From: Pseudokineococcus lusitanus
GTDB lineage: Bacteria; Actinomycetota; Actinomycetes; Actinomycetales; Quadrisphaeraceae
Direction: 5' to 3'
NCBI RefSeq assembly: GCF_003751265.1
Contig: NZ_RJKN01000005.1
Coordinates: 62,001 to 126,000, forward strand
Length of the DNA stretch: 64,000 nt
Part shown: piece by piece, positions 1 through 64,000 of the stretch
How the letters are laid out: the number at the start of each line of letters is the position of its first letter
How positions within the stretch are numbered: the first letter of the stretch is position 1
Translations under genes and position numbers: made by a program
The notes under the pieces: generated by a model
What the model was told of the DNA's origin: nothing
Seen by the model: the letters and a program-made list of their open reading frames with translations, nothing else
Database searches by the model: none

Positions 1-657
1 CAGCCGCTGCCGTCTGCGGCTCCGGATTCAGAACCGGTCGACGAGGAGGCGGTGGGTCGCATTCAAGAGTTGCTTGATGGCCAGATGCGCTCTGTTGGCA
101 AGTTCAATACAGAGGTGTCGACCATGCTTGCCGATCTCGCGCAGTCTGAGGCTAAGAGGTACGAAAGGGCGCTCGTTACCCTAGGGAGATTACTCGGTGC
201 CGACGCTTTCAAACCGGATGGTCAAGGTAGGGCCGATGCTGTTTGGCTGTGGACGCCGCTATGGCTGACCGTAGAGGCTAAGAGCGAGCAGAGCAGTGAG
301 GGACTCTTGAGCATGGGTTACGTGCGTCAAGCAAATACTCAGTTGGCATCCGTCGCCGGCGACCGCGGGGAGGATGCGCCGCCTGATGGCAGCATCAGCG
401 TAATCGTCAGCCCCAGAGGAGTCGTGGACCCCGATGGTGTCGCTATCGCGTCTCCGCATGTTCACCTAGCTTCTCCGAGGCTATTGTTGGACGTGGCTCA
501 CGATGTCGTCAGGGCTTGGAGAGAACTCCGTGGCCTGACGCCAGGTGTGTCCGGCGATGCTCGCCGTCAAGCAACGGCTTCGCTCCTGTGGCAGCACCGT
601 GTGCTGCCTACGCAGGTCAAGGAGCGCCTTGGCCGCGATCCCATCCGTGGCGTCTGA
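1..657 (+). CDS. C-terminal part of a large protein with a PD-(D/E)XK nuclease-like motif (5'-truncated by window)
   Basis: The frame is open from base 1, so this is the end of a gene that starts upstream; a GTG at 52 is possible but has no good ribosome site. About 218 residues are visible. Near the middle an Asp (GRADAVW) is followed about 12 residues later by VEAKSE, which fits the D...ExK core of PD-(D/E)XK nucleases. A conserved-looking VRQANTQL and an ISVIVSPR strand follow. From memory, this layout resembles the C-terminal tail of actinobacterial defence-type helicase or nuclease proteins, but the ATPase part, if any, is outside the window. The function is inferred, and an ordinary housekeeping nuclease cannot be excluded. 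It sits in the low-GC island. Confidence 0.6.
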   Translation, partial: QPLPSAAPDSEPVDEEAVGRIQELLDGQMRSVGKFNTEVSTMLADLAQSEAKRYERALVTLGRLLGADAFKPDGQGRADAVWLWTPLWLTVEAKSEQSSEGLLSMGYVRQANTQLASVAGDRGEDAPPDGSISVIVSPRGVVDPDGVAIASPHVHLASPRLLLDVAHDVVRAWRELRGLTPGVSGDARRQATASLLWQHRVLPTQVKERLGRDPIRGV

Positions 658-1104
658 TCAGGTTAGTCTTCCACTGCCGCCATGACCTAGTGCCCGGCGT
701 GCCAGTGCCACCGTGGGCTGCCACCTCTTCCGCACCATGCTGGTCGTTTGCTGTCGCGGTATGGGTAGTCGCCCGTACCGCGACAGCAGACGCTCCATAC
801 CCCGAATACCGTCAGGCTGGCGAAGTTACCGTGGGGCGAGACGACTGGTTGAGGCGCTCTGGTCGGCTTCCGCTAGTAGAGACGCTGCGCAGTCATGGCG
901 TCTCTGGCGAGTGTGTGGTGGATCGGTGACGACCGACCTGGGTCGTGGGTGCCCTCATGAACTCAACGTTTGTGATGGCGCCAATTGGGAACCGTCATCG
1001 TGGGCGGAGGTGGCGGTGGTTGTAGTAGAGGCCACGTGCAGCGACCGGCCGGCAAAGGGGGTGGCAGTGCGCCCCTTAGTGCGTGGCTTAGGTGGGCGGC
1101 GCGT
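658..1104. other. Gene-free stretch
   Basis: I see no convincing coding frame here. The open frames are short, overlap each other and match nothing I recognise. The only clear structure is a perfect hairpin at 749-788. The segment lies between the truncated gene at the left edge and the decayed transposase, and is probably eroded island DNA. Confidence 0.5.
749..788. repeat. Perfect 13-bp inverted repeat (hairpin)
   Basis: Arms at 749-761 (tgctgtcgcggta) and 776-788 are exact reverse complements around a 14-nt loop. No T-tract follows, so it is not a standard terminator. It lies 92 nt past the stop of the left-edge gene and could still end its transcript, or be an old recombination or insertion end. 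Confidence 0.6.
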
Positions 1105-2088
1105 CTCGGTGCATTGCGCAGGCACGTTGATCAAGCGTGTGATGAGCGGGACCTTGCCGATGACCGAGCAGGTGTAGCGGATCTGTACTGGTGCAGAATG
1201 GCCGGTGAGGTGTGTATCTGCCCGCTTGTCGCTACAACTAGGGGTGAAGGTCCTTTAGTCGGCCAGGGCGCGGTGGTAGCGCTCGACCTTGCCGTTGGTC
1301 TACGGCCGGTAGGAGCGTATTCCCTTAACCATCATGCCCGACTTGGCGCACGCCATTGACTAAACGCGCGGCTTCGACACGGACCCGTTGTACGACAGGA
1401 TCCGAGCGATGCGCACGCCGCGGGCGGCGCAGCGCGAGGCCGCCTGAGCCAGAAGGCCGGTATTAGTCATGGCGGTCCCTTCGTCGTGGAACTCGGCGTA
1501 GGCGACTCTCGGGTGGTCGTCGGCCACGTGTGTGCACGAGCACGTGCGAGCTTGGGTTGGTGGCGGGCGTTGCGGTCTGCGCCGACGGTCGCGGCCCTGT
1601 TGCGGTCACCCCGAGCGCGGCCGACGTAGCGCCACCCACCGCTGCCGGGGAAGTGCCGAGCTTCTTCACGCTGTCTAATCCAGCGCGCCGGGACCTGTCG
1701 TGCTCGTAGCGGCGGATCGGCTCGCCGGTGCGGAGGTCGACACGGAAGCGCCAGTTGAGCCGGCACCGGACCGGCACCGCGTGCATCACCGCGGCCGGTG
1801 CGCCCGTGACCGAGATGGTCAGGGGGACAAGCGCTGCTTCCACCGCATGTGCAGCACCCGACGACCAAGGTGGCTGTGCGTGCGGGACGGGCTTCGGTGC
1901 GGCCGCGAGGAAGCGGTTGGTCATCCCTCCAGCGCCCATCGCGGCGTACCACACCGACCACCGCTTGGCCGTCGGCCACGTCGCTCGGAAGTACCTCGCT
2001 GTGGGGGCTACCGGCCCTCCGTCGTTGACCACCAGCCGTCCGAGCCGGGCCCGGCGTTCGGGAGCAGGGCCGCACCAGCGTGGGACAC
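1105..2088 (-). pseudogene. Decayed IS481-family transposase
   Basis: Read leftward from a GTG near 2088, the conserved IS481 blocks appear in order but in different frames. They are SHAGAALLPNAG, then VNDGGPVA..ARYFRATWPTAKRW (N-terminal HTH), then DLRTGEPIRRYEHDR and VKKLG (entry to the integrase core), then DDHPRVAYAEFHDEGTA, ILSYNGS, TNGKVERYHRALAD (DDE core) and finally PLITRLINVPAQCT. The span of about 980 nt equals a full family member (about 320 aa), but several frameshifts and in-frame stops separate the blocks, so no active enzyme can be made. No terminal inverted repeats were recognised. The insertion marks this as a hot, non-essential part of the island. Confidence 0.85.
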
Positions 2089-2265
2089 GAGTCTTCCTGG
2101 TCGTGGTGCGAGAGCTTCAGCAGTCCAAGTGCGGGAGCTCCTCGCCCACGTCAGGTCGCGTTACCAGCTCACGCACGGCCAGGCGAGCGCGGCGTCGCGA
2201 GGTTTGGCCAGGCACGCCGCATACGGCATCTGGTTCACATCCACGCGCCGGATGCTTCCGTCGGG

Positions 2266-2271
2266 TACAGT
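2266..2271 (+). promoter_or_regulatory. Putative -10 box (TACAGT) of a leaderless promoter
   Basis: TACAGT fits the actinobacterial TAnnnT -10 consensus. It lies 8 nt before the ATG at 2280, so transcription would start at or within two bases of the start codon. There is no Shine-Dalgarno sequence in front of that ATG, which agrees with a leaderless mRNA. No clear -35 box is visible. Confidence 0.45.
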
Positions 2272-2279
2272 TAGCTCCC

Positions 2280-3086
2280 ATGAGCGAGCAGAAGCAGGCC
2301 CTGGAGGCCCTGGAGGACGCGCGGGTGCTGGACGGTCTGCGCTGGGCGGCTCGTTCCAGCGCCTCTCGGGTCCTCTCTGACTACGACTCCGACACAGGTC
2401 ACGACCAGGGGTGGCTGGGCTACTCGCACCACAAGCTGCTTAAAGATCGTATGGATCGAGTCTTCTCCTGCGGTAAGTATGCAGTGCCCTCATCTGGGGA
2501 AGACGCTGCAGGGCTTGATGTGCTGGGTGCCGGTCTCGACCAAGAGGAGCTCCTCAACATGCCCCTCATCCCCGTGGGCGTCGTCCACCGGGATGAGCTA
2601 AACGGGTCACCTGGTTGGCGGGCGGGTGAGTGGCGGTGGTTGCTTGCCTCTTTCCGGTACGGTGAGGGCGAGCGGATCCACTGGGTACAGAAGAGTCCGA
2701 CGAAGCAGCGCGTTGCAGCGCAGCCGCGGCCCGATCAGCTCATGATCGAAGACGAACAGTTGGGTATCTCTAGCCTGGGCGATGACGCGCCGGTGAGCAT
2801 TCCCAGCCTTATGCACGATGCGACAACGACTCTTGTGCTCGGGCACTCACTTGACCCCTTCTCTGGCGGGCTGCAGCTCCCCTTCGGACGACCGCGCCTG
2901 AATCTCGGGGGAGGCGATTGCTGGTACTGGGTCACCGATCTCGCGGGAACTCCTGGCGGCGGCGGCGGTGGTCGCCTAGTCGACCCGGTGAGGCCGGGTG
3001 GTCAGGATGGGCAGGTGGTCGCGGACGCCCCCGTTCGACTTCGTCGCCGCGGTGTCACCGTCGACGGCACGAGCAACGCCACGTGA
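2280..3086 (+). CDS. Unknown 268-aa protein, first gene of an XRE-ImmA pair
   Basis: I do not recognise a named family. The ATG at 2280 was chosen because the -10-like TACAGT sits just upstream and because the protein sense disappears before it. The N-terminus is helical and charged (about residues 1-45). The middle contains LLNMPLIPVGVVHRDELNGSPGWRAGEWRWLLASF, which reads like a compact folded domain. Then comes a KSPTKQRVAAQPRPDQL segment, and a low-complexity Gly/Arg-rich C-terminus (from about residue 220). Its stop overlaps the GTG of the next gene (GTGA at 3083-3086), so the two proteins are made together and probably act together. A role as partner, substrate or inhibitor of the ImmA-type peptidase is inferred only from this coupling. 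Confidence 0.7.
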   Translation: MSEQKQALEALEDARVLDGLRWAARSSASRVLSDYDSDTGHDQGWLGYSHHKLLKDRMDRVFSCGKYAVPSSGEDAAGLDVLGAGLDQEELLNMPLIPVGVVHRDELNGSPGWRAGEWRWLLASFRYGEGERIHWVQKSPTKQRVAAQPRPDQLMIEDEQLGISSLGDDAPVSIPSLMHDATTTLVLGHSLDPFSGGLQLPFGRPRLNLGGGDCWYWVTDLAGTPGGGGGGRLVDPVRPGGQDGQVVADAPVRLRRRGVTVDGTSNAT

Positions 3087-4252
3087 GCCGCCGAGTTGGT
3101 TCCGATGATCGGGCTGGCGATGCGGCTCGTATGTTCGATGGTGAGCGACTGACGCTCGCTCGTCATCTTGCGGGCTTGCGTAAGAATGGCCTGGCGGACG
3201 CCATCGGAAAGACGCCCACCGCTGTCGCAGCTTACGAAAATGGTAGTAAGCGACCTGCGGCGGCGACAGTGGCTCAACTTTGCCTGGCCCTAGGCGTGGA
3301 TCCCGAGTTCTTTGTGGCGGGTCTCCCCCGTTACGCGTCAACGCAGGGGGCTCCACACTTCCGCTCGTTGCGATCGACGACTCAGGTGGTACGAGACCAA
3401 GCGTACTCGCTGGGGCAGATTGCGGTCAGCGTGGCTGCCGCCGTAGAGCGACACGTCGAGTTTCCGGAGGTTGACGTGCCGCATGCAGTTGTTGATCACG
3501 ACGCTGCGGACGAGACCATTGGCGACGCGGCCCGCGCGCTCCGCCAGAGTTGGGGTATGGACGAGGGGGCTCTGCCTCACATCGTGCGCCTGGTCGAGAA
3601 CCATGGCGTACTAGTTGTCTTTGGCGCGGCACAGACGTCTTCGGTTGACGCTTATTCGTTCAACAATGCTCACCGTCCTGTGATGGTACTGAACCCTCTG
3701 AAGGATGACTACTATAGGCAACGATTCGATGTTGCCCATGAGTTGGGTCACCTCGTGATGCACTCGGACTCAGAGCCGGGCGGGCGTGTTGTGGAAGAGC
3801 AAGCGCATAGATTTGCTGCGGAATTGTTGATGCCGGAGGACCAGATCCGTCCAATGCTGCCTTCTAGGGCGGACTGGCGGGCGCTTGGTCATCTTAAAGA
3901 AGCCTGGGGAGTCAGTATGCAGGCCTTGCTTTATCGAGCGCGGCAGTTGGGCGTGATGACGGACACCACGTACAGGAATGCAATGACGACGGTCTCGGCT
4001 CGGGGGTGGCGTAGGCGCGAGCCCGGGCCAACGCCAATGCTGGAGCAGCCGTCCCTATTGCCGAAAGCGATAGAACTGTTGATCGGAGAGGGGCTGCACT
4101 CGCGCGCTATTGCGGCGGAAGCCCGGGCCCCCATAGGACTTTTTCAATTGGTCACCTCGCGTACCCCCACAAGTGTCACTCCTGACCTGCCGGTCGACGA
4201 CGTGAGGACCGCGCCGAGTTCAGGCTCGCTGCTCGCCTTGGTGAATGACTGA
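3083..4252 (+). CDS. XRE-family HTH fused to ImmA/IrrE metallo-endopeptidase
   Basis: The GTG at 3083 was chosen because it overlaps the upstream stop (GTGA); an ATG at 3131 would also keep both domains. Residues about 20-75 form a helix-turn-helix of XRE type (RLTLARHLAGLRKNGLADAIG, then AYENGSKRPA). A DUF955/ImmA domain follows with the zinc motif HELGH at residues 219-223 and a later E-rich helix (EEQAHRFAAELLMPE). In this family, for example ImmA of ICEBs1 and IrrE/DdrO, the peptidase cleaves a repressor to switch on an element or a stress response. The 389-aa length includes a C-terminal extension of about 100 residues that I do not recognise. Location in an integrative island suits control of excision, defence or a toxin-antitoxin-like role. 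Confidence 0.85.
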   Translation: MSRRVGSDDRAGDAARMFDGERLTLARHLAGLRKNGLADAIGKTPTAVAAYENGSKRPAAATVAQLCLALGVDPEFFVAGLPRYASTQGAPHFRSLRSTTQVVRDQAYSLGQIAVSVAAAVERHVEFPEVDVPHAVVDHDAADETIGDAARALRQSWGMDEGALPHIVRLVENHGVLVVFGAAQTSSVDAYSFNNAHRPVMVLNPLKDDYYRQRFDVAHELGHLVMHSDSEPGGRVVEEQAHRFAAELLMPEDQIRPMLPSRADWRALGHLKEAWGVSMQALLYRARQLGVMTDTTYRNAMTTVSARGWRRREPGPTPMLEQPSLLPKAIELLIGEGLHSRAIAAEARAPIGLFQLVTSRTPTSVTPDLPVDDVRTAPSSGSLLALVND

Positions 4253-4752
4253 TCTAGCCGTTGGGAACCTGTGGCGGTCATCCAGGTGTCGATGAGGCCT
4301 GAGGGGGCGGGTCATATCGCGGCGCCTATATTGTCGCGGTCTAGTTGGCCCGGTGACGATTGTGGCTCATTCCCAGCTGCCATGCCCGATATGCCGGTGA
4401 GGGAGCTTCGTATGTCCGTCAGGGCTGAGATCGCTCATGACTGGTAAGGCCAGGCGATCCCGGCCTGTGACCATTGTGCGCCGCCCCTCTGGGCCAGCCA
4501 CTAGCGGTCGATGAGCGGGCGCCCTGGACGTGCCGCTTGACCAGCAGAGAGCCGTATGCCCCCTAGCGAGGCTCGCGGTTCTGATTGTCCTCGCCGCGTA
4601 GTAGAGGGAGATCGAGGGGGAGCCTAAGCGGGAAAGTTGGGGGTATGAGCCTTAGGCAGGTTCAGCGGTCACCGCTTGTCGATAGCAGCCGAAATCGCGC
4701 CACCTTCGCAGGGTCCAACTATTAGGGGCCCATGGCTCTGAAACAACGAAAG
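4253..4752. other. Gene-free stretch inside the island
   Basis: About 500 nt without a believable gene on either strand. It contains a short inverted repeat (gcctaag / cttaggc near 4624-4655) and scattered start-like triplets, but no frame with coding character. It separates the rightward XRE-ImmA pair from the end of the leftward operon and may contain an old element boundary. Confidence 0.5.
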
Positions 4753-4795
4753 GCGGGGCACGCCCACCCGGCTTCCCAGGTGAAGCGTGCCCCGC
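4753..4795 (-). terminator. Rho-independent terminator of the leftward operon
   Basis: Arms gcggggcacgc (4753-4763) and its exact complement (4785-4795) form an 11-bp GC stem. On the minus strand the stem is followed by CCTTTCGTTGTTTC, a T-rich tract that is unusual in this GC-rich DNA. It lies 15 nt past the stop of the last operon gene. Confidence 0.8.
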
Positions 4796-4809
4796 ACGGT
4801 GGTGCTAAA

Positions 4810-5826
4810 TCACTCGGCGGCAGTCCGAGAGATGAGGGTGAAGGTGGCGCTCACGCCCACCCCGTGCGCGTAGACGTCGCCCCACACCTTGTGGTCGCCC
4901 ATCTCGACAGACGCGATAACACCGAGCATGTCGGCGTGAGTACCGACCATCTGGCGGAAGACGTCTGCCGCTTCGTCAGCAAGCTGAGTGGCATTCCACT
5001 GGCCGGTGCCGATGCCCAGACCAGCGGTCACGCCGATGCGGACACGGCGGATGCCATCTGCGCCGACGACCGTACCGAGGTGCTGGCCGCTATTGGTCTT
5101 GACGTAAACTTCAGCGCTACCGGCGTAGCTGGTCGTCAGGCGATCCCGCAGGCGCATCGGCAGGTACCCGCTGAAGGCCTCCACGGCCCATGCGGGCACC
5201 TCCGCGTCGATCACCGGGACCGGCTCGCTGGCGCGTACGACGAGGACGGAGAAGCGGTCAACGTGGTGGTCTCCGGTCCAGTCCGTTCCGCCGTGAGGGA
5301 CCTCGATGCGCCAGCCGTTAACCGCTAGTGCCTTTTCGAGAGCCACGTCGGTCAGCGGCACGTGCTGAGCGGTCCGCGTGTATGCCACCTCGACGCTTCC
5401 AGTGATCGTGCCGTTAAGCGTGTCCCGCTTGACGTCCCGTGTCTGCGAGACGGCGAGGTGAGGAAGAGCGGTCACGGTCGGCAGCTCGTTAACAACCACG
5501 GCCTCGATTCCAACGGCAGGAGCGATGTAGGGCGCCACAAGATTGGCAAGGGTGGTGTCGTCGGAGAGAAGCCCTCGCTCAGCGATGGCAAGTGCGGACT
5601 CTCCCGCAGGCACCAGGTAGCCGTAGCGCTCAACGTCAGCGCGAGCCCTAAGCAGATAGTCAACGGTCACCGTGTCGTCACCACGTCGGAGCCGGGCAAC
5701 GGCGTCAGCCTCAGCCGCCTTAGCGGCGTCAGCACTGCTGCGCCACCCCATGAGGCGTCCCTTTGCCGTGCCGTAAGTCGTCTTGCTCTCCGTTACGCGG
5801 TCTGCATAAGTCTTGGTCTTAGCCAT
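4810..5826 (-). CDS. Unknown 338-aa protein, last gene of the island operon
   Basis: I do not recognise the family. The ATG at 5826 is preferred; an in-frame TTG at 5841, overlapping the upstream stop, is the alternative. The N-terminal 60 residues are rich in Lys/Arg and Ala and look helical. The remainder alternates beta-type stretches (LVAPYIAPAVGIEAVVV, GTITGSVEVAYTRTAQHVPLTDVALEKAL, RFSVLVVRAS) and ends with SVSATFTLISRT-like strands. There are no membrane segments, signal peptide or cysteine motifs. It is co-transcribed with the replication-like HTH genes. A phage-type structural or a replication accessory role is possible, but nothing in the sequence decides it. Confidence 0.7.
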   Translation of the reverse strand: MAKTKTYADRVTESKTTYGTAKGRLMGWRSSADAAKAAEADAVARLRRGDDTVTVDYLLRARADVERYGYLVPAGESALAIAERGLLSDDTTLANLVAPYIAPAVGIEAVVVNELPTVTALPHLAVSQTRDVKRDTLNGTITGSVEVAYTRTAQHVPLTDVALEKALAVNGWRIEVPHGGTDWTGDHHVDRFSVLVVRASEPVPVIDAEVPAWAVEAFSGYLPMRLRDRLTTSYAGSAEVYVKTNSGQHLGTVVGADGIRRVRIGVTAGLGIGTGQWNATQLADEAADVFRQMVGTHADMLGVIASVEMGDHKVWGDVYAHGVGVSATFTLISRTAAE

Positions 5827-5833
5827 TAGTCGA

Positions 5834-6616
5834 TTACTCAATCTCTAGGTTGGTTGGTCTGCCGGGCGCCTGCGGCGCCCGGGTCGACCTGTAGCGGTCA
5901 GCGGCGTAGCCGGAGCCCCGCCGCGTCAGCGGCGGTTGTGTTGGCTCAATGGCAGCCTTGAGAGCCTTTCTGCCGTCGTCGTCTCGACCCCAGACGTAGC
6001 CGTCTGGTGCCGGGTCTCCGTCCAACACGTGCGTGCTGTTACTGGTCAGCCAGGAGGGGAAGCCGGGTGCGCCAGGTGACTCCAGCCGTAGGGCATCGGC
6101 CCCCGGAGGGGGTGGAGGCGGGAAGTCGGTCACCTCGTTTACCGCCGCTGGTCTGGTAACTGGATTGTTCAATGGTCTGTTTGCTGCAACATCCCGGGCC
6201 ACCCTGGTGCGACTTGCCGGGCCACCCCCTGCAACATCCCGGGCCACCCTGGGTAGGGGTGGTGTCACTTCCCGGGCCACCTCGTCGAGGGGTAGTTCAA
6301 CTTCCCGGGCCACCTGCTCAGGGGGTGGTGGAACGTCCCGGGCCACCCCCGGGACGGCCAGCTGGTAGGTGGCGCCCCGCCTGCCAGGTACGGCAGGTGC
6401 GGTCACCACTAGCCAGCCCGTCTCCACGAGGTCGCGCATGGCCTCTTGGACCGTGGAGCGCGCCTGCCCGGTTCTCTCGACTACCTGCCGCTGAGAGGGA
6501 TAGATGTTCCCGCCGTCTCTGCCGCTGTAAGTGGCGAGGGCTAGCCCGGTGAACTTCGCCGCTTTCCGTAGGTCACTGTCGAGTAGACGCTTCTCCCATT
6601 CGAAGCGGGCACTCAT
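5834..6616 (-). CDS. HTH (replication-initiator-like) protein with an 11-residue repeat linker
   Basis: The start at 6616 is fixed by an ATGA overlap with the upstream gene. Residues about 1-85 form a winged-helix/HTH_36-type domain (WEKRLLDSDL, then YPSQRQVVERTGQARSTVQEAMRDLVETGWL), typical of small replication initiators and phage or element HTH proteins. A linker follows with five copies of an 11-15 residue unit beginning VARDV or VAREV and rich in Pro, then a Pro-run and a C-terminal tail. At DNA level the same units contain a recurring cccgggccac motif. The 260-aa length and operon position fit a plasmid- or AICE-type replication protein, but no catalytic Rep motif is visible, so that role is inference. 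Confidence 0.7.
   Translation of the reverse strand: MSARFEWEKRLLDSDLRKAAKFTGLALATYSGRDGGNIYPSQRQVVERTGQARSTVQEAMRDLVETGWLVVTAPAVPGRRGATYQLAVPGVARDVPPPPEQVAREVELPLDEVAREVTPPLPRVARDVAGGGPASRTRVARDVAANRPLNNPVTRPAAVNEVTDFPPPPPPGADALRLESPGAPGFPSWLTSNSTHVLDGDPAPDGYVWGRDDDGRKALKAAIEPTQPPLTRRGSGYAADRYRSTRAPQAPGRPTNLEIE
6193..6346. repeat. Five direct repeats of cccgggccac, last four 33 bp apart
   Basis: Copies start at 6193, 6238, 6271, 6304 and 6337, giving spacings of 45, 33, 33 and 33 bp. Each contains the palindrome CCCGGG followed by CCAC. In frame they encode VAR(D/E)V of the linker of the overlapping HTH protein. The regular spacing of about three helical turns is also what initiator-binding iterons look like. 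Confidence 0.75.
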
Positions 6617-6948
6617 GGATGACCTGCTGACGTTGGCACGAGGAAGGTCCATTGCTGGCAGTTGCCGCGCCAGTTACGGGAGGGGCCGACATGAGGACCC
6701 AGCCAGCCGCCGTCCCTCGGTGCCGCCGTGCTGGCGGCTACGTCGGGGGCGCCGTAGCCGGTCTCCTCAACGAGCCGTGGAGTCGAGAGAATGGCGCCGG
6801 TCTCCCGATTATCGGCGTGAGCCGCCAGCGTCAGTCCGACTTGCTTGGTCATCTCGTCCAGATCGCTGCCGACGAGAGCGAGCATCCACCGGCGAAGCGC
6901 AGAGCGTTGCCAACGGATGACGCCCTTGCGGGGGCCCGCCCACGTCAC
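6613..6948 (-). CDS. Small HTH protein (111 aa), replication-module type
   Basis: GTG at 6948 overlaps the preceding stop (GTGA), and its own stop overlaps the next ATG (ATGA), so it is translationally coupled on both sides. The core WMLALVGSDLDEMTKQVGLTLAAHADNRETGAILSTPRLVEETGY is an HTH_36-like domain. In related proteins the recognition helix follows directly after the ETGYG motif. Here that segment reads APDVAASTAAPRDGG, which is less helix-like and may be a local frame disturbance or a diverged recognition helix. Probably DNA-binding; the exact partner site is unknown. Confidence 0.7.
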   Translation of the reverse strand: MTWAGPRKGVIRWQRSALRRWMLALVGSDLDEMTKQVGLTLAAHADNRETGAILSTPRLVEETGYGAPDVAASTAAPRDGGWLGPHVGPSRNWRGNCQQWTFLVPTSAGHP

Positions 6949-7292
6949 TCGGAACCCCGCGCGACCTGGCGTCCAGTGAGGCTGAGCCGGGTGGTTGCCC
7001 CTGGCGCGATCAGCCCGTCGTCCATCAGCTCGGAGAGCACCTGCCGTGCGCGGGTCTCGTCAATGCCACAGTGCTGAGTCATCGCACCCGGACGCAGGAT
7101 CGTCTCTGGCGTCTTGGCGTAGACGTAGGCGAGGAGCCGGCGGTAGTCGCCCTCAGGGTCTTCTGCCGCCTTGATCTTCGACGCTCGGGTGTGCTCTATC
7201 TGGGCGCACCTGAGGACGTGCCAACCGGCCGGCGGCTGGTCAGTTGTCACGATCGGTGCGTGCGTCAGCACGGTCTCTACTGCTATAGCCAT
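6945..7292 (-). CDS. Small winged-helix protein (115 aa)
   Basis: ATG at 7292 has a good ribosome site (GAGAGGAAG about 8 nt upstream), while the longer frame has none. The C-terminal half (ILRPGAMTQHCGIDETRARQVLSELMDDGLIAPG) reads as a winged helix-turn-helix, with a helical N-terminal part containing YRRLLAYVYAKTPET. It is the third gene of the operon, 20 nt after the zinc-ribbon gene, and overlaps the next HTH gene. Three consecutive small HTH proteins suggest a replication or copy-control module for the element. No catalytic motif is visible. Confidence 0.7.
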   Translation of the reverse strand: MAIAVETVLTHAPIVTTDQPPAGWHVLRCAQIEHTRASKIKAAEDPEGDYRRLLAYVYAKTPETILRPGAMTQHCGIDETRARQVLSELMDDGLIAPGATTRLSLTGRQVARGSE

Positions 7293-7311
7293 CTTGCTTC
7301 TTCCTCTCTGG

Positions 7312-7644
7312 TCAACGGGGTGCGGCACTTTGAGTGGTACCCCGTCGCTGCACGGGTATGACGGGGCGCGGGGCGTGAGGGGGTACAGCGCAGCGGCCTG
7401 TACCGCGTGCTCGTAGGTCGGCTGGGGGCTTACGCCCAGCCGTCTTGCGCCAGCCGTTTGCGGCGGGCACGGGAAGCGTCGCCACGACGGGACGACAGGA
7501 GCCGCACGGCGGGTGTACTTGAGCGAAGCCGTGGGCGTGGCCGTAGGCAGCCTGGGCCGCGCAGCCGTGGCAGATACCGGCGCGGAGGTAACGCGCCTTG
7601 CGTCGCTCCCAGGAGGCAGCCGCCGTGGGCGTCTCGGTGCTCAC
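7312..7644 (-). CDS. Zinc-ribbon-like small protein (110 aa)
   Basis: GTG at 7644 overlaps the stop of the excisionase-like gene (GTGA). Two CxxC pairs, ICHGC and PCGSC, about 20 residues apart, make a likely zinc ribbon in the first half. The second half is Arg/Pro-rich and probably disordered and nucleic-acid binding. Proteins of this look are common beside xis/int genes of actinobacterial elements, but I know of no assigned function. Confidence 0.7.
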   Translation of the reverse strand: MSTETPTAAASWERRKARYLRAGICHGCAAQAAYGHAHGFAQVHPPCGSCRPVVATLPVPAANGWRKTAGRKPPADLRARGTGRCAVPPHAPRPVIPVQRRGTTQSAAPR

Positions 7645-7841
7645 GCAGCCGCCAGCGGAGCCGCCACGAGGTGAGCCGCCTCGTAGGCCTCCACGTCGCT
7701 GAGCCGGTAGCGGACGGCTCGGTTGAACTTCAGGTACGGCGGTCCATCGCCGCGCCAGCGGCGCGTGTCGAGGCTCGCGGGGGAGCACGACCAGCGGTCC
7801 GCGAGTGCCTTGGTGGTCAGCAGGGCAGGAGTAGTGGACAC
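7641..7841 (-). CDS. xis: Excisionase-like MerR/AlpA-type HTH protein (66 aa)
   Basis: GTG at 7841 gives a 66-residue protein of the usual excisionase size; the longer open frame upstream lacks protein sense. The sequence LLTTKALADRWSCSPASLDTRRWRGDGPPYLKFNRAVRYRLSDVEAYEAAH is the classic Xis/HTH_17 pattern: helix-turn-helix, wing with VRYRLSDVEAY, acidic last helix. Such proteins bend DNA at the attachment site and steer the integrase toward excision. It is the first gene of the leftward operon and diverges from the gene leading into the integrase. Function as Xis is a family inference. Confidence 0.8.
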   Translation of the reverse strand: MSTTPALLTTKALADRWSCSPASLDTRRWRGDGPPYLKFNRAVRYRLSDVEAYEAAHLVAAPLAAA

Positions 7842-7970
7842 GGTGCCGCCCTCTCTTGGTGGGGGAGGCGGGGAGTCGCCTCGTGTAGGTGCGCCCCCGG
7901 GGGACGCGGCTTCGGTGGGCGCCGCTTGGAGCGGCGCGGGAGCACTAGACACCACCCAACCTGGCCACGT

Positions 7971-7997
7971 CAACCCCGGGTCGACACACCCGGGTTG
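7971..7997. promoter_or_regulatory. Inverted-repeat operator candidate between divergent xis and int operons
   Basis: caaccccgggt (7971-7981) faces acccgggttg (7988-7997), an inverted repeat that is perfect apart from one extra C. It lies in the 294-nt gap between the xis operon (start 7841) and the rightward HTH-int operon (start 8136). GC-rich half-sites of similar type continue to 8030. It is a good place for a repressor controlling the lysogeny-like choice. Confidence 0.45.
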
Positions 7998-8135
7998 GAC
8001 GCCCCAGGGTTGTGCACCCAGGGGTGCGTGCCCCACACTCCCGGCGTGGTGCTCAAGCGGATCAGTGACGCGATGCCCAAGTGGGCTCAAACCATGGAGC
8101 CCCGACCGATCTGGGCTCACAGCAAGGAGGGAGAG

Positions 8136-8603
8136 GTGTGGGCCCAAGGCGTGGAGGGCGGTGAGGAGAACTGCAAGATCGAGGCTCGATGGTGGGTGTA
8201 TGAGGGTGAGGTAGTGAGTGACTCGCCTCGTCAACTTGTTATTACGGTTTCCGAGGATGCGTCTGCCGGTGTGCGGGGGCGAGGCGTCACGGCTGGGCTC
8301 ATGCGGCAGGTGGAGCGTGTTCTTTCCCAGTGGGTGCGCGACACGCACTGGGGTGACGAGACAGGCGTTGCCACGACGATGGAGGAGAGGGCGCGCGCGC
8401 TCGCGCAGCGACATCTGCAGGGCATGCCGTCAAGCCCGCGAGTTGATGGGACAACCTATTACTCAAAGTTGCTAGGTGCAGTCGTTGCGCTGGATGATCT
8501 TGGCTACGAGAACTCGAACCGCCTAATCGCCGAGCTCTTGGGGAAGAGCCGAGAGACCATTAAGACGCAATTGCGAGTCGCCCGGCGCGGAGGGGCCAGC
8601 TGA
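8136..8603 (+). CDS. HTH-ended hypothetical protein preceding the integrase (155 aa)
   Basis: The GTG at 8136 was chosen because a strong AAGGAGG site ends six bases before it; upstream in-frame ATGs at 8073 and 8094 lack one. The protein has a beta-rich N-terminal half (KIEARWWVYEGEVVSD, RQLVITVSEDA). Its helical C-terminal half (YYSKLLGAVVALDDLGYENSNRLIAELLGKSRETIKTQLRVARR) ends in a plausible helix-turn-helix. Its TGA overlaps the ATG of the integrase (8601-8605), so it is coupled to it and is probably a regulator or accessory factor of integration. I do not know a named family. Confidence 0.7.
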   Translation: MWAQGVEGGEENCKIEARWWVYEGEVVSDSPRQLVITVSEDASAGVRGRGVTAGLMRQVERVLSQWVRDTHWGDETGVATTMEERARALAQRHLQGMPSSPRVDGTTYYSKLLGAVVALDDLGYENSNRLIAELLGKSRETIKTQLRVARRGGAS

Positions 8604-9821
8604 TGGCTAGGCCGCGGATGCAGCCAGGAGAGTGGGGCACCATCACGCTCACCCCACTCACAAAACGGCCGGACGGGCGTTACGACACCGCCCCGGCAGG
8701 CACGAAGCGACCTGACCGTGTGCGGGCGCGAGCCAGAGTTCGAGGTCTTGATGGTCGCACCCGCACGGTCGAGCGCATCGCGGGGAGTCGCGCGGCGGCG
8801 GAGCGCGCGCTGCGAGCGGCGCTTGCTGAGTACGTCACTCCGTCTGCGGCGCATGCCACTTTGACTGGCGCGACGTTGGTGAAGGATGCGGCTGAGGTCT
8901 GGTGGGCAGGTGTTGAGTCGGCCGGGAACCATCGGCCCTCCACCCTGCGCGTGTACAAGGGCGTCCTCGATAATCACATCATCGGCAAGGCCGGCAGTGG
9001 GGCTATCGCCAACTTGACGCTGCGCGAAGTGCGCGTGTCGAACCTCGATGGCTTGTTGAGGGCCATCAGTCGAGACAACGGGCCGGCGGTGGCTCGGACG
9101 ACACGCACGGTCATAGGGCTCATCTTCACGCTTGCCGTCCGGCACGACGCAGTGGCTCACAATCCAGTGCGCTCACTCGGCTCCATCGCAGCGGCTGGTG
9201 ACCGACGCCCCAGCCTTCGGGACAAGCAGCGGGCCTTCACGGTGGAGGAGCGAGCTGCCGTCATGGCGCTCTTGCCGACGATCAGGAGCGCGCCCGTTCT
9301 CGCGACCTCGGGGACCTCGTGGCCTTCCTGGCGGGTACGGGGGCGCGCATCGGGGAAGCCTGCGCGTTGCGGTGGTCCTACCTCGACCTCGACGCCGGGA
9401 CGGCGCAGCTTGGGCCGACTGTCGTGCGCGGGTTGAACGGGGCAGGGCTCTTCGTGCAGGAGCAGGGGAAAACGCAGACCGCCCCGCGGACGGTCGCGCT
9501 GCCGCCCTGGCTGGTGGCTCGACTGCTGGCTCGGCAGGTGGCCGCGATGCCCAACGAGTGGGACGCGGTCTTCCTCTCCCCACTGGGTCGGCTGCGCGAG
9601 GTGAGTAACACGACCAAGGACGTGCGGGACCTGCTGGACGACGCGGGCATGGAGTGGGCAACGAGCCACACCTTCCGCAAGTCCGTGGCGACACTGTTGG
9701 ACGCGGCTGGGGTCTCCGGTCGTGAGGTCGCGAACCAGCTGGGTCATCGTCGCCCGTCCATGACGCAGACCACTACATGAGCCGACGCACCACGACGGAG
9801 CAGGCTGCGCTTCTGCTCTAG
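8603..9821 (+). pseudogene. int: Tyrosine integrase, inactivated by two 1-nt deletions
   Basis: The N-terminal arm-binding and SAM-like core-binding domains (residues about 1-210, with STLRVYKGVLDNHII and ARTTRTVIGLIFTLAVRHDAVAHNPV) are in one frame. A 1-nt loss near 9277 shifts the catalytic domain into the next frame. There TGARIGEACALRW (catalytic Arg), HTFRKS (HxxR) and LGHRRPSMTQ are present. A second 1-nt loss near 9769 ends the frame at 9780, just before the catalytic Tyr. Repairing both gives HYMSRRTTTEQAALLL and a stop at 9821 (about 406 aa), a normal family length. The neighbouring tRNA-Lys is the evident target. Either the enzyme is dead or both indels are assembly errors. Confidence 0.9.
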
Positions 9822-9918
9822 CTGAGGCAAGAAGGTGGGTAAGTGGTGGATGAGGCGCGCCAGCCTCTCGGGCACGCGGTCGCTATCGCATGTTGGTGCA
9901 GGTCAGGCAGCCAAGCGG
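9822..9918. other. Likely attachment-site region between int and tRNA-Lys
   Basis: This short gap between the repaired integrase stop and the tRNA 3' end holds no gene. In elements of this type the core att site is the 3' part of the tRNA (here 9919 to about 9960), with integrase arm sites in this gap. No second copy of the tRNA 3' end was found to the left, so the core cannot be delimited. Confidence 0.45.
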
Positions 9919-9991
9919 TGGGCCCCGTGGGGCTCGAACCCACAACCCGCGGATTAAAAGTCCGCTGCTCTACCGGTTGAGCTAGAGGCCC
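9919..9991 (-). tRNA. tRNA-Lys (anticodon TTT)
   Basis: The 73-nt cloverleaf folds fully. The acceptor stem GGGCCTC pairs with GGGGCCC (one G-T pair), the D-arm carries AGCTC...GAGC, and the anticodon stem GCGGA/TCCGC closes loop CTTTTAA with anticodon TTT. The T-arm is GTGGG/CCCAC around TTCGAGC, and the discriminator base is A. The CCA end is not encoded. It forms the right border of the island. Confidence 0.97.
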
Positions 9992-10020
9992 CGGCGGCGC
10001 TGCCTCGCGCCGGGACGACC

Positions 10021-10566
10021 TTACGAGGTGGCGCGGGGCCGCCGCAGCGCCCGCACGTAGCGGCGGCGGTAGACGCGCTGGGCGAGCAGCAGGACCGGGA
10101 AGAGCGGGCGCCACGGGCCGTCCGGCGCAGGACGGGTGAGGGACCTCAGGGTGAGGACGACGTCGTCGCCGTCGCGGGCGACGACGAAGGCCTCCTCCCC
10201 GCTGACCGGGTGGCCGGCGAGCGTGCCGTAGGCGAAGCCGCAGCGCACCGGGGTGTCGACGACGGCGACGACGCGCACCGGCTCCAGGACGCCGACGGGG
10301 CCGAGGGCGGCGCGCAGGCGGTAGTCGGCGCCCTCGCGGGCGCGGGGCCCGCCGCCGTCCGCCGGCGTGACGGCGAAGCCGCTGCGGGTCTTGACCTCCC
10401 AGCGCAGCACCGCGTCGGCGGCCGCGCGCCAGGCGGCGTCGCCGCGGCCGACCGGGACGGTCGTCTCCAGCGCGCGGAAGCCGGCAGGACGCTCCGCCCA
10501 CGTTGGGTCGTGGGGGCGGGTGGCGCCGACGGCGTCGTACGTGAGCGGGCGGACGTCGCTCGGCAT
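10021..10566 (-). CDS. DUF1990 family protein (181 aa)
   Basis: The ATG at 10566 follows a GAGGAGG ribosome site. The length and conserved blocks are those of DUF1990: LTYDAVGATR at the N-terminus, GFRALETTVPVGRG, AAADAVLRWEVKTRSGF, then CGFAYGTLAGHPVSGEEAF and RRYVRAL at the C-terminus. The family is a small cytosolic START-like fold protein found in actinobacteria and plants, with no established reaction. It stands alone beside the tRNA and diverges from the secreted PIG-L gene across a repeat-bearing gap. Confidence 0.9.
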   Translation of the reverse strand: MPSDVRPLTYDAVGATRPHDPTWAERPAGFRALETTVPVGRGDAAWRAAADAVLRWEVKTRSGFAVTPADGGGPRAREGADYRLRAALGPVGVLEPVRVVAVVDTPVRCGFAYGTLAGHPVSGEEAFVVARDGDDVVLTLRSLTRPAPDGPWRPLFPVLLLAQRVYRRRYVRALRRPRATS

Positions 10567-10645
10567 GCCGGCCTCCTCGGGCGCGCGGTGGTGCGGACGC
10601 TACGGCGGGGGACCGCGCGCTCGCCGTCGTCCGCTCGCCGTCGTC

Positions 10646-10809
10646 CGCTGGCCGACTTCGCTGCCGAAGTCGTCCATGAGGTGCCTCGTCGTCCAACTTT
10701 GCTGCCGAAGTCGTCCACGGGGGGCCTCGTCGTCCGACTTCGCTGCCGAAGTCGTCCACGGGGGGTCTCTCGGACAGACCTCGCTGCTGACGTCGTGCAG
10801 GAGAGGCCT
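10646..10809. repeat. Four tandem 41-bp repeats with internal palindromes
   Basis: The core ctgccgaagtcgtcca begins at 10661, 10702 and 10743, with a degenerate fourth copy at 10784, giving an exact 41-bp period. In copies 1 and 3 the core is the palindrome GACTTCG-CTGC-CGAAGTC. The array fills the 390-nt gap between the divergent DUF1990 and PIG-L genes. No coding frame runs through it with protein sense. Confidence 0.8.
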
Positions 10810-10956
10810 TACTCACCGACGTCGGCAGCGACGTCGTCGGCGGTGGTGGCGCGGGACGGGGCGCCGCGCCGCTGCCGGCACTGGATGTGGGGTTGCCCCG
10901 ACCCGGGGCAGAGGCGGACGATCCGGGCGCCTGGTCCGTCTCAGCGAGGAGCCGTC

Positions 10957-13797
10957 ATGCCCGGTCGTCGTCCCACGCCCCGCACGCCACGTCGGGGGCG
11001 GTCGGTCGCCGGGGCGGCGGCCGCCGTACTGGCCGCCGGCCTGCTCGCCGCGACGCCCGCCGCCGCGGGCGGGTACCCGCCGTCCGGTCGCGGCGCCCCG
11101 CCGGACGCGACGACGTCGGCGGGCGCGCCCGTCGACCTCGACGTCATGTTCGTCGGGGCCCACCCCGACGACGAGGCGAGCCTCCTGTCGACGCTGGGGC
11201 AGTGGCGCGAGGACCTCGGCGTCCGCTCGGGCGTCATCACCGTGACGCGCGGCGAGGGCGGCGGCAACGCCGTCGGCACCGAGGAGGGACCCGAGCTGGG
11301 GCTCCTGCGCGAGGTGGAGGAGCGTCGCGCCGTCGGGCTGGGCGGGGTCGAGAACATCTACAACCTCGACGAGGTCGACTTCTACTACACGGTGAGCGCC
11401 CCGCTCACGCAGGAGGTGTGGTCGGGCGACGAGGCCGAGGGTGCCGAGAGCGTGCTCGAGAAGGTCGTCCGCGTGGTCCGGACGACGCGGCCCGAGGTGC
11501 TCGTGACGATGGACCCGGCGCCGTCGCCGGGCAACCACGGCCACCACCAGGAGGCCGCGCGGCTCGCGATGGAGGCCTACCGGTTGGCGGGCGACCCGTC
11601 CGTCTTCCCCGACCAGATCACCGAGGAGGGCCTCGAGCCCTTCAGCCCCGGCCGCGTGCTCCAGCGCGGTCTGCGGGGGACGCCGGCCACCGGCCCCTCG
11701 TGCTCGACGGGGGCGACGCAGACCGACCCGAGCCAGACCGTCTACGGCGTGTGGGCCGGGCGGACGGCGCCCGACGGCCGCACCTGGGGCGCCGTCGAGC
11801 GTGACGCGCAGCGCCAGTACGTCTCCCAGGGCTGGGGCGTCTTCCCCGACGTGCCCGCCGACCCGGACGCCCTCGGCTGCGACTACCTCACCGAGGTCGC
11901 GGCGCGCGTGCCGTCGGCCGTCCCCGGCTCCGACGCGGCGGCGCGGCCCGACGCGGCGCTGCAGGGCGCGCTCGTGCGCGGCGAGGACGCCGCCCCGCTG
12001 GGCACCGGCCTCGAGGTCCGGGCGGAGGGCGACGCCTGGCGCGTCGTGCCCGGCGGGACGACCGAGGTGTCGGTGGCCGTGCGGGCCGGCGAGGAGCCGC
12101 TCCCCGCGGCGTCCGTGACGCTCGACCAGCCGGCGGGCTGGACCGCCGCGCCGGCGACCACGGAGGTCGGCGACGTCGCGCCGGGCGAGGAGGTCGTCGT
12201 CGCCGCGACGCTCACCGCGCCCGCCGACGCCGTCGCGGGCACCCGCGTCCGCCTCGGCGCGGGGCTGACGAGCGGGGCGGGGGGCGGGTACGCGGCGCAG
12301 GTCCTGGCCGTCGTCGCCCCGGTCCGCGGCGAGGTGGCGCCGCTGCCGCAGGTGGCCGAGGCCGAGGCGTGGGCCGCCGAGGTGGGCCTGCCGTGGCTCC
12401 AGGGGTCCGTGCGCCGCGTGGCCACGCTGCCGGTCGGCGGCAGCGAGGTCGTCGACGTCGTCGTCACCAACGCCGACGACGAGCCGCAGCAGGGCTCGGT
12501 GGCCCTCGACGTCCCGGAGGGCTTCACCGCCGAGGACGCGGTGGGCTTCGGCCCGCTCGCCCCGGGGGAGCAGGCCGTCGTCCCGGTGACGGTGACGAGC
12601 ACGGACCCGGCCGCGCCGACGTCGGCGGACGGGCAGTACCCGCTGGTCGTGACGACGACGACCGCCGACGGCCGCACCGGCACGACGACCGCGGCGCTGG
12701 AGCTCGTGCCCGCGACGACCGTCCCGCGGACCGACGTGCCCGCCGTCGTCGACGGCGTGGCCGAGGAGGGCGAGCACCCCGGTGAGGTGCTCGACGTCTC
12801 GCGCGTGTGGGAGGGGACGGCGTGCGCCTCGGCGGCGGACTGCTCGGCGACGGCGCAGGTCTCGTGGCACGCGCCGGGCGACGGGTCGTCGGGCGACGAC
12901 GTCCTGCAGCTGCTCGTGCGCGTCGAGGACGACGTCCGCGGCACGGTCCTGCCCGCCGCCGACTGCAAGCGGCACTGGCGCACCGACTCCGTCGAGATCG
13001 CCGTCGACCCCCGCGGCGACGCGGAGAACACCGCGAGCACCTTCAAGCTGGCGGTGCTGCCCACGACGGTCGAGGGCGACCCGTGCTTCTCGCGCGACGC
13101 CGACAACCGGCAGGGTCCCGGCGAGGAGACGGCACCGGGCACCGAGGTGGCGGTCGTCCTCGACGACCCGTCGACCGGCTCGGCCGGCTACACGCTCGAG
13201 GCGAGCATCCCGATGGCGCTGCTCCCGGCCGCCGTCGACCCGGCGGAGATGGGGCTCGACGTCCTCGTCTACGACTCCGACACCCAGGACCGCACCGGTC
13301 AGACGCGGCTCGGCTGGTCGACGTGGCCGGGCGTGCAGGGCGACCCGTACCGCTGGGGCCGGGCGACCCTCGAGGGGTACGTGGCCCCCGCCGACCGGCC
13401 GGTCGAGCCGGTGGCGCCCGAGCTGCCGCGCACGGGCCTGCGGTCGGTCGACTCGCCGCCGAGCATCGCGCAGGCCGTGCAGGACGACGTCGCCCTGGCC
13501 GGCGGCGAGGCGGCGACCGCCCGGGAGGCCGCCTGGCTCACGGGCGCGCGGGTCCGGCGCGACGCCGTCGTCGCCTCCGTCCGGGCCCGCGGCCCGGGCG
13601 AGCTGCGGCTGTGGGTCTGGGACGACGAGGCCGCCGAGGTCGTGGCCTCGCGGGTGGTCGAGATCAGCCGCTCCGGCCCGTCCCGCTGGTGGGTCGACCT
13701 GCCCGAGGGCGCCGACGTCGGCGCGAGCACGCGGGTCCTCGCGGCGTGGACGGCCGCCGGCGGCGGGACGCTCGCGTCGGAGGCGCCCCTGCGCTGA
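10957..13797 (+). CDS. Secreted PIG-L (LmbE) deacetylase with NEW3 and CBM9-like domains (946 aa)
   Basis: ATG at 10957 has GAGGAG upstream and opens a signal peptide (Arg-rich n-region, Ala/Leu core ending ATPAAA). Residues about 55-320 are a PIG-L/LmbE zinc amidohydrolase domain with AHPDDE (near residue 68) and the second motif GNHGHHQEA. Residues about 365-590 hold two NEW3-type beta-sandwich segments. Residues about 600-810 form a CBM9-like carbohydrate-binding module (FKLAVLPTT, YTLEASIPMALL). A short beta domain closes the protein. Most characterised relatives remove an N-acetyl group from GlcNAc-containing substrates. The secretion signal and binding modules point to an extracellular glycan, but the target is unknown. 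Confidence 0.85.
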   Translation: MPGRRPTPRTPRRGRSVAGAAAAVLAAGLLAATPAAAGGYPPSGRGAPPDATTSAGAPVDLDVMFVGAHPDDEASLLSTLGQWREDLGVRSGVITVTRGEGGGNAVGTEEGPELGLLREVEERRAVGLGGVENIYNLDEVDFYYTVSAPLTQEVWSGDEAEGAESVLEKVVRVVRTTRPEVLVTMDPAPSPGNHGHHQEAARLAMEAYRLAGDPSVFPDQITEEGLEPFSPGRVLQRGLRGTPATGPSCSTGATQTDPSQTVYGVWAGRTAPDGRTWGAVERDAQRQYVSQGWGVFPDVPADPDALGCDYLTEVAARVPSAVPGSDAAARPDAALQGALVRGEDAAPLGTGLEVRAEGDAWRVVPGGTTEVSVAVRAGEEPLPAASVTLDQPAGWTAAPATTEVGDVAPGEEVVVAATLTAPADAVAGTRVRLGAGLTSGAGGGYAAQVLAVVAPVRGEVAPLPQVAEAEAWAAEVGLPWLQGSVRRVATLPVGGSEVVDVVVTNADDEPQQGSVALDVPEGFTAEDAVGFGPLAPGEQAVVPVTVTSTDPAAPTSADGQYPLVVTTTTADGRTGTTTAALELVPATTVPRTDVPAVVDGVAEEGEHPGEVLDVSRVWEGTACASAADCSATAQVSWHAPGDGSSGDDVLQLLVRVEDDVRGTVLPAADCKRHWRTDSVEIAVDPRGDAENTASTFKLAVLPTTVEGDPCFSRDADNRQGPGEETAPGTEVAVVLDDPSTGSAGYTLEASIPMALLPAAVDPAEMGLDVLVYDSDTQDRTGQTRLGWSTWPGVQGDPYRWGRATLEGYVAPADRPVEPVAPELPRTGLRSVDSPPSIAQAVQDDVALAGGEAATAREAAWLTGARVRRDAVVASVRARGPGELRLWVWDDEAAEVVASRVVEISRSGPSRWWVDLPEGADVGASTRVLAAWTAAGGGTLASEAPLR

Positions 13798-13816
13798 CGC
13801 TGCCCGCTCCACCGCT

Positions 13817-13879
13817 CGCGACGTGTGGCCATGTGGGCGCCCCCAGCTCCTCGAGGGCGCCTCATGGCCGCACATCGCG
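13817..13879. repeat. Long palindrome, copy A of a repeated intergenic element
   Basis: Arms 13817-13833 (cgcgacgtgtggccatg) and 13863-13879 match in 15 of 17 positions, with G-T at the other two, and enclose a shorter inner inverted repeat (gggcgcc-type). It lies between the convergent PIG-L and GH4 genes and can act as a two-way terminator. The same arm sequence recurs at 23648-23717. Confidence 0.75.
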
Positions 13880-13948
13880 GTCGGGGACGCGTCGTCACGG
13901 GTCCGAGGGGCGGGCGCGCCGACCGCGGTCGGCAGGGGGCAGGAGCCG

Positions 13949-15331
13949 TCAGTCCAGCGCGGCGGCCACGCCCGGCAGCGCCGCGCGGTACCCGTCGAGC
14001 AGCCGGCGGGCCACCGCCACGGAGTCCACGAGCGGGTGGGCCGCGAAGGCGCGCCACGCGAGCTCCGACGAGCGCGTGGCCGAGGCCTCGAGGAGGAGGC
14101 GCTCGGAGGCCTTGACCTGCTGGACGAGGCCGAGCATGTCGCCGGCGAGCGGGGCGACGTCGTGCGGGTGGACGCCGTCGCCGTCGACCGTGCACGGCAG
14201 CTCCACGACGGCGTCCTCGGGCAGCCCGGGGAGGTGCCCGCCGGCGGCGACGTCGAGCACCATCGTCGCGGGCCGGCCGGTGAGGACCGCGGCCATGAGG
14301 TCGAGGGCCACGCGCTGGTACCCGCCGCCCGCGACGTCCTCGGCACGGCGCTCGCCCGAGGCGGCCCCCGCGCCGTCGGACCCGTCGGCGTCGTCGCCCG
14401 TGGGCGTGCGCGACTCGGCCATGTACGTGGCCTCGCGCTCGCGGTGGACCTCCTCCCACGTCGCCAGCGCCCGCGACGGGTCGGCCTCGACCCGGGCGTA
14501 GAAGCCGCCCTGCTGGGCGTCGAGCTGCTGGCCCCGGGTCTGCGCCGCGGCCCGCAGCCGCGCCGTCGCCTCGCGGGGGTAGGCGTAGTAGTAGAGGTAC
14601 TCGTTGGGCAGGGCGCCGAGGGCACGGACCCAGTCGGGCCCGAGCAGCCGGGCCTCCTCGACGCCGTCGAGCGCGGCGTCGTCGGCGAGCAGGGCCGGCA
14701 GGCGGTCGACCCCGTCGACGTGCAGCGACCGCAGCCAGCCGAGGTGGTTGACGCCCGCGTAGTCGAAGGAGACCTCCGCGCCCACCGGGGCGTCGACCGC
14801 CCGCAGCGCCTTGCGCACGAGGCCGATGGGCGTGTCGCAGATGCCGACCACCCGCTCGCCGAGCACCGCGCGCATGGCCTCGGTGACAACGCCCGCCGGG
14901 TTGGTGAAGCTGATGACCCACGCGTCGGGGCAGACCGCCCGCACCCGCTCGGCGAGGTGCCGGGCGTGGGGGAGCGTGCGCAGCGCGTAGGCGAGGCCGC
15001 CCGGGCCGACGGTCTCCTGGCCGAGGACGCCGAGGTCGAGCGCGACCCGCTCGTCGAGCACCCGGCCGGCGGTCCCGCCGATGCGCATGGCGGAGAAGAC
15101 GACGTCGGCGTCCCGCAGGGCCTCGTCGAGGTCGGTGCCCGCCGTGAGGCGGGGCGGGTGCGGCAGGCGCTCGAGGAGCTGGGCGAGCACGGCGCCGACG
15201 ACGCGCAGCCGGGCCGGGTCGACGTCGTGCAGGTGCACCTCGTCGACGCGGACGGCGGCGTCCGCGGCGCCGACGGCCTCGACGACCTGGGGCACCCGGA
15301 AGCCGCCGCCGCCGACCAGCACGAGCCTCAC
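13949..15331 (-). CDS. GH4-family 6-phospho-beta-glucosidase-like enzyme (460 aa)
   Basis: GTG at 15331 starts directly with the NAD-binding GGGGFRVPQV (residues 7-16), as in other GH4 enzymes. Conserved family features follow: SFTNPAGVVTEA (about 141-152), the metal ligand Cys165 in ICDTPIGL and His196 in GVNHLGW. GH4 enzymes use NAD and a divalent metal in an oxidation-elimination mechanism; this sub-type usually cleaves 6-phospho-beta-glucosides in the cytosol. Substrate assignment rests on overall similarity only. The gene diverges from a sugar kinase/ABC importer operon and probably serves the same substrate. Confidence 0.85.
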   Translation of the reverse strand: MRLVLVGGGGFRVPQVVEAVGAADAAVRVDEVHLHDVDPARLRVVGAVLAQLLERLPHPPRLTAGTDLDEALRDADVVFSAMRIGGTAGRVLDERVALDLGVLGQETVGPGGLAYALRTLPHARHLAERVRAVCPDAWVISFTNPAGVVTEAMRAVLGERVVGICDTPIGLVRKALRAVDAPVGAEVSFDYAGVNHLGWLRSLHVDGVDRLPALLADDAALDGVEEARLLGPDWVRALGALPNEYLYYYAYPREATARLRAAAQTRGQQLDAQQGGFYARVEADPSRALATWEEVHREREATYMAESRTPTGDDADGSDGAGAASGERRAEDVAGGGYQRVALDLMAAVLTGRPATMVLDVAAGGHLPGLPEDAVVELPCTVDGDGVHPHDVAPLAGDMLGLVQQVKASERLLLEASATRSSELAWRAFAAHPLVDSVAVARRLLDGYRAALPGVAAALD

Positions 15332-15394
15332 GGGCGGACCCCCGCGGGGACGGCGGGGACGGGGGCGGGGAGCGGCCGGCGGGACATGCGCGGC

Positions 15395-15453
15395 ACGCTA
15401 GCGGCGCCCGCCGACGTCGACGGGTGCCCGCCGTCGGCGCGCGGCGCTAGCGT
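15395..15453. promoter_or_regulatory. Paired CGCTAGCG palindromes in the divergent sugar promoter
   Basis: acgctagcg (15395-15403) and cgctagcgt (15445-15453) are reverse complements of each other, 50 bp apart, and each contains the 8-bp palindrome CGCTAGCG. Both lie in the 170-nt gap between the GH4 gene and the kinase operon. They may be two operators for one repressor, or they may overlap -10 boxes (TAGCGT). No regulator gene adjoins the locus. Confidence 0.35.
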
Positions 15454-15501
15454 CGGGCCCCACGCGGGGCGCCCGGCCCCGTCGGCGTGGGGAGGTGCGC
15501 G

Positions 15502-16626
15502 ATGACGCGGTCCCCGCACCCCTGCTCCCGCTGGGACCCGCTGGCCGCCTCGCGGTCGGCCGACGACGCGCCCCTCGACGTCTTCCTGTCCGGTCAGCTC
15601 TTCTTCGACATGGTCTTCGCCGGCCTCGACGCCGCCCCGTCGCCGGGCACCGAGGTGTGGACGACGGGCATGGGCTCGCTGCCGGGCGGCATCGCCAACC
15701 TCGCGGTCGCGACGAGCCGCCTCGGCCTGCGGACGGGCCTCGCGGCCGGCTTCGGCGACGACGTCTACGGCCGCTTCTGCTGGCAGGTCCTCGCCGAGCA
15801 GGAGGGCGTGGACCTCTCGCGCTCGCGGGTCTTCGAGGGCTGGCACTCCGCCGTCACCGTCTCGATGGCGCACGACGGGGACCGCAGCATGGTCACGCAC
15901 GGGCACCCGCTGCCCATGCCCGCGTCCGACCTCGTGGGGACGCCGCCGCCGGGCTCGCGGGCCGTCATCGCCGAGCTCGTGCCGCCCAGCGCCGAGGAGG
16001 CCGAGCACCCCTGGTGGGAGGCGGCGCGCGACCACGGCGCTGCCGTCTTCGCCGACGTCGGCTGGGACCCCACCGGCGCCTGGGACGCCGCCGTCCTCGA
16101 CCGGCTGTCCTCCTGCCACGCGTTCCTGCCCAACGAGGTCGAGGCGATGGCCTACACGCGCACCGGCAGCGCCGCCGAGGCCCTGTCCGCGCTCGCGGAC
16201 CGGGTGCCGCTGGCCGTCGTCACCCGCGGCGCGCAGGGCGCGGTGGCCGTCGACGCGACGACGGGCGAGACGGCCGACGTCCCCGGGGTGGCCGTCGACG
16301 CCGTCGACCCCACGGGGGCGGGCGACGTCTTCGGCGCCTCCGTCGTCCTCGGGACGCTCGCCGGGTGGCCGCTCGCGGACCGTGTGGCCTTCGCCGCGCT
16401 CTCGGCGTCGCTCGCCGTCCAGCAGTTCGGCGGCTCCCTGGCCGCCCCGGGCTGGGGGGACATCGCCGACTGGTGGGCCGCCACGACGGCGCAGGCCGCC
16501 GCGGGCCGCCCCGCCGCCGAGGAGCTGGCGCGCCGCTACGGCTTCCTCGCCGACCTGCTGCCGGACGGGCCGGTCGACGCCGTCCGGCGCGCCGAGGCCA
16601 CCTTCGCCCTGGCGTCCGACCTGTGA
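15502..16626 (+). CDS. PfkB/ribokinase-family carbohydrate kinase (374 aa)
   Basis: ATG at 15502 has GGGGAGG upstream; the earlier in-frame start lacks one. The PfkB pattern is complete: GGIANLAVATSRLGL at about residues 65-80, a substrate lid in the N-terminal third, and the C-terminal DPTGAGDVFGAS with the catalytic Asp near residue 275. Members phosphorylate sugars or nucleosides with ATP in the cytosol. It is the first gene of an operon with a sugar ABC importer and faces a GH4 phospho-glycosidase gene. A plausible job is phosphorylating the imported sugar or its cleavage product. The exact sugar cannot be told. Confidence 0.88.
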   Translation: MTRSPHPCSRWDPLAASRSADDAPLDVFLSGQLFFDMVFAGLDAAPSPGTEVWTTGMGSLPGGIANLAVATSRLGLRTGLAAGFGDDVYGRFCWQVLAEQEGVDLSRSRVFEGWHSAVTVSMAHDGDRSMVTHGHPLPMPASDLVGTPPPGSRAVIAELVPPSAEEAEHPWWEAARDHGAAVFADVGWDPTGAWDAAVLDRLSSCHAFLPNEVEAMAYTRTGSAAEALSALADRVPLAVVTRGAQGAVAVDATTGETADVPGVAVDAVDPTGAGDVFGASVVLGTLAGWPLADRVAFAALSASLAVQQFGGSLAAPGWGDIADWWAATTAQAAAGRPAAEELARRYGFLADLLPDGPVDAVRRAEATFALASDL

Positions 16627-16688
16627 GGCAGGCTGCGCACCCCGGCGGCCCGGCCACTCCCTGCCCGCCCGAAACCGAGGAGACCCCG

Positions 16689-18071
16689 GTGGAACGACGT
16701 CCCCCCCGCACCACGGCAGCACGGGCGGCGGCGCTCCTCGCGGCCGCCGGCCTCGCGCTCACGGCCTGCGCCCCGGGCTCGGGCAACGACGACGGCGGGG
16801 GCGGTTCCGCGGGGCCCACCGGCCCCGTCGAGACGGACATCTCCGGCCTCGGCGACGTCACGCTGACCGTCTGGGACCAGGAGGTCCGCGGCGGCCAGGA
16901 CGAGCAGATGACCCAGCTCAACGACGCCTTCACCGCGCAGTACCCCAACGTCACCATCGAGCGCGTCTCGCAGTCCTTCGACGACCTCTCGACGACGCTG
17001 CGCCTCGCCCTCACCGGCGACGACGCGCCCGACGTCGTCCAGACCAACAACGCCCGCGCGACGATGGGCCAGTTCGTCGAGGCCGGCCAGCTCGTGCCGC
17101 TCGACGCGTGGGCCGAGGAGTACGGCTGGCGGGACCGCTACCCCGAGAGCGTCCTGCAGTACTCGACCTACTCCGACGACGGCGCCGTCTTCGGCGAGGG
17201 CTCGCTTTACGGGCTGCCGCAGGTCGGCGAGGTCGTCGGCGTCTACTACAGCCGCAGCGCGCTCGAGGGCCTCGGCCTCGAGGTCCCGACGACGTGGGAC
17301 GAGATGTCCGTGGCCGCCGAGGCCGCCGCCGCGTCCGGCCTCACGCCGATGCTCCTCGGCAACATCGAGGGCTGGCCGGCCGGCCACGTCTTCGGCGTCG
17401 TCCAGGGCGCGACCGTCGACCCGGCCGAGATCACCGAGCTGGGGCTCGGCAACCCCGGCGCGTCCTGGACGAGCCCCGAGAACGTCGAGGCGCTGACGAC
17501 CCTGGCGTCCTGGCAGGAGCAGGGCTGGTTCAACGAGGGCGTCAACGGCACCGAGTACGACGCCGCGTGGCAGCAGCTGACGCAGGGGCAGGGGCTGTTC
17601 CTCATCGCGGGCTCGTGGCTGGCGCCCGACATCGAGGCGGCCATGGGCGAGGACGCCGGCTTCTTCGCGCCGCCGCCCGCCGAGGGCGCCGAGGGCGTGG
17701 CCACCACGGGCGGCACCGGCATCCCCTTCGCCATGACGACGGCGGCGGAGGAGCGGGACGTCGCCGCGGCCTACATCGACTTCATCACGAGCGACGACGC
17801 CATGCAGGTGCTCGCCGACACGGGCAACCTCCCCGTCGTCGACACGGCGTCCTACGCCCCCGAGAGCGGGCTGCTCGCGGACGTCTACACCGCCTTCGAC
17901 GAGGTGAGCACCCAGGGCTCGCTGCTGCCGTACCTCGACTACGCCACGCCGACGATGGGCGAGACGCTCAACCAGACGCTGCAGGGGCTGCTCGCGGGCG
18001 AGGTCACGCCGGAGCAGGCGGCCGAGGCCCTCGAGGCCGACTACGCCGAGTTCACGAGCAGTGGCGGCTGA
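16689..18071 (+). CDS. ABC sugar-binding lipoprotein (family 1 solute-binding protein, 460 aa)
   Basis: GTG at 16689 has GAGGAG upstream. A lipoprotein signal peptide ends in LTAC with the lipid Cys at residue 27, followed by a Gly/Ser linker. The mature part is a typical cluster-B/family-1 sugar-binding protein: LTVWDQEV, TAQYPNVTIERV, DAPDVVQTNN, YGLPQVGEVVGVYYSRSALE, GTGIPFAMTTAAEERDVAAAYIDFITS. It would capture a mono- or oligosaccharide outside the membrane and deliver it to the two permeases that follow. Its stop lies inside the first permease gene, so the three are coupled. Confidence 0.93.
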   Translation: MERRPPRTTAARAAALLAAAGLALTACAPGSGNDDGGGGSAGPTGPVETDISGLGDVTLTVWDQEVRGGQDEQMTQLNDAFTAQYPNVTIERVSQSFDDLSTTLRLALTGDDAPDVVQTNNARATMGQFVEAGQLVPLDAWAEEYGWRDRYPESVLQYSTYSDDGAVFGEGSLYGLPQVGEVVGVYYSRSALEGLGLEVPTTWDEMSVAAEAAAASGLTPMLLGNIEGWPAGHVFGVVQGATVDPAEITELGLGNPGASWTSPENVEALTTLASWQEQGWFNEGVNGTEYDAAWQQLTQGQGLFLIAGSWLAPDIEAAMGEDAGFFAPPPAEGAEGVATTGGTGIPFAMTTAAEERDVAAAYIDFITSDDAMQVLADTGNLPVVDTASYAPESGLLADVYTAFDEVSTQGSLLPYLDYATPTMGETLNQTLQGLLAGEVTPEQAAEALEADYAEFTSSGG

Positions 18072-19023
18072 CAGGACGGCGGAGGGAGCCGTCGCCACGG
18101 CGACGGCCGCCGCGACCGGCGCCGCAGCCCCGCGGCGCCGGCCGCTGCAGCCGCACGGGCGGGCGACGCCGTACCTCCTCGCCGCCCCCGCGCTGCTGCT
18201 GTACGGCGCCTTCCTGCTCTTCCCGCTGGCCCGTGCCGTCCAGTACTCGCTCTACGACTTCGACGGCCTGACGGTCGGCACCTTCGTCGGTCTCGACAAC
18301 TACGTCGCCGTCGTCGCCGACGAGGGGCTGCGGCAGGCCTTCGGGCACGCCCTGGTCCTCGTCCTCTTCTTCTCGGTGATCCCCGTGGTCGTCGGCCTCG
18401 CGCTGGCCGCCCTGCTGACGCGGGCGCCGGTGCGCGGGCTGCCGGCCTTCCGCACGGTCGTCTTCCTGCCGCAGGTCATCGCCATGGTCGTCGTCGCCGT
18501 CGCGTGGCGGCGCATCTACGCGCCCGACGGACCGCTCAACACGGCGCTGCGGGCCGTGGGCCTCGACGGCCTCGCCCGCACCTGGCTCGGCGACTTCGGC
18601 ACCGCGCTCCCCGCGGTCGGCCTCATCGGCACGTGGGTCTCGACGGGGCTCGCCACGGTCCTGCTCATGGCCGGCATGGCGCGGGTGCCGCGCGAGCTCT
18701 ACGAGGCCAGCAGCCTCGACGGCGCCGGGCCCGTGCGCCAGCTCGTCGCCATCACGCTGCCGTCGGTGCGCCCCGAGATGGCCGTGGCGCTCGTGCTGAC
18801 GACCATCACGGCGCTCAAGACCTTCGACCTCGTCTACGTGACGACGGGCGGCGGGCCGGGCACGTCGACGACGGTGCCGAGCTACGAGGTGTACCGGCGC
18901 GCCTTCGAGCTCGGCCAGGTGGGGTCGGCGGCGGCCGTCGGCGTCGTCCTCACCGTGCTCGTGCTGCTCGTCACGGTCGTCGTCACGCGCGTCGTCGACC
19001 CGAGCCGGCGGGACGAGCGGTGA
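18061..19023 (+). CDS. ABC sugar permease, MalF type (320 aa)
   Basis: GTG at 18061 overlaps the end of the binding-protein gene by 11 nt. After a Pro/Arg-rich N-terminus of about 35 residues come six hydrophobic segments. The EAA loop (YEASSLDGAGPVRQLVAITLP) that docks the ATPase lies between segments four and five. The first periplasmic stretch (YSLYDFDGLTVGTFVGLDNYV) is typical of MalF/UgpA-like sugar permeases. It pairs with the MalG-like permease encoded next. No ATP-binding protein is in the operon, so a shared MsiK-type ATPase elsewhere is expected. Confidence 0.92.
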   Translation: MAADRTAEGAVATATAAATGAAAPRRRPLQPHGRATPYLLAAPALLLYGAFLLFPLARAVQYSLYDFDGLTVGTFVGLDNYVAVVADEGLRQAFGHALVLVLFFSVIPVVVGLALAALLTRAPVRGLPAFRTVVFLPQVIAMVVVAVAWRRIYAPDGPLNTALRAVGLDGLARTWLGDFGTALPAVGLIGTWVSTGLATVLLMAGMARVPRELYEASSLDGAGPVRQLVAITLPSVRPEMAVALVLTTITALKTFDLVYVTTGGGPGTSTTVPSYEVYRRAFELGQVGSAAAVGVVLTVLVLLVTVVVTRVVDPSRRDER

Positions 19024-19892
19024 GCGCCCCCACGACGTCGCGCCCGGCGTCCCCCGCCGCGGCCGGCCCGGCGCGCGGCCCGTCGCGGGGCAGCCTCGCC
19101 CAGCGGCTCGTCGCGTCGGCCGTCCTCCTCGTCGCCGCCGCGGCCGCGCTCGGCCCCGTCCTCGTCGTGCTCGCCGCGGCGCTGGGGCCGGAGTCGCCGG
19201 CCGCCGGCGGCGGGCTGCACCCGGAGAACTTCGCCGCCGCGTGGGAGCAGGGCCGCTTCGGCGAGTACCTGCAGACGTCGGCGCTCGTGGCGGTCGTCGT
19301 CGTCACCGTCGCGACCGTGGCGTCGGTGCTGTCCGGCTACGCCTTCGGCACCATGGACTTCCGCGGCCGCGAGGTGCTGTTCCTGCTCGTGCTGCTGGGG
19401 ATCATGGTCCCGGCCGAGGCCGTCGTCGTGCCGCTCTTCTTCGACCTCCGGACGCTGGGGCTGACGGACACGATCTGGGGCATCGCCCTGCCGCAGATCG
19501 CGCAGTCCATCGCCTTCGGCACCTTCTGGATGCGCGCGCACTTCCGCACGACCGACCGCTCGCTCATGGAGGCCGCGCGCCTCGACGGCGCTGGGCCGGT
19601 GCGCATCCTCGTGTCCGTGCTCGTGCCGGTCGCCCGGCCGGCCATCACGACGCTCGTCCTGCTGTCGTTCCTCTGGACCTGGAACGACTTCCTCGTGCCC
19701 CTCGTCATGGCGCCGTCGGCGCAGCTGCGGACGGCGCCGCTGGGCCTCGCGCTGTTCCAGGGCCAGTACACGCAGGGCACCGCGCTGCTCGCGGCCGGCG
19801 CCGTGCTCGTGGCGCTGCCCGTCGTGGTCGTCTACCTGCTGCTCCAGCGCCACGTCATCCGCGGGATGGTCGAGGGCGCGGTCCGCGGCTGA
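19020..19892 (+). CDS. ABC sugar permease, MalG type (290 aa)
   Basis: GTG at 19020 overlaps the previous stop (GTGA). Six membrane segments are visible. The EAA motif is MEAARLDGAGPVRILVSVLVPVARP, and the C-terminal QRHVIRGMVEGAVRG is the standard ending of MalG-like permeases. It forms the transmembrane pore with the preceding permease. It is the last gene of the kinase/importer operon; the next gene is convergent 16 nt away, leaving almost no room for a terminator. Confidence 0.92.
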   Translation: MSAPTTSRPASPAAAGPARGPSRGSLAQRLVASAVLLVAAAAALGPVLVVLAAALGPESPAAGGGLHPENFAAAWEQGRFGEYLQTSALVAVVVVTVATVASVLSGYAFGTMDFRGREVLFLLVLLGIMVPAEAVVVPLFFDLRTLGLTDTIWGIALPQIAQSIAFGTFWMRAHFRTTDRSLMEAARLDGAGPVRILVSVLVPVARPAITTLVLLSFLWTWNDFLVPLVMAPSAQLRTAPLGLALFQGQYTQGTALLAAGAVLVALPVVVVYLLLQRHVIRGMVEGAVRG

Positions 19893-19908
19893 GGACCGCG
19901 CCCCCGGC

Positions 19909-20490
19909 TCAGCGGCGGTGGCGTTGCCGACGGCGGACGAGCACGGCGACGCCCGCCGCGACCGCGGCGAGCAGCACGACGCCGCCGACCAGGGTGGCGG
20001 TGGAGGCGCCCCACGTCCGACCGGTGGAGACCGTCGACCCCTCCTCGGACGGCGTCGTCGCCGTCGCGGTGGGGGTCGGCTCCGGCGTCCCTGACGCCGA
20101 GGGCGTGGTGGGGCTCGGGCTCGGCGTCGGCGTCGGCGGGGCCGTCGTCGTCGCCGCCGGGACGGCGCACTCGCCCGGACGGGCGGCGATGATGTCCGAC
20201 ACCTCCTCGGGCGGGCAGGCGACGCCGCCCTCGGGCACCTCGTCGTCCTCGCAGGCCGTCCCGTCGCCGTCGGAGTCCATCTGGCTGACGTCCGCGCCCG
20301 GGTCGGGCGCGTCGAAGAAGGCCTGCGCCGCCTCCTGCGTCGAGAACTGCAGGCAGTAGAAGAAGGCGCCGCCCTCCTCCTCGGGGGAGCCGGCCCCGGC
20401 GGGAGCGGCCGTGAGCAGCGCGGCGGTGGCCGCGGCCACGACCGCGAGGGCGGCGCGGAGCGGCAGGGACGGGCGGGCGGTGCGGGGCAC
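19909..20490 (-). CDS. Excalibur-domain surface protein with C-terminal membrane anchor (193 aa)
   Basis: GTG at 20490 follows AAGGAG. A signal peptide (residues about 1-33, ending APAGAG) precedes an Excalibur-like calcium-binding domain (FFYCLQFSTQEAAQAFFDA, then DSDGDGTACED). Next comes a second small Cys-containing stretch (VACPPEEVSDIIAARPGECAV). A Thr/Pro/Ser-rich wall-spanning linker (about residues 100-150) and one membrane helix with a basic tail (LVRRRQRHRR) complete it. There is no LPXTG sorting motif, so anchoring is by the helix. Extracellular calcium-binding or wall-associated roles are usual for the domain; the function here is unknown. Confidence 0.8.
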   Translation of the reverse strand: MPRTARPSLPLRAALAVVAAATAALLTAAPAGAGSPEEEGGAFFYCLQFSTQEAAQAFFDAPDPGADVSQMDSDGDGTACEDDEVPEGGVACPPEEVSDIIAARPGECAVPAATTTAPPTPTPSPSPTTPSASGTPEPTPTATATTPSEEGSTVSTGRTWGASTATLVGGVVLLAAVAAGVAVLVRRRQRHRR

Positions 20491-20619
20491 GGGACTCCTT
20501 CGTCGCGGGCGGGCGGTACCGCCGTCGGGGGGCCGGTGGGCCCGGCCCGACGCTACGGGCGGGCGGCGCCGCGGTGGGCGCAGCGTGGGGCCGGGTCGGC
20601 GAGCCGGCGGACCCGGGGG

Positions 20620-20647
20620 TGAAGGTCCGGGCGGGGCCTGCCGATAC
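20620..20647 (+). promoter_or_regulatory. Possible FliA/WhiG-type promoter (TGAA-N16-GCCGATAC)
   Basis: GCCGATAC at 20640-20647 resembles the -10 of motility/sporulation sigma factors (GCCGATAA). TGAA at 20620-20623 stands in for TAAA, with a spacer one base too long. It would transcribe toward the small zinc-ribbon gene at 20762. A stem (gcacccggc / gccgggtgc, 20658-20699) lies in the resulting leader. Confidence 0.25.
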
Positions 20648-20761
20648 CTCCGTCGAGGCACCCGGCCGGGCGTGGCGACGACACCGCCCCGCCGGGTGCT
20701 CGAGACCACCGCCGGCCCGCGACCGCCCGCCGGCACCACCGCCCTCCCGACAGGACCCGTC

Positions 20762-20965
20762 ATGACCGTCACGACCGCCCCGCGCACGACGACCCGCATC
20801 CCGGCCCAGCGCTCGGCCTCGCTCGCGCAGCGCGCCTGCTACCTGCCGCACTGCGGCGCCCCCGCCGACCTGCGCACCGTGGTCAGCGGCATGGACTGGT
20901 ACCGCTGCACCGGCTGCGGCCTCGAGTACCCCGAAGTCGCCTACGCGCAGCGCCCCGCCCGCTGA
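20762..20965 (+). CDS. Small zinc-ribbon-like protein (67 aa)
   Basis: The ATG at 20762 opens a 67-residue frame whose second half carries four cysteines as ACYLPHCGA and RCTGCGLEYP. This is a likely zinc ribbon. The N-terminus is Thr/Arg-rich and probably disordered. The ribosome site is weak (ACAGGAC). Codon use is that of the chromosome. It lies between two leftward genes, 6 nt from the end of the convergent Pr6Pr gene, which supports it being a real gene. Role unknown, perhaps a regulatory or ribosome-associated mini-protein. Confidence 0.6.
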   Translation: MTVTTAPRTTTRIPAQRSASLAQRACYLPHCGAPADLRTVVSGMDWYRCTGCGLEYPEVAYAQRPAR

Positions 20966-20971
20966 CGGCCC

Positions 20972-21664
20972 CTACCGGGCGCGACGCCGCCCGAGCGCCC
21001 GGTCCACCAGCATCGCGGCGGTGAGCAGCACCGCCAGCAACACGGTCACCCCGACGACGCCGCGCACCGCGCCGTCCACCCCGACGACGCCGACGTCGAC
21101 GAAGGGGTAGGGGTACCAGCCGTCGCCCGCCCCGCGGGTGAAGGTCCACACGGCCCACAGCACCGGGTAGACGAGCGCCAGCAGCGCGGCCCGCGCGTCC
21201 GCCAGGCCGCGCGGCGTGAACCACACCCAGCCGACGAGCGCGAGCACCGGGACGACGGAGTGCAGCCCGGCGTCCGCGACCGCCCCGAGCGGCGTCAGCT
21301 CCACGAGGTCGGCGAGCCGCAGGTGGTAGACGACGCCGACGACGACGATGCACACCGGGGCGCCGAGCCGCAGCGCCCGCCACCACACCGGGGCGGTGCC
21401 GTGCCGGTCGTCCGGATGCCGGCCGGTCGCGACGAGCACCGCCAGCAGCGCCACGAGCACGTTCGTGCTGATGGTGAAGAAGCTGACGAGACGCACGAGC
21501 CGCGTGCCGAGCGCGGGCTCCCCGGACGTGAGCGTCAGCCAGAGCTGCAGCCCGAGCGACGCGACGCCGACGACCGCGACCAGCGTCCACCAGCCGCGCT
21601 CGGCCCGGACGGACGGCGCCGCGGCCGTCGGCCGGGGCCGCGTCTCAGGAGGGGTCGACGACAC
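20972..21664 (-). CDS. Pr6Pr family membrane protein (230 aa)
   Basis: The frame shows six hydrophobic segments and the Pr6Pr pattern: TISTNVLVALLAVL early, VVYHLRLADL in the third helix, LHSVVPVLALVGWVWF, and VYPVLWAVWTFTRGAGDGWYPYPFVDV near the end. The ATG at 21664 lies inside the end of the gamma-glutamyltransferase gene (20-nt overlap), so the two are co-transcribed. The family is a conserved actinobacterial integral membrane protein named for six conserved prolines, with no known activity. Confidence 0.88.
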   Translation of the reverse strand: MSSTPPETRPRPTAAAPSVRAERGWWTLVAVVGVASLGLQLWLTLTSGEPALGTRLVRLVSFFTISTNVLVALLAVLVATGRHPDDRHGTAPVWWRALRLGAPVCIVVVGVVYHLRLADLVELTPLGAVADAGLHSVVPVLALVGWVWFTPRGLADARAALLALVYPVLWAVWTFTRGAGDGWYPYPFVDVGVVGVDGAVRGVVGVTVLLAVLLTAAMLVDRALGRRRAR

Positions 21665-23507
21665 CGGCCGCCCCGCCGCCGCGCCGCGTCGTCTCCGCGC
21701 CCGCCTCGACGCGCCCGTCCGGCAGCAGCCGGACCGCCGTCGCCGCGCCGATCTCCGCCGACGTGGCGAGGCGGTGGCCCCGCGCCGTCAGCGCCGCCCC
21801 GAGCGGACCGTCCGTGATGGCCGGCTCGGCCTGCGTCGTCGCGCCGTTGCGCGAGGAGATCCGCGGGGCGGCGATGGCGTCCACGACGGGCAGGTCGCGG
21901 TCGACGTACCCGGTGAGGACCTGGCCCACGGTCGTGATGATGGTGGCGCCGCCCGGCGAGCCGAGGCCGCCGACCGCGACGCCGTCCTGCAGCACGACCG
22001 TCGGCGCCATCGAGGAGCGCGGCCGCTTGCCCGGGCCGGGCAGGTTGGGGTCGGGCACGCCGGCCGTCACCGGGACGAAGTTGAAGTCCGTCAGCTCGTT
22101 GTTCAGAAGGAAGCCGTAGCCCGGGACGGTGATGCCCGAGCCGCCGGTCTGCTCGATGGTCAACGTGTAGGAGACGACGTCGCCGCTCGCGTCCGCGACG
22201 GTGAGGTGCGTCGTCCCGTGGTCGTCCCGGGTGAGGGCCGTGCTGCCCGCGTCGGCGTCGCACGCGTAGTCGCCGTCGGGGGAGCCGAAGGGGATGGGCC
22301 GCGGTGCGGCGACGTCGGCGTCGAAGAGGCCGCAGGCGCGCTCGTCGGCGAAGCCCTGGGAGACCAGCTCGGCCGTCGGCACGCCCTCGACGTCGCCGAC
22401 CCAGCGGTTGCGGTCGGCGAAGGCGGTGGCGCTCGCCTCGGCGAAGCGGTGCAGGTAGGCGTCCTCCGCGACGTCGGGCAGCGCCTCGCCGGTCAGCCCG
22501 TCGTACGCCTCGAGGAGGTTGAGCGTCTCGGCGATGGCGATGCCGCCGGACGACGGCACGGGCATGCCGACGACCTCGAGGCCCCGGTAGTCCGAGCGGA
22601 CCGGCTCGGGGGTGCGGACCTCGTAGGCCTGCAGGTCGGCGCGGGTCAGCTCGCCGCGGTAGACCTCCTTGCCCGTCGTCCGGGGGTTGCGGGCGGTGCG
22701 GACCACCGCGGCGCCCATCCGGCCGTCGGACAGGGCGGCGGCGCCGTCGCGCATGAGCTCGTCGTAGGCCCTGGCCATGCCGGGGTTGCGGAAGACGTCG
22801 CCCGCCTGGGGCACCTCCCCGCCCGGCAGGTACACCTTCGCCGTCTCGGGGAAGACCCGGAAGCGCTCGGCGTTGGCGGCGGTCTGCGCGGAGAACGTCG
22901 GGTCGACGACGAAGCCGCGCCGCGCGAGGTCGCGCGCCGGCCGCAGCAGGTCGGCCAGCGGCATGGTGCCGAGCTCGTCGGCGGCCTTCTCCCACGTCGC
23001 GGGCGTGCCCGGGGCGCCGACGGACAGGCCCGAGCCGACGACGTCGGCGAAGGGCAGCGCCCGGCCCTCGCCGTCGGTGAAGGTCGTCTCGTCGTACGTC
23101 GCGGGAGCGGTCTCGCGACCGTCGAGCGCCGTCGTCACGCCCGTCTCGGCGTCGTGGTGGAGGAAGAAGCCACCGCCGCCGATGCCCGCCGAGTAGGGCT
23201 CCACGACACCGAGGACCGCGGCGGCCGCGACCGCGGCGTCGGCGGCGTTGCCACCGGCGGCGAGGACGTCGAGCCCGGCCTGCGTGGCGTACGGGTCGAC
23301 CGTCGCGACGGCGCCCCCGGTGCCGACGGCACCCGGCGCGGCGGGCGGGGCAGGCACCGGGTCGCCGCCCCGGCCTCCGGGGCGCTCGGCGGCCGCGGGA
23401 GCGGCCCCGGCGAGGGCCCCGGCGACGAGGACGACGGCGGCACCGACGGCGGTGGCGCGACGTCGTCGGGCCGGGGAGGTGGGGGCGGTGGTCCTGCGCG
23501 CGGCCAT
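21645..23507 (-). CDS. ggt: Gamma-glutamyltransferase, secreted (620 aa)
   Basis: The ATG at 23507 starts a signal peptide (basic n-region, long Ala/Val core, cut near APAAAE). The proenzyme fold is complete. The large subunit contains DPYATQAGLDVLAAGGNAADAAVAA and YSAGIGGGGFFL, with KAADELGTMPLADLL later. The self-cleavage site lies before the nucleophile Thr in DHGTTHLTVAD (near residue 430). The small subunit contains GSGITVPGYGFLLNNELTDF and LGSPGG. The enzyme cleaves or transfers gamma-glutamyl groups from glutathione-like peptides or glutamine outside the membrane. In a mycothiol-making actinobacterium the natural substrate is uncertain. The downstream Pr6Pr gene overlaps it. Confidence 0.93.
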   Translation of the reverse strand: MAARRTTAPTSPARRRRATAVGAAVVLVAGALAGAAPAAAERPGGRGGDPVPAPPAAPGAVGTGGAVATVDPYATQAGLDVLAAGGNAADAAVAAAAVLGVVEPYSAGIGGGGFFLHHDAETGVTTALDGRETAPATYDETTFTDGEGRALPFADVVGSGLSVGAPGTPATWEKAADELGTMPLADLLRPARDLARRGFVVDPTFSAQTAANAERFRVFPETAKVYLPGGEVPQAGDVFRNPGMARAYDELMRDGAAALSDGRMGAAVVRTARNPRTTGKEVYRGELTRADLQAYEVRTPEPVRSDYRGLEVVGMPVPSSGGIAIAETLNLLEAYDGLTGEALPDVAEDAYLHRFAEASATAFADRNRWVGDVEGVPTAELVSQGFADERACGLFDADVAAPRPIPFGSPDGDYACDADAGSTALTRDDHGTTHLTVADASGDVVSYTLTIEQTGGSGITVPGYGFLLNNELTDFNFVPVTAGVPDPNLPGPGKRPRSSMAPTVVLQDGVAVGGLGSPGGATIITTVGQVLTGYVDRDLPVVDAIAAPRISSRNGATTQAEPAITDGPLGAALTARGHRLATSAEIGAATAVRLLPDGRVEAGAETTRRGGGAAGVVDPS

Positions 23508-23647
23508 GGCTGCTCCGTCCGTCGGGCCGGCGGCCGGAGCGCGCGCCGGGCGTACGGCGACCGTAGGCCCGGCACGGGGGGACGGACCACCCCTTCCGGC
23601 CCTTCCGCCCGCGACCGGACGAAGCGGCCGTCCCGCCGGGCGCCCCT

Positions 23648-23717
23648 CACCGCGACGTGTGGCCATGTGCGTCCGCCGGAGGCGGCGGACGACGCGTCAT
23701 GGCCACACGTCGCGGTG
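23648..23717. repeat. Long palindrome, copy B (perfect 20-bp arms)
   Basis: Arms 23648-23667 (caccgcgacgtgtggccatg) and 23698-23717 are exact complements. The 30-nt centre contains a second perfect hairpin (gtccgcc / ggcggac). It lies downstream of the ABC-2 permease gene and upstream of the ggt promoter. The arm sequence matches copy A at 13817-13879. Confidence 0.85.
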
Positions 23718-23744
23718 GAAGGGAGCGGGGGAGCGCGGAGCGGG

Positions 23745-24545
23745 TCAGCGGAAGCGGCGGCCCTCGTCGCGGCGGTAGGCGAGGACGGCGAGGGCGCCCG
23801 TCAGCACGGTCCAGGCGGCGAGGACGGGCAGGGCCGTCGTGGAGAGGTCGGTGCCCGTCGACGCCGCGACGACGAGGTCGCGCCCGGCGCGGGTCGGCAG
23901 CCAGGTCGAGAGGGCGTCGAGCCAGGTCGGGAAGAGCTCCGGCGGGAGGAACAGCCCGCCGCCGAAGGCCAGGGGCAGCAGGAGCAGCTGCGCCAGCGCG
24001 AGCGCCGCCTTCGTCGAGGCGCCGTACCCGATGGCGAGCCCGAGGCCGAGCATCGGCAGGGCGGCCAGGGCGAGGGCACCACCGGTGAGGAGGAGCCGGC
24101 CTGCCGGGAGCGTCGCCGCGGTGAGGAGCGACGCGACGCCGACCACCGGCACGAGCGACGCGAGCGCGAAGCCCAGCCCGTTGAGCAGCCGGCCCGCGAG
24201 GCGGGGCCCTGCGCCGACGGGCAGCGTCCGCAGGTACGGGTCCCACGGCAGGGCGCGGTCCTCCGCGACCCCGACGCCGTAGGTGAAGAGGCACACGCTG
24301 ATGACGGCGAAGAGGGAGATCTGCGCGACGGCGGCGGTGGCCGGGGCGGGGTCCTGGGCGAAGGGCTGCGGGACGACGAAGAAGAGGAGCACGAGCGTGG
24401 GGAAGACGAGCGTGCCCACGAGCGCGATGGGCACGCGCGCCGTCTCCACGACCTGCGCGCGCGTGTGGAGGGCGACGAGGCGCAGCGCGCCCGGGGTGCG
24501 GGCGGCGTCGGGCCCGTCGGGGCGGGCCGGGGCGAGGCTGCTCAC
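23745..24545 (-). CDS. ABC-2 type exporter permease (266 aa)
   Basis: GTG at 24545 overlaps the ATPase gene stop (GTGA). Six hydrophobic stretches follow a soluble start (RLVALHTRAQVVETARVPIALVGTLVFPTLVLLFF), and LPLAFGGGLFLPPELFPTWLDALSTWLPT is the usual ABC-2 signature before the last helix. It forms the membrane part of an efflux system with the ATPase encoded just upstream. The substrate is unknown (drug, lipid or peptide). The operon also encodes a regulator and a second membrane protein. Confidence 0.9.
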   Translation of the reverse strand: MSSLAPARPDGPDAARTPGALRLVALHTRAQVVETARVPIALVGTLVFPTLVLLFFVVPQPFAQDPAPATAAVAQISLFAVISVCLFTYGVGVAEDRALPWDPYLRTLPVGAGPRLAGRLLNGLGFALASLVPVVGVASLLTAATLPAGRLLLTGGALALAALPMLGLGLAIGYGASTKAALALAQLLLLPLAFGGGLFLPPELFPTWLDALSTWLPTRAGRDLVVAASTGTDLSTTALPVLAAWTVLTGALAVLAYRRDEGRRFR

Positions 24546-25513
24546 CGCGCCACCTCCTTCTCGGTGCCGGGGCGGGGGGCGGCGGTGGGGGACGCCGGGC
24601 CGGCCGCGCCGGCGGTGACGGCGAGGAAGGCCTCCTCCAGCGACGCGGAGGCGACCTCGAGGTCGCGGAAATCCGTGCCGGAGCGGACGAGCCGGCGCAC
24701 GAGGTCGTCGGCGTCGGTCGTCCACAGCTCGTGCCGGTCGCCGTCGCTGACGACCCGGGTGACGTCCGCGCCGGCGAGGGCCGGCGGGGCGGCGGCGCGC
24801 AGCCGGACCCGGCGCGACGGGACGGCCGAGCGCACCTCGTCGAGCGTGCCGTCGACGAGCACGCGCCCGCGGTCGACGACGACCACGCGCTCGGCGAGGG
24901 CCTCGACCTCCTCGAGGTAGTGGCTCGTGAGGACGACGGTGCCGCCCTCGCGGTGGTACTCCCGGACGGCGGCCCACAGGTCGTGCCGGGCGTCGACGTC
25001 GAGCCCGGTGGTGGGCTCGTCGAGGAGCACGAGGCGGGGCCGCCCCACGAAGGCGAGGGCGACGGCGAGCCGGCGCTTCTGCCCGCCGGACAGGCCGCCG
25101 GTCTGACGGCGTCGCAGGTCGGCGATCCCGAAGCGCTCGAGCAGGTCGCCCGTCGGCATCGGCGCGGCGAAGTGGCCGGCCACGACGTCGACGACCTCGC
25201 CCACGCGCAGCGTCGGCGGCAGCCCCGTCTCCTGCGGCGTCATGCCCAGCGAGCGGCGGGCCGCGGGCTCGGTCGGCGGGAGGCCGAAGAGCTCCACGCG
25301 CCCCGACGTCGGGCGGCGCAGCCCGCAGAGCAGCTGCAGCAGCGTGGACTTCCCCGCGCCGTTGGGGCCCAGCAGGCCGAGCAGCTGCCCGGCGGGGACG
25401 TCGAGCGACACGTCGTCGAGCGCCGTCACCTCGGCGTAGCGGCGGGTGACGCCGACCACGCGGGCCAGCAGGGCGTCGCCCGCGTCGCGGGGTCCGGCGG
25501 TCTCGGCGGTCAC
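24542..25513 (-). CDS. ABC-2 type exporter ATP-binding protein (323 aa)
   Basis: The ATG at 25513 overlaps the regulator's stop (ATGA). The nucleotide-binding domain is complete: Walker A GPNGAGKST (49-57), Q-loop MTPQETGLP, signature LSGGQKRR, Walker B RLVLLDEP and H-loop LTSHYLEE. A C-terminal DUF4162-like part (about 225-310) follows, as in daunorubicin-resistance DrrA-type ATPases. It powers the permease encoded next. The operon order is membrane protein, regulator, ATPase, permease. Confidence 0.93.
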   Translation of the reverse strand: MTAETAGPRDAGDALLARVVGVTRRYAEVTALDDVSLDVPAGQLLGLLGPNGAGKSTLLQLLCGLRRPTSGRVELFGLPPTEPAARRSLGMTPQETGLPPTLRVGEVVDVVAGHFAAPMPTGDLLERFGIADLRRRQTGGLSGGQKRRLAVALAFVGRPRLVLLDEPTTGLDVDARHDLWAAVREYHREGGTVVLTSHYLEEVEALAERVVVVDRGRVLVDGTLDEVRSAVPSRRVRLRAAAPPALAGADVTRVVSDGDRHELWTTDADDLVRRLVRSGTDFRDLEVASASLEEAFLAVTAGAAGPASPTAAPRPGTEKEVAR

Positions 25514-25881
25514 GGGGTCTCCTCGACGGGACGGGCGGCGGGTCGCGGGACGACGGGCTCGAGCAGGGCGCGCAGGGCCGCGGTGTGGTCGACGAGCGCC
25601 TGCCGGCCGCGCGGCGTCAGCGCCACGTACGTCGTGGGCGTGCGCCCCCGGTGGGTCTTCTCGACGGCGACGTACCCGGCGTCCTCGAGCTTGCGCAGGT
25701 GGGCGCCGAGGTTGCCGGCCGTGAGGTCCTGCAGCTTCTGCAGCCGGGGGAAGGCGATGCTGTCGCCGGGCTCGAGCGCCGCCAACGCCGCGACGAGACG
25801 CAGACGGGCCGGGGCGTGGATGACGGTGTCGAGCTCGGGGGCGGTGCCGACGTCGTCCTCGGCCGCGGTGCGCCCGCTCAC
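25510..25881 (-). CDS. Winged-helix transcriptional regulator (123 aa)
   Basis: GTG at 25881 overlaps the upstream stop (GTGA), and its own stop overlaps the ATPase ATG. The sequence IHAPARLRLVAALAALEPGDSIAFPRLQKLQDLTAGNLGAHLRKLEDAGYVAVEKTHRGRTPTTYVALTPRGRQAL is a MarR/ArsR-like winged helix of the HTH_27 type. Such regulators control linked transporter operons. The two matching inverted repeats in front of the operon (26563-26602) are the natural binding sites, suggesting autoregulation. The inducing signal is unknown. Confidence 0.88.
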   Translation of the reverse strand: MSGRTAAEDDVGTAPELDTVIHAPARLRLVAALAALEPGDSIAFPRLQKLQDLTAGNLGAHLRKLEDAGYVAVEKTHRGRTPTTYVALTPRGRQALVDHTAALRALLEPVVPRPAARPVEETP

Positions 25882-26546
25882 GCCGACCGCCGGCCCGCGA
25901 GGGCGACGACGACCGCGCCGACGAGGAACCCGCCGCCGCCGAGCAGCGCCATCACGAGCTCGTTGGTGGGCCAGCCGGTGAGCGCCGCGACGGCCCCCGT
26001 GGCGATGATCCAGGCGCCGAGGGCGTACTGGACCCGCTCCTGCCAGAGGGCCCCGCCCGCGAGGTAGAGCAGCCCGACGACGAGGGCCGGCAGGGCCGGA
26101 CCCAGGACGTTGAGCACCTCCGGTGACGCGCCCGCCGCGGCGGCCGCCTGCATCACCGCGAAGAGCCCGCCGAAGCCGAGGAGCCACGCCCAGCCGTACA
26201 TCGCGCCCACCGCGGCGGAGCCGCCGCGCAGCCCGGCCGTGCGTCGGATGCTGTGGACCGCCGTGACGACGACGGCCACGGCCAGCAGACCTCCGAAGAC
26301 GACGAAGGCGACGGGCCGGGAGAGCGGACCGGCACCTGTCGAGGCGCTCCACAGGGCGAGGAAGCCGACGAGCCAGGCCACGCCCCACACCCCGTAGATC
26401 AGCCGGGCGTCCGGCTCGAGGTGCTGCTGCGTGCGGTCACGCTCGCTCTCCAGCAGCGCCAGCGCCTCCCGCGGGTCGAGCGCCGCGTCGTCGGCGTCCG
26501 GGCCGGTGGCCGGTGCTGCGGTGCGGCCGTGGGGGCGGGTGCTCAT
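25878..26546 (-). CDS. Multi-spanning membrane protein, first gene of ABC-2 operon (222 aa)
   Basis: The ATG at 26546 has GGAGG in the leader; the longer frame runs through the operator region and is rejected. A soluble N-terminus of about 45 residues (ALLESERDRTQQHLEPDARLIYG) is followed by five or six hydrophobic segments with conserved-looking WGVAWLVGFLALW and YGWAWLLGFGGLFAVM. I do not know a named family. Translational coupling to the regulator and exporter genes suggests a role in sensing or assembling the same exporter. Confidence 0.75.
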   Translation of the reverse strand: MSTRPHGRTAAPATGPDADDAALDPREALALLESERDRTQQHLEPDARLIYGVWGVAWLVGFLALWSASTGAGPLSRPVAFVVFGGLLAVAVVVTAVHSIRRTAGLRGGSAAVGAMYGWAWLLGFGGLFAVMQAAAAAGASPEVLNVLGPALPALVVGLLYLAGGALWQERVQYALGAWIIATGAVAALTGWPTNELVMALLGGGGFLVGAVVVALAGRRSA

Positions 26547-26562
26547 CGCGTCCTCCAGAGTG

Positions 26563-26602
26563 GTCTGCAGTGCAGAGTGGTCATCCGCTTTGTAGCGCAG
26601 AG
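26563..26602 (-). promoter_or_regulatory. Two operator-like inverted repeats before the ABC-2 operon
   Basis: On the minus strand CTCTGCACTGCAGAC (26577-26563) and CTCTGCGCTACAAAG (26602-26588) are two versions of one 15-bp site, 25 bp apart; the first contains a perfect 13-bp palindrome (TCTGCACTGCAGA). They sit 17 to 56 nt before the ATG at 26546, where a promoter should be. They are likely sites for the operon's own winged-helix regulator. Confidence 0.6.
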
Positions 26603-26642
26603 CGATCTGCGGGCGCAAGGGATCGGCGGAGGAGGCGAGCCT

Positions 26643-26680
26643 CTGCACGGACGGCGGGATCGATCCCGCCGCCCGTGCAG
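26643..26680. terminator. Near-perfect 38-bp palindrome, terminator-like, repeat copy 1
   Basis: ctgcacgg...ccgtgcag with an inner cggcgggat/atcccgccg stem. Only one pair in the palindrome is mismatched. It lies 15 nt past the stop of the leftward hypothetical gene. A related 38-bp palindrome (31 of 38 identical) lies on the other side of that gene at 27166-27203. Confidence 0.75.
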
Positions 26681-26694
26681 ACCCTCGACGCCAG

Positions 26695-27129
26695 TCAGCG
26701 GCCGCGACGGCGGCGTCGGGGCCTCGGTGGCAGGGGGTCCTCGGGCGGCGGCGTCCACCCCCGCGCCTCCCACGGCGGGACCGGGACGACCGTGCCGCCG
26801 TCGAAGGTCCACCACCCGCTGCCGACGCCGTCCGTCGTCGCCAGGTCCTCGTCCCAGGCGACGAGGGTGAAGCGGAACCACGCCTCCTCGTCGGACAGCT
26901 CCTCGCCCCAAGCCTCCGAGGCGATCGGCCCGAGCCCCGGGCGGACGACGAGCGCGGACGGCAGCACGGCGACGCGCACGTCGACCCGGCGGCCGTCGGC
27001 GTCCCGCGTGCGGTGCGCGAAGGTCCGGCCCCGGACGTCGACGTCGAGCCCCGGGACGTCCTCGGGGTCGGCGTCGGCGGTGATGGCCGCGGCGAGCCGC
27101 AGGAAGCGACGGTCGGCGTCCGGGTCCAC
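26695..27129 (-). CDS. Hypothetical protein with acidic/aromatic core and Pro/Arg tail (144 aa)
   Basis: GTG at 27129 is the best start; further upstream the frame enters a palindrome. The protein has a helical N-terminus (RRFLRLAAAITADADPEDV), a beta-rich middle (GRTFAHRTRDADGRRVDVRVAVLPSALVV) and a Trp-rich stretch (EEAWFRFTLVAWDEDLATTDGVGSGWWTFDGGTVVPV). It ends in an Arg-rich tail. I do not recognise the family and see no catalytic motif. It is monocistronic and flanked on both sides by related palindromes. Confidence 0.65.
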   Translation of the reverse strand: MDPDADRRFLRLAAAITADADPEDVPGLDVDVRGRTFAHRTRDADGRRVDVRVAVLPSALVVRPGLGPIASEAWGEELSDEEAWFRFTLVAWDEDLATTDGVGSGWWTFDGGTVVPVPPWEARGWTPPPEDPLPPRPRRRRRGR

Positions 27130-27165
27130 GGGCGCAGGGTCGCACCGCACCGTCGCCCGGGAGGT

Positions 27166-27203
27166 CCGCACGGGCGGCGGGACCGGTCCCGTGGTCCGTG
27201 CAG
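27166..27203. repeat. 38-bp palindrome, repeat copy 2
   Basis: ccgcacgg...ccgtgcag with inner cgggacc/ggtcccg. It is 31 of 38 identical to the palindrome at 26643-26680. It lies 12 nt past the stop of the exonuclease gene, so it probably ends that transcript. Confidence 0.7.
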
Positions 27204-27215
27204 GGGTCCGGCGGC

Positions 27216-28415
27216 TCAGCCGAAGAGGCTCAGCTGGTCCTCGCCCGGGTCCTTGCGGACCTTGGCCAGCCCCTTGGCGCCCATCGGCTCGTGGACGAGC
27301 GGCGCGAGGACCTCGACGGGGGCGGGGGGCGCCGGGCGCACCGGCACCCACCGCCGGCCCTCCGGCGGCACCTCGTCGTCGGCGGGCGGCAGGTCGACGA
27401 GGTCCGGCGGGACGTCGGCGAGACCGGCTGCGGCCCAGTGCTCCGCGGGCGGGGAGCCGCCGACGAGCGCCCACAGCGACGGGCCGAGGCGCACGTCGCG
27501 GACGCCGAGGGCGGCCTGCACCCGCACGAGGTCGAGGGGCAGGCGGAGGTCGTCGACGGGCGGCAGCGCGAGGTCGTCGCGCATCGTCATGAGGCGGTGG
27601 TTGAGGGCGACGCCCTCACGGGCCCCGGGCGCGCGCAGGAGGCGGGCGACGCGCGGGCCCGCGGCCGCCGCCACCTCGTCGTCGCGACCCTCGTCCAGCG
27701 CGGCGAAGACGGCGTCGGTCGAGTCGAAGGCGGCGAGGAGCCGGGCGGCCGTCTTGGCCCCGATCCCCGTGACGCCCGGCAGGTTGTCCGAGGTGTCGCC
27801 GCGCAGGGCCGCGAGGCAGCGGTACTGCTCGGGCCGCACGCCGGTGACGAGCGGCACCGTCCGGGCGGTGAGGACGGGGGAGGCGCCGATGCCGCCGGCG
27901 ATGACCCGGAGGACCGACGTCGACGCGTCGACGAGGGCGAAGGCGTCCCGGTCGCTCGTCACGGCCGTGCAGCGCCAGCCGTTGCGGCGGGCCAGCGCGG
28001 CCGCGGAGGCGAGGACGTCGTCGGCCTCATGCCCCTCGGCGACGACGACGGGCAGGCCCGCCTCGGCGAGGAGGGCCGGGGCGTCGTCGAGCTGGGCCCG
28101 CAGGTCCGGGTGCTTCTCCGGACGGTGCGCCTTGTAGGCGGGGTGGGCCACGCGGCGCTCGTTGCGGTCGCTGCAGTCGAACCCGACGACGAGCGCGTCG
28201 GGGCCGAGACGCGCTGCGGCGGAGGCGATGAGGCTGACGACACCGCGCAGCGCCCAGACCGGCCGGCCGGCGGCGTCGCGGTGCTGGCCGGCCTCGTGGG
28301 CGTGGTGGGCCCGGTGCAGCAGGCTGTTGCCGTCGACGGCGAGCAGCAGCGGCGCGTCCTCGGGCACCGGCGCGCCGGCGTCGGTGCCGGGGCGGTGCGC
28401 GGTCGCGGTGCTCAC
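27216..28415 (-). CDS. Stand-alone 5'-3' exonuclease (Pol I N-domain/FEN-like) with C-terminal beta-clamp motif (399 aa)
   Basis: GTG at 28415. The PIN/FEN-like nuclease is complete: LLAVDGNSLLHRAHHA (about 24-39), VVGFDCSDRNERR, YKAHRP, the acidic cluster GHEADDVLASAA and TSDRDAFALVD. The H3TH part contains RGDTSDNLPGVTGIGAKTAARLL. No polymerase follows. Residues 394-398 read QLSLF, at the extreme C-terminus (last residue Gly399). This matches the bacterial sliding-clamp consensus QL(S/D)LF, so recruitment to the replication clamp for Okazaki-primer removal is likely. The protein is longer than typical stand-alone exonucleases (about 300 aa) because of an unrecognised linker of about 90 residues. 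Confidence 0.9.
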   Translation of the reverse strand: MSTATAHRPGTDAGAPVPEDAPLLLAVDGNSLLHRAHHAHEAGQHRDAAGRPVWALRGVVSLIASAAARLGPDALVVGFDCSDRNERRVAHPAYKAHRPEKHPDLRAQLDDAPALLAEAGLPVVVAEGHEADDVLASAAALARRNGWRCTAVTSDRDAFALVDASTSVLRVIAGGIGASPVLTARTVPLVTGVRPEQYRCLAALRGDTSDNLPGVTGIGAKTAARLLAAFDSTDAVFAALDEGRDDEVAAAAGPRVARLLRAPGAREGVALNHRLMTMRDDLALPPVDDLRLPLDLVRVQAALGVRDVRLGPSLWALVGGSPPAEHWAAAGLADVPPDLVDLPPADDEVPPEGRRWVPVRPAPPAPVEVLAPLVHEPMGAKGLAKVRKDPGEDQLSLFG

Positions 28416-28446
28416 GGCACCAGGGTGCCTCCTCCGGGCGCCGGTG

Positions 28447-28485
28447 CGGGAGCCGCCCCGCCGGTGGGGCGCGGCGCGGCTCCCG
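28447..28485 (-). terminator. GC-rich hairpin terminator after the dienelactone hydrolase gene
   Basis: cgggagccgc (28447-28456) pairs exactly with gcggctcccg (28476-28485), with further pairing possible in the loop. It lies 10 nt past the stop of the dienelactone hydrolase gene and before the exonuclease start. No T-tract is present, as is usual in this genome. Confidence 0.6.
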
Positions 28486-28494
28486 GCCCGCCGG

Positions 28495-29196
28495 TCAGCG
28501 CACGTGCGCCCGCAGGAAGGACGTGGCCCGCGCCCACGCCGTCGCGGCGGCCGCCGGGTCGTAGGCCGGGCCGCCGTCGTTGACGAAGGCGTGCGCCGCG
28601 TCGTAGACGTGCAGCTCCACCGGGCGGTCCGCCGGCCGTCCGCCGACGCCGCGCATCCGCCCGAAGGCGTCGTGGACGACGCCCAGGTCGATGCGGTCGC
28701 GGCGGGCGTAGTGGCCCTGGACCGCGGCGGTGACGTCCCGCCAGGGCGTCGCGTCGACGTCCGGCAGGCCGTAGAAGGGCGTCACGGCGCCCACGCGGTC
28801 GCCCTGCTGGGCGGCGAGGGTGAGCGCGAAGGCGCCGCCCATGCAGAAGCCGGCGACGCCGACCGTCGACGACGTCACGGCCTCGTGCCCGAGCAGCAGG
28901 TCGACGGCGCCCGCGAGGTCCGCGGCGGCGCGCTCGACCGGCAGCTCCTGCATGAGCCGGGCCGCCTCCTCGCCGTCGTGCGTCGTCCGGCCCCCGTAGA
29001 GGTCCGGCGCCAGCGCGACGAAGCCGTCCGCGGCGAAGCGGCGCACGAGGTCCTCGACGTGCTCGGTGAGGCCCCACCACTCCTGCACGACGACGAGGGC
29101 GGGTCCCCGGCCGGACGGCGGCAGCTCGAGGTAGCCGTGGCCGGTGCCCCCGTCGGGGCGGGGGAAGGACGTGTTCTGGCGCGGCGTCTCGCTCAT
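28495..29196 (-). CDS. Dienelactone hydrolase family protein (233 aa)
   Basis: An alpha/beta-hydrolase of normal family length. PALVVVQEWWGLTEHVEDLVRRFAADGFVALAPDLYGG carries the oxyanion region and substrate Glu. The nucleophile is Cys118 in GFCMGG, and the His is in VYDAAHAFVND. The Cys instead of Ser nucleophile is the mark of true dienelactone hydrolases. The enzyme would open lactone rings in the cytosol. No aromatic-degradation genes are nearby, so a general esterase role is as likely. It is monocistronic with a hairpin on its 3' side. Confidence 0.9.
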   Translation of the reverse strand: MSETPRQNTSFPRPDGGTGHGYLELPPSGRGPALVVVQEWWGLTEHVEDLVRRFAADGFVALAPDLYGGRTTHDGEEAARLMQELPVERAAADLAGAVDLLLGHEAVTSSTVGVAGFCMGGAFALTLAAQQGDRVGAVTPFYGLPDVDATPWRDVTAAVQGHYARRDRIDLGVVHDAFGRMRGVGGRPADRPVELHVYDAAHAFVNDGGPAYDPAAAATAWARATSFLRAHVR

Positions 29197-29341
29197 CCGG
29201 CGACGGTAGGCGCGGGCCGGGGGCGCCGCACGAGGCGGCCGCTGCGACGCGCTCCTGCTGCGGGGGGACGCAGACCTCGCGCGTCAGGCCGTCCCCAGGC
29301 GAAGCCGACGCCTGTTCCACGTCCCCGAGGTCTCCGGACGC

Positions 29342-29402
29342 GAAGTCGACGTCGACTTCACGTCGGGGGACCCTCACAACGCGAAGTCGACGTCGACTTC
29401 GC
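29342..29402. repeat. Two copies of the 18-bp palindrome gaagtcgacgtcgacttc
   Basis: Exact copies at 29342-29359 and 29383-29400, the second extendable to 22 bp (29381-29402), 41 bp apart. They lie in the 223-nt gap between the small membrane gene and the hydrolase. Half-sites GAAGTC/GACTTC and the 41-bp period are shared with the array at 10646-10809. Confidence 0.8.
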
Positions 29403-29419
29403 CTTCCGGAGCCAGGTCG

Positions 29420-29626
29420 TCAGGGGCGCCGGCGCAGGTCGCGGCGGGCCGCGACGCCGGTCACCACCCCCAGGCCGACCAGCACGGCCCCGGCGACCGA
29501 GGGCCGCCCCGACGCCGTCCACACGGTGACGAGCGCGAGCAGCCCGGCGACCACCGCGGCTCCCGCCAGCAGCAGCCGGTGCCGCGGCGGCAGGGCGCGG
29601 GCCCGGGGGCGGCCGTCGTCGCTCAC
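29420..29626 (-). CDS. Small two-helix membrane protein (68 aa)
   Basis: GTG at 29626 overlaps the stop of the upstream PH-domain gene (GTGA), so it is coupled to it. The 68 residues contain two hydrophobic segments (LLLAGAAVVAGLLALVTVW and VAGAVLVGLGVVTGVAA) with a basic start and end. Unknown family. Its overlap with the bPH-domain protein suggests a subunit or helper. Confidence 0.65.
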   Translation of the reverse strand: MSDDGRPRARALPPRHRLLLAGAAVVAGLLALVTVWTASGRPSVAGAVLVGLGVVTGVAARRDLRRRP

Positions 29627-30102
29627 GGCAGGCCGGCCCAGCGGCGCACCGCGGCGAGGTCGGCCTCGCGCTGCTCGGGCGCGACCACCGCGACCCCCAT
29701 GACGCCGGTCACGGCGAGGACGACGCGCGACCCGTCGCGCAGGACCGCGACGAGCTCGCGGGCGGCGGTGCTGCGCGCCGGACGGGGGCCGCCCTCGGCG
29801 CGGACGTCGGCCAGTGCGGCGCGGGGCAGCCGCACCGTCCGCCAGTCGCCGCGCACGACGAGGTCGTCGCCGTCGGACACGACCGACGTCGTCGCCTGCC
29901 GCCAGGAGACGAACCAGCCGGCCAGGAGCAGCAGCACGCCCGCGACGAGGCGCAGCGGGTCGCCGGCCAGGCCCGGCAGGAGCAGGCCCACGCCGACGAA
30001 GGCGGCCCACACGACGGCGAAGACGACGAGCGCCACCCGCACGCCGCGCGGCTGGACGAGGCGCACCGGTGGCGGGGGAGGGGCGGGCTCCGGGCTGCTC
30101 AC
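29623..30102 (-). CDS. Membrane protein with bacterial PH-like domain (159 aa)
   Basis: GTG at 30102 was chosen because GGGGTGG lies six bases upstream; a GTG at 30111 is the alternative. Two membrane helices (VRVALVVFAVVWAAFVGVGLL and PLRLVAGVLLLLAGWFVSW) are followed by a beta-rich domain (TTSVVSDGDDLVVRGDWRTVRLPRAALADV..ELVAVLRDGSRVVLAVTG). This matches the common actinobacterial PH-domain membrane protein pattern. Function is unknown. It is co-transcribed with the 68-aa membrane protein that overlaps its end. Confidence 0.75.
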   Translation of the reverse strand: MSSPEPAPPPPPVRLVQPRGVRVALVVFAVVWAAFVGVGLLLPGLAGDPLRLVAGVLLLLAGWFVSWRQATTSVVSDGDDLVVRGDWRTVRLPRAALADVRAEGGPRPARSTAARELVAVLRDGSRVVLAVTGVMGVAVVAPEQREADLAAVRRWAGLP

Positions 30103-30422
30103 GCGCGCCACCCCACCACAGCGCGGGGGCGTCGGCAGGGCCCCGAGCAGGTCCCCGAGCAGGTCCCCCGGGCCGCGTCCGGGCGGGTGGTCGGGGAATG
30201 CCCCGCGATGGTGGACACTTGACGTACCCGGAGGACGGGCGCTGCTGCGCCCGGAGCGGGTCCAAAGTCAGACCGAGAGCCAGGTGCCGCCGCGAGACCA
30301 GCGGTGCACGCACGCAGGGCGAGAGGTCTCCACAGGGTTCCACGGCCGCCAGGTCTCCTCCGTGCCGCCGACGGCGTCCCGTCGACGGCGGCGACCTGAC
30401 GACCTCCGAGGAGACCCATCCC
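30103..30422 (+). promoter_or_regulatory. Long leader of the DEAD-box helicase gene with hairpin before the start
   Basis: The 320 nt before the helicase start contain no gene. TTGACG at 30219-30224 is a possible -35. A bulged stem (gccgccgacgg with ccgtcgacggcggc, about 30366-30394) lies just before the ribosome site. The sequence aggtctcc occurs twice (near 30325 and 30351). Long structured leaders are typical of autoregulated cold-shock helicase mRNAs, so regulation at RNA level is likely but unproven. Confidence 0.4.
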
Positions 30423-32234
30423 GTGACCGCCCCTGCCCTCGACCGCCCCGTCCACGACGAGCGCGACGACGAGCGCACCCTGCCCTCCCAGTCCCGCCGC
30501 GAGGACGTCCCGTCCGACGCCGCGACGGACGACACCCCCGGCGTCACCTTCGCCGACCTCGGCCTGCGCGCCGAGGTGCTCCGCGCCCTCGACGGCCTCG
30601 GCTACGAGGAGCCCACCCCCATCCAGGCCGAGTCGATCCCGGCCCTGCTGACCGGCGCCGACCTGCTCGGCCAGGCCGCGACCGGCACGGGCAAGACGGC
30701 GGCCTTCGCGCTGCCGCTGCTCGAGCAGGTGCCCACGGGCGGCGGCCGCCGCCCCGTCGGCCTCGTCCTCGTCCCGACCCGCGAGCTCGCGCTCCAGGTC
30801 TCCGAGGCCGTCGCCACCTACGGCAAGCACCTGGGCGCCCGCGTCCTCGCCGTCTACGGCGGCACGCCGATCGGCAAGCAGCTCCGCGAGCTCGAGCGGG
30901 GCGTCGACGTCGTCGTCGCCACCCCGGGCCGCGCGCTCGACCACATCGGCCGCGGCACGCTGCCCCTCGACGGGCTGCGCACCGTCGTCCTCGACGAGGC
31001 CGACGAGATGCTCGACATGGGCTTCGCGGAGGACATCGAGGAGATCCTCGCCGCCGCGCCGTCCGAGCGTCAGACGGTCCTCTTCTCGGCGACGATGCCG
31101 CCGCGCATCGACCGCATCGCCCGCCGCCACCAGCGCGAGCCCGTCCGCATCAGCATCCGTCGCGCCGCGCCCTCGCAGGGCGAGCAGCCGCTCGTCCGCC
31201 AGACGGCGTACCTCGTCGGCCGCCCGCACAAGGTCGCCGCGCTCGGCCGCATCCTCGACCTCGAGCAGCCGACGGCGGCCATCGTCTTCTGCCGCACCCG
31301 CGAGGAGGTCGACACCGTCACCGAGCGGCTCGGCACCCGTGGCTACCGGGCCGAGGGCCTCCACGGCGGCATGAGCCAGGAGCAGCGCGACAAGGTCGTG
31401 AGCCGCCTCCGGGCCGGCGCCACGCAGCTCCTCGTCGCCACCGACGTCGCCGCCCGGGGCCTCGACGTCGACGTGCTCACCCACGTCGTGAACTTCGACG
31501 TCCCCTCGGCGGCGGAGGCCTACGTCCACCGCATCGGCCGCGTCGGTCGCGCCGGCCGCGAGGGCGTCGCCCTCACGCTGGCCGAGCCCCGCGAGCGTCG
31601 TCAGCTCTCGGTCATCGAGCGCCTCACCGGCACCCCGCTGCCGGTGCTCCCGCTCCCGACCGTCGCGGACCTCCGCGCCTCGCGCCTCGAGACGACGCGC
31701 GGCCTCGTCTCGGCCGCCCTCGCCGGCGTCCGGGACGACCTCGAGGACGTCCGCGGCGTGCTCGACGCGCTGCTGGCCGACCACGACGCCGTCGACGTCG
31801 CGCTCGCCGCGCTGCGTCTGGCGCACGACGCGCGCGGCGCCACGGACGACCAGGAGATCCCCGCGCCGAGCGCCGGCCTGCGCTCCGGGCCCGGGCGGGA
31901 CAGCCGGGACGGCCGCGGGCCCGTCGGCCCCCGGGGCGGCGCGGCCGCCCGTGGCGGTCGCCCGCCGCGCTCCGGTGCCGCCGCCGGCAACGTCCGGCTC
32001 TTCGTCGGCGTCGGCCGCCGCGCCGGCGTCCGTCCCGGCGACCTCGTCGGCGCCATCGCCAACGAGACGTCGGTCGCGGGCCGCGACATCGGCGCCATCG
32101 AGATCACCGAGCGCTTCTCGCTCGTCGAGGTGCCCGAGCGCGCCGCCGACGACGTCGTGAGCGCCCTGCGCGGCAGCACCATCAAGGGCCGTCGCGCCAT
32201 GGTCCGCCGCGACCGGGACGACGAGGGCCGCTGA
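30423..32234 (+). CDS. deaD: DEAD-box RNA helicase with DbpA-type RNA-binding C-terminus (603 aa)
   Basis: GTG at 30423 has GAGGAG upstream. An acidic N-terminus of about 45 residues precedes the helicase core: Q-motif (TFADLGL..PTPIQAESIP), Walker A ATGTGKT, PTRELALQ, TPGR, DEAD, SAT, then domain 2 with FCRTREEVD, ATDVAARGLD and HRIGRVGRAGR. After a Gly/Arg-rich linker (about residues 480-520), residues 525-595 (NVRLFVGVGRRAGVRPGDLVGAIANETSVAG..IGAIEITERFSLVEVP) form a DbpA/CsdA RNA-binding domain. It unwinds RNA in ribosome assembly, mRNA decay and cold adaptation. A strong hairpin ends the transcript. Confidence 0.93.
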   Translation: MTAPALDRPVHDERDDERTLPSQSRREDVPSDAATDDTPGVTFADLGLRAEVLRALDGLGYEEPTPIQAESIPALLTGADLLGQAATGTGKTAAFALPLLEQVPTGGGRRPVGLVLVPTRELALQVSEAVATYGKHLGARVLAVYGGTPIGKQLRELERGVDVVVATPGRALDHIGRGTLPLDGLRTVVLDEADEMLDMGFAEDIEEILAAAPSERQTVLFSATMPPRIDRIARRHQREPVRISIRRAAPSQGEQPLVRQTAYLVGRPHKVAALGRILDLEQPTAAIVFCRTREEVDTVTERLGTRGYRAEGLHGGMSQEQRDKVVSRLRAGATQLLVATDVAARGLDVDVLTHVVNFDVPSAAEAYVHRIGRVGRAGREGVALTLAEPRERRQLSVIERLTGTPLPVLPLPTVADLRASRLETTRGLVSAALAGVRDDLEDVRGVLDALLADHDAVDVALAALRLAHDARGATDDQEIPAPSAGLRSGPGRDSRDGRGPVGPRGGAAARGGRPPRSGAAAGNVRLFVGVGRRAGVRPGDLVGAIANETSVAGRDIGAIEITERFSLVEVPERAADDVVSALRGSTIKGRRAMVRRDRDDEGR

Positions 32235-32246
32235 CCTCCCGCCCGT

Positions 32247-32294
32247 GACGACGAAGGCCCCCACCCGCTCCGGCGGGTGGGGGCCTTCGTCGTC
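32247..32294. terminator. Perfect 22-bp stem bidirectional terminator
   Basis: gacgacgaaggcccccaccc... (32247-32268) pairs exactly with 32273-32294 around a TCCG tetraloop. It lies 12 nt after the helicase stop and 7 nt after the stop of the convergent DUF3817 gene, so it serves both. Confidence 0.92.
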
Positions 32295-32301
32295 CGGCGG
32301 G

Positions 32302-32706
32302 TCAGGCGGGGGTGCGGTCGTCGAGGTGCCCGCGGCGCTGCGCCCACACCTCGAAGGCGATGGTCCCGAAGGGCGGGACCGCCGCCGCGAGGGACAGCAG
32401 GCCCACGACCGGCCGCCACTGCTGCACCCACCACGTGAGCAGCGCGACCGTGCCGTAGGCGACGAAGGCCGCCCCGTGGAGGGCGCCGAACACCTCGATC
32501 CCGCCGCGGCCGTGGCCCAGGAGGTAGTGCCACGTCATGCCGGCGAGCAGCCCGGCCCACGTCAGCGCCTCGACGACGGCGAGGACGCGGAAGGCCGTCC
32601 GCACCCGGGCGCGGACGAGGGGGGAGGCGGGCGGGCGGCGCAGACGGGCGACGAGCCGGGCCCCGCGTGAGGTGGTCGGTCGGGCAGCGCTGGTGGGACG
32701 GGCCAT
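32302..32706 (-). CDS. DUF3817 family membrane protein (134 aa)
   Basis: ATG at 32706. After a basic N-terminus the family pattern is clear: FRVLAVVEALTWAGLLAGMTWHYLLGHGRGGIEVFGALHGAAFVAYGTVALL, three or four membrane helices, and PFGTIAFEVWAQRRGHLD near the end. DUF3817 proteins are conserved integral membrane proteins of actinobacteria and some other bacteria without assigned function. Monocistronic and convergent with the helicase gene. Confidence 0.9.
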   Translation of the reverse strand: MARPTSAARPTTSRGARLVARLRRPPASPLVRARVRTAFRVLAVVEALTWAGLLAGMTWHYLLGHGRGGIEVFGALHGAAFVAYGTVALLTWWVQQWRPVVGLLSLAAAVPPFGTIAFEVWAQRRGHLDDRTPA

Positions 32707-32757
32707 GCCCCCATCGTCCCAGCCGCCCGGGTGCGCCCGGACGGGGCAGACGCGCCG

Positions 32758-32843
32758 ACCGACCTGCACACGTCCGGGTGAGGCCTGCCGCCGACGTCGT
32801 GACCTGGGACGACGCCCGAGCACGTGGACCTGTGCAGGTCGGT
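32758..32843. repeat. Inverted repeat, 13-bp perfect arms
   Basis: accgacctgcaca (32758-32770) and tgtgcaggtcggt (32831-32843) with further partial pairing inside (cgtcc / ggac). It fills the gap between the DUF3817 start and the end of the DUF3500 gene and may end the latter transcript. Confidence 0.6.
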
Positions 32844-32859
32844 GCGCGGCGCCGGCGGG

Positions 32860-34191
32860 TCAGGCCGCCGCGGTGGCGTCGGCGGAGGTCTCCTCCGGGG
32901 CGCCGCTCGGCGGCGTGCCGCCGTCGCCGGGGCCGCCGGCGGTGGCGCCGCCGCCCGCCCCCGGGCCGGACGTCGCCGCCTGCTGCGTGACGCTGCCCGC
33001 GTAGTCGTCCGTCGGGTCGCGGTAGATGGTGTGGACGTGGCCCCACCCGGAGGTCGTGACGCCGTCGACGTCGGCGCCGGCGGAGCCCTGCTGGGCCTGG
33101 AACGAGACGTACACGTCCGGCCCCGAGATCGAGAAGCTGATCCCGTCGCCGCTGGACATGTCGTAGGTCGTCTCGCCGGACCAGGCGACGACGGTGTCGT
33201 CGAGGGTGGCCTCGATCTCGGCCAGGGCGGTCGCCGTGGTCTCCTCGTCGGCCATGCCCGCCCAGCTCGCGACGAGCTGCAGCAGCAGCTCCCGCTGCTC
33301 GTCGGTGAGGTCGGCGCCCGTCAGCCCGGTGCCGGTGGCGAAGTCGCAGGTGTCACCGGGGGCGCAGGAGGTGACCTCGCCGGAGGTGAGCGTCGCCTGC
33401 TGCTCGGCGGTGAGGGAGTCGAAGAAGGCGAAAGCGTCGGTGTAGATGCCGTCGAAGGGCTGGACCTCGTCGCCATCGGCGTCGGTGTAGACCGCCGGCT
33501 GGACGCCCAGGTGGGTGGGCGCGAAGGTGATGGCGTCGGCGGTGCCGTCGAGGGTGGCGTTGATCCCGAGGTGGTGGCCGCCGACCTGGACGGTGAAGGC
33601 CGAGGTGTCGGAGGGGTCGCCGAAGAAGGCGATGTAGTACTGGCCGAGGCTCTCCTCGGTGCTGCTGGACTCGTCCGCCAGGTACTGGTCGCCGCCCATG
33701 ATCCCGGTGACCGTCGCGTAGCCCTCCTCGGACAGCAGCGCCTCGACGACTGCCATCGCGGCCGCCTGCTGCTCCGCGGTCAGGTCCGTGAGGTCCAGCC
33801 CGGCGCGCTCGACGAAGGTGACGGGGAAGTTCGACCACGACGTGGACTTCGTCTCGTCGTCGTAGGCGTAGAGCACCTGCTCCCGCTGCTCGTCGGTGAG
33901 CGTCGCGAGGAAGGCCTGGGCAGCGGCCGCGGTGTCGCTGATGGTGCCGGCGGTCGTCGTGGCGTCGGTGGTGCCGGCGGCGGTCGTGTCGATCGCCGAG
34001 GCGGTGGTCGCGTCGGTCGTGGCGGACGTCGTCGTGGTGGAGGTCGTGCCGGCCGACGACGTGTCCGTCGTCGTGGCGGCGCACCCGCCGAGCACGAGCG
34101 TGCCGACGAGGGCGAGCGACGTGACGGCGGTGGACAGGCGGCGGCGGCCGCGGGAGGCGAGGGCGCTGGGCGAGAGACGGTTCGAGGTCAT
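32860..34191 (-). CDS. DUF3500 family lipoprotein (443 aa)
   Basis: ATG at 34191 starts a lipoprotein signal peptide with lipobox LGGC (Cys37). A Thr/Ser-rich linker of about 45 residues follows. The DUF3500 domain (about 90-410) has AQAFLATLTDEQREQVLYAYDD, SNFPVTF, RAGLDLTDLTAEQQ, GQYYIAFFGDPSD, the family motif VGGHHLGINATL, and WAGMADEE and ISFQAQ-like strands. A Gly/Pro tail closes it. The DUF3500 family is secreted and of unknown reaction, often annotated as possible hydrolase or Pro-Thr binding. It diverges from the carboxylesterase gene. Confidence 0.88.
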   Translation of the reverse strand: MTSNRLSPSALASRGRRRLSTAVTSLALVGTLVLGGCAATTTDTSSAGTTSTTTTSATTDATTASAIDTTAAGTTDATTTAGTISDTAAAAQAFLATLTDEQREQVLYAYDDETKSTSWSNFPVTFVERAGLDLTDLTAEQQAAAMAVVEALLSEEGYATVTGIMGGDQYLADESSSTEESLGQYYIAFFGDPSDTSAFTVQVGGHHLGINATLDGTADAITFAPTHLGVQPAVYTDADGDEVQPFDGIYTDAFAFFDSLTAEQQATLTSGEVTSCAPGDTCDFATGTGLTGADLTDEQRELLLQLVASWAGMADEETTATALAEIEATLDDTVVAWSGETTYDMSSGDGISFSISGPDVYVSFQAQQGSAGADVDGVTTSGWGHVHTIYRDPTDDYAGSVTQQAATSGPGAGGGATAGGPGDGGTPPSGAPEETSADATAAA

Positions 34192-34302
34192 GGCCGGACC
34201 CTCGGCGCCGTCGTTGTGCGGCTCCTGTGCGGTCCCCATGAGAGGTCGACGAGTCGTCGCCGCCCGCTGGTGGGCCGGCCCGGGGCGGCCCACAGTGGCC
34301 GC

Positions 34303-35856
34303 GTGAGCAGCACCGCGACCGCCCCCGACGCCGCCCCCGTCGCGTCGCCGCCGACCGGGGCCGTCCGCGGCGTCCGTCGCAGCACCCCCCACGGCGAGGC
34401 CGACTCCTGGCGCGGCGTGCCCTACGCCCGCCCGCCGCTGGGCGCGCACCGCTTCGGGCCCGCCCGGCCGCACGAGCCGTGGACGGGCGTGCGCGACGCC
34501 ACGCGCCCCGGCCCGGCGAGCGCCCAGGTGGTCCCCGTCGTGCCCGGCCCGATCGGCCTGGCGCTGGGGACCACGGGCCGCCGGACCGAGGACTGCCTCA
34601 CCGTCGACGTCCACGCGCCGGCCGGCGCCGCCGCCGACGGCCGGCGTCGGCCCGTCCTCGTCTGGGTCCACGGCGGCGCCTTCTCCAGCGGCAGCCCCGG
34701 CGCCTACGACGGCGCAGGGCTCGCGGCCCGGGGCGACGTCGTCGTGGTCTGCGTGGGGTACCGGCTCGGCGTCCTCGGCTTCGTCGACGTCGGCGACGTC
34801 GTCGCTCGCACCCGGCCGGGCGGTCTCGGGGTCGACCCCGACCGCGTCCCCAGCAACCCGGGCCTGCGCGACGTCGTCCGGGCGCTGGAGTGGGTGCGGG
34901 ACGAGGTGGAGGCCTTCGGGGGCGACCCGGCACGGGTGACGCTGGCGGGGGAGTCGGCCGGCTCGGCGGCGGTCGCGCTGCTCATGACGAGCCCCGCCGC
35001 GAGAGGCCTCTTCGCGCAGGCGGTCTGCCAGAGCGGCGCGCTCACCATCGCGACCGACCGGGAGGACGCCGCCCGCCTGGCCCGGGACCTGTGCTCGCGG
35101 CTCGGCGTGAGCCGGGAGGAGCCGGAGGGCCTCTGGCGGGCGTCGACCCGGGAGGTGCTGGCGGTGGGGCAGGCGCTGTCCGCCACCCGGGCGCAGGGGC
35201 TGACGACCCGGCCGTGGTTCGACGACGACCTCCTGCCGGCGTCGCTGCCGGACGCCCACGCGGCGGACGTGCCGCCCGTGCCGCTGCTCGCGGGCACCAA
35301 CCGCGACGAGCACACGCTCTTCCGGACCGTCGCCCGCGACGTCCTGCCGGAGACGCGGGCCCGGCTCGTGGCCGCCCTGGAGGCGGCCGCCGGCCCCGAG
35401 GTCGTCGAGCAGGTGCTCCCCGCCTACCCGCGGGACGAGCGCGGCCTCACCGACCTCGGCAGCCACCTCGTCTTCACGATGCCGAGCGTCCACCACAGCG
35501 ACGCGCACGCCCGTCGGGCGCCGGTGTACCGCTACCGCCTCGACCGCGGCACCGCCGTCCTCGGCCTCGGCGCCACGCACGGCCTCGAGCTGCACCTGCT
35601 GTGGCCGAGCGCGGCCGGGAGGGCGCTGCGGCGGCTGGACCGCGACGGGACCCTCGCGGCCCTCGCCGACCGCCTGCAGCGGCACTGGCTGCACTTCGTC
35701 GCCCACGGCACGCCGGACCCCGCGCTCGGGGCCTGGCCGCGGTACGACGAGGAGCGCCGCGCCACGCTCGTGCTCGACGACGTCGACCGCGTCGTCGACG
35801 ACCCCGAGGGCGCCCAGCGGGAGGTGTGGCGGGGGAGGGACGTGCTCGTGCGGTGA
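34303..35856 (+). CDS. Type-B carboxylesterase (517 aa)
   Basis: GTG at 34303; earlier frame extensions have no protein sense. Family features in order: DSWRGVPYARPPLGAHRFGPARP, EDCLTVDVHAP, VLVWVHGGAFSSGS (oxyanion loop), RLGVLGF, the nucleophile Ser in GESAGS (about residue 218), NRDEHTLF with the acid, and GATHGLELHLLW with the catalytic His. There is no signal peptide, so it works in the cytosol. The family hydrolyses carboxyl esters broadly, including p-nitrobenzyl esters and lipids. A hairpin follows the stop. Confidence 0.92.
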   Translation: MSSTATAPDAAPVASPPTGAVRGVRRSTPHGEADSWRGVPYARPPLGAHRFGPARPHEPWTGVRDATRPGPASAQVVPVVPGPIGLALGTTGRRTEDCLTVDVHAPAGAAADGRRRPVLVWVHGGAFSSGSPGAYDGAGLAARGDVVVVCVGYRLGVLGFVDVGDVVARTRPGGLGVDPDRVPSNPGLRDVVRALEWVRDEVEAFGGDPARVTLAGESAGSAAVALLMTSPAARGLFAQAVCQSGALTIATDREDAARLARDLCSRLGVSREEPEGLWRASTREVLAVGQALSATRAQGLTTRPWFDDDLLPASLPDAHAADVPPVPLLAGTNRDEHTLFRTVARDVLPETRARLVAALEAAAGPEVVEQVLPAYPRDERGLTDLGSHLVFTMPSVHHSDAHARRAPVYRYRLDRGTAVLGLGATHGLELHLLWPSAAGRALRRLDRDGTLAALADRLQRHWLHFVAHGTPDPALGAWPRYDEERRATLVLDDVDRVVDDPEGAQREVWRGRDVLVR

Positions 35857-35863
35857 GCGCCGC

Positions 35864-35890
35864 GGCGCCCCGTCGCCGTCGCGGGGCGCC
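35864..35890 (+). terminator. Hairpin terminator after the carboxylesterase gene
   Basis: ggcgccccg (35864-35872) pairs exactly with cggggcgcc (35882-35890). It lies 8 nt past the stop and before the NhaA promoter region. No T-tract. Confidence 0.65.
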
Positions 35891-35989
35891 TCCGCGCGGC
35901 CGTACGCTGGGACCGCCCGCGGTCGCCGCGGCGGTGAGCCGGGAAGTCTGGTCGGCACTCCCGTCGTCGACCCCGGAGGTCAGCCCGCC

Positions 35990-37294
35990 GTGACCACGCC
36001 CATGAGCCCCACCGACCCGACCCCGGGCCCCCCCGGGGGGAGCAGCCTGGGTCACCACCCGTTGCCCGGTGGGCGCCACAGCCTCTCCGACGTCCTGTCC
36101 GGCGAGCGGCTCGGCGGCCTCCTCCTCCTCGCCGGTGCCGCCGTCGCGCTCGTGTGGGCCAACTCGCCGTGGCGGGGGACGTACGCGGGCATCGCCGAGA
36201 CGGTCGTCGGGCCGGCGTCGCTGCACCTCGACCTGTCCCTGGCCACGTGGGCGGCCGACGGGCTCCTCGCCGTCTTCTTCTTCGTCGTCGGGCTCGAGCT
36301 CAAGCGCGAGATCGTCGCGGGGACCCTGCGCGACCCCAAGACGGCGGCGGTGCCGGCCATCGCCGCCGTGGGCGGGATGGCGCTGCCGGCCGCGATCTAC
36401 ACGGTGGTCGTCCTCGTGTCGGGCGTCGACGCCCTGCACGGGTGGGCCGTGCCCACCGCGACGGACATCGCCTTCGCGGTGGCCGTGCTGGCCGTCGTCG
36501 GCAAGGGCCTGCCGGTGGGCCTGCGGACCTTCCTGCTGACGCTGGCCGTCGTCGACGACCTGCTCGCCATCACCATCATCGCGATCTTCTACACCGCGGA
36601 CCTCGCCGTCCTGTGGCTGCTGGCGGCGCTGCCGCTCGTCCTGCTCTTCGCGGTGCTGGCGCGGCTGCGGCCCGTGAGCGGTGCGACGCGGGTGGTCGTC
36701 CTCGTCGTCATGGCCGCCGCCGCCGTCGTGGCCTGGGCGATGGTGCACGAGTCGGGCGTCCACGCCACCGTCGCGGGTGTCGTCCTCGGCTTCACCGTGC
36801 CCGCCGTCGCCCGCCGCGGCGAGGCGCTGTCGCCCTCCGAGCGCTACGAGCACGCGGTGCGGCCCTGGTCGGCCGGCCTGGCGCTGCCCGTCTTCGCCTT
36901 CTTCGCCGCCGGCGTCTCCGTCGTCGACGCGGGCGGTCTCGGCAGCGTGCTGGGCCAGCCCGTCGCCCTCGCCGTCGTCCTCGGCCTCGTGGTGGGCAAG
37001 GTGTTCGGCATCATGGTCGTCACCACGCTCGTGGCCCGCCTGACGCCGTTGGAGATCCCCCAGGGGCTCCGCCCGTCCCACCTCCTCGGCGTCTCGCTGC
37101 TCGCCGGTATCGGCTTCACCGTCTCGCTGCTCATCAGCGAGCTGGCGTTCGAGCCCGGCGAGATGCAGGACGGCGCCAAGGTCGCCGTGCTCGTGGGCTC
37201 GCTCATCTCGGCGGTGCTCGCGTCGGTGGTCCTCACGCTGCAGCGTCGCGCGCTGCGCGACGACCCCGTCCTCGAGACCCGCGCGCAGCTCTGA
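35990..37294 (+). CDS. nhaA: Na+/H+ antiporter NhaA (434 aa)
   Basis: GTG at 35990 has GGAGG upstream. About eleven membrane helices are visible, with the NhaA signatures ALVWANSPW, FFFVVGLELKREIVAGTLRDPKTAAVPAIAAVGGM, WAVPTATDIAFAVAVLAVVG, the ion-binding Asp pair in AVVDDLLAITIIAIFYT (near residue 188) and LLAGIGFTVSLLISELAF. It exchanges cytosolic Na+ for external protons for pH and salt homeostasis. It is a single gene; the next gene starts 91 nt on with its own promoter. Confidence 0.96.
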   Translation: MTTPMSPTDPTPGPPGGSSLGHHPLPGGRHSLSDVLSGERLGGLLLLAGAAVALVWANSPWRGTYAGIAETVVGPASLHLDLSLATWAADGLLAVFFFVVGLELKREIVAGTLRDPKTAAVPAIAAVGGMALPAAIYTVVVLVSGVDALHGWAVPTATDIAFAVAVLAVVGKGLPVGLRTFLLTLAVVDDLLAITIIAIFYTADLAVLWLLAALPLVLLFAVLARLRPVSGATRVVVLVVMAAAAVVAWAMVHESGVHATVAGVVLGFTVPAVARRGEALSPSERYEHAVRPWSAGLALPVFAFFAAGVSVVDAGGLGSVLGQPVALAVVLGLVVGKVFGIMVVTTLVARLTPLEIPQGLRPSHLLGVSLLAGIGFTVSLLISELAFEPGEMQDGAKVAVLVGSLISAVLASVVLTLQRRALRDDPVLETRAQL

Positions 37295-37373
37295 CGGCCG
37301 CCCCTCGCGACCGGGCGCGGGGCGTGACCGGCGTCTCCCCGCGCCGGGTGCGTGGAGGTCCGTCGCGCCCACC

Positions 37374-37379
37374 TAAGAT
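37374..37379 (+). promoter_or_regulatory. -10 box TAAGAT of a leaderless promoter
   Basis: TAAGAT is a close match to the actinobacterial -10 and ends seven bases before the GTG at 37386. Transcription would therefore begin at the start codon. There is no ribosome site in front of that GTG. Confidence 0.55.
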
Positions 37380-37385
37380 CGCGGG

Positions 37386-38987
37386 GTGAGAGAGCCCTAC
37401 GCCGACGCCGGGCCGCTCATGGCCCTGTACGAGTCGGTGGACTGGGCGTCCACCCCGCTCGGCCCGCCGTCGGGCTGGGACCAGGCCCTGCGTCACGCCG
37501 TCGGTCTCGTCCTCACGACCCGCTTCCCTGCGACGCTGCTGTGGGGCGACGACCTCGTCCTCGTCTACAACGAGCCCTACGCGGAGACGATCGGCGAGAA
37601 GCACCCCGACGCCCTCGGGCGCCGCTGCGTCGACGTCTTCCCCGAGGCGTGGGCCGACATCGAGCCGATGCTCCGCGGCGTCCTCGCCGACGAGGGGCCC
37701 ACGTGGGCCGAGGACGTCCGGATGCCGCTCGCGGGGCCGGGCGGCAAGGTCCTCGAGCGCTTCTTCACCTTCGGCTACTCGCCGGTCCGGGACGACGAGG
37801 GGCGCGTCGTCGGCGTCCTCGACATCACCGCCGAGACGACGCACCAGGTCGTCGACCGCCGGCGCCTCGAGCTCCTGGCGCGCCTCAGCGAGCGGCTCAC
37901 CGACCTCGAGGACCCCGACCTCCTCGGGGAGGAGGCCCTGCCGCTGCTGCGCGCCGCGGCGCTGGACCTCCCGGAGGTCGACCTCCTGCCCGCGGTCGCC
38001 GGGGGCATGCCCGCGGGGCGGGACGTCGTCCTCGGCGGCACGACGGCGGCCGGCCGCACGCGGGCCCTCGTCCGGCTGCCGGGCGCGGCGCCCCGCCCGG
38101 AGCGCCCGGTGCTCGTCGTCGGCCTCCACGACGAGGTGCCCGCGGACGGGGTCTACCTCGAGTTCCTCGTGCTCGTCGCGGGCGTCCTCGGGACCGCCCT
38201 CGAGCGGGCGCGGGCGCACACCGCCGAGCGGGAGTCGGGAGCGCTGGCGCGCTCGATGTCGGAGGCGCTCCAGCGCGACCTGCTCGGGGAGCTCCCGCAG
38301 CCGGCGGGCCTCCAGCTCGCCGCGCGGTACCAGCCGGCCGGGTCGGACCTGCGGGTCGGCGGCGACTGGTACGACGCCTTCGTCGCGGCCGACGGGGGCA
38401 CGTGCGTCGTCGTCGGGGACGTCAGCGGCCACGACGCCGGGGCCGCCGTCGCGATGGCGCAGGTGCGCAACGTGCTGCGGGGCGTCGGGCACGCCCTCGC
38501 GGAGCCGCCCGCCCTCGTGCTGACGGCGCTCGACCGCGCGATGGGCGACCTCCGCGTCGGCGCGCTCGCCACCGGGGTCCTGGCCCGGGTGGAGCCCGTC
38601 GACGGCGCCCGCGACGGCGCGCACCTGCTGCGCTGGTCCAACGCCGGCCACCCCCCGCCGGTCCTCGTCCACCCCGACGGCCGGGCGGAGCTGCTGACGC
38701 GGCGCAGCGACCTCCTGCTCGGGCTGGGCGTCGAGGCGTCGCGGCGCGACCACGAGGTGCTGATGCCGCCCGGCTCGACGCTGCTGCTCTACACCGACGG
38801 CCTCGTGGAGCGGCGGGACGCGCACCTGTCCGACGGGATGACCTGGGTGCGCGAGGCGACGGCGGCGCTCGTGGCCGCCGGCGCGGACGCCGAGGAGCTG
38901 TGCGACGCCCTCCTGCAGCAGGTGGGCGCCGAGGTCGACGACGACGTGGCGCTCCTCGCCGTCCGCTGCCGCCGCCGCGGCGCCTGA
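37386..38987 (+). CDS. PAS-PP2C (SpoIIE-type) protein phosphatase (533 aa)
   Basis: GTG at 37386. Residues about 10-150 form a PAS domain (STPLGPPSGWDQALRHAVGLVLTTRFPATLLWGDDLVLVYNEPYAETIG..GVLDITAETT). Residues about 160-285 are a degenerate GAF-like sensor. Residues about 290-530 are the PP2C/SpoIIE catalytic domain: LQLAARYQPAGSDLRVGGDWYDAF, VVGDVSGHDAGAA, GHPPPVLV, LLLYTDGLVERRD and the C-terminal DDDVALLAVR. Metal-binding Asp residues are in place. Such proteins dephosphorylate anti-sigma antagonists, freeing stress or developmental sigma factors. The stimulus read by the PAS domain is unknown. No anti-sigma gene is adjacent. Confidence 0.92.
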   Translation: MREPYADAGPLMALYESVDWASTPLGPPSGWDQALRHAVGLVLTTRFPATLLWGDDLVLVYNEPYAETIGEKHPDALGRRCVDVFPEAWADIEPMLRGVLADEGPTWAEDVRMPLAGPGGKVLERFFTFGYSPVRDDEGRVVGVLDITAETTHQVVDRRRLELLARLSERLTDLEDPDLLGEEALPLLRAAALDLPEVDLLPAVAGGMPAGRDVVLGGTTAAGRTRALVRLPGAAPRPERPVLVVGLHDEVPADGVYLEFLVLVAGVLGTALERARAHTAERESGALARSMSEALQRDLLGELPQPAGLQLAARYQPAGSDLRVGGDWYDAFVAADGGTCVVVGDVSGHDAGAAVAMAQVRNVLRGVGHALAEPPALVLTALDRAMGDLRVGALATGVLARVEPVDGARDGAHLLRWSNAGHPPPVLVHPDGRAELLTRRSDLLLGLGVEASRRDHEVLMPPGSTLLLYTDGLVERRDAHLSDGMTWVREATAALVAAGADAEELCDALLQQVGAEVDDDVALLAVRCRRRGA

Positions 38988-39072
38988 CCCCGGCCGCCCC
39001 TCCACGCCGGCCCCTCACCGCCGACTCGTCACCGCCCGCGCCCCTCACCGGCGGCCGGGGCGGGTGGCGGGG

Positions 39073-40002
39073 TCAGCCGTAGTGGCGGGCCGTCGACCGG
39101 CGCTGGGCGTCCTCGAGGGCGAGGAAGCGGGCCTCGGCGTAGGGCGGGAGGACCCGGCGCTCGCGGACGACCCAGGGGAGGCCGGCGAGGGCCGCGCGCA
39201 CGCCCTGGGCGCTGGTGCGGTCGCGGGGGATGCTGCCGAGCAGGTGCCGCGTCCGGCGGGCGGCCGCCGGCAGCGGGCGCCGCAACCAGGTGAACCACAG
39301 CGTGTTGCGGACGCCGTCACGGCGACGGCGCAGCCGCTCCCGGGCGGGCGAGGGCTGGTGGTGGACGACGAGGTCGGGCAGGTAGCAGAGCTCCCAGCCG
39401 GCCGCCGCGAGGTCGGACGCCATGAGCTCCTCCTCGCCGCCGAGCCAGAGCCGGCGCGAGAAGCCGCCGACCTCGCGGAAGGCGCTGCGGCGCACCACCG
39501 ACGCACCCGCGAGGAAGCTGCCGAGCGCCGGCCCGGGCAGCCACGCGGGCCCCTCGACGGGGGAGTCGCGCAGCTCGGCGACGATCGCGTCCTCGCGGGC
39601 GCCGGGCTCGACGAGGATGCGCGCGGTCACGCAGGCCAGGGCCGGGTGGGCGGCGAGGACGTCGGCCGCGAGCGCGAGGGAGCCCGGCTCCCACCAGGTG
39701 TCGTCGTCGCAGAAGGCCACGAACTCCGGCGCGGGGCCCGGGCCGCGCTCCAGCGCCGCGACGCCCGCGTCGCGGCCCAGCGCGCCGAGGTTCTCGGGCA
39801 GCGCGACGAGCAACGCCCAGGGGTGCTCCCGCGCCACGGCCTCGGCCGTCCCGTCGTCCGAGCCGTTGTCGACGACGGCGACGGCGGGCCGCTCGGGGGC
39901 GTCCCGCAGCCGCTCGAGGCAGCGCAGGACCTCCTCGCGGCGGCGGTGCGTGATGACGACGACGGCGAGCCTCGGGTCGGCCGACGGCCGCGCGGTGAGC
40001 AC
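39073..40002 (-). CDS. Family 2 glycosyltransferase (309 aa)
   Basis: GTG at 40002 was chosen because the GT-A fold begins nine residues later; longer starts up to 40080 are possible. Core features: LAVVVITHRRREEVLRCLERL, VAVVDNGSDDGT (nucleotide-sugar binding), LPENLGALGRDAG, the DxD-type FCDDDTWWEPG, FLAGASVVRRSAFREVGGFS and FLGGEEELMASDLAAAGW. It transfers a sugar from an activated donor to an unknown acceptor on the cytosolic side. It stands alone and diverges from the nitrilase gene, with no cell-wall cluster nearby. Confidence 0.9.
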   Translation of the reverse strand: MLTARPSADPRLAVVVITHRRREEVLRCLERLRDAPERPAVAVVDNGSDDGTAEAVAREHPWALLVALPENLGALGRDAGVAALERGPGPAPEFVAFCDDDTWWEPGSLALAADVLAAHPALACVTARILVEPGAREDAIVAELRDSPVEGPAWLPGPALGSFLAGASVVRRSAFREVGGFSRRLWLGGEEELMASDLAAAGWELCYLPDLVVHHQPSPARERLRRRRDGVRNTLWFTWLRRPLPAAARRTRHLLGSIPRDRTSAQGVRAALAGLPWVVRERRVLPPYAEARFLALEDAQRRSTARHYG

Positions 40003-40184
40003 GGGCGTCGACCCTAGCCAGCGCCTCCGGGCGCGGCCCCGGGGGACGGCGGGTGGACGGGCGGCAGCCGTCGGGTGCACACGTGGTCACAGTTCGCCAC
40101 CGGGGGGTCGCGGTCGCCCCGTCGCGGGCTACCGTCCGGCTCTCGCGCCCCGCCGAGCCCCACCTCCGCCGATCGGAGCAGCCC

Positions 40185-41144
40185 GTGAGCCACGTCGTCG
40201 TCACCCGTGACGAGCCCGCCCGTCCCCCGGCCCGCGTGGCCGCCCTGCAGCTGGCGCCGGTCCTCGGCGACCTCGCCGGCAACACCGAACGGTCGACCGC
40301 CGCGGTCTCCGCGGCGCTCGCGGCGGGCGTCGACCTCGTGGTCCTGCCCGAGCTCGTCACGAGCGGCTACCTCATGGCCGACGCCGACGAGGCGCGCTCG
40401 CTCGCCGTCACCGCCGGCTCGTCGGTGCTGACCGGGTGGGCCGACGCCTGCCGGGCGCGGCCCGGCGCCGTCGTCGTCGGCGGCTTCTGCGAGCTGGGCG
40501 AGGACGGCGCGGTCCACAACAGCGCCGCCGTCGTCGACGCGTCCGGCGTGCGCGCCGTCTACCGCAAGGTGCATCTGTGGGGCGGCGAGCGGCGGCTGTT
40601 CACGCCCGGCGGCGCCGCGCCCACCGTCGTGGAGACGGCGCACGGCCGGGTCGCGGCCCTCATCTGCTACGACCTGGGCTTCCCCGAGTGGCCCCGCGCG
40701 GCCGCCCTCGCCGGTGCCGACCTGATCGCCGTGCCGACGAACTGGGAGCGGGGCCCGCGCCCCGCGGGCGAGCGGCCCATCGGCCAGGTCGCGGCCATGG
40801 GCGCGGCCCGGGCCAACCACGTCGCCGTCGTCTGCGCCGACCGCACGGGCACCGAGCTCGGCGTCGAGTGGACCGAGGGCTCCGCCGTCGTCAGCGCCGA
40901 GGGCTGGGTCGTCAGCGAGCCCGTCGTCGGCGAGGGCACCGCCTGGGCCGACGTCGACCTCCACGCCTCCCGCGACCGCGCCCCGGGCCGGCCGGGCCAC
41001 TTCTGGAACGACCGCCGGCCCGACCTCTACGGCAGCGTCGTCGCCCCGCTCGTGGACCTGCTGCCCGTCCCGCGGGTCGAGATGGGCGCTGCGGGCGCCG
41101 CCGACGCCCTCGACGTGCCCGGGGCGGCGCTGCCCGGCCTCTGA
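40185..41144 (+). CDS. Nitrilase/carbon-nitrogen hydrolase family amidase (319 aa)
   Basis: GTG at 40185 has CGGAG upstream. The catalytic triad is intact: Glu56 in LPELVTSGY, Lys128 in YRKVHLWGGE and Cys161 in ALICYDLGFPE. Other conserved pieces are VGGFCELGEDGAVHNSAAVVD and the GQVAAMGAARANHVAVVCAD strand. The family hydrolyses amides, carbamoyl compounds or nitriles. This sequence looks closest to aliphatic amidase or N-carbamoyl hydrolase branches, but the substrate cannot be set. No neighbouring pathway genes help. Confidence 0.9.
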   Translation: MSHVVVTRDEPARPPARVAALQLAPVLGDLAGNTERSTAAVSAALAAGVDLVVLPELVTSGYLMADADEARSLAVTAGSSVLTGWADACRARPGAVVVGGFCELGEDGAVHNSAAVVDASGVRAVYRKVHLWGGERRLFTPGGAAPTVVETAHGRVAALICYDLGFPEWPRAAALAGADLIAVPTNWERGPRPAGERPIGQVAAMGAARANHVAVVCADRTGTELGVEWTEGSAVVSAEGWVVSEPVVGEGTAWADVDLHASRDRAPGRPGHFWNDRRPDLYGSVVAPLVDLLPVPRVEMGAAGAADALDVPGAALPGL

Positions 41145-41323
41145 CGCCCGGCCGGGGGCCGTCGGCTGGCAGGGCGCTGGGAGCGCACGCAGGAGGGGCT
41201 CCGAGGGCGGGCCCGCGGCGGGGCCCGGCTTGCCGGGGGACGGCCCCGTCGCGCATCGTGGACGGCTGCCGGGCGCCGTCGACGTCGCCGCCGTACGCCA
41301 CCAGCCCCCGGAGGTCCGCCCCC

Positions 41324-42790
41324 GTGCACCTGCCTGCCCTGCTCGCCACGACCGCTCCCGACGAGGAGGGCTCGGGCGCCGTCACCGAGGCGGCCCTGCC
41401 CTCCGACATCGTCGAGGCGTCGGCGTCCACCGTGCTGCTGTACCTGCTCGTCGGCGTCGCGGCGGCCTTCGTCGTCGGCCTGCTCGTCACGGGCGTCGCC
41501 CGCCGGGTCGGACGCCGGTCGGCCGTCGTCGCCGACGTCGAGCAGCGCGCTCGGCGGCCCTTCCGGGTGCTGCTCGTCGTCGTGGCGGCCCGGGTGGTCC
41601 TCGAGGCCGCGACGCTGCAGGCCGGGTGGGCGGAGCCGCTCGCCTACGTGGCCAACCTCGTCATCATCGCGATGGTCGCCTGGATCGTGGCGTCGGCCGT
41701 CTTCGTCCTCGAGGACGTGACGCTCTCGCGCTACGGGACGGACGTCGCCGACAACCGGCGCGCCCGCCGCGTCCAGACCCAGGCGTCGCTGCTCCGCCGG
41801 CTCACCGTCGCGATCATCGTCGTCTTCGCCGTCGGCGCGATGCTCCTCACCATCCCCGGCGCGCGGGAGTACGGCGCCACCCTCTTCGCCTCGGCCGGCG
41901 TCGTGGGCATCGTGGCCGGCCTCGCCGCGCAGACCTCCATCGCCAACCTCTTCGCCGGCCTGCAGATCGCCTTCACGGACGGCATCCGCGTCGACGACGT
42001 CGTCGTCGTCGAGGGGGAGTGGGGGCGCATCGAGGAGATCACCCTCACCTACGTGGTGGTCCACGTCTGGGACGACCGGCGCCTCATCCTCCCGTCGACG
42101 TACTTCACGACGACGCCCTTCGAGAACTGGACGCGCAAGGACTCGCAGGTCATGGGCACCGTCATGCTCGACGTCGACTGGTCGGTCCCGCTCGAGGGCC
42201 TGCGCGCCGAGCTGGACCGCGTGCTGGCCGCCACCGACCGGTGGGACGGCCGCGTGGGCCTGCTGCAGGTCATGGACGCCGTCGGCGGGGCGATCAACCT
42301 CCGGGTCATCGTCAGCGCCGTCGACGGGCCGACGCTCGCGGACCTGCGCGCCGAGGTCCGCGAGGCCCTCGTCGTGTGGATGCAGGTCAACGCGCCGGAC
42401 GCCCTCCCGCGCAGCCGCGTGGCCGACGTCGCCGGCGGCGCCACGACGGGCGGCCGGCCGGTCCACGAGGAGCGCGAGGAGCCGCGCCTGCCGGTCGAGC
42501 AGCGCACGGGGACGCACCCGACGCCGCCCGCGCCACCGGCCCCGCGCCGGGCGGGGAGCGCCGACGAGCAGCGGCCCGCACCCTCCACGGGGGAGACGGG
42601 CCTGTTCACCGGCAGCATCGCCGCCGTCACGCGCGCGCGGGACTTCCAGGGCCCGGGCGAGTCCGAGATGGCCGAGCGCCGCGCCGCCGACGCCGCCCGC
42701 TCGGGCGAGCGTGACGGCGCCGACACCGCGGACGAGCCCCGCAGCTGGCGGGACGAGCTGGCCGCCGACCGGGACCCGGCGCAGCGCTGA
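41324..42790 (+). CDS. MscS-type mechanosensitive channel with long acidic C-tail (488 aa)
   Basis: GTG at 41324 has GGAGG upstream. Three or four membrane helices (about residues 35-60, 85-125, 165-190) lead to the pore helix and MscS signature AGLAAQTSIANLFAGLQIAFTDGIRVDDVVVVEGEWGRIEEITLTYVVVHVWDDRRLILPSTYF. A soluble beta-domain follows to about residue 365. The last 120 residues are Pro/Glu/Arg-rich and probably disordered. The channel opens on membrane tension to release solutes during hypo-osmotic shock. Confidence 0.93.
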   Translation: MHLPALLATTAPDEEGSGAVTEAALPSDIVEASASTVLLYLLVGVAAAFVVGLLVTGVARRVGRRSAVVADVEQRARRPFRVLLVVVAARVVLEAATLQAGWAEPLAYVANLVIIAMVAWIVASAVFVLEDVTLSRYGTDVADNRRARRVQTQASLLRRLTVAIIVVFAVGAMLLTIPGAREYGATLFASAGVVGIVAGLAAQTSIANLFAGLQIAFTDGIRVDDVVVVEGEWGRIEEITLTYVVVHVWDDRRLILPSTYFTTTPFENWTRKDSQVMGTVMLDVDWSVPLEGLRAELDRVLAATDRWDGRVGLLQVMDAVGGAINLRVIVSAVDGPTLADLRAEVREALVVWMQVNAPDALPRSRVADVAGGATTGGRPVHEEREEPRLPVEQRTGTHPTPPAPPAPRRAGSADEQRPAPSTGETGLFTGSIAAVTRARDFQGPGESEMAERRAADAARSGERDGADTADEPRSWRDELAADRDPAQR

Positions 42791-42797
42791 CCGACGC

Positions 42798-42854
42798 CGC
42801 ACCGCCCCGTCGTGGTCCCACGTCCAGGAGGCGGTGGTCAGGCGGGGCGGTGCG
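42798..42854. terminator. Convergent-gene hairpin
   Basis: cgcaccgccccg (42798-42809) pairs exactly with cggggcggtgcg (42843-42854); the right arm lies in the last codons of the PHP gene. It lies between the convergent MscS and PHP genes and can end both transcripts. Confidence 0.55.
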
Positions 42855-43929
42855 CGTGGTCCGCGGTCCAGGCGAGCAGGTCCTCGACCGGCCAGGTGTT
42901 GACGACCCGCTCGGGCGGGACGCCGCAGCGGGCGGCGCGGGCGCAGCCGCGCTCCTGCCAGTCCAGCTGGCCGGGGGCGTGGGCGTCGGTGTCGATGCTG
43001 AAGAGGCACCCGGCCTCGACGGCCAGGCGCAGCAGGCGCAGCGGCGGGTCGAGCCGCTCGGGGCGCGAGTTGACCTCCACCGCCACCCCGGCCTCCGCGC
43101 AGGCGGCGAAGACGGCCCCGGCGTCGAACTCGCTCTCCGGGCGCGCCTTCCCGACGCCCTCGCGCGGCTGCACGTACCGGCCCGTGCAGTGGCCGAGCAC
43201 GTCGGTGTGCGGGTCCTGCACGGCGCGGACCATGCGCCGGGTCATCGCCCGCCGCTCCATCCGCAGCTCGGAGTGGACCGAGGCGACGACGACGTCGAGC
43301 CGGCCGAGCAGCTCGTCCTCCTGGTCGAGCGCGCCGTCGGAGAGGACGTCGACCTCGATGCCCGAGAGCAGCCGGAAGGGGGCCAGCGGCGCCGCCAGCC
43401 CGTCGAGCAGCTCCAGCTGCTTCCGCAGCCGCGCCGGCGTCAGCCCGTGGGCGACCTTGAGGCGGGGCGAGTGGTCGGTGAGCGCCGCGTACTCGTGGCC
43501 GAGCTCGACGGCCGTGACGGCCATGTCCTCCACGGGGCTGCCGCCGTCGCTCCAGTCGGAGTGCAGGTGCAGGTCGCCGCGCAGGGCGGCCCGCAGCGCC
43601 GCGCCGCCCGCCGCCCCCTCGTCGTCCGGGTCGACGAGCGGGGCCTGCCGCTCCTCGAGCTCGACGAGGTAGGCCGGTCGCCGGCCGGCCGCGACGTCGG
43701 CGACGAGGGCGGCCGTCGTGCGCCCGACGCCGGGCAGCTCGTCGAGGGTGCCGGCGTCCACGCGCCGGGCCAGCTCGTCGGGCGGCGTGCGGCCGATCGT
43801 CGTCGCCGCCCCCCGGAAGGCCTTGACCCGGTGGGTGCTCGCCAGCTCGCGCTCGAGGAGGAAGGCGGTGCGCCGCAGCGCCCCGAGCACCTCCGCGGCC
43901 AGGTCCGTCTCGTCCCGCCGGTCCGCCAC
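42838..43929 (-). CDS. PHP-domain phosphoesterase with N-terminal HhH (PolX-like without polymerase, 363 aa)
   Basis: Residues about 5-85 are a helix-hairpin-helix segment of the Pol beta/PolX type (ERELASTHRVKAFRGAATTI, ELPGVGRTTAALVADVAAG). Residues about 115-355 are a full PHP domain: DLHLHSDWSDGG, ALTDHSPRLKVAHG, GIEVDVLSDG, VVASVHSELRM, VLGHCTGRY, VEVNSRPERLDPP, SIDTDAHAPGQLDW. All metal-binding His/Asp residues expected of a trinuclear PHP site are seen. The nucleotidyltransferase domain of PolX is absent. It may trim 3' ends in DNA repair, or act as a phosphatase. Confidence 0.9.
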   Translation of the reverse strand: MADRRDETDLAAEVLGALRRTAFLLERELASTHRVKAFRGAATTIGRTPPDELARRVDAGTLDELPGVGRTTAALVADVAAGRRPAYLVELEERQAPLVDPDDEGAAGGAALRAALRGDLHLHSDWSDGGSPVEDMAVTAVELGHEYAALTDHSPRLKVAHGLTPARLRKQLELLDGLAAPLAPFRLLSGIEVDVLSDGALDQEDELLGRLDVVVASVHSELRMERRAMTRRMVRAVQDPHTDVLGHCTGRYVQPREGVGKARPESEFDAGAVFAACAEAGVAVEVNSRPERLDPPLRLLRLAVEAGCLFSIDTDAHAPGQLDWQERGCARAARCGVPPERVVNTWPVEDLLAWTADHAHRPA

Positions 43930-44100
43930 CCCCCGACCGTAGGTCGTCGCGACCCGTCCGGGTCACTCGTGCCCTCCGGGGCACGGGGCGGTGCTCGGCG
44001 GCGTAGCGTGCGCGGAGGTCGGCAGGGGGGTCGTGCACAGCCCGGGCGGGCCCGTGGGCGCGAGCGCGCCCCGACGTCTCGGGGGAGATGAGGAGCAGGT

Positions 44101-44355
44101 GTGGCACCCGAGAGCGGTCGGCCCGACGGCGGGCAGGTCACGCCCGTCCCCCTCCCCCCGGTGCCCCCCGGCGCGCTCGGCGACGTCGAGCTGGCCGACG
44201 AGATCGAGCTCTACGGCGCCGTCGTCGTCGCCGCCTCGGAGAAGGACGGGTCGCTGACCCCCGCCGAGATCGACGACGCCCTCGGGGTCGACGACGCCCC
44301 GGCGGCCGACGGGGGCGGGGCCGCGGTGGACGGCGACGGCGGGGCGCTGCCCTAG
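44101..44355 (+). CDS. Small acidic protein (84 aa)
   Basis: GTG at 44101 follows AGGAG. The frame is Pro-rich at the start, then ELADEIELYGAVVVAASEKDGSLTPAEIDDALGV, a two-helix acidic core with an EF-hand-like spacing of acidic residues, then a Gly/Asp tail. I know it only as an unnamed small actinobacterial protein type. It precedes the DUF47-Pit pair by 48 nt in the same direction and may be co-transcribed. Confidence 0.6.
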   Translation: MAPESGRPDGGQVTPVPLPPVPPGALGDVELADEIELYGAVVVAASEKDGSLTPAEIDDALGVDDAPAADGGGAAVDGDGGALP

Positions 44356-44403
44356 CCTGGTCCGCCCCCGGCCCCCGCGGCCGCCCGTCCCGCAGGAGGT
44401 CCC

Positions 44404-45030
44404 GTGCGTCTGCGCCCGCGCTCGCAGGGCTCCTTCCCGGTCCTCTTCGGCCGCGTCGCCGGCTCCGTCCTCGCGGGGGCGCAGGTGCTGGCCGAGCTCC
44501 TCGGCGGCCCGGCCGCCGCCCGGCCCGCCCTGCTCGCCCGCCTCGTCGAGGCCGAGCACGACGCCGACGACGCCGTCCACCTCGTCGCCCGGCGCCTCAC
44601 CTCGACCTTCGGCCCGCCCTTCGCCCGGCGCGACGTCCAGCACCTGGCGCAGGCCCTCGACACGTGCCTCGACGAGATCACCGCCACCGCACGGCTCGTC
44701 GTCGTCCACCGCCTCGAGACGTTGCCGCGCGAGGTCGTCGACGTCGCGCAGGTCCTCGTCCGCCAGGCCGAGCTGACGGTGGCGGCCATGCCGCGCGTCG
44801 AGCAGGCCGACCGCCTCGCCGAGTACTGGGTCGAGGTCAACCGCCTCGACAACCGCGCGTCGGAGGTCCTCCTCGGGCTGCGCGCCACGACCCTCGACCT
44901 CGCCGAGCAGTCCGGCGACCTCGTGCGCGCGCTGCGCCTGCGCGACGTCGTCGAGCGGCTCGAGGCGGCCACCGCCGCCTTCGAGCGCCTCGCGCACGTC
45001 GTCGAGACCATCGCCCTCGTGGAGCCCTGA
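44404..45030 (+). CDS. DUF47/PhoU-like phosphate transport regulator (208 aa)
   Basis: GTG at 44404 has AGGAGGT upstream. The protein is all-helical with the DUF47 pattern: FPVLFGRVAGSVLAGAQVLAELL, LVEAEHDADDAVHLVARRLTSTFGPPFARRDVQHLAQALDTCLDEI and LRLRDVVERLEAATAAFERLAHVVETIA. DUF47 proteins pair with Pit permeases and modulate phosphate uptake, much as PhoU does for Pst. The Pit-like gene starts 13 nt downstream, as expected. Confidence 0.92.
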   Translation: MRLRPRSQGSFPVLFGRVAGSVLAGAQVLAELLGGPAAARPALLARLVEAEHDADDAVHLVARRLTSTFGPPFARRDVQHLAQALDTCLDEITATARLVVVHRLETLPREVVDVAQVLVRQAELTVAAMPRVEQADRLAEYWVEVNRLDNRASEVLLGLRATTLDLAEQSGDLVRALRLRDVVERLEAATAAFERLAHVVETIALVEP

Positions 45031-45043
45031 TGAGCCCTCACCC

Positions 45044-46060
45044 GTGACGGCCCTGCTCGTGGCCGTCGTCGTCCTGGCCCTCGCCTTCGCCGTCTCCAAC
45101 GGCCTCCACGGCGCGGCCGGCACCACGGCGGCGCCCGTCGCGGTGCGCGCGCTCGACCCCAGGGCCGCGGCCCTGCTCGCGGCTGTCCTCGTGGTCCTCG
45201 GCGGCCTCCTCGGCGGGCTGTGGGTGACCCTCGCGGTGCCCGACGTCGCCGTCGTCCCGTCCGGCCCCGAGGGCCTGCGCGTGCTCGTGGCGGCGCTGGC
45301 GGGCGCCCTCGTCTGGAACCTCGTCACCTTCTGGCGGGGGCTGCCCACCTCGACGACGCAGGCCCTCTTCGGCGGCGTCGCCGGCGCGGGGCTGGGCTCG
45401 TCGACGGGCGGCGTCCGCTGGGACGCCCTGCTCGGGGCGGTGGTGGTGCCGGCGTTCGTCGTCGTCGTCGTGGTCGGCGGCCTGTCCGCGGCGACGTACC
45501 TGCTGCTGTGCCGCCTCGCGGCGGCGGCGATGCCGGCGCGCGCCCACCGCCGGATGCGGACGGCCACGGCCGTCGCGGCGGCGGCCACCGCGGTCGGCAG
45601 CGGCGTCATCGACGCGCAGCGCACCGCGGCCGTCGTCGTCACCGGGCTGGTGGCGGCGGGCACGGTGCCGGGGGCCAGCACGCTCGACCACCCGGACCCG
45701 CCCGTGTGGGCCGTCGTCGTCGTGGCGGTCGCGCTGGCCGCCGGCTACGCGACCGGCGGCCGCCCCATCGCCCGGACGGTGGGGGAGCGGCTGGTGACCC
45801 TCGACGCCCCGGCCGCGCTCGCCGCCCAGACCGCGACGGCCGGCGCGCTGCACGTCTCCGCGCTGATCCTCGGGCAGCCGGTCTCGACGTCCCTCTCGGT
45901 GACGTCGGCCGTTGTCGGCGCGGGCGCCGCCACGTCGCTGCGCCGGGTGCGCTGGCACGTGGTCCGGCGGGTGCTCGTCGCGTGGGTGGTCACCGTCCCG
46001 GCGTCGGCGCTGCTCGCGGCCGTCGTCGTCGTCGTGCTCGACCTGCTCGCCGGGGCGTGA
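45044..46060 (+). CDS. Pit-like inorganic phosphate transporter with altered signature motifs (338 aa)
   Basis: GTG at 45044, 13 nt after the DUF47 gene. Ten or so membrane helices in two related halves, as in PiT permeases, with the intact stretch WNLVTFWRGLPTSTTQALFGGVAGAG. The two phosphate-binding signatures are unusual. The first reads SNGLHGAAGTTA (18-29) where most PiT have NGFHDTANAVAT. The second reads GSGVIDAQRTAAVV (about 185-198) where HGANDAQK is normal. Key Asp/Asn positions are lost in the first and His/Asn in the second. Context still argues for phosphate, but activity or specificity may differ. Confidence 0.85.
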   Translation: MTALLVAVVVLALAFAVSNGLHGAAGTTAAPVAVRALDPRAAALLAAVLVVLGGLLGGLWVTLAVPDVAVVPSGPEGLRVLVAALAGALVWNLVTFWRGLPTSTTQALFGGVAGAGLGSSTGGVRWDALLGAVVVPAFVVVVVVGGLSAATYLLLCRLAAAAMPARAHRRMRTATAVAAAATAVGSGVIDAQRTAAVVVTGLVAAGTVPGASTLDHPDPPVWAVVVVAVALAAGYATGGRPIARTVGERLVTLDAPAALAAQTATAGALHVSALILGQPVSTSLSVTSAVVGAGAATSLRRVRWHVVRRVLVAWVVTVPASALLAAVVVVVLDLLAGA

Positions 46061-46101
46061 CCGCGGCGCCCGGCCCGCGCGCCGCACGACCCCGGGACGC
46101 A

Positions 46102-46136
46102 CGGACGCCCGGCCCCCGAGGGGGACCGGGCGTCCG
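46102..46136. terminator. Bidirectional terminator between pit and pst operons
   Basis: cggacgcccgg (46102-46112) pairs exactly with ccgggcgtccg (46126-46136), with five more G-C pairs inside. It lies between the convergent Pit-like gene (stop 46060) and pstB (stop 46154). Confidence 0.85.
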
Positions 46137-46153
46137 GCGCGAGGGGGTCCGGC

Positions 46154-46933
46154 TCAGCCGAAGCGGCCGCTGACGTAGTCCTCGGTGGCCTTGACGGACG
46201 GCGTCGAGAAGATCGTCTCGGTGGCGTCCATCTCGATGAGCTTGCCCGGCTTGCCGGTGCCCGCGATGTTGAAGAAGGCCGTGCGGTCCGACACCCGGGA
46301 CGCCTGCTGCATGTTGTGGGTGACGATGACGATCGTGTAGTCCTTCTTCAGCTCGACCATGAGGTCCTCGATGGCGAGGGTCGAGATGGGGTCGAGCGCG
46401 GAGCACGGCTCGTCCATGAGGAGCACCTGCGGCTGCACCGCGATGGCGCGGGCGATGCACAGCCGCTGCTGCTGACCGCCGGAGAGGCCGGCGCCCGGGC
46501 GGTCGAGGCGGTCCTTGACCTCGTTCCAGAGGTTGGCGCCCTGCAGCGCGCGCTCGACGAGGTCGTCGGCCTCCGAGCGCTTGAGGCGCTTGTTGTTGAG
46601 GCGCATGCCGGCGAGGACGTTCTCAGCGATGGACATCGTCGGGAACGGGTTGGGGCGCTGGAACACCATGCCGATGTTGCGCCGCACGTCCACGGGGTCC
46701 ATGTCGCTGCCGTAGAGGTCCTGGCCGTCGAGGACGACCTTGCCGTCGACGCGGGCGCCGGGGATGACCTCGTGCATGCGGTTGAGCGACCGGAGGAAGG
46801 TCGACTTGCCGCAGCCGGACGGGCCGATGAGGGCCGTGACGCTACGGGGCTCGATGGCCATCGAGACGCCCTCGACGGCCAGGAAGGAGCCGTAGTAGAT
46901 GTCGAGGTCGGAGACGTCGATGCGACGGCTCAT
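46154..46933 (-). CDS. pstB: Phosphate ABC transporter ATP-binding protein PstB (259 aa)
   Basis: ATG at 46933 has AGGAGG upstream. The sequence is a textbook Pst[22 protein letters not shown], Walker [10 protein letters not shown] (37-45), [32 protein letters not shown], signature [34 protein letters not shown] and [18 protein letters not shown] at the end. It drives high-affinity phosphate import with PstA and PstC. Last gene of pstSCAB, 92 nt after pstA. Confidence 0.98.
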
Positions 46934-47025
46934 GGAGGGCCTCCTGCGGGTGTCGCCGGCGGGTCGGGGGGTCAGGTCGGGGCGGGCGGGTCGCGCGGCG
47001 CCGGCGGGCCCGACGCGGCCGGCGC

Positions 47026-48135
47026 TCACCGGGCGCCCTTGGGGGCGAGGGCGCGGGCCACGACACGGGCCACGACGTTGAGCAGCATGACGATGATGAT
47101 GAGCAGGAGCGCCGCCGTCCAGGCCCGGTCGATCGCGGCCTCGGCCGGGACGCCCGGCTGCGTGAACTGGTAGTAGGCGTACACCGGGAGCGTGGCCATG
47201 CGCCCGTCGAAGGGGTTGAGGTTCAGCCCGGTCGTGATGCCGACCGTGACGAGCAGCGGGGCCGTCTCCCCGATGACGCGGGCGATGGCGATGGTGATGC
47301 CGCTCGCGATGCCCGAGACGGCGGTCGGGAGGACCACCTTGACGATGGTCAGCCACTTGGGGACGCCGAGGGCGTAGGCGGCCTCGCGCAGCTCGGCCGG
47401 CACGATCTTCAGCATCTCCTCCACCGACCGGACGACGATCGGGATCATCAGCACCGACAGGGCGACGGAGCCGATGACGCCCATCCGGACGCCCGGGCCG
47501 AAGAAGAGCGTGAAGAGGGCGATGGCGAAGAGCCCGGCGACGATCGACGGGATGCCCGTCATGACGTCGACGAGGAACGTGATCCAGCGGGCCAGCTTCC
47601 CGCCGCCGTACTCGACGAGGTAGATGGCGGTCATGACGCCGATGGGCACCGAGATGAGGGTCGCGATGAGGGTGATGATGAGCGTGCCCATCATCGCGTG
47701 GTAAGCGCCGCCGCCCTCGCCGACGACCCCGAGCATCGAGAAGGTGAGGAACTCGCCGTCGAGGCGCCGTGCGCCGCGGCTGATCACCGTGAAGAGCAGC
47801 GACAGGAGCGGCGCGAGCGCCACCGCGAAGGCGATGGTGACGAGGCACGTGACGAAGCGGTCCGTCGCCCGGCGCGGCCCCTCGACGGCGCGCGAGGCGC
47901 CGACGAGGAGCAGGGTCGCCACCGCGGCGCCGACGACGGCGGCGAGGATCGCCGAGGTGCCCGTGACGGCCAGCGCCACCGCCAGCAGCACGGCGAGGCC
48001 GACGGCACCCGCCGGCGCCCACCGGGGCAGCCGCCCGCTGCCGCTGCCGAGGGAGGTGGGCCGCGGCCCGGGCGGGGTGGTGCCGGGGACGCCCGGCGCC
48101 GACGGGGCGGCGGGGGGCGGCGAGGTGCGGCTCAT
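47026..48135 (-). CDS. pstA: Phosphate ABC permease PstA (369 aa)
   Basis: ATG at 48135 overlaps the pstC stop (ATGA). A Pro-rich start and two extra helices (about residues 45-85) precede the core PstA permease: six helices with [53 protein letters not shown] and the ATPase-docking [33 protein letters not shown] loop. The N-terminal extension is common in actinobacteria. It forms the pore with PstC. Confidence 0.97.
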
Positions 48136-49085
48136 CCGGCAGCTCCCGAGAAGTCCTTGCGGCGGTTGACGACGGCGCGCGCGGCGAAGTTGACGGCGAA
48201 GGTGACGACGAAGAGGACGAGGCCCGTGGCGATGAGCGTGTTGACGCCGAGCCCGGTGGCCTCGGGGAACTGCAGCGCGATGTTCGCCGCGATCGTCGTC
48301 GGGTTCCCGCTGCTGATGAGGTTGAACGTGATGCCCACGGCGGAGCCGGACAGGACGAGGGCCACGGCCATCGTCTCGCCGAGGGCGCGGCCCAGACCGA
48401 GCATCGACGCGCTGATGATGCCGGAGCGGCCGTAGGGGATGACCGCGTACCGGATCATCTCCCACCGGGTCGCCCCGAGGGCCAGCGCGGCCTCCTCGTG
48501 GAGACGGGGCGTCTGGAGGAACACCTCACGGGACAACGCCGTGATGATCGGCAGGATCATCACGGCGAGCACGAGCGAGGCCGTGAGGATCGTCCGGCCG
48601 GTCGCCGAGGCGGGGCCGGCGAAGAAGGGGACCCAGCCGACGTTCTCCGCGAGCCAGGCGTAGGCCGGCTGCAGCGTCGGCGCGAGGACGAAGACGCCCC
48701 AGAGGCCGTAGACGATGCTCGGCACGGCGGCGAGGAGGTCGACGACGTACCCGAGGGCCTGGGACAGGCGCCGAGGGGCGTAGTGCGACGTGAAGAGCGC
48801 GATGCCCACGGCGAAGGGCGTCGCCACGACGAGGGCGACGAGCGAGGCGAGGATCGTGCCGAAGAGCAGCGGCACGACGTAGACCGCGAGGCCCTCGCCG
48901 CCGGGCAGGTCCGCCGGGTCGGCGGTGATGGCCGGGAAGGCCTGGACGAGGAGGAAGAGCGCGACGCCCGCGAGGACGACGAGGATGAGGACGGCGCTGC
49001 CCGCCGCCGCCCCGGAGAACGCGGTGTCCCCGGGGCGGCGCCGGGCGCCCGTCGACCGGGCGGGAGTGGCGACGGGCGCGGCCAT
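48132..49085 (-). CDS. pstC: Phosphate ABC permease PstC (317 aa)
   Basis: ATG at 49085, two bases after the pstS stop. Six helices with PstC signatures: [100 protein letters not shown] (ATPase docking) and [16 protein letters not shown]. It pairs with PstA. Its stop overlaps the pstA start. Confidence 0.97.
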
Positions 49086-49087
49086 GG

Positions 49088-50230
49088 TCAGCTGCCGGCG
49101 ATGAGGGCGATGGAGTCCTCGGCCTCGGCGCGGAGCTCGTCCGAGATCGGCGCGGAGCCGGCGGCCTCCTCGGAGGCGGCCTGGCCGTCCTCGGACACGA
49201 CGTAGGACATCCAGGCCGCGACGAGCTCGCCCGTGGCGGCGTCCTCGTAGCCCTTGCAGGCGATGCCGTAGCTCACGAGGATCACCGGGTAGGCGCCGGC
49301 CTCGGTCGTCGTCCGGTCGATGTCGATGGCGATGTCGCCCTCGGGCCGACCCTCGACGCGGGTGGAGACGTCGAGCGCCGTGGCGGCGGCCTCCTCGGTG
49401 GGCAGGACGAAGTCGTCGCCCACGCCGACCGCGACGACGCCGAGGTCGGCGGCCTGGCTCGCGTCGGCGTAGCCGATGGCGCCGGCGCCCGCCTGGACGG
49501 CCGAGATGACGCCGGACGTGCCCTGGGCGGCCTCGCCGCCGGCGATCGGGAAGACGCCGTCGGGCTCCTCGGTCCAGACGTCGGGCGCCGTGGCCGAGAG
49601 GAACTCCGTGAAGTTCTCCGTGGTGCCGGAGTCGTCGGAGCGGTTGACCGGGGTGATGGCCTGCGCGGGGAGGGTCGCGTCGGGGTTGTCGGCCGCGATC
49701 TCGGGGGCGTCCCACGAGGTGATGGTCTGGTTGAAGATGCCGGCGATCGTCGCGGGCGAGAGCTGCAGGTCCTCGACGCCCTCGAGGTTGTAGACGACGG
49801 CGATGGGGGAGACGTAGACGGGGATGTCGATCGCCCCGTCCGTGCAGACCGACTCGGCCTGGGTCAGCTCCTCGTCGTCCAGGTAGGCGTCGGAGCCGGC
49901 GAAGCTCACGGCGCCCGCGAGGAACTGCTCGCGGCCGGCGCCGGAGCCGGAGGGCTCGTAGTTGACCGTCACGTCGGGGTTCTGGCTGTTGAAGCCCGCG
50001 ACCCACGCCTGGACGGCGGCCTGCTGCGAGCTGGCGCCCGCACCGTTGAGGTCGCCGGAGAGGTCGCCGCCGCCCTCAGGGGCCTCGCCGGAGGCGCTGG
50101 GGTCTCCCGCGCCGCCGCCCGAGGCGTCGGGCTCGTTGGCCGCGCTGCAGGCGGCGAGGGAGAGGGCGAGGGCCGCGGCGGACGTCGTCGCCAGGGCGGC
50201 GCGCGCCGCGCGCGAGGTGGTGCTGCGCAT
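49088..50230 (-). CDS. pstS: Phosphate-binding lipoprotein PstS (380 aa)
   Basis: ATG at 50230. Lipoprotein signal with LAAC (Cys28) and a Gly/Ser/Glu-rich linker. The binding protein fold has GAGASSQQAAVQAWVAGF, VNYEPSGSGAGREQFLAGAVSFAGSDAYL, LSPATIAGIFNQTITSWDAPEI, PVNRSDDSGTTENFTEFL and TSGVISAVQAGAGAIGYAD, all phosphate-contact loops of PstS. It captures phosphate outside the membrane for PstCAB. A PHO box lies about 100 nt upstream, so PhoP-dependent induction under phosphate limitation is expected. Confidence 0.97.
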   Translation of the reverse strand: MRSTTSRAARAALATTSAAALALSLAACSAANEPDASGGGAGDPSASGEAPEGGGDLSGDLNGAGASSQQAAVQAWVAGFNSQNPDVTVNYEPSGSGAGREQFLAGAVSFAGSDAYLDDEELTQAESVCTDGAIDIPVYVSPIAVVYNLEGVEDLQLSPATIAGIFNQTITSWDAPEIAADNPDATLPAQAITPVNRSDDSGTTENFTEFLSATAPDVWTEEPDGVFPIAGGEAAQGTSGVISAVQAGAGAIGYADASQAADLGVVAVGVGDDFVLPTEEAAATALDVSTRVEGRPEGDIAIDIDRTTTEAGAYPVILVSYGIACKGYEDAATGELVAAWMSYVVSEDGQAASEEAAGSAPISDELRAEAEDSIALIAGS

Positions 50231-50332
50231 GAGGTGGTGGCCTCTCGTCGAAGGGCGGCCGGGTGGCCGTCGGGGCGACGTGGTCCGCCGCCGGGCACGA
50301 CGCTAAGGAGGGCGGGTGTCGCCGTCGGACTG

Positions 50333-50354
50333 CCTCGGTGAACGCCGGGTGAAC
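50333..50354 (-). promoter_or_regulatory. PHO box (PhoP-binding direct repeat) of the pst operon
   Basis: On the minus strand GTTCACCCGGC and GTTCACCGAGG are adjacent 11-nt direct repeats, the pattern known for PhoP in Streptomyces (GTTCACC-type units). A TAGCGT -10 candidate lies at 50305-50300, so the box sits just above the -35 region, about 100 nt before pstS. Confidence 0.85.
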
Positions 50355-50471
50355 GAGGCATGGCAGGGCGGCGCGACCGGCGACGCGGCGGTGGGGGTCG
50401 TCGACGCAGCGTCAGGGTGGCACGTCGTGGCCGTGTCCGGAAGGCCCCGGCTCGCACCGCTCGTCACGCTC

Positions 50472-50530
50472 CGGCACCGCCGGCCACCGGCCGCGCGAGG
50501 GGCCCGGCGTCAGGGGAGGGGGCGGTGCCG
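50472..50530 (-). terminator. Hairpin at the end of mutT1
   Basis: cggcaccgcc (50472-50481) pairs exactly with ggcggtgccg (50521-50530), the latter inside the last codons of mutT1. It would separate mutT1 transcription from the pst promoter. Confidence 0.5.
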
Positions 50531-51547
50531 CTCCACCGCGACCACCCGCTCGGTGCGGCGGCACACGTGCGCCACGAGGGCCTCGCCGGGCGCCAGCCAG
50601 GGGTCGTCGCTCGGGACCGCCTCTGCCGCACCGGGGTGCGCGGCGCGCTCGGCGAGCGTCGCGAGCACCGTCGCGAGGACGGGACGGTGCGTGCACAGCA
50701 CCACCGGCCGCCCCTTGGCCACGAGCTTCGCCGTGTACGCGGCCACCTTCCCCGGGTCACGGCGGTGCGCCGACTCGGTGAGCCGGCCCTTCGTCCGCAG
50801 CCGGGTGCCCGTGGCCTCGACGAAGGGACGCACCGTCTGCAGGCACCGCTCCCACGGGCTCGAGACGACGCGGGCGGGGGCCCACGAGCGGAGGAGGACG
50901 GCGAGCTGTGCGGCCTCGCGGCGCCCGGCGCCCACGAGCGGGCGGTCGGCCTCGTCGTGCGCCCACACCGTCGTGGGACGGGCGTGGCCGTGCCGGACGA
51001 CGACGAGCGGCCACGTCTCCAGCGCCCCCTCGCGGTGGGCCGCGACGAGCGCGCGCAGCTGGACCTGGTCGCCGCGGCGGGTCAGCCGCCGCGCGGCCTC
51101 CTCGACGTCGACCCAGGCCGTCCGGTCCACCTCGTGGGGCCGCGGCGGGCGGGGCGAGGTGCCCTGCGGGACGTGCGCGGCCCAGTACTGCACCTGCTTG
51201 ACGACGCGCTCGGACCGGCCGCGGTCGCGCTCGGACCGGCTGGTGCCCAGCACGTACCGCGCCGTGGGCAGCGGGCGGCCGAGCGCGATGCGCAGCCCCG
51301 TCTCCTCGGCGACCTCGCGGACGGCGGCGACGGCCGCGGGCTCGCCCGCCTCGAGCTTGCCCTTGGGGAACGACCAGTCGTCGTACCGCGGGCGGTGCAC
51401 GAGGAGCACCCGCAGGACGCCGCCGCGCACGTGCCAGCACAGGGCGCCGGCGGCGCGGACGGGGTCGGCGCGGTGGGTGCCGCCCGCCGGGTGGCCGGCG
51501 ACCCCCGGGACCGGGCCCGGGGGCGGCCCGGGCAGGGGGCCGGGCAC
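50510..51547 (-). CDS. mutT1: MutT1-type Nudix hydrolase fused to histidine phosphatase (345 aa)
   Basis: GTG at 51547 is the first usable start after ppk; a longer Pro-rich start cannot be excluded. Residues 63-85 hold the full Nudix box (GKLEAGEPAAV..REVAEETG) after HRPRYDDWSFPKG. Residues about 180-340 are a histidine phosphatase with VVRHGHA (RHG 185-187), SSPWERCLQT and VLCTHRPVL. This two-domain layout and the position next to ppk match mycobacterial MutT1, which removes 8-oxo-dGTP/8-oxo-GTP and related nucleotides in two steps. Cytosolic nucleotide-pool cleaning is the likely job. Confidence 0.92.
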   Translation of the reverse strand: MPGPLPGPPPGPVPGVAGHPAGGTHRADPVRAAGALCWHVRGGVLRVLLVHRPRYDDWSFPKGKLEAGEPAAVAAVREVAEETGLRIALGRPLPTARYVLGTSRSERDRGRSERVVKQVQYWAAHVPQGTSPRPPRPHEVDRTAWVDVEEAARRLTRRGDQVQLRALVAAHREGALETWPLVVVRHGHARPTTVWAHDEADRPLVGAGRREAAQLAVLLRSWAPARVVSSPWERCLQTVRPFVEATGTRLRTKGRLTESAHRRDPGKVAAYTAKLVAKGRPVVLCTHRPVLATVLATLAERAAHPGAAEAVPSDDPWLAPGEALVAHVCRRTERVVAVERHRPLP

Positions 51548-51684
51548 CGCCGGGGCGGGCGGCGGCGTCGGGACGGGCCCGGCGTCGCGCCCGGAGGGGG
51601 CGCGGTACGGGCCCGGCCCGGGGAGGGGGGCCTCCCGGGCCTCGGCGCCGCGCCACGGGCGGGGGCGCGGCGCCGGTGCGGCGG

Positions 51685-54132
51685 TCAGGACCTCGCAGCG
51701 GACGCGTGCCGCCGCTCCAGGAGGTGCTGCTGGACGTCCAGCAGGGGCCGGCCGTCCTCCCCGCGGGAGTGCCGGGTCCACGCGCCGTCGGGCCCCAGGT
51801 GCCACGAGGACGTGCCGTCGTCGGCCTGGAGGTCGAGGTACTCGAGGAGCTCCGCGACCTCGGCGCCGTCGTCGATCTTGACGAGCGCCTCGACCCGGCG
51901 GTCGAGGTTGCGGTGCATCATGTCGGCGCTGCCGATCCAGACCTCGGGCGTGCCGCCCGCGGCGAAGGCGAAGATCCGGCTGTGCTCGAGGAAGCGCCCG
52001 AGCACCGAGCGGACGCGCACGGTCTCCGACAGGCCGGGGATGCCCGGCCGCAGCGCGCAGATGCCGCGGACGACGACGGTGACCGGCACGCCCGCGCGCG
52101 AGGCGCGGTAGAGCGCGTCGATGACCGTCTCGTCGACGATGGAGTTCATCTTCACGCCGACGCTGGCGGGGCGGCCGGCGCGGTGGTGCTCGACCTCCCG
52201 CTCGATCCGCTCGACGAGGCCCGCGCGCAGGGAGCGGGGCGCCACGAGCAGCCGCGAGAAGGTCGTGCGCGGGGCGTACCCCGACAGCTGGTTGAAGAGG
52301 CGGGTGACGTCCTCGCCGACCGTCTCGTCGCAGGTCAGCAGGCCCATGTCCTCGTAGATCCGGGCCGTCTTGGGGTTGTAGTTGCCCGTGCCGATGTGGC
52401 AGTAGCGGCGCAGCCCCTCGCGCTCCTGGCGGACGACGAGGCACAGCTTCGCGTGGGTCTTGAGGCCGACGATGCCGTAGACGACGTGGACGCCGGCCTG
52501 CTCGAGCTTGCGGGCCCACGTGATGTTGTTCTGCTCGTCGAAGCGCGCCTTGATCTCGACGAGGGCCACGACCTGCTTGCCCGCGTCGGCGGCGTCGATG
52601 AGGGCGTCGACGATGGGCGAGTCGCCGCTCGTCCGGTACAGCGTCTGCTTGATCGCGAGGACGTCGGGGTCCGCCGCCGCCTGCTGGATGAACTCCTGGA
52701 CGCTCGTGGAGAAGGCGTCGTAGGGGTGGTGCAGGAGGATGTCGTGCTTGCGGATCGCCGTGAAGACGTCTCCGGGCGTGGAGGTCTCGCGCCCGTCGGT
52801 GAGCAGGTGGTGCGTCCGCGAGACGGCCTTGGGGTACTTCAGCGACGGCCGGTCGAGGTCGGCCACCGCGTTGAGGCAGCGCAGGTCGAGCGGCGCGGGC
52901 AGCTCGTAGACCTCGCTGCCGCGCACGCCGAGCTCGCGCACGAGGAGCTCGCGGACGGTCTCGTCGGTGTCGGTGGCGACCTCGAGCCGCACGGGCGGGC
53001 CGAACCGGCGGCGCAGCAGCTCCCGCTCGAGCGCCTGGAGGATGTTCTCGGCGTCGTCCTCCTCGACCTCGAGGTCCTCGTTGCGGGTGACGCGGAAGGC
53101 CGATGTCGCGACGACGGTCATGCCGGGGAAGAGCTGGTCGAGGTGCGCCGCCATGAGCTCCTCGAGCGGGAGGAAGCGCACGTCGCCGGGGGTGTCCCCG
53201 CCGGCGCCGGCCACGTCGTCGTCGTCGACCTGGACGAGGCGCGGCAGCAGCGGCGGCACCTTGACGCGGGCGAAGTGCTCCGTGCCCGTGGAGGGGTTGC
53301 GGACCACGACGGCGAGGTTGAGCGACAGCCCCGAGATGTAGGGGAAGGGGTGCGCCGGGTCCACCGCCAGCGGGGTGAGGACGGGGAAGACCTGGCGGTC
53401 GAAGAAGGTCGACAGGCGGGCGTGCTCGTCGGCGTCGAGGTCGTCCCACCGGACGAGGCGGATGCCCTCCTCCACCAGCCGCGGCCGCACGACCTCGGCG
53501 TGGACGGCGGCGTGGCGCTCCATGAGCTCGTGCGCGCGCCGGCTGATGCGCGAGAGCACCTCGCGCGGCTGGAGCCCCGAGGCGGCCGTCACGGCGAGGC
53601 CCGTGGCGATGCGCCGCTTGAGCCCGGCCACGCGGACCATGAAGAACTCGTCGAGGTTCGAGGCGAAGATCGCGAGGAAGCGGGCGCGCTCGAGGAGGGG
53701 CAGGTCCTCGTCCTCGGCCAGCTGGAGGACGCGGTCGTTGAAGGCCAGCCACGACAGCTCGCGGTCGAGGAAGCGGTCGTCGGGCAGCGGCTCGTCGTCG
53801 CCGGCGGCCGCCCCCGGGACGGGGACGGGCGGTGCCTCGCCGAGGTGCTCGGCCGCCTCCGGGTCGGTGGTCCCTGCCCGCCCGGTGAGGCCGGCGGGCG
53901 TGGTGGCCGCGGTCCCGGGCTGGGGGGGGCGCGCCGCCGCGGGCACGGCCGGGGCGGCCGTGGCGGTCGGGGCGTCGCCGGGCACCCCCTCGGCGGTGGC
54001 GCCCGGGGCGGGCTCGGGGGCGGGCAGGGGCGGCGCCGGGGGCGCGGCGGCGGCCGCCGGGGCGGCGTCGTCCGGTCCGCTGGGCTCGCCCGGCACGGTG
54101 GCGTCGGACGCCGTGGTCGTCACCCTCGTCAT
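51685..54132 (-). CDS. ppk: Polyphosphate kinase 1 (815 aa)
   Basis: ATG at 54132. A Pro/Ala-rich N-terminal extension of about 115 residues is specific to this protein. Then the four PPK1 domains follow: N-domain ([47 protein letters not shown]), head ([22 protein letters not shown]), C1 ([40 protein letters not shown]) and C2. The autophosphorylated His lies in [12 protein letters not shown], near residue 560. It reversibly makes polyphosphate from ATP. The neighbours pst and mutT1 tie it to phosphate and nucleotide economy. Confidence 0.97.
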
Positions 54133-54203
54133 GCTGCCACCGGTCGGCGCCCCGGGCGCCCCGCGCGCGGCGCGGCGTCGTCGGCGGGCGCGGCGGCCGA
54201 CGC

Positions 54204-55190
54204 TCACCGGGTGCCGCCGGCGGTCGGCGTCGCGACGAGGACGTCGGCGCCGGTACGGGCGAAGCCGAGCCGCGTGTAGACGGCGAGGGCGGGGGCGTTG
54301 TCGCCCTCGACGTAGAGGTCGACCTCGCGGACGCCGCGCCCGCGCAGGTGGTGCAGCCCGGCGAGCGTGACGAGCCGGCCGACGCCGCGGCCCTGCGCGG
54401 AGGGGTCGACGCCGACGACGTAGACCTCCCCGCGCAGCCCGCCGTCGTCGGTCGGCGTGGTCTTCGTCCAGTGCGAGCCCAGCAGGGCGCCGGTGGCGGA
54501 GTCCTCGGCGAGGAGGAGACCCTCCGCGTCGAACCAGGGCTCGCGCTCGCGGGCGAGGACGTCGTCCAGGGTCCACGCGCCCTGCTCGGGGTGCGTCGCG
54601 AACGCGCGGCGGTTGACGCCCAGCCACGCCTCCTCGTCGGCGCCGGGGACGAAGGCGCGCAGCCGCACGCCGTCGGGGTCGGGGAGGGGCGGGAGGGCGT
54701 CGTCGAGGGTGGTGCCCATCGTCAGGAGCTCGCGGACCCGGACGAGGCCCTCGCGGGCGGCCAGCGCCCGCGCGCCCGGCAGGGCGCCGTGCATCCAGAG
54801 CCGCAAGGGGCGGGTGCCGGCGGCCTCGCGGGCCGCCCGCAGCAGCGCCCCGCCGGTGCCGCGGCGGCGGGCGTCCTGGGCCACGACGAGCTCGGCGACC
54901 AGGGCCTCCTCGTCGCCGTCCCCGGCGTCGAGCACGCCGAGGCCGACGAGACGGCCCCCGGCGTCGTGGGCGAGGAGGTGGCGGGCCGTCCCGCCGCCGC
55001 GCAGGCGCAGCAGCTGCTGCTCCGAGACGGGGGGCACGCCGTCGGCGCGCTCTGCGGCGGTGACGAGCGCCAGCGCGGCGTCGACGGCCGCGGCGTCGGG
55101 AGCAGCGGTGGAGACGACGACGCCGTCGCCCCCCGGCGGGGGGGCGACGGCGTCGCCGGTCGGGTCGGGGGTCTCGGCAGGTGCGGCCAC
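54204..55190 (-). CDS. mshD: Mycothiol synthase MshD (328 aa)
   Basis: GTG at 55190. Two GNAT folds in tandem: the N-terminal half (about 30-165) is degenerate with [23 protein letters not shown]. The C-terminal half (about 180-328) is active, with [55 protein letters not shown] and [19 protein letters not shown]. MshD acetylates Cys-GlcN-inositol with acetyl-CoA, the last step of mycothiol synthesis. The locus near glnR and phosphate genes mirrors the mycobacterial glnR-mshD arrangement. Confidence 0.95.
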
Positions 55191-55208
55191 GTCCCGACCC
55201 TAGGGACC

Positions 55209-56984
55209 TCAGCCGGCGGAGCCGGTCCCGCCGCGCAGGTGCCGGGCGCCGGCCAGGGCGGCGGCGCGCTCGTCGGCGGCCGGGGCCCCCGTTGCGGGGG
55301 CGTCGGTCGCGGGGACGGCGGCGCCCTCGGCCGCCGTGAGGGGCGCGGCGGCCCCCTCGGCCGGCGCCTGGACGTCGACCGTCGTGCGCAGCGGCACCTC
55401 GCGGACCAGGGAGACGGCGAGGAGCGTGAGGAGCGCGAAGACGGCGGCGATCACGAAGATCAGCCCGGTGGCGTCGCCGTAGGCGGCGCGGACGACCTCC
55501 TGCGCCGGGCCGGGGAGAGCACCGACGTCGAGGCTGCCGCCGCCGTTGCCGCCGTCCGAGCCGGTGACGACGCCGGCGTCGGCGAAGCCCTGGGTCGTCA
55601 GCGTGGCCACGCGGGAGGCCAGGACCGAGCCGAGGACCGACACGCCGACGGTGCCGCCCAGGGTGCGGAAGAAGGCGACGGAGCTCGAGGCCGCGCCGAT
55701 CTGGCGCAGCGGCACGGTGTTCTGGACGGCGAGGACGAGGTTCTGCATGAGGCAGCCGGTGCCGAGGCCGGTGATGGCGATGAAGACGCCGACGTGCCAC
55801 AGCGGGGTGAGGTGGTCGATCGTCCCGGTCGCGCCGAGACCGACGACCATGAGGACGGCGCCGGCCACGAGGAAGCGCTTCCAGCGGCCGTAGCGGGTGA
55901 TGAGGCGACCAGAGACGATGGTGCCGACGAGCGAGCCGACGACGCTGGGCAGCGTCAGCAGGCCGGCGTCGAGGGCGCTGTAGCCGCGGGCCGTCTGGAA
56001 GTACTGGCCGAGGAAGACGCTGGACCCGAAGAGGCCGATGCCGACCGCGATGCTGGCGACGACGGCGAGGGCGGTCGTGCGCTCCTTGAGCACCTCGAGC
56101 GGGATAATCGGCTCGGGGTGGCGCTGCTCGACGAGGACGAGCGCGACGCACAGCAGCAGGCCGCCGCCGACCATGGCCCCGGTCTGCCAGGACACCCAGG
56201 CGAACGAGTCGCCGACGAAGCTGACCCAGATCAGCAGCGTGCTGACGCCCGTCGTCAGGAGCAGCGCGCCGAGCCAGTCGACGCGCGGGCGCCGCTTCTC
56301 CTCGACGAGGACGAGCGTGCGCTGGATGAGGACGAGGGCCACGACGGCGAGCGGGACGCAGGCGAGGAAGGTCCAGCGCCAGCTGGCGACGCCGACGACG
56401 AGGCCGCCGACGATGGGGCCGCCGGACATGGCGACCGCCATGACGGCGCCCATGTAGCCGGAGTAGCGGCCGCGCTGCCGCGGCGGGATGACCGACCCGA
56501 TGATCGCCACGACGAGCGCGGTGAGACCGCCCATGCCGATGCCCTGGACCACGCGGGCGGCGATGAGCTGGGTGACGTCCTGCGACGCGGCGGCCACGAC
56601 GGAGCCGAGCACGAAGACGACGAGCGAGACCTGGACGAGGAGCTTCTTGCTGACGAGGTCGGCGAGCTTGCCCCACAGGGGCGTGGAGACGGCGTTCGCG
56701 AGGAGCGCCGCGGTGACGACCCACGTGTAGGCGGTCTGCGTGCCGCCGAGGTCGCCGATGATCGTGGGCAGCGCCGTCGCGACGATCGTCGTCGACAGCA
56801 GCGCCGTGAAGAGGCCGGACAGCAGCCCCGCGAGCACCTCGAGCACCTGGCGGTGCGTCATCTCGGTGCCGGGGGGCGGTCCCGCCGTCGTCGCCGGGGA
56901 CGCGGCCGGGCCCCTGCCCGGCGGCGTGGGTGCGGTGCCCCGGTCGGGGTCCGCGGTCGTGCTGGTACCGGTGACGACGCTCAC
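55209..56984 (-). CDS. DHA2-family MFS multidrug exporter (591 aa)
   Basis: GTG at 56984 has AGGAGGTG upstream. Fourteen membrane helices with DHA2 motifs: LDTTIVxTALP-like [20 protein letters not shown] in helix 1, [18 protein letters not shown] (motif A), [13 protein letters not shown] and [21 protein letters not shown] (motif C). A Pro/Ala tail ends it. It uses the proton gradient to expel drugs or metabolites. A 20-bp inverted repeat before the gene (57037-57056) suggests control by a TetR- or MarR-type repressor encoded elsewhere. Confidence 0.93.
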
Positions 56985-57036
56985 GCGCCCACCTCCTGCC
57001 GGCCCGCCTGCGCGGGCTTGGTCTCCGTCGTGGTCG

Positions 57037-57056
57037 AGGGCGTAACCGTATGCCCT
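57037..57056. promoter_or_regulatory. Operator-like imperfect palindrome before the MFS exporter gene
   Basis: agggcgtaaccgtatgccct reads AGGGC-x-TA-x4-TA-x-GCCCT, a 20-bp inverted repeat in an AT-richer patch about 53 nt before the exporter start. On the minus strand TACGGT inside it could be the -10, so a bound repressor would block transcription. Confidence 0.4.
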
Positions 57057-57100
57057 GGGCAACTGTTCCCCCGGTCGGCCGGGAACCTGCTCCGCACGGG

Positions 57101-57832
57101 TCACAGCGCCGTCCCCACGAGGCGCCCGACGAGGTACGTGACGGCCATGGCCAGCCCGCCGCCGGCCGTCGTCCGCAGGGCCGCCCGCAGGCGGGGCGCG
57201 CCACCGAGGCGGGCGGACACGGTCCCCGTGAGCGCGAGTGCCGCGAGGACGGCGACGACGCAGACGGGCAACCTGACCGCCGTCGGGGCGAGGAGCACGG
57301 CCAGCAGCGGGAGGAGGGCGCCGGCGGTGAAGGCCCCCGCCGACGTCCACGCCGCCTGCCAGGCGCTGACCACCTCGTCCGGGTCGAGGCCGAGCTCGGC
57401 GTCCGCGTGCGCGCGCAGGGCGTCGTGCGCCGTCAGCGCCACGGCGACCTCCCGGGCGAGGGCGGGCGGCAGGCCCTTGCCCTCGTAGAGGCCGGCCAGC
57501 TCGTCGAGCTCCTCGGCCGGCAGCTCGGCCAGCTCGCGCCGCTCGACGGCGAGGACGGCCTCCTGCGTGTCGCGCTGGGTGGAGACCGAGACGTACTCCC
57601 CGGCGGCCATCGACAGGGCGCCGGCGACGAGGCCGGCCACGCCCGCGGCGAGCAGCGCGGACGAGGACGCCGTCGCCCCCGCGACGCCGACGACGAGGCC
57701 GGCGACCGAGACGATGCCGTCGTTGGCCCCGAGGACCCCGGCGCGCAGCCGGTTGAGCCGGGCGGCCAGCGACCGGTCGTGGAGGACCGGCTCGCCGCGG
57801 GAGGGAGCGGCTCGGCGGCCGTCGGACGTCAC
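57101..57832 (-). CDS. VIT/CCC1-family transporter (243 aa)
   Basis: GTG at 57832. The VIT pattern is complete: [32 protein letters not shown] in helix 1, [30 protein letters not shown] in helix 2 and the start of the cytosolic metal-binding loop. Then come [32 protein letters not shown] and three C-terminal helices. The family moves Fe2+ or Mn2+ out of the cytosol. Metal-binding Glu and Met residues in the loop are partly visible. The gene stands 43 nt after glnR on the same strand, which may be co-transcribed with it. Confidence 0.92.
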
Positions 57833-57875
57833 CGGCCCATCGTGCGCCCGTGGCCACCGCGGCGCCGGGCGGGCC

Positions 57876-58586
57876 TCAGGCGTCGACGGGCTCGGCGTCG
57901 CGCCGGTCGCGGCTCGGCGGCACGAAGCGGTAGCCGACGTTGCGGACCGTGCCGATGAGCTGCTCGTGGTCGACGCCGAGCTTGGCGCGGAGCCGGCGCA
58001 CGTGGACGTCGACGGTGCGGGTGCCCCCGAAGTAGTCGTAGCCCCACACCTCCTGCAGCAGCTGGGCGCGGGTGAAGACCCGGCCGGGGTGCTGCGCGAG
58101 GTGCTTGAGGAGCTCGAACTCCTTGTAGGTGAGGTCGAGCACGCGCCCTCGGACCCGGGCGGTGTACGTCGACTCCTCGACGACGACGTCGCCGGCCCGG
58201 ATCTCGTCGGTGGTCTCGCCGTCGTCCTCCGCGAGCCGGCTGCGGCCGATCGCCAGCCGCAGGCGCGCCTCGACCTCGGCGGGGCCGGCGGAGTCGAGGA
58301 GGACGTCGTCGGCGCCCCAGTCCGCGGCGACGGCGGCGAGGCCCCCCTCGGTGAGGACGAGGAGCAGCGGGCTCGAGACCCCGGTGGTGCGCAGGAGACG
58401 GGTGAGGGCACGGGCGGCGACGAGCTCGCGCCGGCCGTCGACGAGGACCGCGTCGGCGGGCGGGGCGTCGACGAGGACGGCCGGCTCGGCGGGGAGCACG
58501 CGCACGTGGTGCGCGAGCAGGCCGAGCGCGGGCAGGACGTCGGAGGACGGCGACAGGGAGTTGGTGAGCATCAGCAGCTGCGCCAC
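57876..58586 (-). CDS. glnR: GlnR-type orphan response regulator (236 aa)
   Basis: GTG at 58586 has GAGGAGG upstream. The receiver-like domain ([41 protein letters not shown] with Asp50, [38 protein letters not shown]) is atypical. No partner kinase gene adjoins. The OmpR-type winged helix ([68 protein letters not shown]) is nearly identical to the family consensus. GlnR controls nitrogen assimilation genes in actinobacteria, mostly without phosphorylation. Its position near mshD matches mycobacteria. Confidence 0.92.
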
Positions 58587-58761
58587 GTGCTCCTCCTCGG
58601 CTCGGACCGGTGACGTCCGGCCGGGCGCCGCCGGCACGGCGGGCCGGGAGCGAGCGCGGGGGCGCCGGCAGGACCGTCTGCCAGGATGTCACGACGGCGG
58701 GCCCGACCGGAGGGGCCGCCCGAACTGCGGCGGGGGGAGCACGCGTGAGGGGCTCTGCCCG

Positions 58762-59571
58762 GTGACCGCGACCGCCGTCCCGCCGGCCGTCCGGGTCCCG
58801 CCGCGGCTGCTGCCCGCGCTCGTGGGCACCCTCGTCTGCGCCGCCCTGGCCGCCTCCGCCCTGCTGCTGCCGGTCCTGCTCCTGCCCGTCCTCGTGCTCG
58901 CGGCGCTCCTGCTGGCGGTCGGGTGGCCGCGCCTGCTGGCGCTGCCGTCGCCGCGCGGGACGAGCGCGGTCGTCGCCGTCGCCGGCCTCGGGGCCGTCGG
59001 CGCGGTCGGGGTGGCCGGCCCCCCGGGCACCGGGGTCGGGGCCGCGCCCGCCGCGCTGCCGCTGGGGCCCGAGGGCGCCGCCGAGGCCGTGCTCGCCGCG
59101 CTCGGGCTGTCGGTCGTGCTCGCCTTCCTCCACCAGATCCTCCGCACGGACGGGCGGCCCCGCCTCGCCGAGTCGGTGGCCGGCACCGTGACGGGGGCCG
59201 CGGCCGCCGCGCTGCTCGCCGGCTGGGTCGGGGCCGCCGCCCCGGGCGGCGAGCACGTCGCCGTCGGGGCCGCCGGCGTCGCGGCCGCGCTCCTCGTCAC
59301 CGCCCTGCCCTGGCCGCAGCGCCTCACGGGCGTGCTCGGCGTCGCGGCGGCCGCGGCGGCCGCCGCGGTCGTCGCCGGCCTGCTGCCCGGCGTCGTGGCG
59401 GTGCCCGCGGCCGTCGTCGGCGCCGTCCTCGGCCTCGTCGTCGGCGGGGTGGACCGGCTGCTCACCGCGCTGCCGCGCGCGACGTCCCGCCGCCTGTCGG
59501 GCGTCGTCGGGCTCGTCGCCGTCGCGCTCGCCGCGGTGCCCGTCCAGCTGTGGGCGGTGGTGGCCCCGTGA
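58762..59571 (+). CDS. Polytopic membrane protein, first gene of a signalling cluster (269 aa)
   Basis: GTG at 58762. Seven or eight hydrophobic Ala/Leu/Val-rich stretches in pairs (LLPALVGTLVCAALAASALLLPVLLL, TSAVVAVAGLGAVGAVGVAG, LSVVLAFLHQILRTDGRPRLAESVAGTVTGAAAAALLAG). The FLHQxLRxDGRPRL segment is a conserved-looking loop. I do not know a named family. Its stop overlaps the start of the LMW phosphatase gene (GTGA), and the next three genes follow without gaps, so it belongs to that signalling set. It could be a sensor or scaffold. Confidence 0.75.
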   Translation: MTATAVPPAVRVPPRLLPALVGTLVCAALAASALLLPVLLLPVLVLAALLLAVGWPRLLALPSPRGTSAVVAVAGLGAVGAVGVAGPPGTGVGAAPAALPLGPEGAAEAVLAALGLSVVLAFLHQILRTDGRPRLAESVAGTVTGAAAAALLAGWVGAAAPGGEHVAVGAAGVAAALLVTALPWPQRLTGVLGVAAAAAAAAVVAGLLPGVVAVPAAVVGAVLGLVVGGVDRLLTALPRATSRRLSGVVGLVAVALAAVPVQLWAVVAP

Positions 59572-60143
59572 GCCCCACGCTCGTGGGCCCGGCCCGGCTC
59601 GTCGTCGTGTGCGGGGAGGGCACCTGCCGCTCGCCCATGGCGGTGGGGCTGCTGGCGCCCGGCCTCGGGGACGGCGTCGACGTCGGCGCCGCGGGCCTGC
59701 GGGCGGTGCGCGGCACGGCCGTCGTCGACGGCGCCCGGGGGCCCGTGCTCGAGCACGGCGGCTCCCTCGACGCCCTCGAGACCGCCCGGCCCGCCGACCC
59801 CGGCCTGCTGGCGGGGGCCGACCTCGTCCTCGCGGTGACCCGCGGCCACGCCGCGGCCGTCGCCCGGGCCGCGCCCCGGGCGGCGCGCTGGACCTTCACG
59901 CTGCGCGAGCTGGCCCGGCTCCTCGAGGGCCGTCGCGTGCCGGGCGCCGACCCCGCCGCCCGGGTGCGGGCCGCCGCCCGCGTCGCGGCGCCCCTGCGCA
60001 CGAGCGCCCCGCCGCCGCGGCGGCCGGAGGACGACGACGTGCCGGACCCGATGTCCGGCCCGGCGGGCGGCTTCGCGGACAGCGGCGCCGTCGTGGCCGC
60101 CGCCTGCGCCGCCCTCGTGCGGGCCCTCGGCCCCACCACCTGA
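59568..60143 (+). CDS. Low-molecular-weight protein-tyrosine-phosphatase-like protein (191 aa)
   Basis: GTG at 59568 overlaps the upstream stop. The P-loop VVVCGEGTCRSPMA has the CX5R core (Cys15, Arg21) followed by Ser, as in LMW-PTP and arsenate reductases. The general-acid region DVPDPMSGPAGGFADSG near residue 155 matches the DPY/DPF loop of LMW-PTPs. Length is slightly above the usual 150-160 because of inserts (about 125-150). It should dephosphorylate tyrosine or a related phospho-ligand. No tyrosine kinase gene is nearby, but a histidine kinase follows 8 nt later. Confidence 0.85.
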   Translation: MSPTLVGPARLVVVCGEGTCRSPMAVGLLAPGLGDGVDVGAAGLRAVRGTAVVDGARGPVLEHGGSLDALETARPADPGLLAGADLVLAVTRGHAAAVARAAPRAARWTFTLRELARLLEGRRVPGADPAARVRAAARVAAPLRTSAPPPRRPEDDDVPDPMSGPAGGFADSGAVVAAACAALVRALGPTT

Positions 60144-60151
60144 CCGCTCCC

Positions 60152-61423
60152 GTGCCCTCCGCCGCGGCGCCGCCCGAGCTCGTGCCGCGCGCCGTCCTCG
60201 AGCAGGGCCGCCGGGTCTACACCGGCGTCGTCGTCGTGCTGCTCCTCGTCGGCGTCGTCGCGGCGCTCGCGGGGGCGGCGCTCGGGGCGGACGGCGCCCG
60301 GGGAGGCGGTCCCGACGGCGACGGCGCCGGGTGGCTCGCCCTCGCCGCCGGCATCGCGGGCCTCTGGGCCGGCCTGGCCCTCGTCCACCTCCTGCGCGGC
60401 GGGCTCCCCGTCGCCCTGCTCGTCGGCGTCGGCCTCGTGTGCGCGGCCGTCCTGCCCCAGCTCGTCGGCGCGGCGGCGCCCTCCGCGGCGCAGGGCGCGC
60501 TCCGGGTCCTGCCGACCGTCGCCTCGGCCGTCCTCTGGCTGCTCGCCGGCACGCCCGGGCGGGCCGCGGTCGTCCTCGGCCGGGCCCTCGTCGCCGGGGC
60601 CGTCGCCCTCGTCGTCGTCTCGGCGTCCGCGGCGGTCGCCGGGCTGGGCGCCGTCGACCTCGTCGGCCCCCTCGTGACGGCGCTGCTCGCGGTGGGGACC
60701 CTCGTCGTCGCCGAGCGCAGCGCCGACCGGACGGGGCGCTCGCTGGCGGCGCGGCGCGAGGCGACCCGGGACCTCGCCGTCGCCCGGGACCTCGCGGCCG
60801 CGCGGCACCGCCTGGACGCCCGCCTGCACGACGTCGTCCTCGGCGCCCTCGCCGCCGTGGCGACGGCCGACCCCGCGCGGGCCGGCGCCGTCCGCGAGCT
60901 CGCCGCCGAGGCGCTGGCCCTGCTCGTCGAGGCCGACCCGGCGGCCCCGGCCGAGCGGGTCGGCGGCGGGCGCGAGGGCCGGCCGGAGGTGCCGCCGGCC
61001 GTCGACGACCTCGAGACCGCCCTCGTCCGGCTCGTCCGGCGCACCGAGGCGGAGGGGGTCGTCGTCGCCCTGCGGCGGGGCGGGCCGCCGCCGCAGCGGG
61101 GGACGTCGGCCCCGCCCGTCGGCGAGGCGGAGCTGGAGGCGCTGCTCGGCGCCGCCGGCGAGTGCCTGCGCAACGTCGTCCGGCACGCGCGGACGCGGTC
61201 GGCCGTCGTCGTGTGGTCGCGCGACGCCGTCGGCGCGCAGGTGCTCGTCGTCGACGCCGGCGCGGGGTTCGTGCCCGCCGCGGTGACCCCGTCGTCCCTC
61301 GGCCTGGCGCGCTCGGTCGTCGGCCGGCTCGAGGCGGTGGGCGGCCGGGCCGCCGTCCGCTCCCGGCCCGGCCACGGCACCGTGGCCGCGCTCTTCGTCC
61401 CCGCCGTGCGGGCGCCGGCGTGA
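60152..61423 (+). CDS. NarL-type histidine kinase (423 aa)
   Basis: GTG at 60152 gives six or seven N-terminal helices (residues about 20-185). A short dimerisation helix follows with the phospho-acceptor His near residue 226 (HRLDARLHDVVLGAL), the HisKA_3 pattern. The ATPase domain has N-box CLRNVVRHARTRSAVVVW, G1 VVDAGAGF and G2 GLARSVVGRLEAVGGRAAVRSRPGHGT. The spacer between His and N-box is Glu/Arg/Pro-rich. It would sense a membrane signal and pass phosphate to the LuxR-type regulator at the end of the cluster. Stop overlaps the next gene. Confidence 0.88.
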   Translation: MPSAAAPPELVPRAVLEQGRRVYTGVVVVLLLVGVVAALAGAALGADGARGGGPDGDGAGWLALAAGIAGLWAGLALVHLLRGGLPVALLVGVGLVCAAVLPQLVGAAAPSAAQGALRVLPTVASAVLWLLAGTPGRAAVVLGRALVAGAVALVVVSASAAVAGLGAVDLVGPLVTALLAVGTLVVAERSADRTGRSLAARREATRDLAVARDLAAARHRLDARLHDVVLGALAAVATADPARAGAVRELAAEALALLVEADPAAPAERVGGGREGRPEVPPAVDDLETALVRLVRRTEAEGVVVALRRGGPPPQRGTSAPPVGEAELEALLGAAGECLRNVVRHARTRSAVVVWSRDAVGAQVLVVDAGAGFVPAAVTPSSLGLARSVVGRLEAVGGRAAVRSRPGHGTVAALFVPAVRAPA

Positions 61424-62544
61424 GCGCGTCCGCGCCGGGGGGCGTCCCGCCGGAGGTCCCCGCGGCGGTGCCCTGGTACCGCACGGGCCTCGGCGACGCC
61501 CTGCTGGACGTGCGGCGCCTGCTGCTCGTCGTCGTCGCGCTCGTCGCCGTCCAGGTGACGCTGCGGGTGGGGCTCGCCCCGGCGGGCACCTTCGCCGACC
61601 GGCGCGTGGCCGCCGGGGCCGTCGCCGTCCTCGTGCTCGTGCCCCTGCTGCTCGTCGCCGCAGGGGGGCGCCGCCGCCGGGCCCCGGCCGTCGTCGTCGG
61701 CGGGGCGGCGGCCGCGCTGCTGGCCGTCGACGTCGTCGTCCTGGACCAGACGGCCGGCACGGCCGTCTACGGCCAGGGGCTCTTCGTGGCGACCGGCGTG
61801 GGGCTGGCGTGCCTCGGGCTCCTCGCGGTCCGGCCGCTCGGGGCCGTCGTCGTCGTGGGCGGGCTCCACGCCGCCCTGCTCCTGGGCGCCTCGCTCGTGC
61901 GGGACGCGGACGACCTCGGGCCCGCCCTCGCCCGCGGCGTCGAGGTGGCCGCCGCCTCGCTCGTGCCCGTCGCGGCGGCCGCGGCCTACCTCGCGCTCGT
62001 GGCGCGGCTGACGACCGCGCGCCGGGCGGCGGACGCCGTCGTCCTGCGGGAGGAGGCCCAGCGGCTGGCGGCCGCCCGCGCCGCCGAGGAGGGCGCCGCC
62101 CGGCTCGCGGCGGCGCGCGCCGACGTCGGCCCGCTCCTGGAGCGCGTCGTCGCCGGGGTGCCGCTGCCGCTGCCGCCCGACGCCGCCGCCGAGGCCCGCG
62201 CGGGCGCCCGGCGGCTGCGGGCCCGGCTGGTCCACGGGGGCGGCGGCACGTGGCTGGAGGAGGCGGTCCTCGCCGAGGACGCCTCGGCCGCCGTCGTCGT
62301 CCGCTCGGCCGGCGGTGACGCGCCCGCGCACCTCCACGCGCCGCTGCTCGCCCTCGTCCGCCGCGCCGTCGCCCGCGGGGCCGACCTCTCGGTGACGCTC
62401 GTCCCGGGCGGCGCCGTCCTCGCCGTCCGGGGCGACCCGGGCCTGCGCGCGGACGACGTCGCCGAGGACCTCCGGGCCGACCTCGGCTCGCCGCCCTGGG
62501 TCGTCGAGGGCGACCTGCTCGTGCTCGAGGTGGGCGTCCCGTGA
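61420..62544 (+). CDS. Kinase-like membrane protein lacking an ATPase signature (374 aa)
   Basis: GTG at 61420 overlaps the kinase stop (GTGA). Six membrane helices (about residues 30-200) resemble the sensor part of the preceding kinase. A helical Ala/Arg/Glu segment follows (REEAQRLAAARAAEEGAARLAAARADVGPLLERVV), where a dimerisation domain would be, but no conserved His is seen. The C-terminal domain (about 260-374, LLALVRRAVARGADLSVTLVPGGAVLAVRGDPGL) lacks N-, G1- and G2-boxes. It may be a degenerate partner of the kinase, modulating it as a heterodimer. This is inference. Confidence 0.7.
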   Translation: MSASAPGGVPPEVPAAVPWYRTGLGDALLDVRRLLLVVVALVAVQVTLRVGLAPAGTFADRRVAAGAVAVLVLVPLLLVAAGGRRRRAPAVVVGGAAAALLAVDVVVLDQTAGTAVYGQGLFVATGVGLACLGLLAVRPLGAVVVVGGLHAALLLGASLVRDADDLGPALARGVEVAAASLVPVAAAAAYLALVARLTTARRAADAVVLREEAQRLAAARAAEEGAARLAAARADVGPLLERVVAGVPLPLPPDAAAEARAGARRLRARLVHGGGGTWLEEAVLAEDASAAVVVRSAGGDAPAHLHAPLLALVRRAVARGADLSVTLVPGGAVLAVRGDPGLRADDVAEDLRADLGSPPWVVEGDLLVLEVGVP

Positions 62545-63206
62545 GCAGCGCCGCGCCGGACCGGGTCCGGGTGGCGGTCGTCGACGACCACCCGGTGATC
62601 CTCGACGGCGTCGCCGCGTGGATGGCGTCGGCCGCCGACGTGGAGCTCGTCGGCGCCCACGGCTCGCTGGCGCTGCTGCGGGGCTCGCCCGCCCACCCCG
62701 TCGACGTCGTCGTGCTCGACCTCCTGCTCGACGACGTGCCCGTGACGGCGCTCGAGGTGGCGGGCCTCGTGGCGGAGGGGAGCGCCGTCGTCGTCATGAG
62801 CGCCGACGCCGACCCGGGCTCGGTGCAGCGCTCCGTCGAGGCAGGGGCCCTGTCCTTCCTGCCGAAGGCGAGCGGGCGGGACGAGCTTCTCGCCGCGGTC
62901 CGCGCGGCGGCGGCGGGGGAGGCGCACGTGACGCCGGCGCTGGCCGAGGTGCTGGCGGCGGGGGAGGGGCGCCGCCCGCCGCTGAGCCCGCAGGAGAGCC
63001 GGGCCCTCGTGCTCTTCGGCTCCGGGCTGCTGCTGCGCACGGTGGCCCGGCGGATGGGCGTCGGCGAGGCGACGGTGCGGACGTACCTGCAGCGCGCGCG
63101 GCAGAAGTACGCCGAGCACGGCGTGCGGCTCGAGGGCCGGGTGGCGATGTACGAGGCCGGGCGCCGGGACGGCTGGGCGGACGAGGTGGGGCCGGGAAGC
63201 CGCTGA
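62541..63206 (+). CDS. LuxR/NarL-family response regulator (221 aa)
   Basis: GTG at 62541 overlaps the upstream stop. Receiver domain: VRVAVVDDHPVILDGVAAWM with acidic pair 15-16, phospho-acceptor Asp60 in VVVLDLL, and Lys in SFLPKAS (near residue 109). The C-terminal part (PPLSPQESRALVLFGSGLLLRTVARRMGVGEATVRTYLQRARQKY) is a LuxR-type HTH, slightly divergent in its first helix. It is the output of the five-gene signalling cluster. Its target genes are not evident. A hairpin follows its stop. Confidence 0.92.
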   Translation: MSSAAPDRVRVAVVDDHPVILDGVAAWMASAADVELVGAHGSLALLRGSPAHPVDVVVLDLLLDDVPVTALEVAGLVAEGSAVVVMSADADPGSVQRSVEAGALSFLPKASGRDELLAAVRAAAAGEAHVTPALAEVLAAGEGRRPPLSPQESRALVLFGSGLLLRTVARRMGVGEATVRTYLQRARQKYAEHGVRLEGRVAMYEAGRRDGWADEVGPGSR

Positions 63207-63223
63207 CCGGTCCCGCCCCCCGA

Positions 63224-63269
63224 GCCTCGGCACGAGTTCCGCCGTGCAGGGCGGATCTCGTGCCGAGGC
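63224..63269. terminator. Bidirectional hairpin terminator
   Basis: gcctcggcacgag (63224-63236) pairs exactly with ctcgtgccgaggc (63257-63269), plus an inner tccgcc/ggcgga stem. It sits between the convergent response-regulator and lipoprotein genes. Confidence 0.85.
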
Positions 63270-63275
63270 CCCGCC

Positions 63276-63848
63276 TCAGCCGAGGGGGTAGACGCCGGCA
63301 CGCACCCGCAGACCGTCCACGGTCGCCTCGACGACCCCGAGGTCGGCGAGGTCCGGGAGGCTCGAGCGGTCGACGGCGACGACGGTCCGGTACGCGTTGT
63401 AGTCGTCCGTGCACCCGCCCGTGGGCGAGTACTCGTCCTCGTCGAAGGCCAGCGTCGCCCCGTCGGCGCTGGTGCCCACGCCGGCGAGCCAGCCCGGGCA
63501 GGTGCCCGACTCGCCCGACGACCAAAGCGCGAGGACCTGCTCGTCGAGGTCGACGTCGGACAGGTCGCCGTAGAGGCCGACGTCCCGGGGGTCGCCGTCC
63601 CGCGCCGGCAGTCCGTCGGGGACCGCGGCGTCCCACAGCGCCCGGGCGGCGGCCTCGTCGGCGGCCACCTCGAAGAGGGCGAAGGCCTCCTCGGGGAAGG
63701 GCTGCCCGTCCCGCCAGCCGTCGACCTTCGCCAGCGTCCGGACGCCGCCCGCGGCCGCGGGGTCGCCGGTGCCGCAGGCGGTGAGGGCGGCCAGCACGGC
63801 GACGAGGAGGACGGCGCGGGGGCGGGCGGGGGCGCGGGACGTCGGCAC
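63276..63848 (-). CDS. Hypothetical lipoprotein (190 aa)
   Basis: ATG at 63848 opens a lipoprotein signal with LTAC (Cys25). The mature part is acidic (LFEVAADEAAARALWDAAVPDGLPARDGDPRDVGLYGDLSDVDLDEQVLALWSSGESGTCPGWLAGVG), with two further Cys (in TCPGW and GGCTDDY) that may form a disulfide, and a strand AYRTVVAVDRSSLPDL near the end. I do not recognise a family. It is likely anchored outside the membrane and transcribed alone. The 152 nt upstream to the window edge contain only its promoter region. Confidence 0.75.
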   Translation of the reverse strand: MPTSRAPARPRAVLLVAVLAALTACGTGDPAAAGGVRTLAKVDGWRDGQPFPEEAFALFEVAADEAAARALWDAAVPDGLPARDGDPRDVGLYGDLSDVDLDEQVLALWSSGESGTCPGWLAGVGTSADGATLAFDEDEYSPTGGCTDDYNAYRTVVAVDRSSLPDLADLGVVEATVDGLRVRAGVYPLG

Positions 63849-64000
63849 GGCGCTCGGACGGGCGGGCGGCGCCGGCGGTTCCCGCGGCCTCCGCGTCGGG
63901 ACGGCGCGGGCCGGCAGCCGTCCTCGGCGTCCACGGACGGGTGGTCGTCGCGACTCCGCGTGGCACGGGAGGGGCTGTGCGGCAGCATCGGCCGGACGGA

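Follow-up and report, generated by a model that had tools for sequence, protein, structure and literature searches.

Organization of the gene pair and its host element

The window, by which we mean the whole 64 000-nucleotide stretch of Pseudokineococcus lusitanus DNA that was analysed, carries two consecutive plus-strand genes: gene A (2280–3086, ATG to TGA; 268 residues) and gene B (3083–4252, GTG to TGA; 389 residues). The end of gene A and the start of gene B share the four nucleotides GTGA, so that the first-pass annotation, which had described a 268-residue gene overlapping a gene for a helix–turn–helix (HTH) protein with an HELGH peptidase motif, is confirmed on this point. We assign gene A as a divergent RmrT, the putative toxin of the pair, and gene B as an RmrA, its predicted antitoxin and probable autorepressor. 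A chance pair of open reading frames is excluded, because relatives in the same order are found in Kineococcus (with 63% identity for gene A and 71% for gene B) and in more distant actinomycetes. A frameshift near the C-terminus of gene A, considered in view of its odd glycine-rich tail, was likewise rejected, as the Kineococcus copy, at 63% identity, stays in this frame to its end and is equally long.

The −10 promoter box TACAGT (2266–2271, plus strand) ends 8 nt before the ATG of gene A and is placed for a leaderless operon transcript. A TANNNT box ending 6–8 nt before the start codon is present in all 12 of the 12 loci of the gene A family (hereafter the A family), compared with a background of ∼0.8% of positions; the earlier remark on a leaderless-type promoter was therefore right and describes a conserved feature. 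The promoter is shared by gene A and gene B. Ahead of the −10 box, the window (2220–2279) and the upstream regions of the relatives have GGTTCA-like and TACTG-like blocks in common. These blocks are possibly the RmrA operator; information and dyad scores over the upstream regions of the A-family loci were too weak to claim one.

The pair lies in a region of reduced GC content (61–70% over the first 10 kb of the window compared with ∼78% beyond). A tRNA-Lys(ttt) gene (9917–9991, minus strand) marks the insertion site of an element, and the 37 bp of its 3′ end (9917–9953) recur as a second exact copy at position 59086 of the contig, 2914 bp to the left of the window start. Exact repeats 12 831 bp apart define an integrated element of 12 831 bp, which bears out the proposal of a tRNA-anchored low-GC island, and gene A and gene B are cargo of this element. 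Adjoining the tRNA gene is a tyrosine integrase (8603–9790, plus strand; Phage_integrase E = 2.6e-17 for its second piece) that is readable only across three frames, with the terminal tyrosine region in the third. The gene is thus either broken or carries indel errors, and the element may no longer be mobile or the assembly may contain indels. The left neighbour of gene A, annotated at first as a PD-(D/E)XK-like protein at 52–657, does exist, but it is only the C-terminal part (1–657, plus strand) of a DEAD-helicase protein of ∼877 residues that begins ∼2 kb to the left of the window (L119:1125–3758; Pfam DEAD E = 1.4e-9) and matches PADLOC PDC-S28 with E = 2.6e-102 for the full protein. It adds another candidate defence gene to the tRNA-Lys element.

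Gene B and the RmrA antitoxins

In the PADLOC profile search, gene B matches the RmrA model PDLC03955 over residues 7–370 with E = 7e-119, and 13 further PADLOC RmrA models also match. Its product combines an XRE-type HTH (residues 20–75; 3140–3307, plus strand; Pfam HTH_31 E = 1.6e-9, HTH_3 E = 6.8e-9) with an ImmA/IrrE (Peptidase_M78) domain (residues 172–286; 3596–3940, plus strand; PF06114 E = 3e-24) in one protein, with the Pfam matches for both domains above cut-off. The HELGH zinc-binding motif (residues 219–223; 3737–3751, plus strand) is intact, and His219, Glu220, His223 and Glu238 are invariant across 12 homologues. The nearest solved structures are 9vzy_A and CapP. The match to CBASS CapP is restricted to the peptidase domain (E = 5e-19), compared with the full-length match to RmrA, and no separate CapH-type neighbour is present, the adjoining gene A having no match to any CBASS model in PADLOC. 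Against NCBIfam NF052239, the equivalog model for Spr1629, gene B scores 136.8 bits, far under the cut-off of 335. These comparisons identify gene B as a full-length RmrA, the XRE–ImmA/IrrE antitoxin of RosmerTA.

RmrA antitoxins are paired with diverse RmrT toxins (PMC10440598), and more than half of the COG2856/Xre cases are fused and adjoin toxins (PMC2701414). The earlier premise that an ImmA-type peptidase normally works with a separate repressor encoded next door overlooks these fused XRE–ImmA proteins, which are common (PMC2701414) and, under the name RmrA, form the antitoxin of RosmerTA (PMC10440598).

Gene A and its relatives

Taken by itself, gene A has no match in Pfam, NCBIfam or PHROGs, nor to the PADLOC RmrT models. 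Its 11 relatives likewise belong to no Pfam, NCBIfam or PHROGs family, on which ground a housekeeping reading of the gene was set aside. Searching the PDB with the sequence of gene A returned chance matches only, and a structure model built from two sequences (pLDDT 30) is meaningless. The relatives come from Kineococcus, from Rhodococcus, Nocardia and Arthrobacter plasmid records and from seven further actinomycete genomes; members are absent from the phage and viral collections searched. The family is patchy, being present in eight of 394 genomes of the class and on plasmids, as expected for a mobile toxin–antitoxin module.

Linkage to RmrA is strict. An RmrA gene lies directly downstream, in the same order, in 12 of the 12 intact A-family loci (the window included), most of which also have 4-nt gene overlaps, and the sole locus lacking RmrA (L011) is a broken one, cut short and containing a stop. 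Homologues of gene A thus almost always have an XRE–ImmA neighbour, contrary to the pattern that the first-pass annotation had named as refuting its proposal, and the suggestion of a conserved functional pair of the defence or element-maintenance kind is upheld.

The RmrT model PDLC03941 (PADLOC) is matched by six of the 12 A-family members. The match of the Kineococcus protein is the best (E = 7e-7); further E values are 1e-5, 1e-5 and 5e-5, and the match of L005 (E = 1.4e-5) covers nearly the whole model. Bona fide PDLC03941 toxins in other actinomycetes are followed by RmrA genes of that same subtype (E = 1e-89, 3e-28 and 2e-34), and when the A-family profile is aligned with a profile of these bona fide RmrTs, the match has E = 3.5e-10 and a probability of 96.7 over 220 columns. 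Comparison of the family profile with 40 RmrTs from viral contigs was collinear and not significant (probability 2.6, E = 0.018). Since the window protein has no direct match while its subfamily does, membership of RmrT rests on the subfamily and not on the single protein. Gene A looked unrecognized because this subfamily falls just short of what the library models can detect, and the first-pass description of a partner of unrecognized fold no longer holds. Among the roles offered for it (substrate, sensor or toxin), that of toxin is the most likely on these sequence relationships.

The pair as a probable RosmerTA module

We interpret the pair as a RosmerTA toxin–antitoxin module, consisting of a divergent RmrT and an RmrA and carried as cargo on the tRNA-Lys-integrated element, with a probability of about 0.86. 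This reading has a directly observed basis in the synteny, in the homologues of each of the two genes, in their common leaderless promoter and in the boundaries of the element. With gene B matching RmrA and the gene A subfamily matching RmrT, the two genes cannot be called an undescribed system: the kind is known, and what is new is a toxin subfamily missed by defence-finding libraries, located on actinomycete chromosomes and plasmids. As in RosmerTA modules defined by PDLC03941 and PDLC03955, the operon has two genes with the toxin first, and the antitoxin is an XRE HTH fused to an ImmA/IrrE peptidase; the difference lies in the toxin, whose subfamily has diverged. By analogy with RosmerTA work elsewhere, RmrA would neutralize the gene A toxin and its HTH would repress the operon at the promoter just upstream. 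Loss or inactivation of RmrA, for example when a phage infects the cell or the element is lost, would free the toxin and stop growth.

Two characterized RosmerTA pairs offer different precedents for the toxic step. RipAB (Spr1630/Spr1629) of Streptococcus pneumoniae (PMC12795458) has the same antitoxin architecture and a toxin gene adjoining the antitoxin gene, although gene B scores well below the Spr1629 equivalog threshold; the target of its toxin RipA is the β sliding clamp DnaN, as identified genetically by suppressors that are concentrated in the DnaN pocket and eliminate binding (PMC12795458). The RosmerTA of Gordonia phage Kita (RmrT-D5; PMC10440598) similarly places an ImmA-type antitoxin beside an unrecognized toxin in an actinobacterial host, but its RmrT has predicted transmembrane segments, which gene A does not, and is reported to depolarize membranes (PMC10440598). 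RosmerTA toxins therefore need not have one common target. A Kita-like membrane toxin is not favoured for gene A, which contains no hydrophobic stretch (maximum 19-residue hydropathy 0.83).

A clamp-binding-like motif and the fold of RmrT toxins

The open reading frames upstream of RmrA, taken from the genomes sampled for the class and from 80 viral contigs (L037–L116), are very diverse; 40 of the viral ones can be aligned as a single family (A7). This alignment contains a Q-x-x-L-F column set (29, 27 and 24 of the 40 members), and the forms observed in viral RmrTs near 0.6 of the protein length include QLSLF, QLELF, QLQLF, QLRLF, QLSLPF, QSMSLF and QFDMF. Bacterial clamp-binding motifs follow the pattern QL[SD]LF, revised to Q-aliphatic-x-[LM]-(x)-[FL] (PMC9690074, PMC13254535). 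Among 66 toxin-position open reading frames next to RmrA, selected with a 50% identity filter, the published consensus (PMC13254535) occurs in 14, compared with 4.3 ± 2.1 in shuffled sequences (maximum 11 in 300 shuffles), a contrast in which the shuffles overstate independence because the 66 are still partly homologous. The controls show no excess: the consensus is found in seven of 36 RmrA proteins (5.0 expected) and in ten of 178 open reading frames from the same contigs (14.9 expected). Position is also restricted, with 13 of the 16 consensus matches at 0.52–0.66 of the length of the toxin-position frames. Looser patterns match 36 of the 66 (6.6 expected), but they were written after the sequences had been viewed, and the figure for the published consensus is accordingly the one to trust.

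The motif is less regular within the A family. Seven members have QISLF, QLSLL, QPSLF, QPTLF, QDTLF, QLTLDL or QLALDL, of which QISLF (L010), QLSLL (L009), QLTLDL (L012) and QLALDL (L013) agree with the consensus; three have LF without the glutamine, and gene A and its Kineococcus relative have QL-x-[IF] and lack the hydrophobic residue at the end. The gene A version, QLMIED (residues 153–158; 2736–2753, plus strand), aligns with the motifs of the relatives, is degenerate and fails to match the published clamp consensus.

The enrichment in toxin-position frames fits RipA, the single RosmerTA toxin genetically traced to DnaN, and suggests that many toxins of the RmrT kind may use a short motif to bind the DNA-replication clamp; the word 'motif' is absent from the RipA report (PMC12795458), and no other paper in the literature searched links Rosmer and the sliding clamp. 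The most likely reading of the toxic step is thus that it would interfere with DNA replication through DnaN, RmrTs as a group having this clamp-binding-like motif in the loop that follows their fourth helix, where it would fit the RipA target. Given the mixed A-family forms, we infer clamp binding for the RmrT kind and more weakly for gene A: we place it just short of even odds for the former and regard it as rather doubtful for the latter, with its degenerate motif. More broadly, and tentatively, at somewhat under an even chance, RosmerTA toxins in general, those of this actinobacterial subfamily included, might be sliding-clamp poisons in which a protein of restriction-endonuclease-like fold would present a QLSLF-type motif on a mid-protein loop to the DnaN pocket, with RmrA controlling access. 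If so, the phage trigger would act at the replication fork.

The same protein features permit another account, that of a RosmerTA toxin acting in a different way (for instance, as a protein of restriction-endonuclease fold that binds DNA or is nuclease-like), in which Q-x-x-L-F would be a docking or cleavage site for RmrA. The AlphaFold model of one viral RmrT (L069) is confident (pLDDT 89.9) and has the order αβββαβ of restriction endonucleases; it resembles such folds of several families, with NaeI (Z = 6.4), EcoRV (5.6), SfiI (5.1), Hjc resolvase (5.0) and the SPARDA effector (4.4) among the matching structures, but Z scores below 8 may reflect only a common arrangement. A conserved (D/E)-x-K active site was seen neither in the RmrT alignment nor, in evident form, in the L069 model, which speaks against this account. 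In this model QLSLF (residues 125–129) lies at a helix end and runs into a low-confidence loop, a flexible setting that would be accessible to a protease. The five- and six-residue forms of the motif (QLSLF, QLSLPF and QSMSLF) are nevertheless known for clamp binding and would be needless for cleavage. We consider this account credible, at a little less than an even chance.

RosmerTA modules are among the widespread phage-defence toxin–antitoxin kinds, and the toxin target is known for very few of them. As annotation, one more RosmerTA is of modest value; the clamp-like motif that the toxins share deserves the experimental attention, since its occurrence at one position in many dissimilar toxins would turn scattered results, such as the action of RipA on DnaN, into a testable rule.

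Role of the module on the element

The location on a mobile element, and on plasmids in relatives, would also suit a module that serves purely for stability (addiction) of the element and has no anti-phage role. Protection against phages, of narrow range, has been found for other RosmerTA pairs (PMC10440598, PMC12322248), and the element also carries the candidate defence helicase PDC-S28; a purely addictive role is on these grounds unlikely, and addiction and anti-phage roles can coexist. An ImmA/ImmR-like switch would control excision of the element without poisoning the cell, with gene B as antirepressor peptidase and gene A as the substrate or sensor of that peptidase. Such a switch draws on the integrase of the element and on ICEBs1, where the M78 peptidase ImmA, similarly associated with an XRE HTH on a mobile element, cleaves the repressor ImmR (PMC10440598, PMC2701414), but is very improbable, as the repressor is a separate protein there while gene B combines HTH and peptidase in one product and gene A matches no Pfam HTH, homologous pairs also occur on plasmids, the Kineococcus pair lies between permease-like and kinase-like genes with no integrase in the stretch read, and the best match of gene B is to RmrA over its whole length.

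Elsewhere on the element, the minus strand at 4810–7328 encodes a 338-residue protein of no known family together with small genes that weakly match families of phage replication-initiation and MarR-like winged-helix proteins. The genes in this interval are possibly the replication or control genes of the element.
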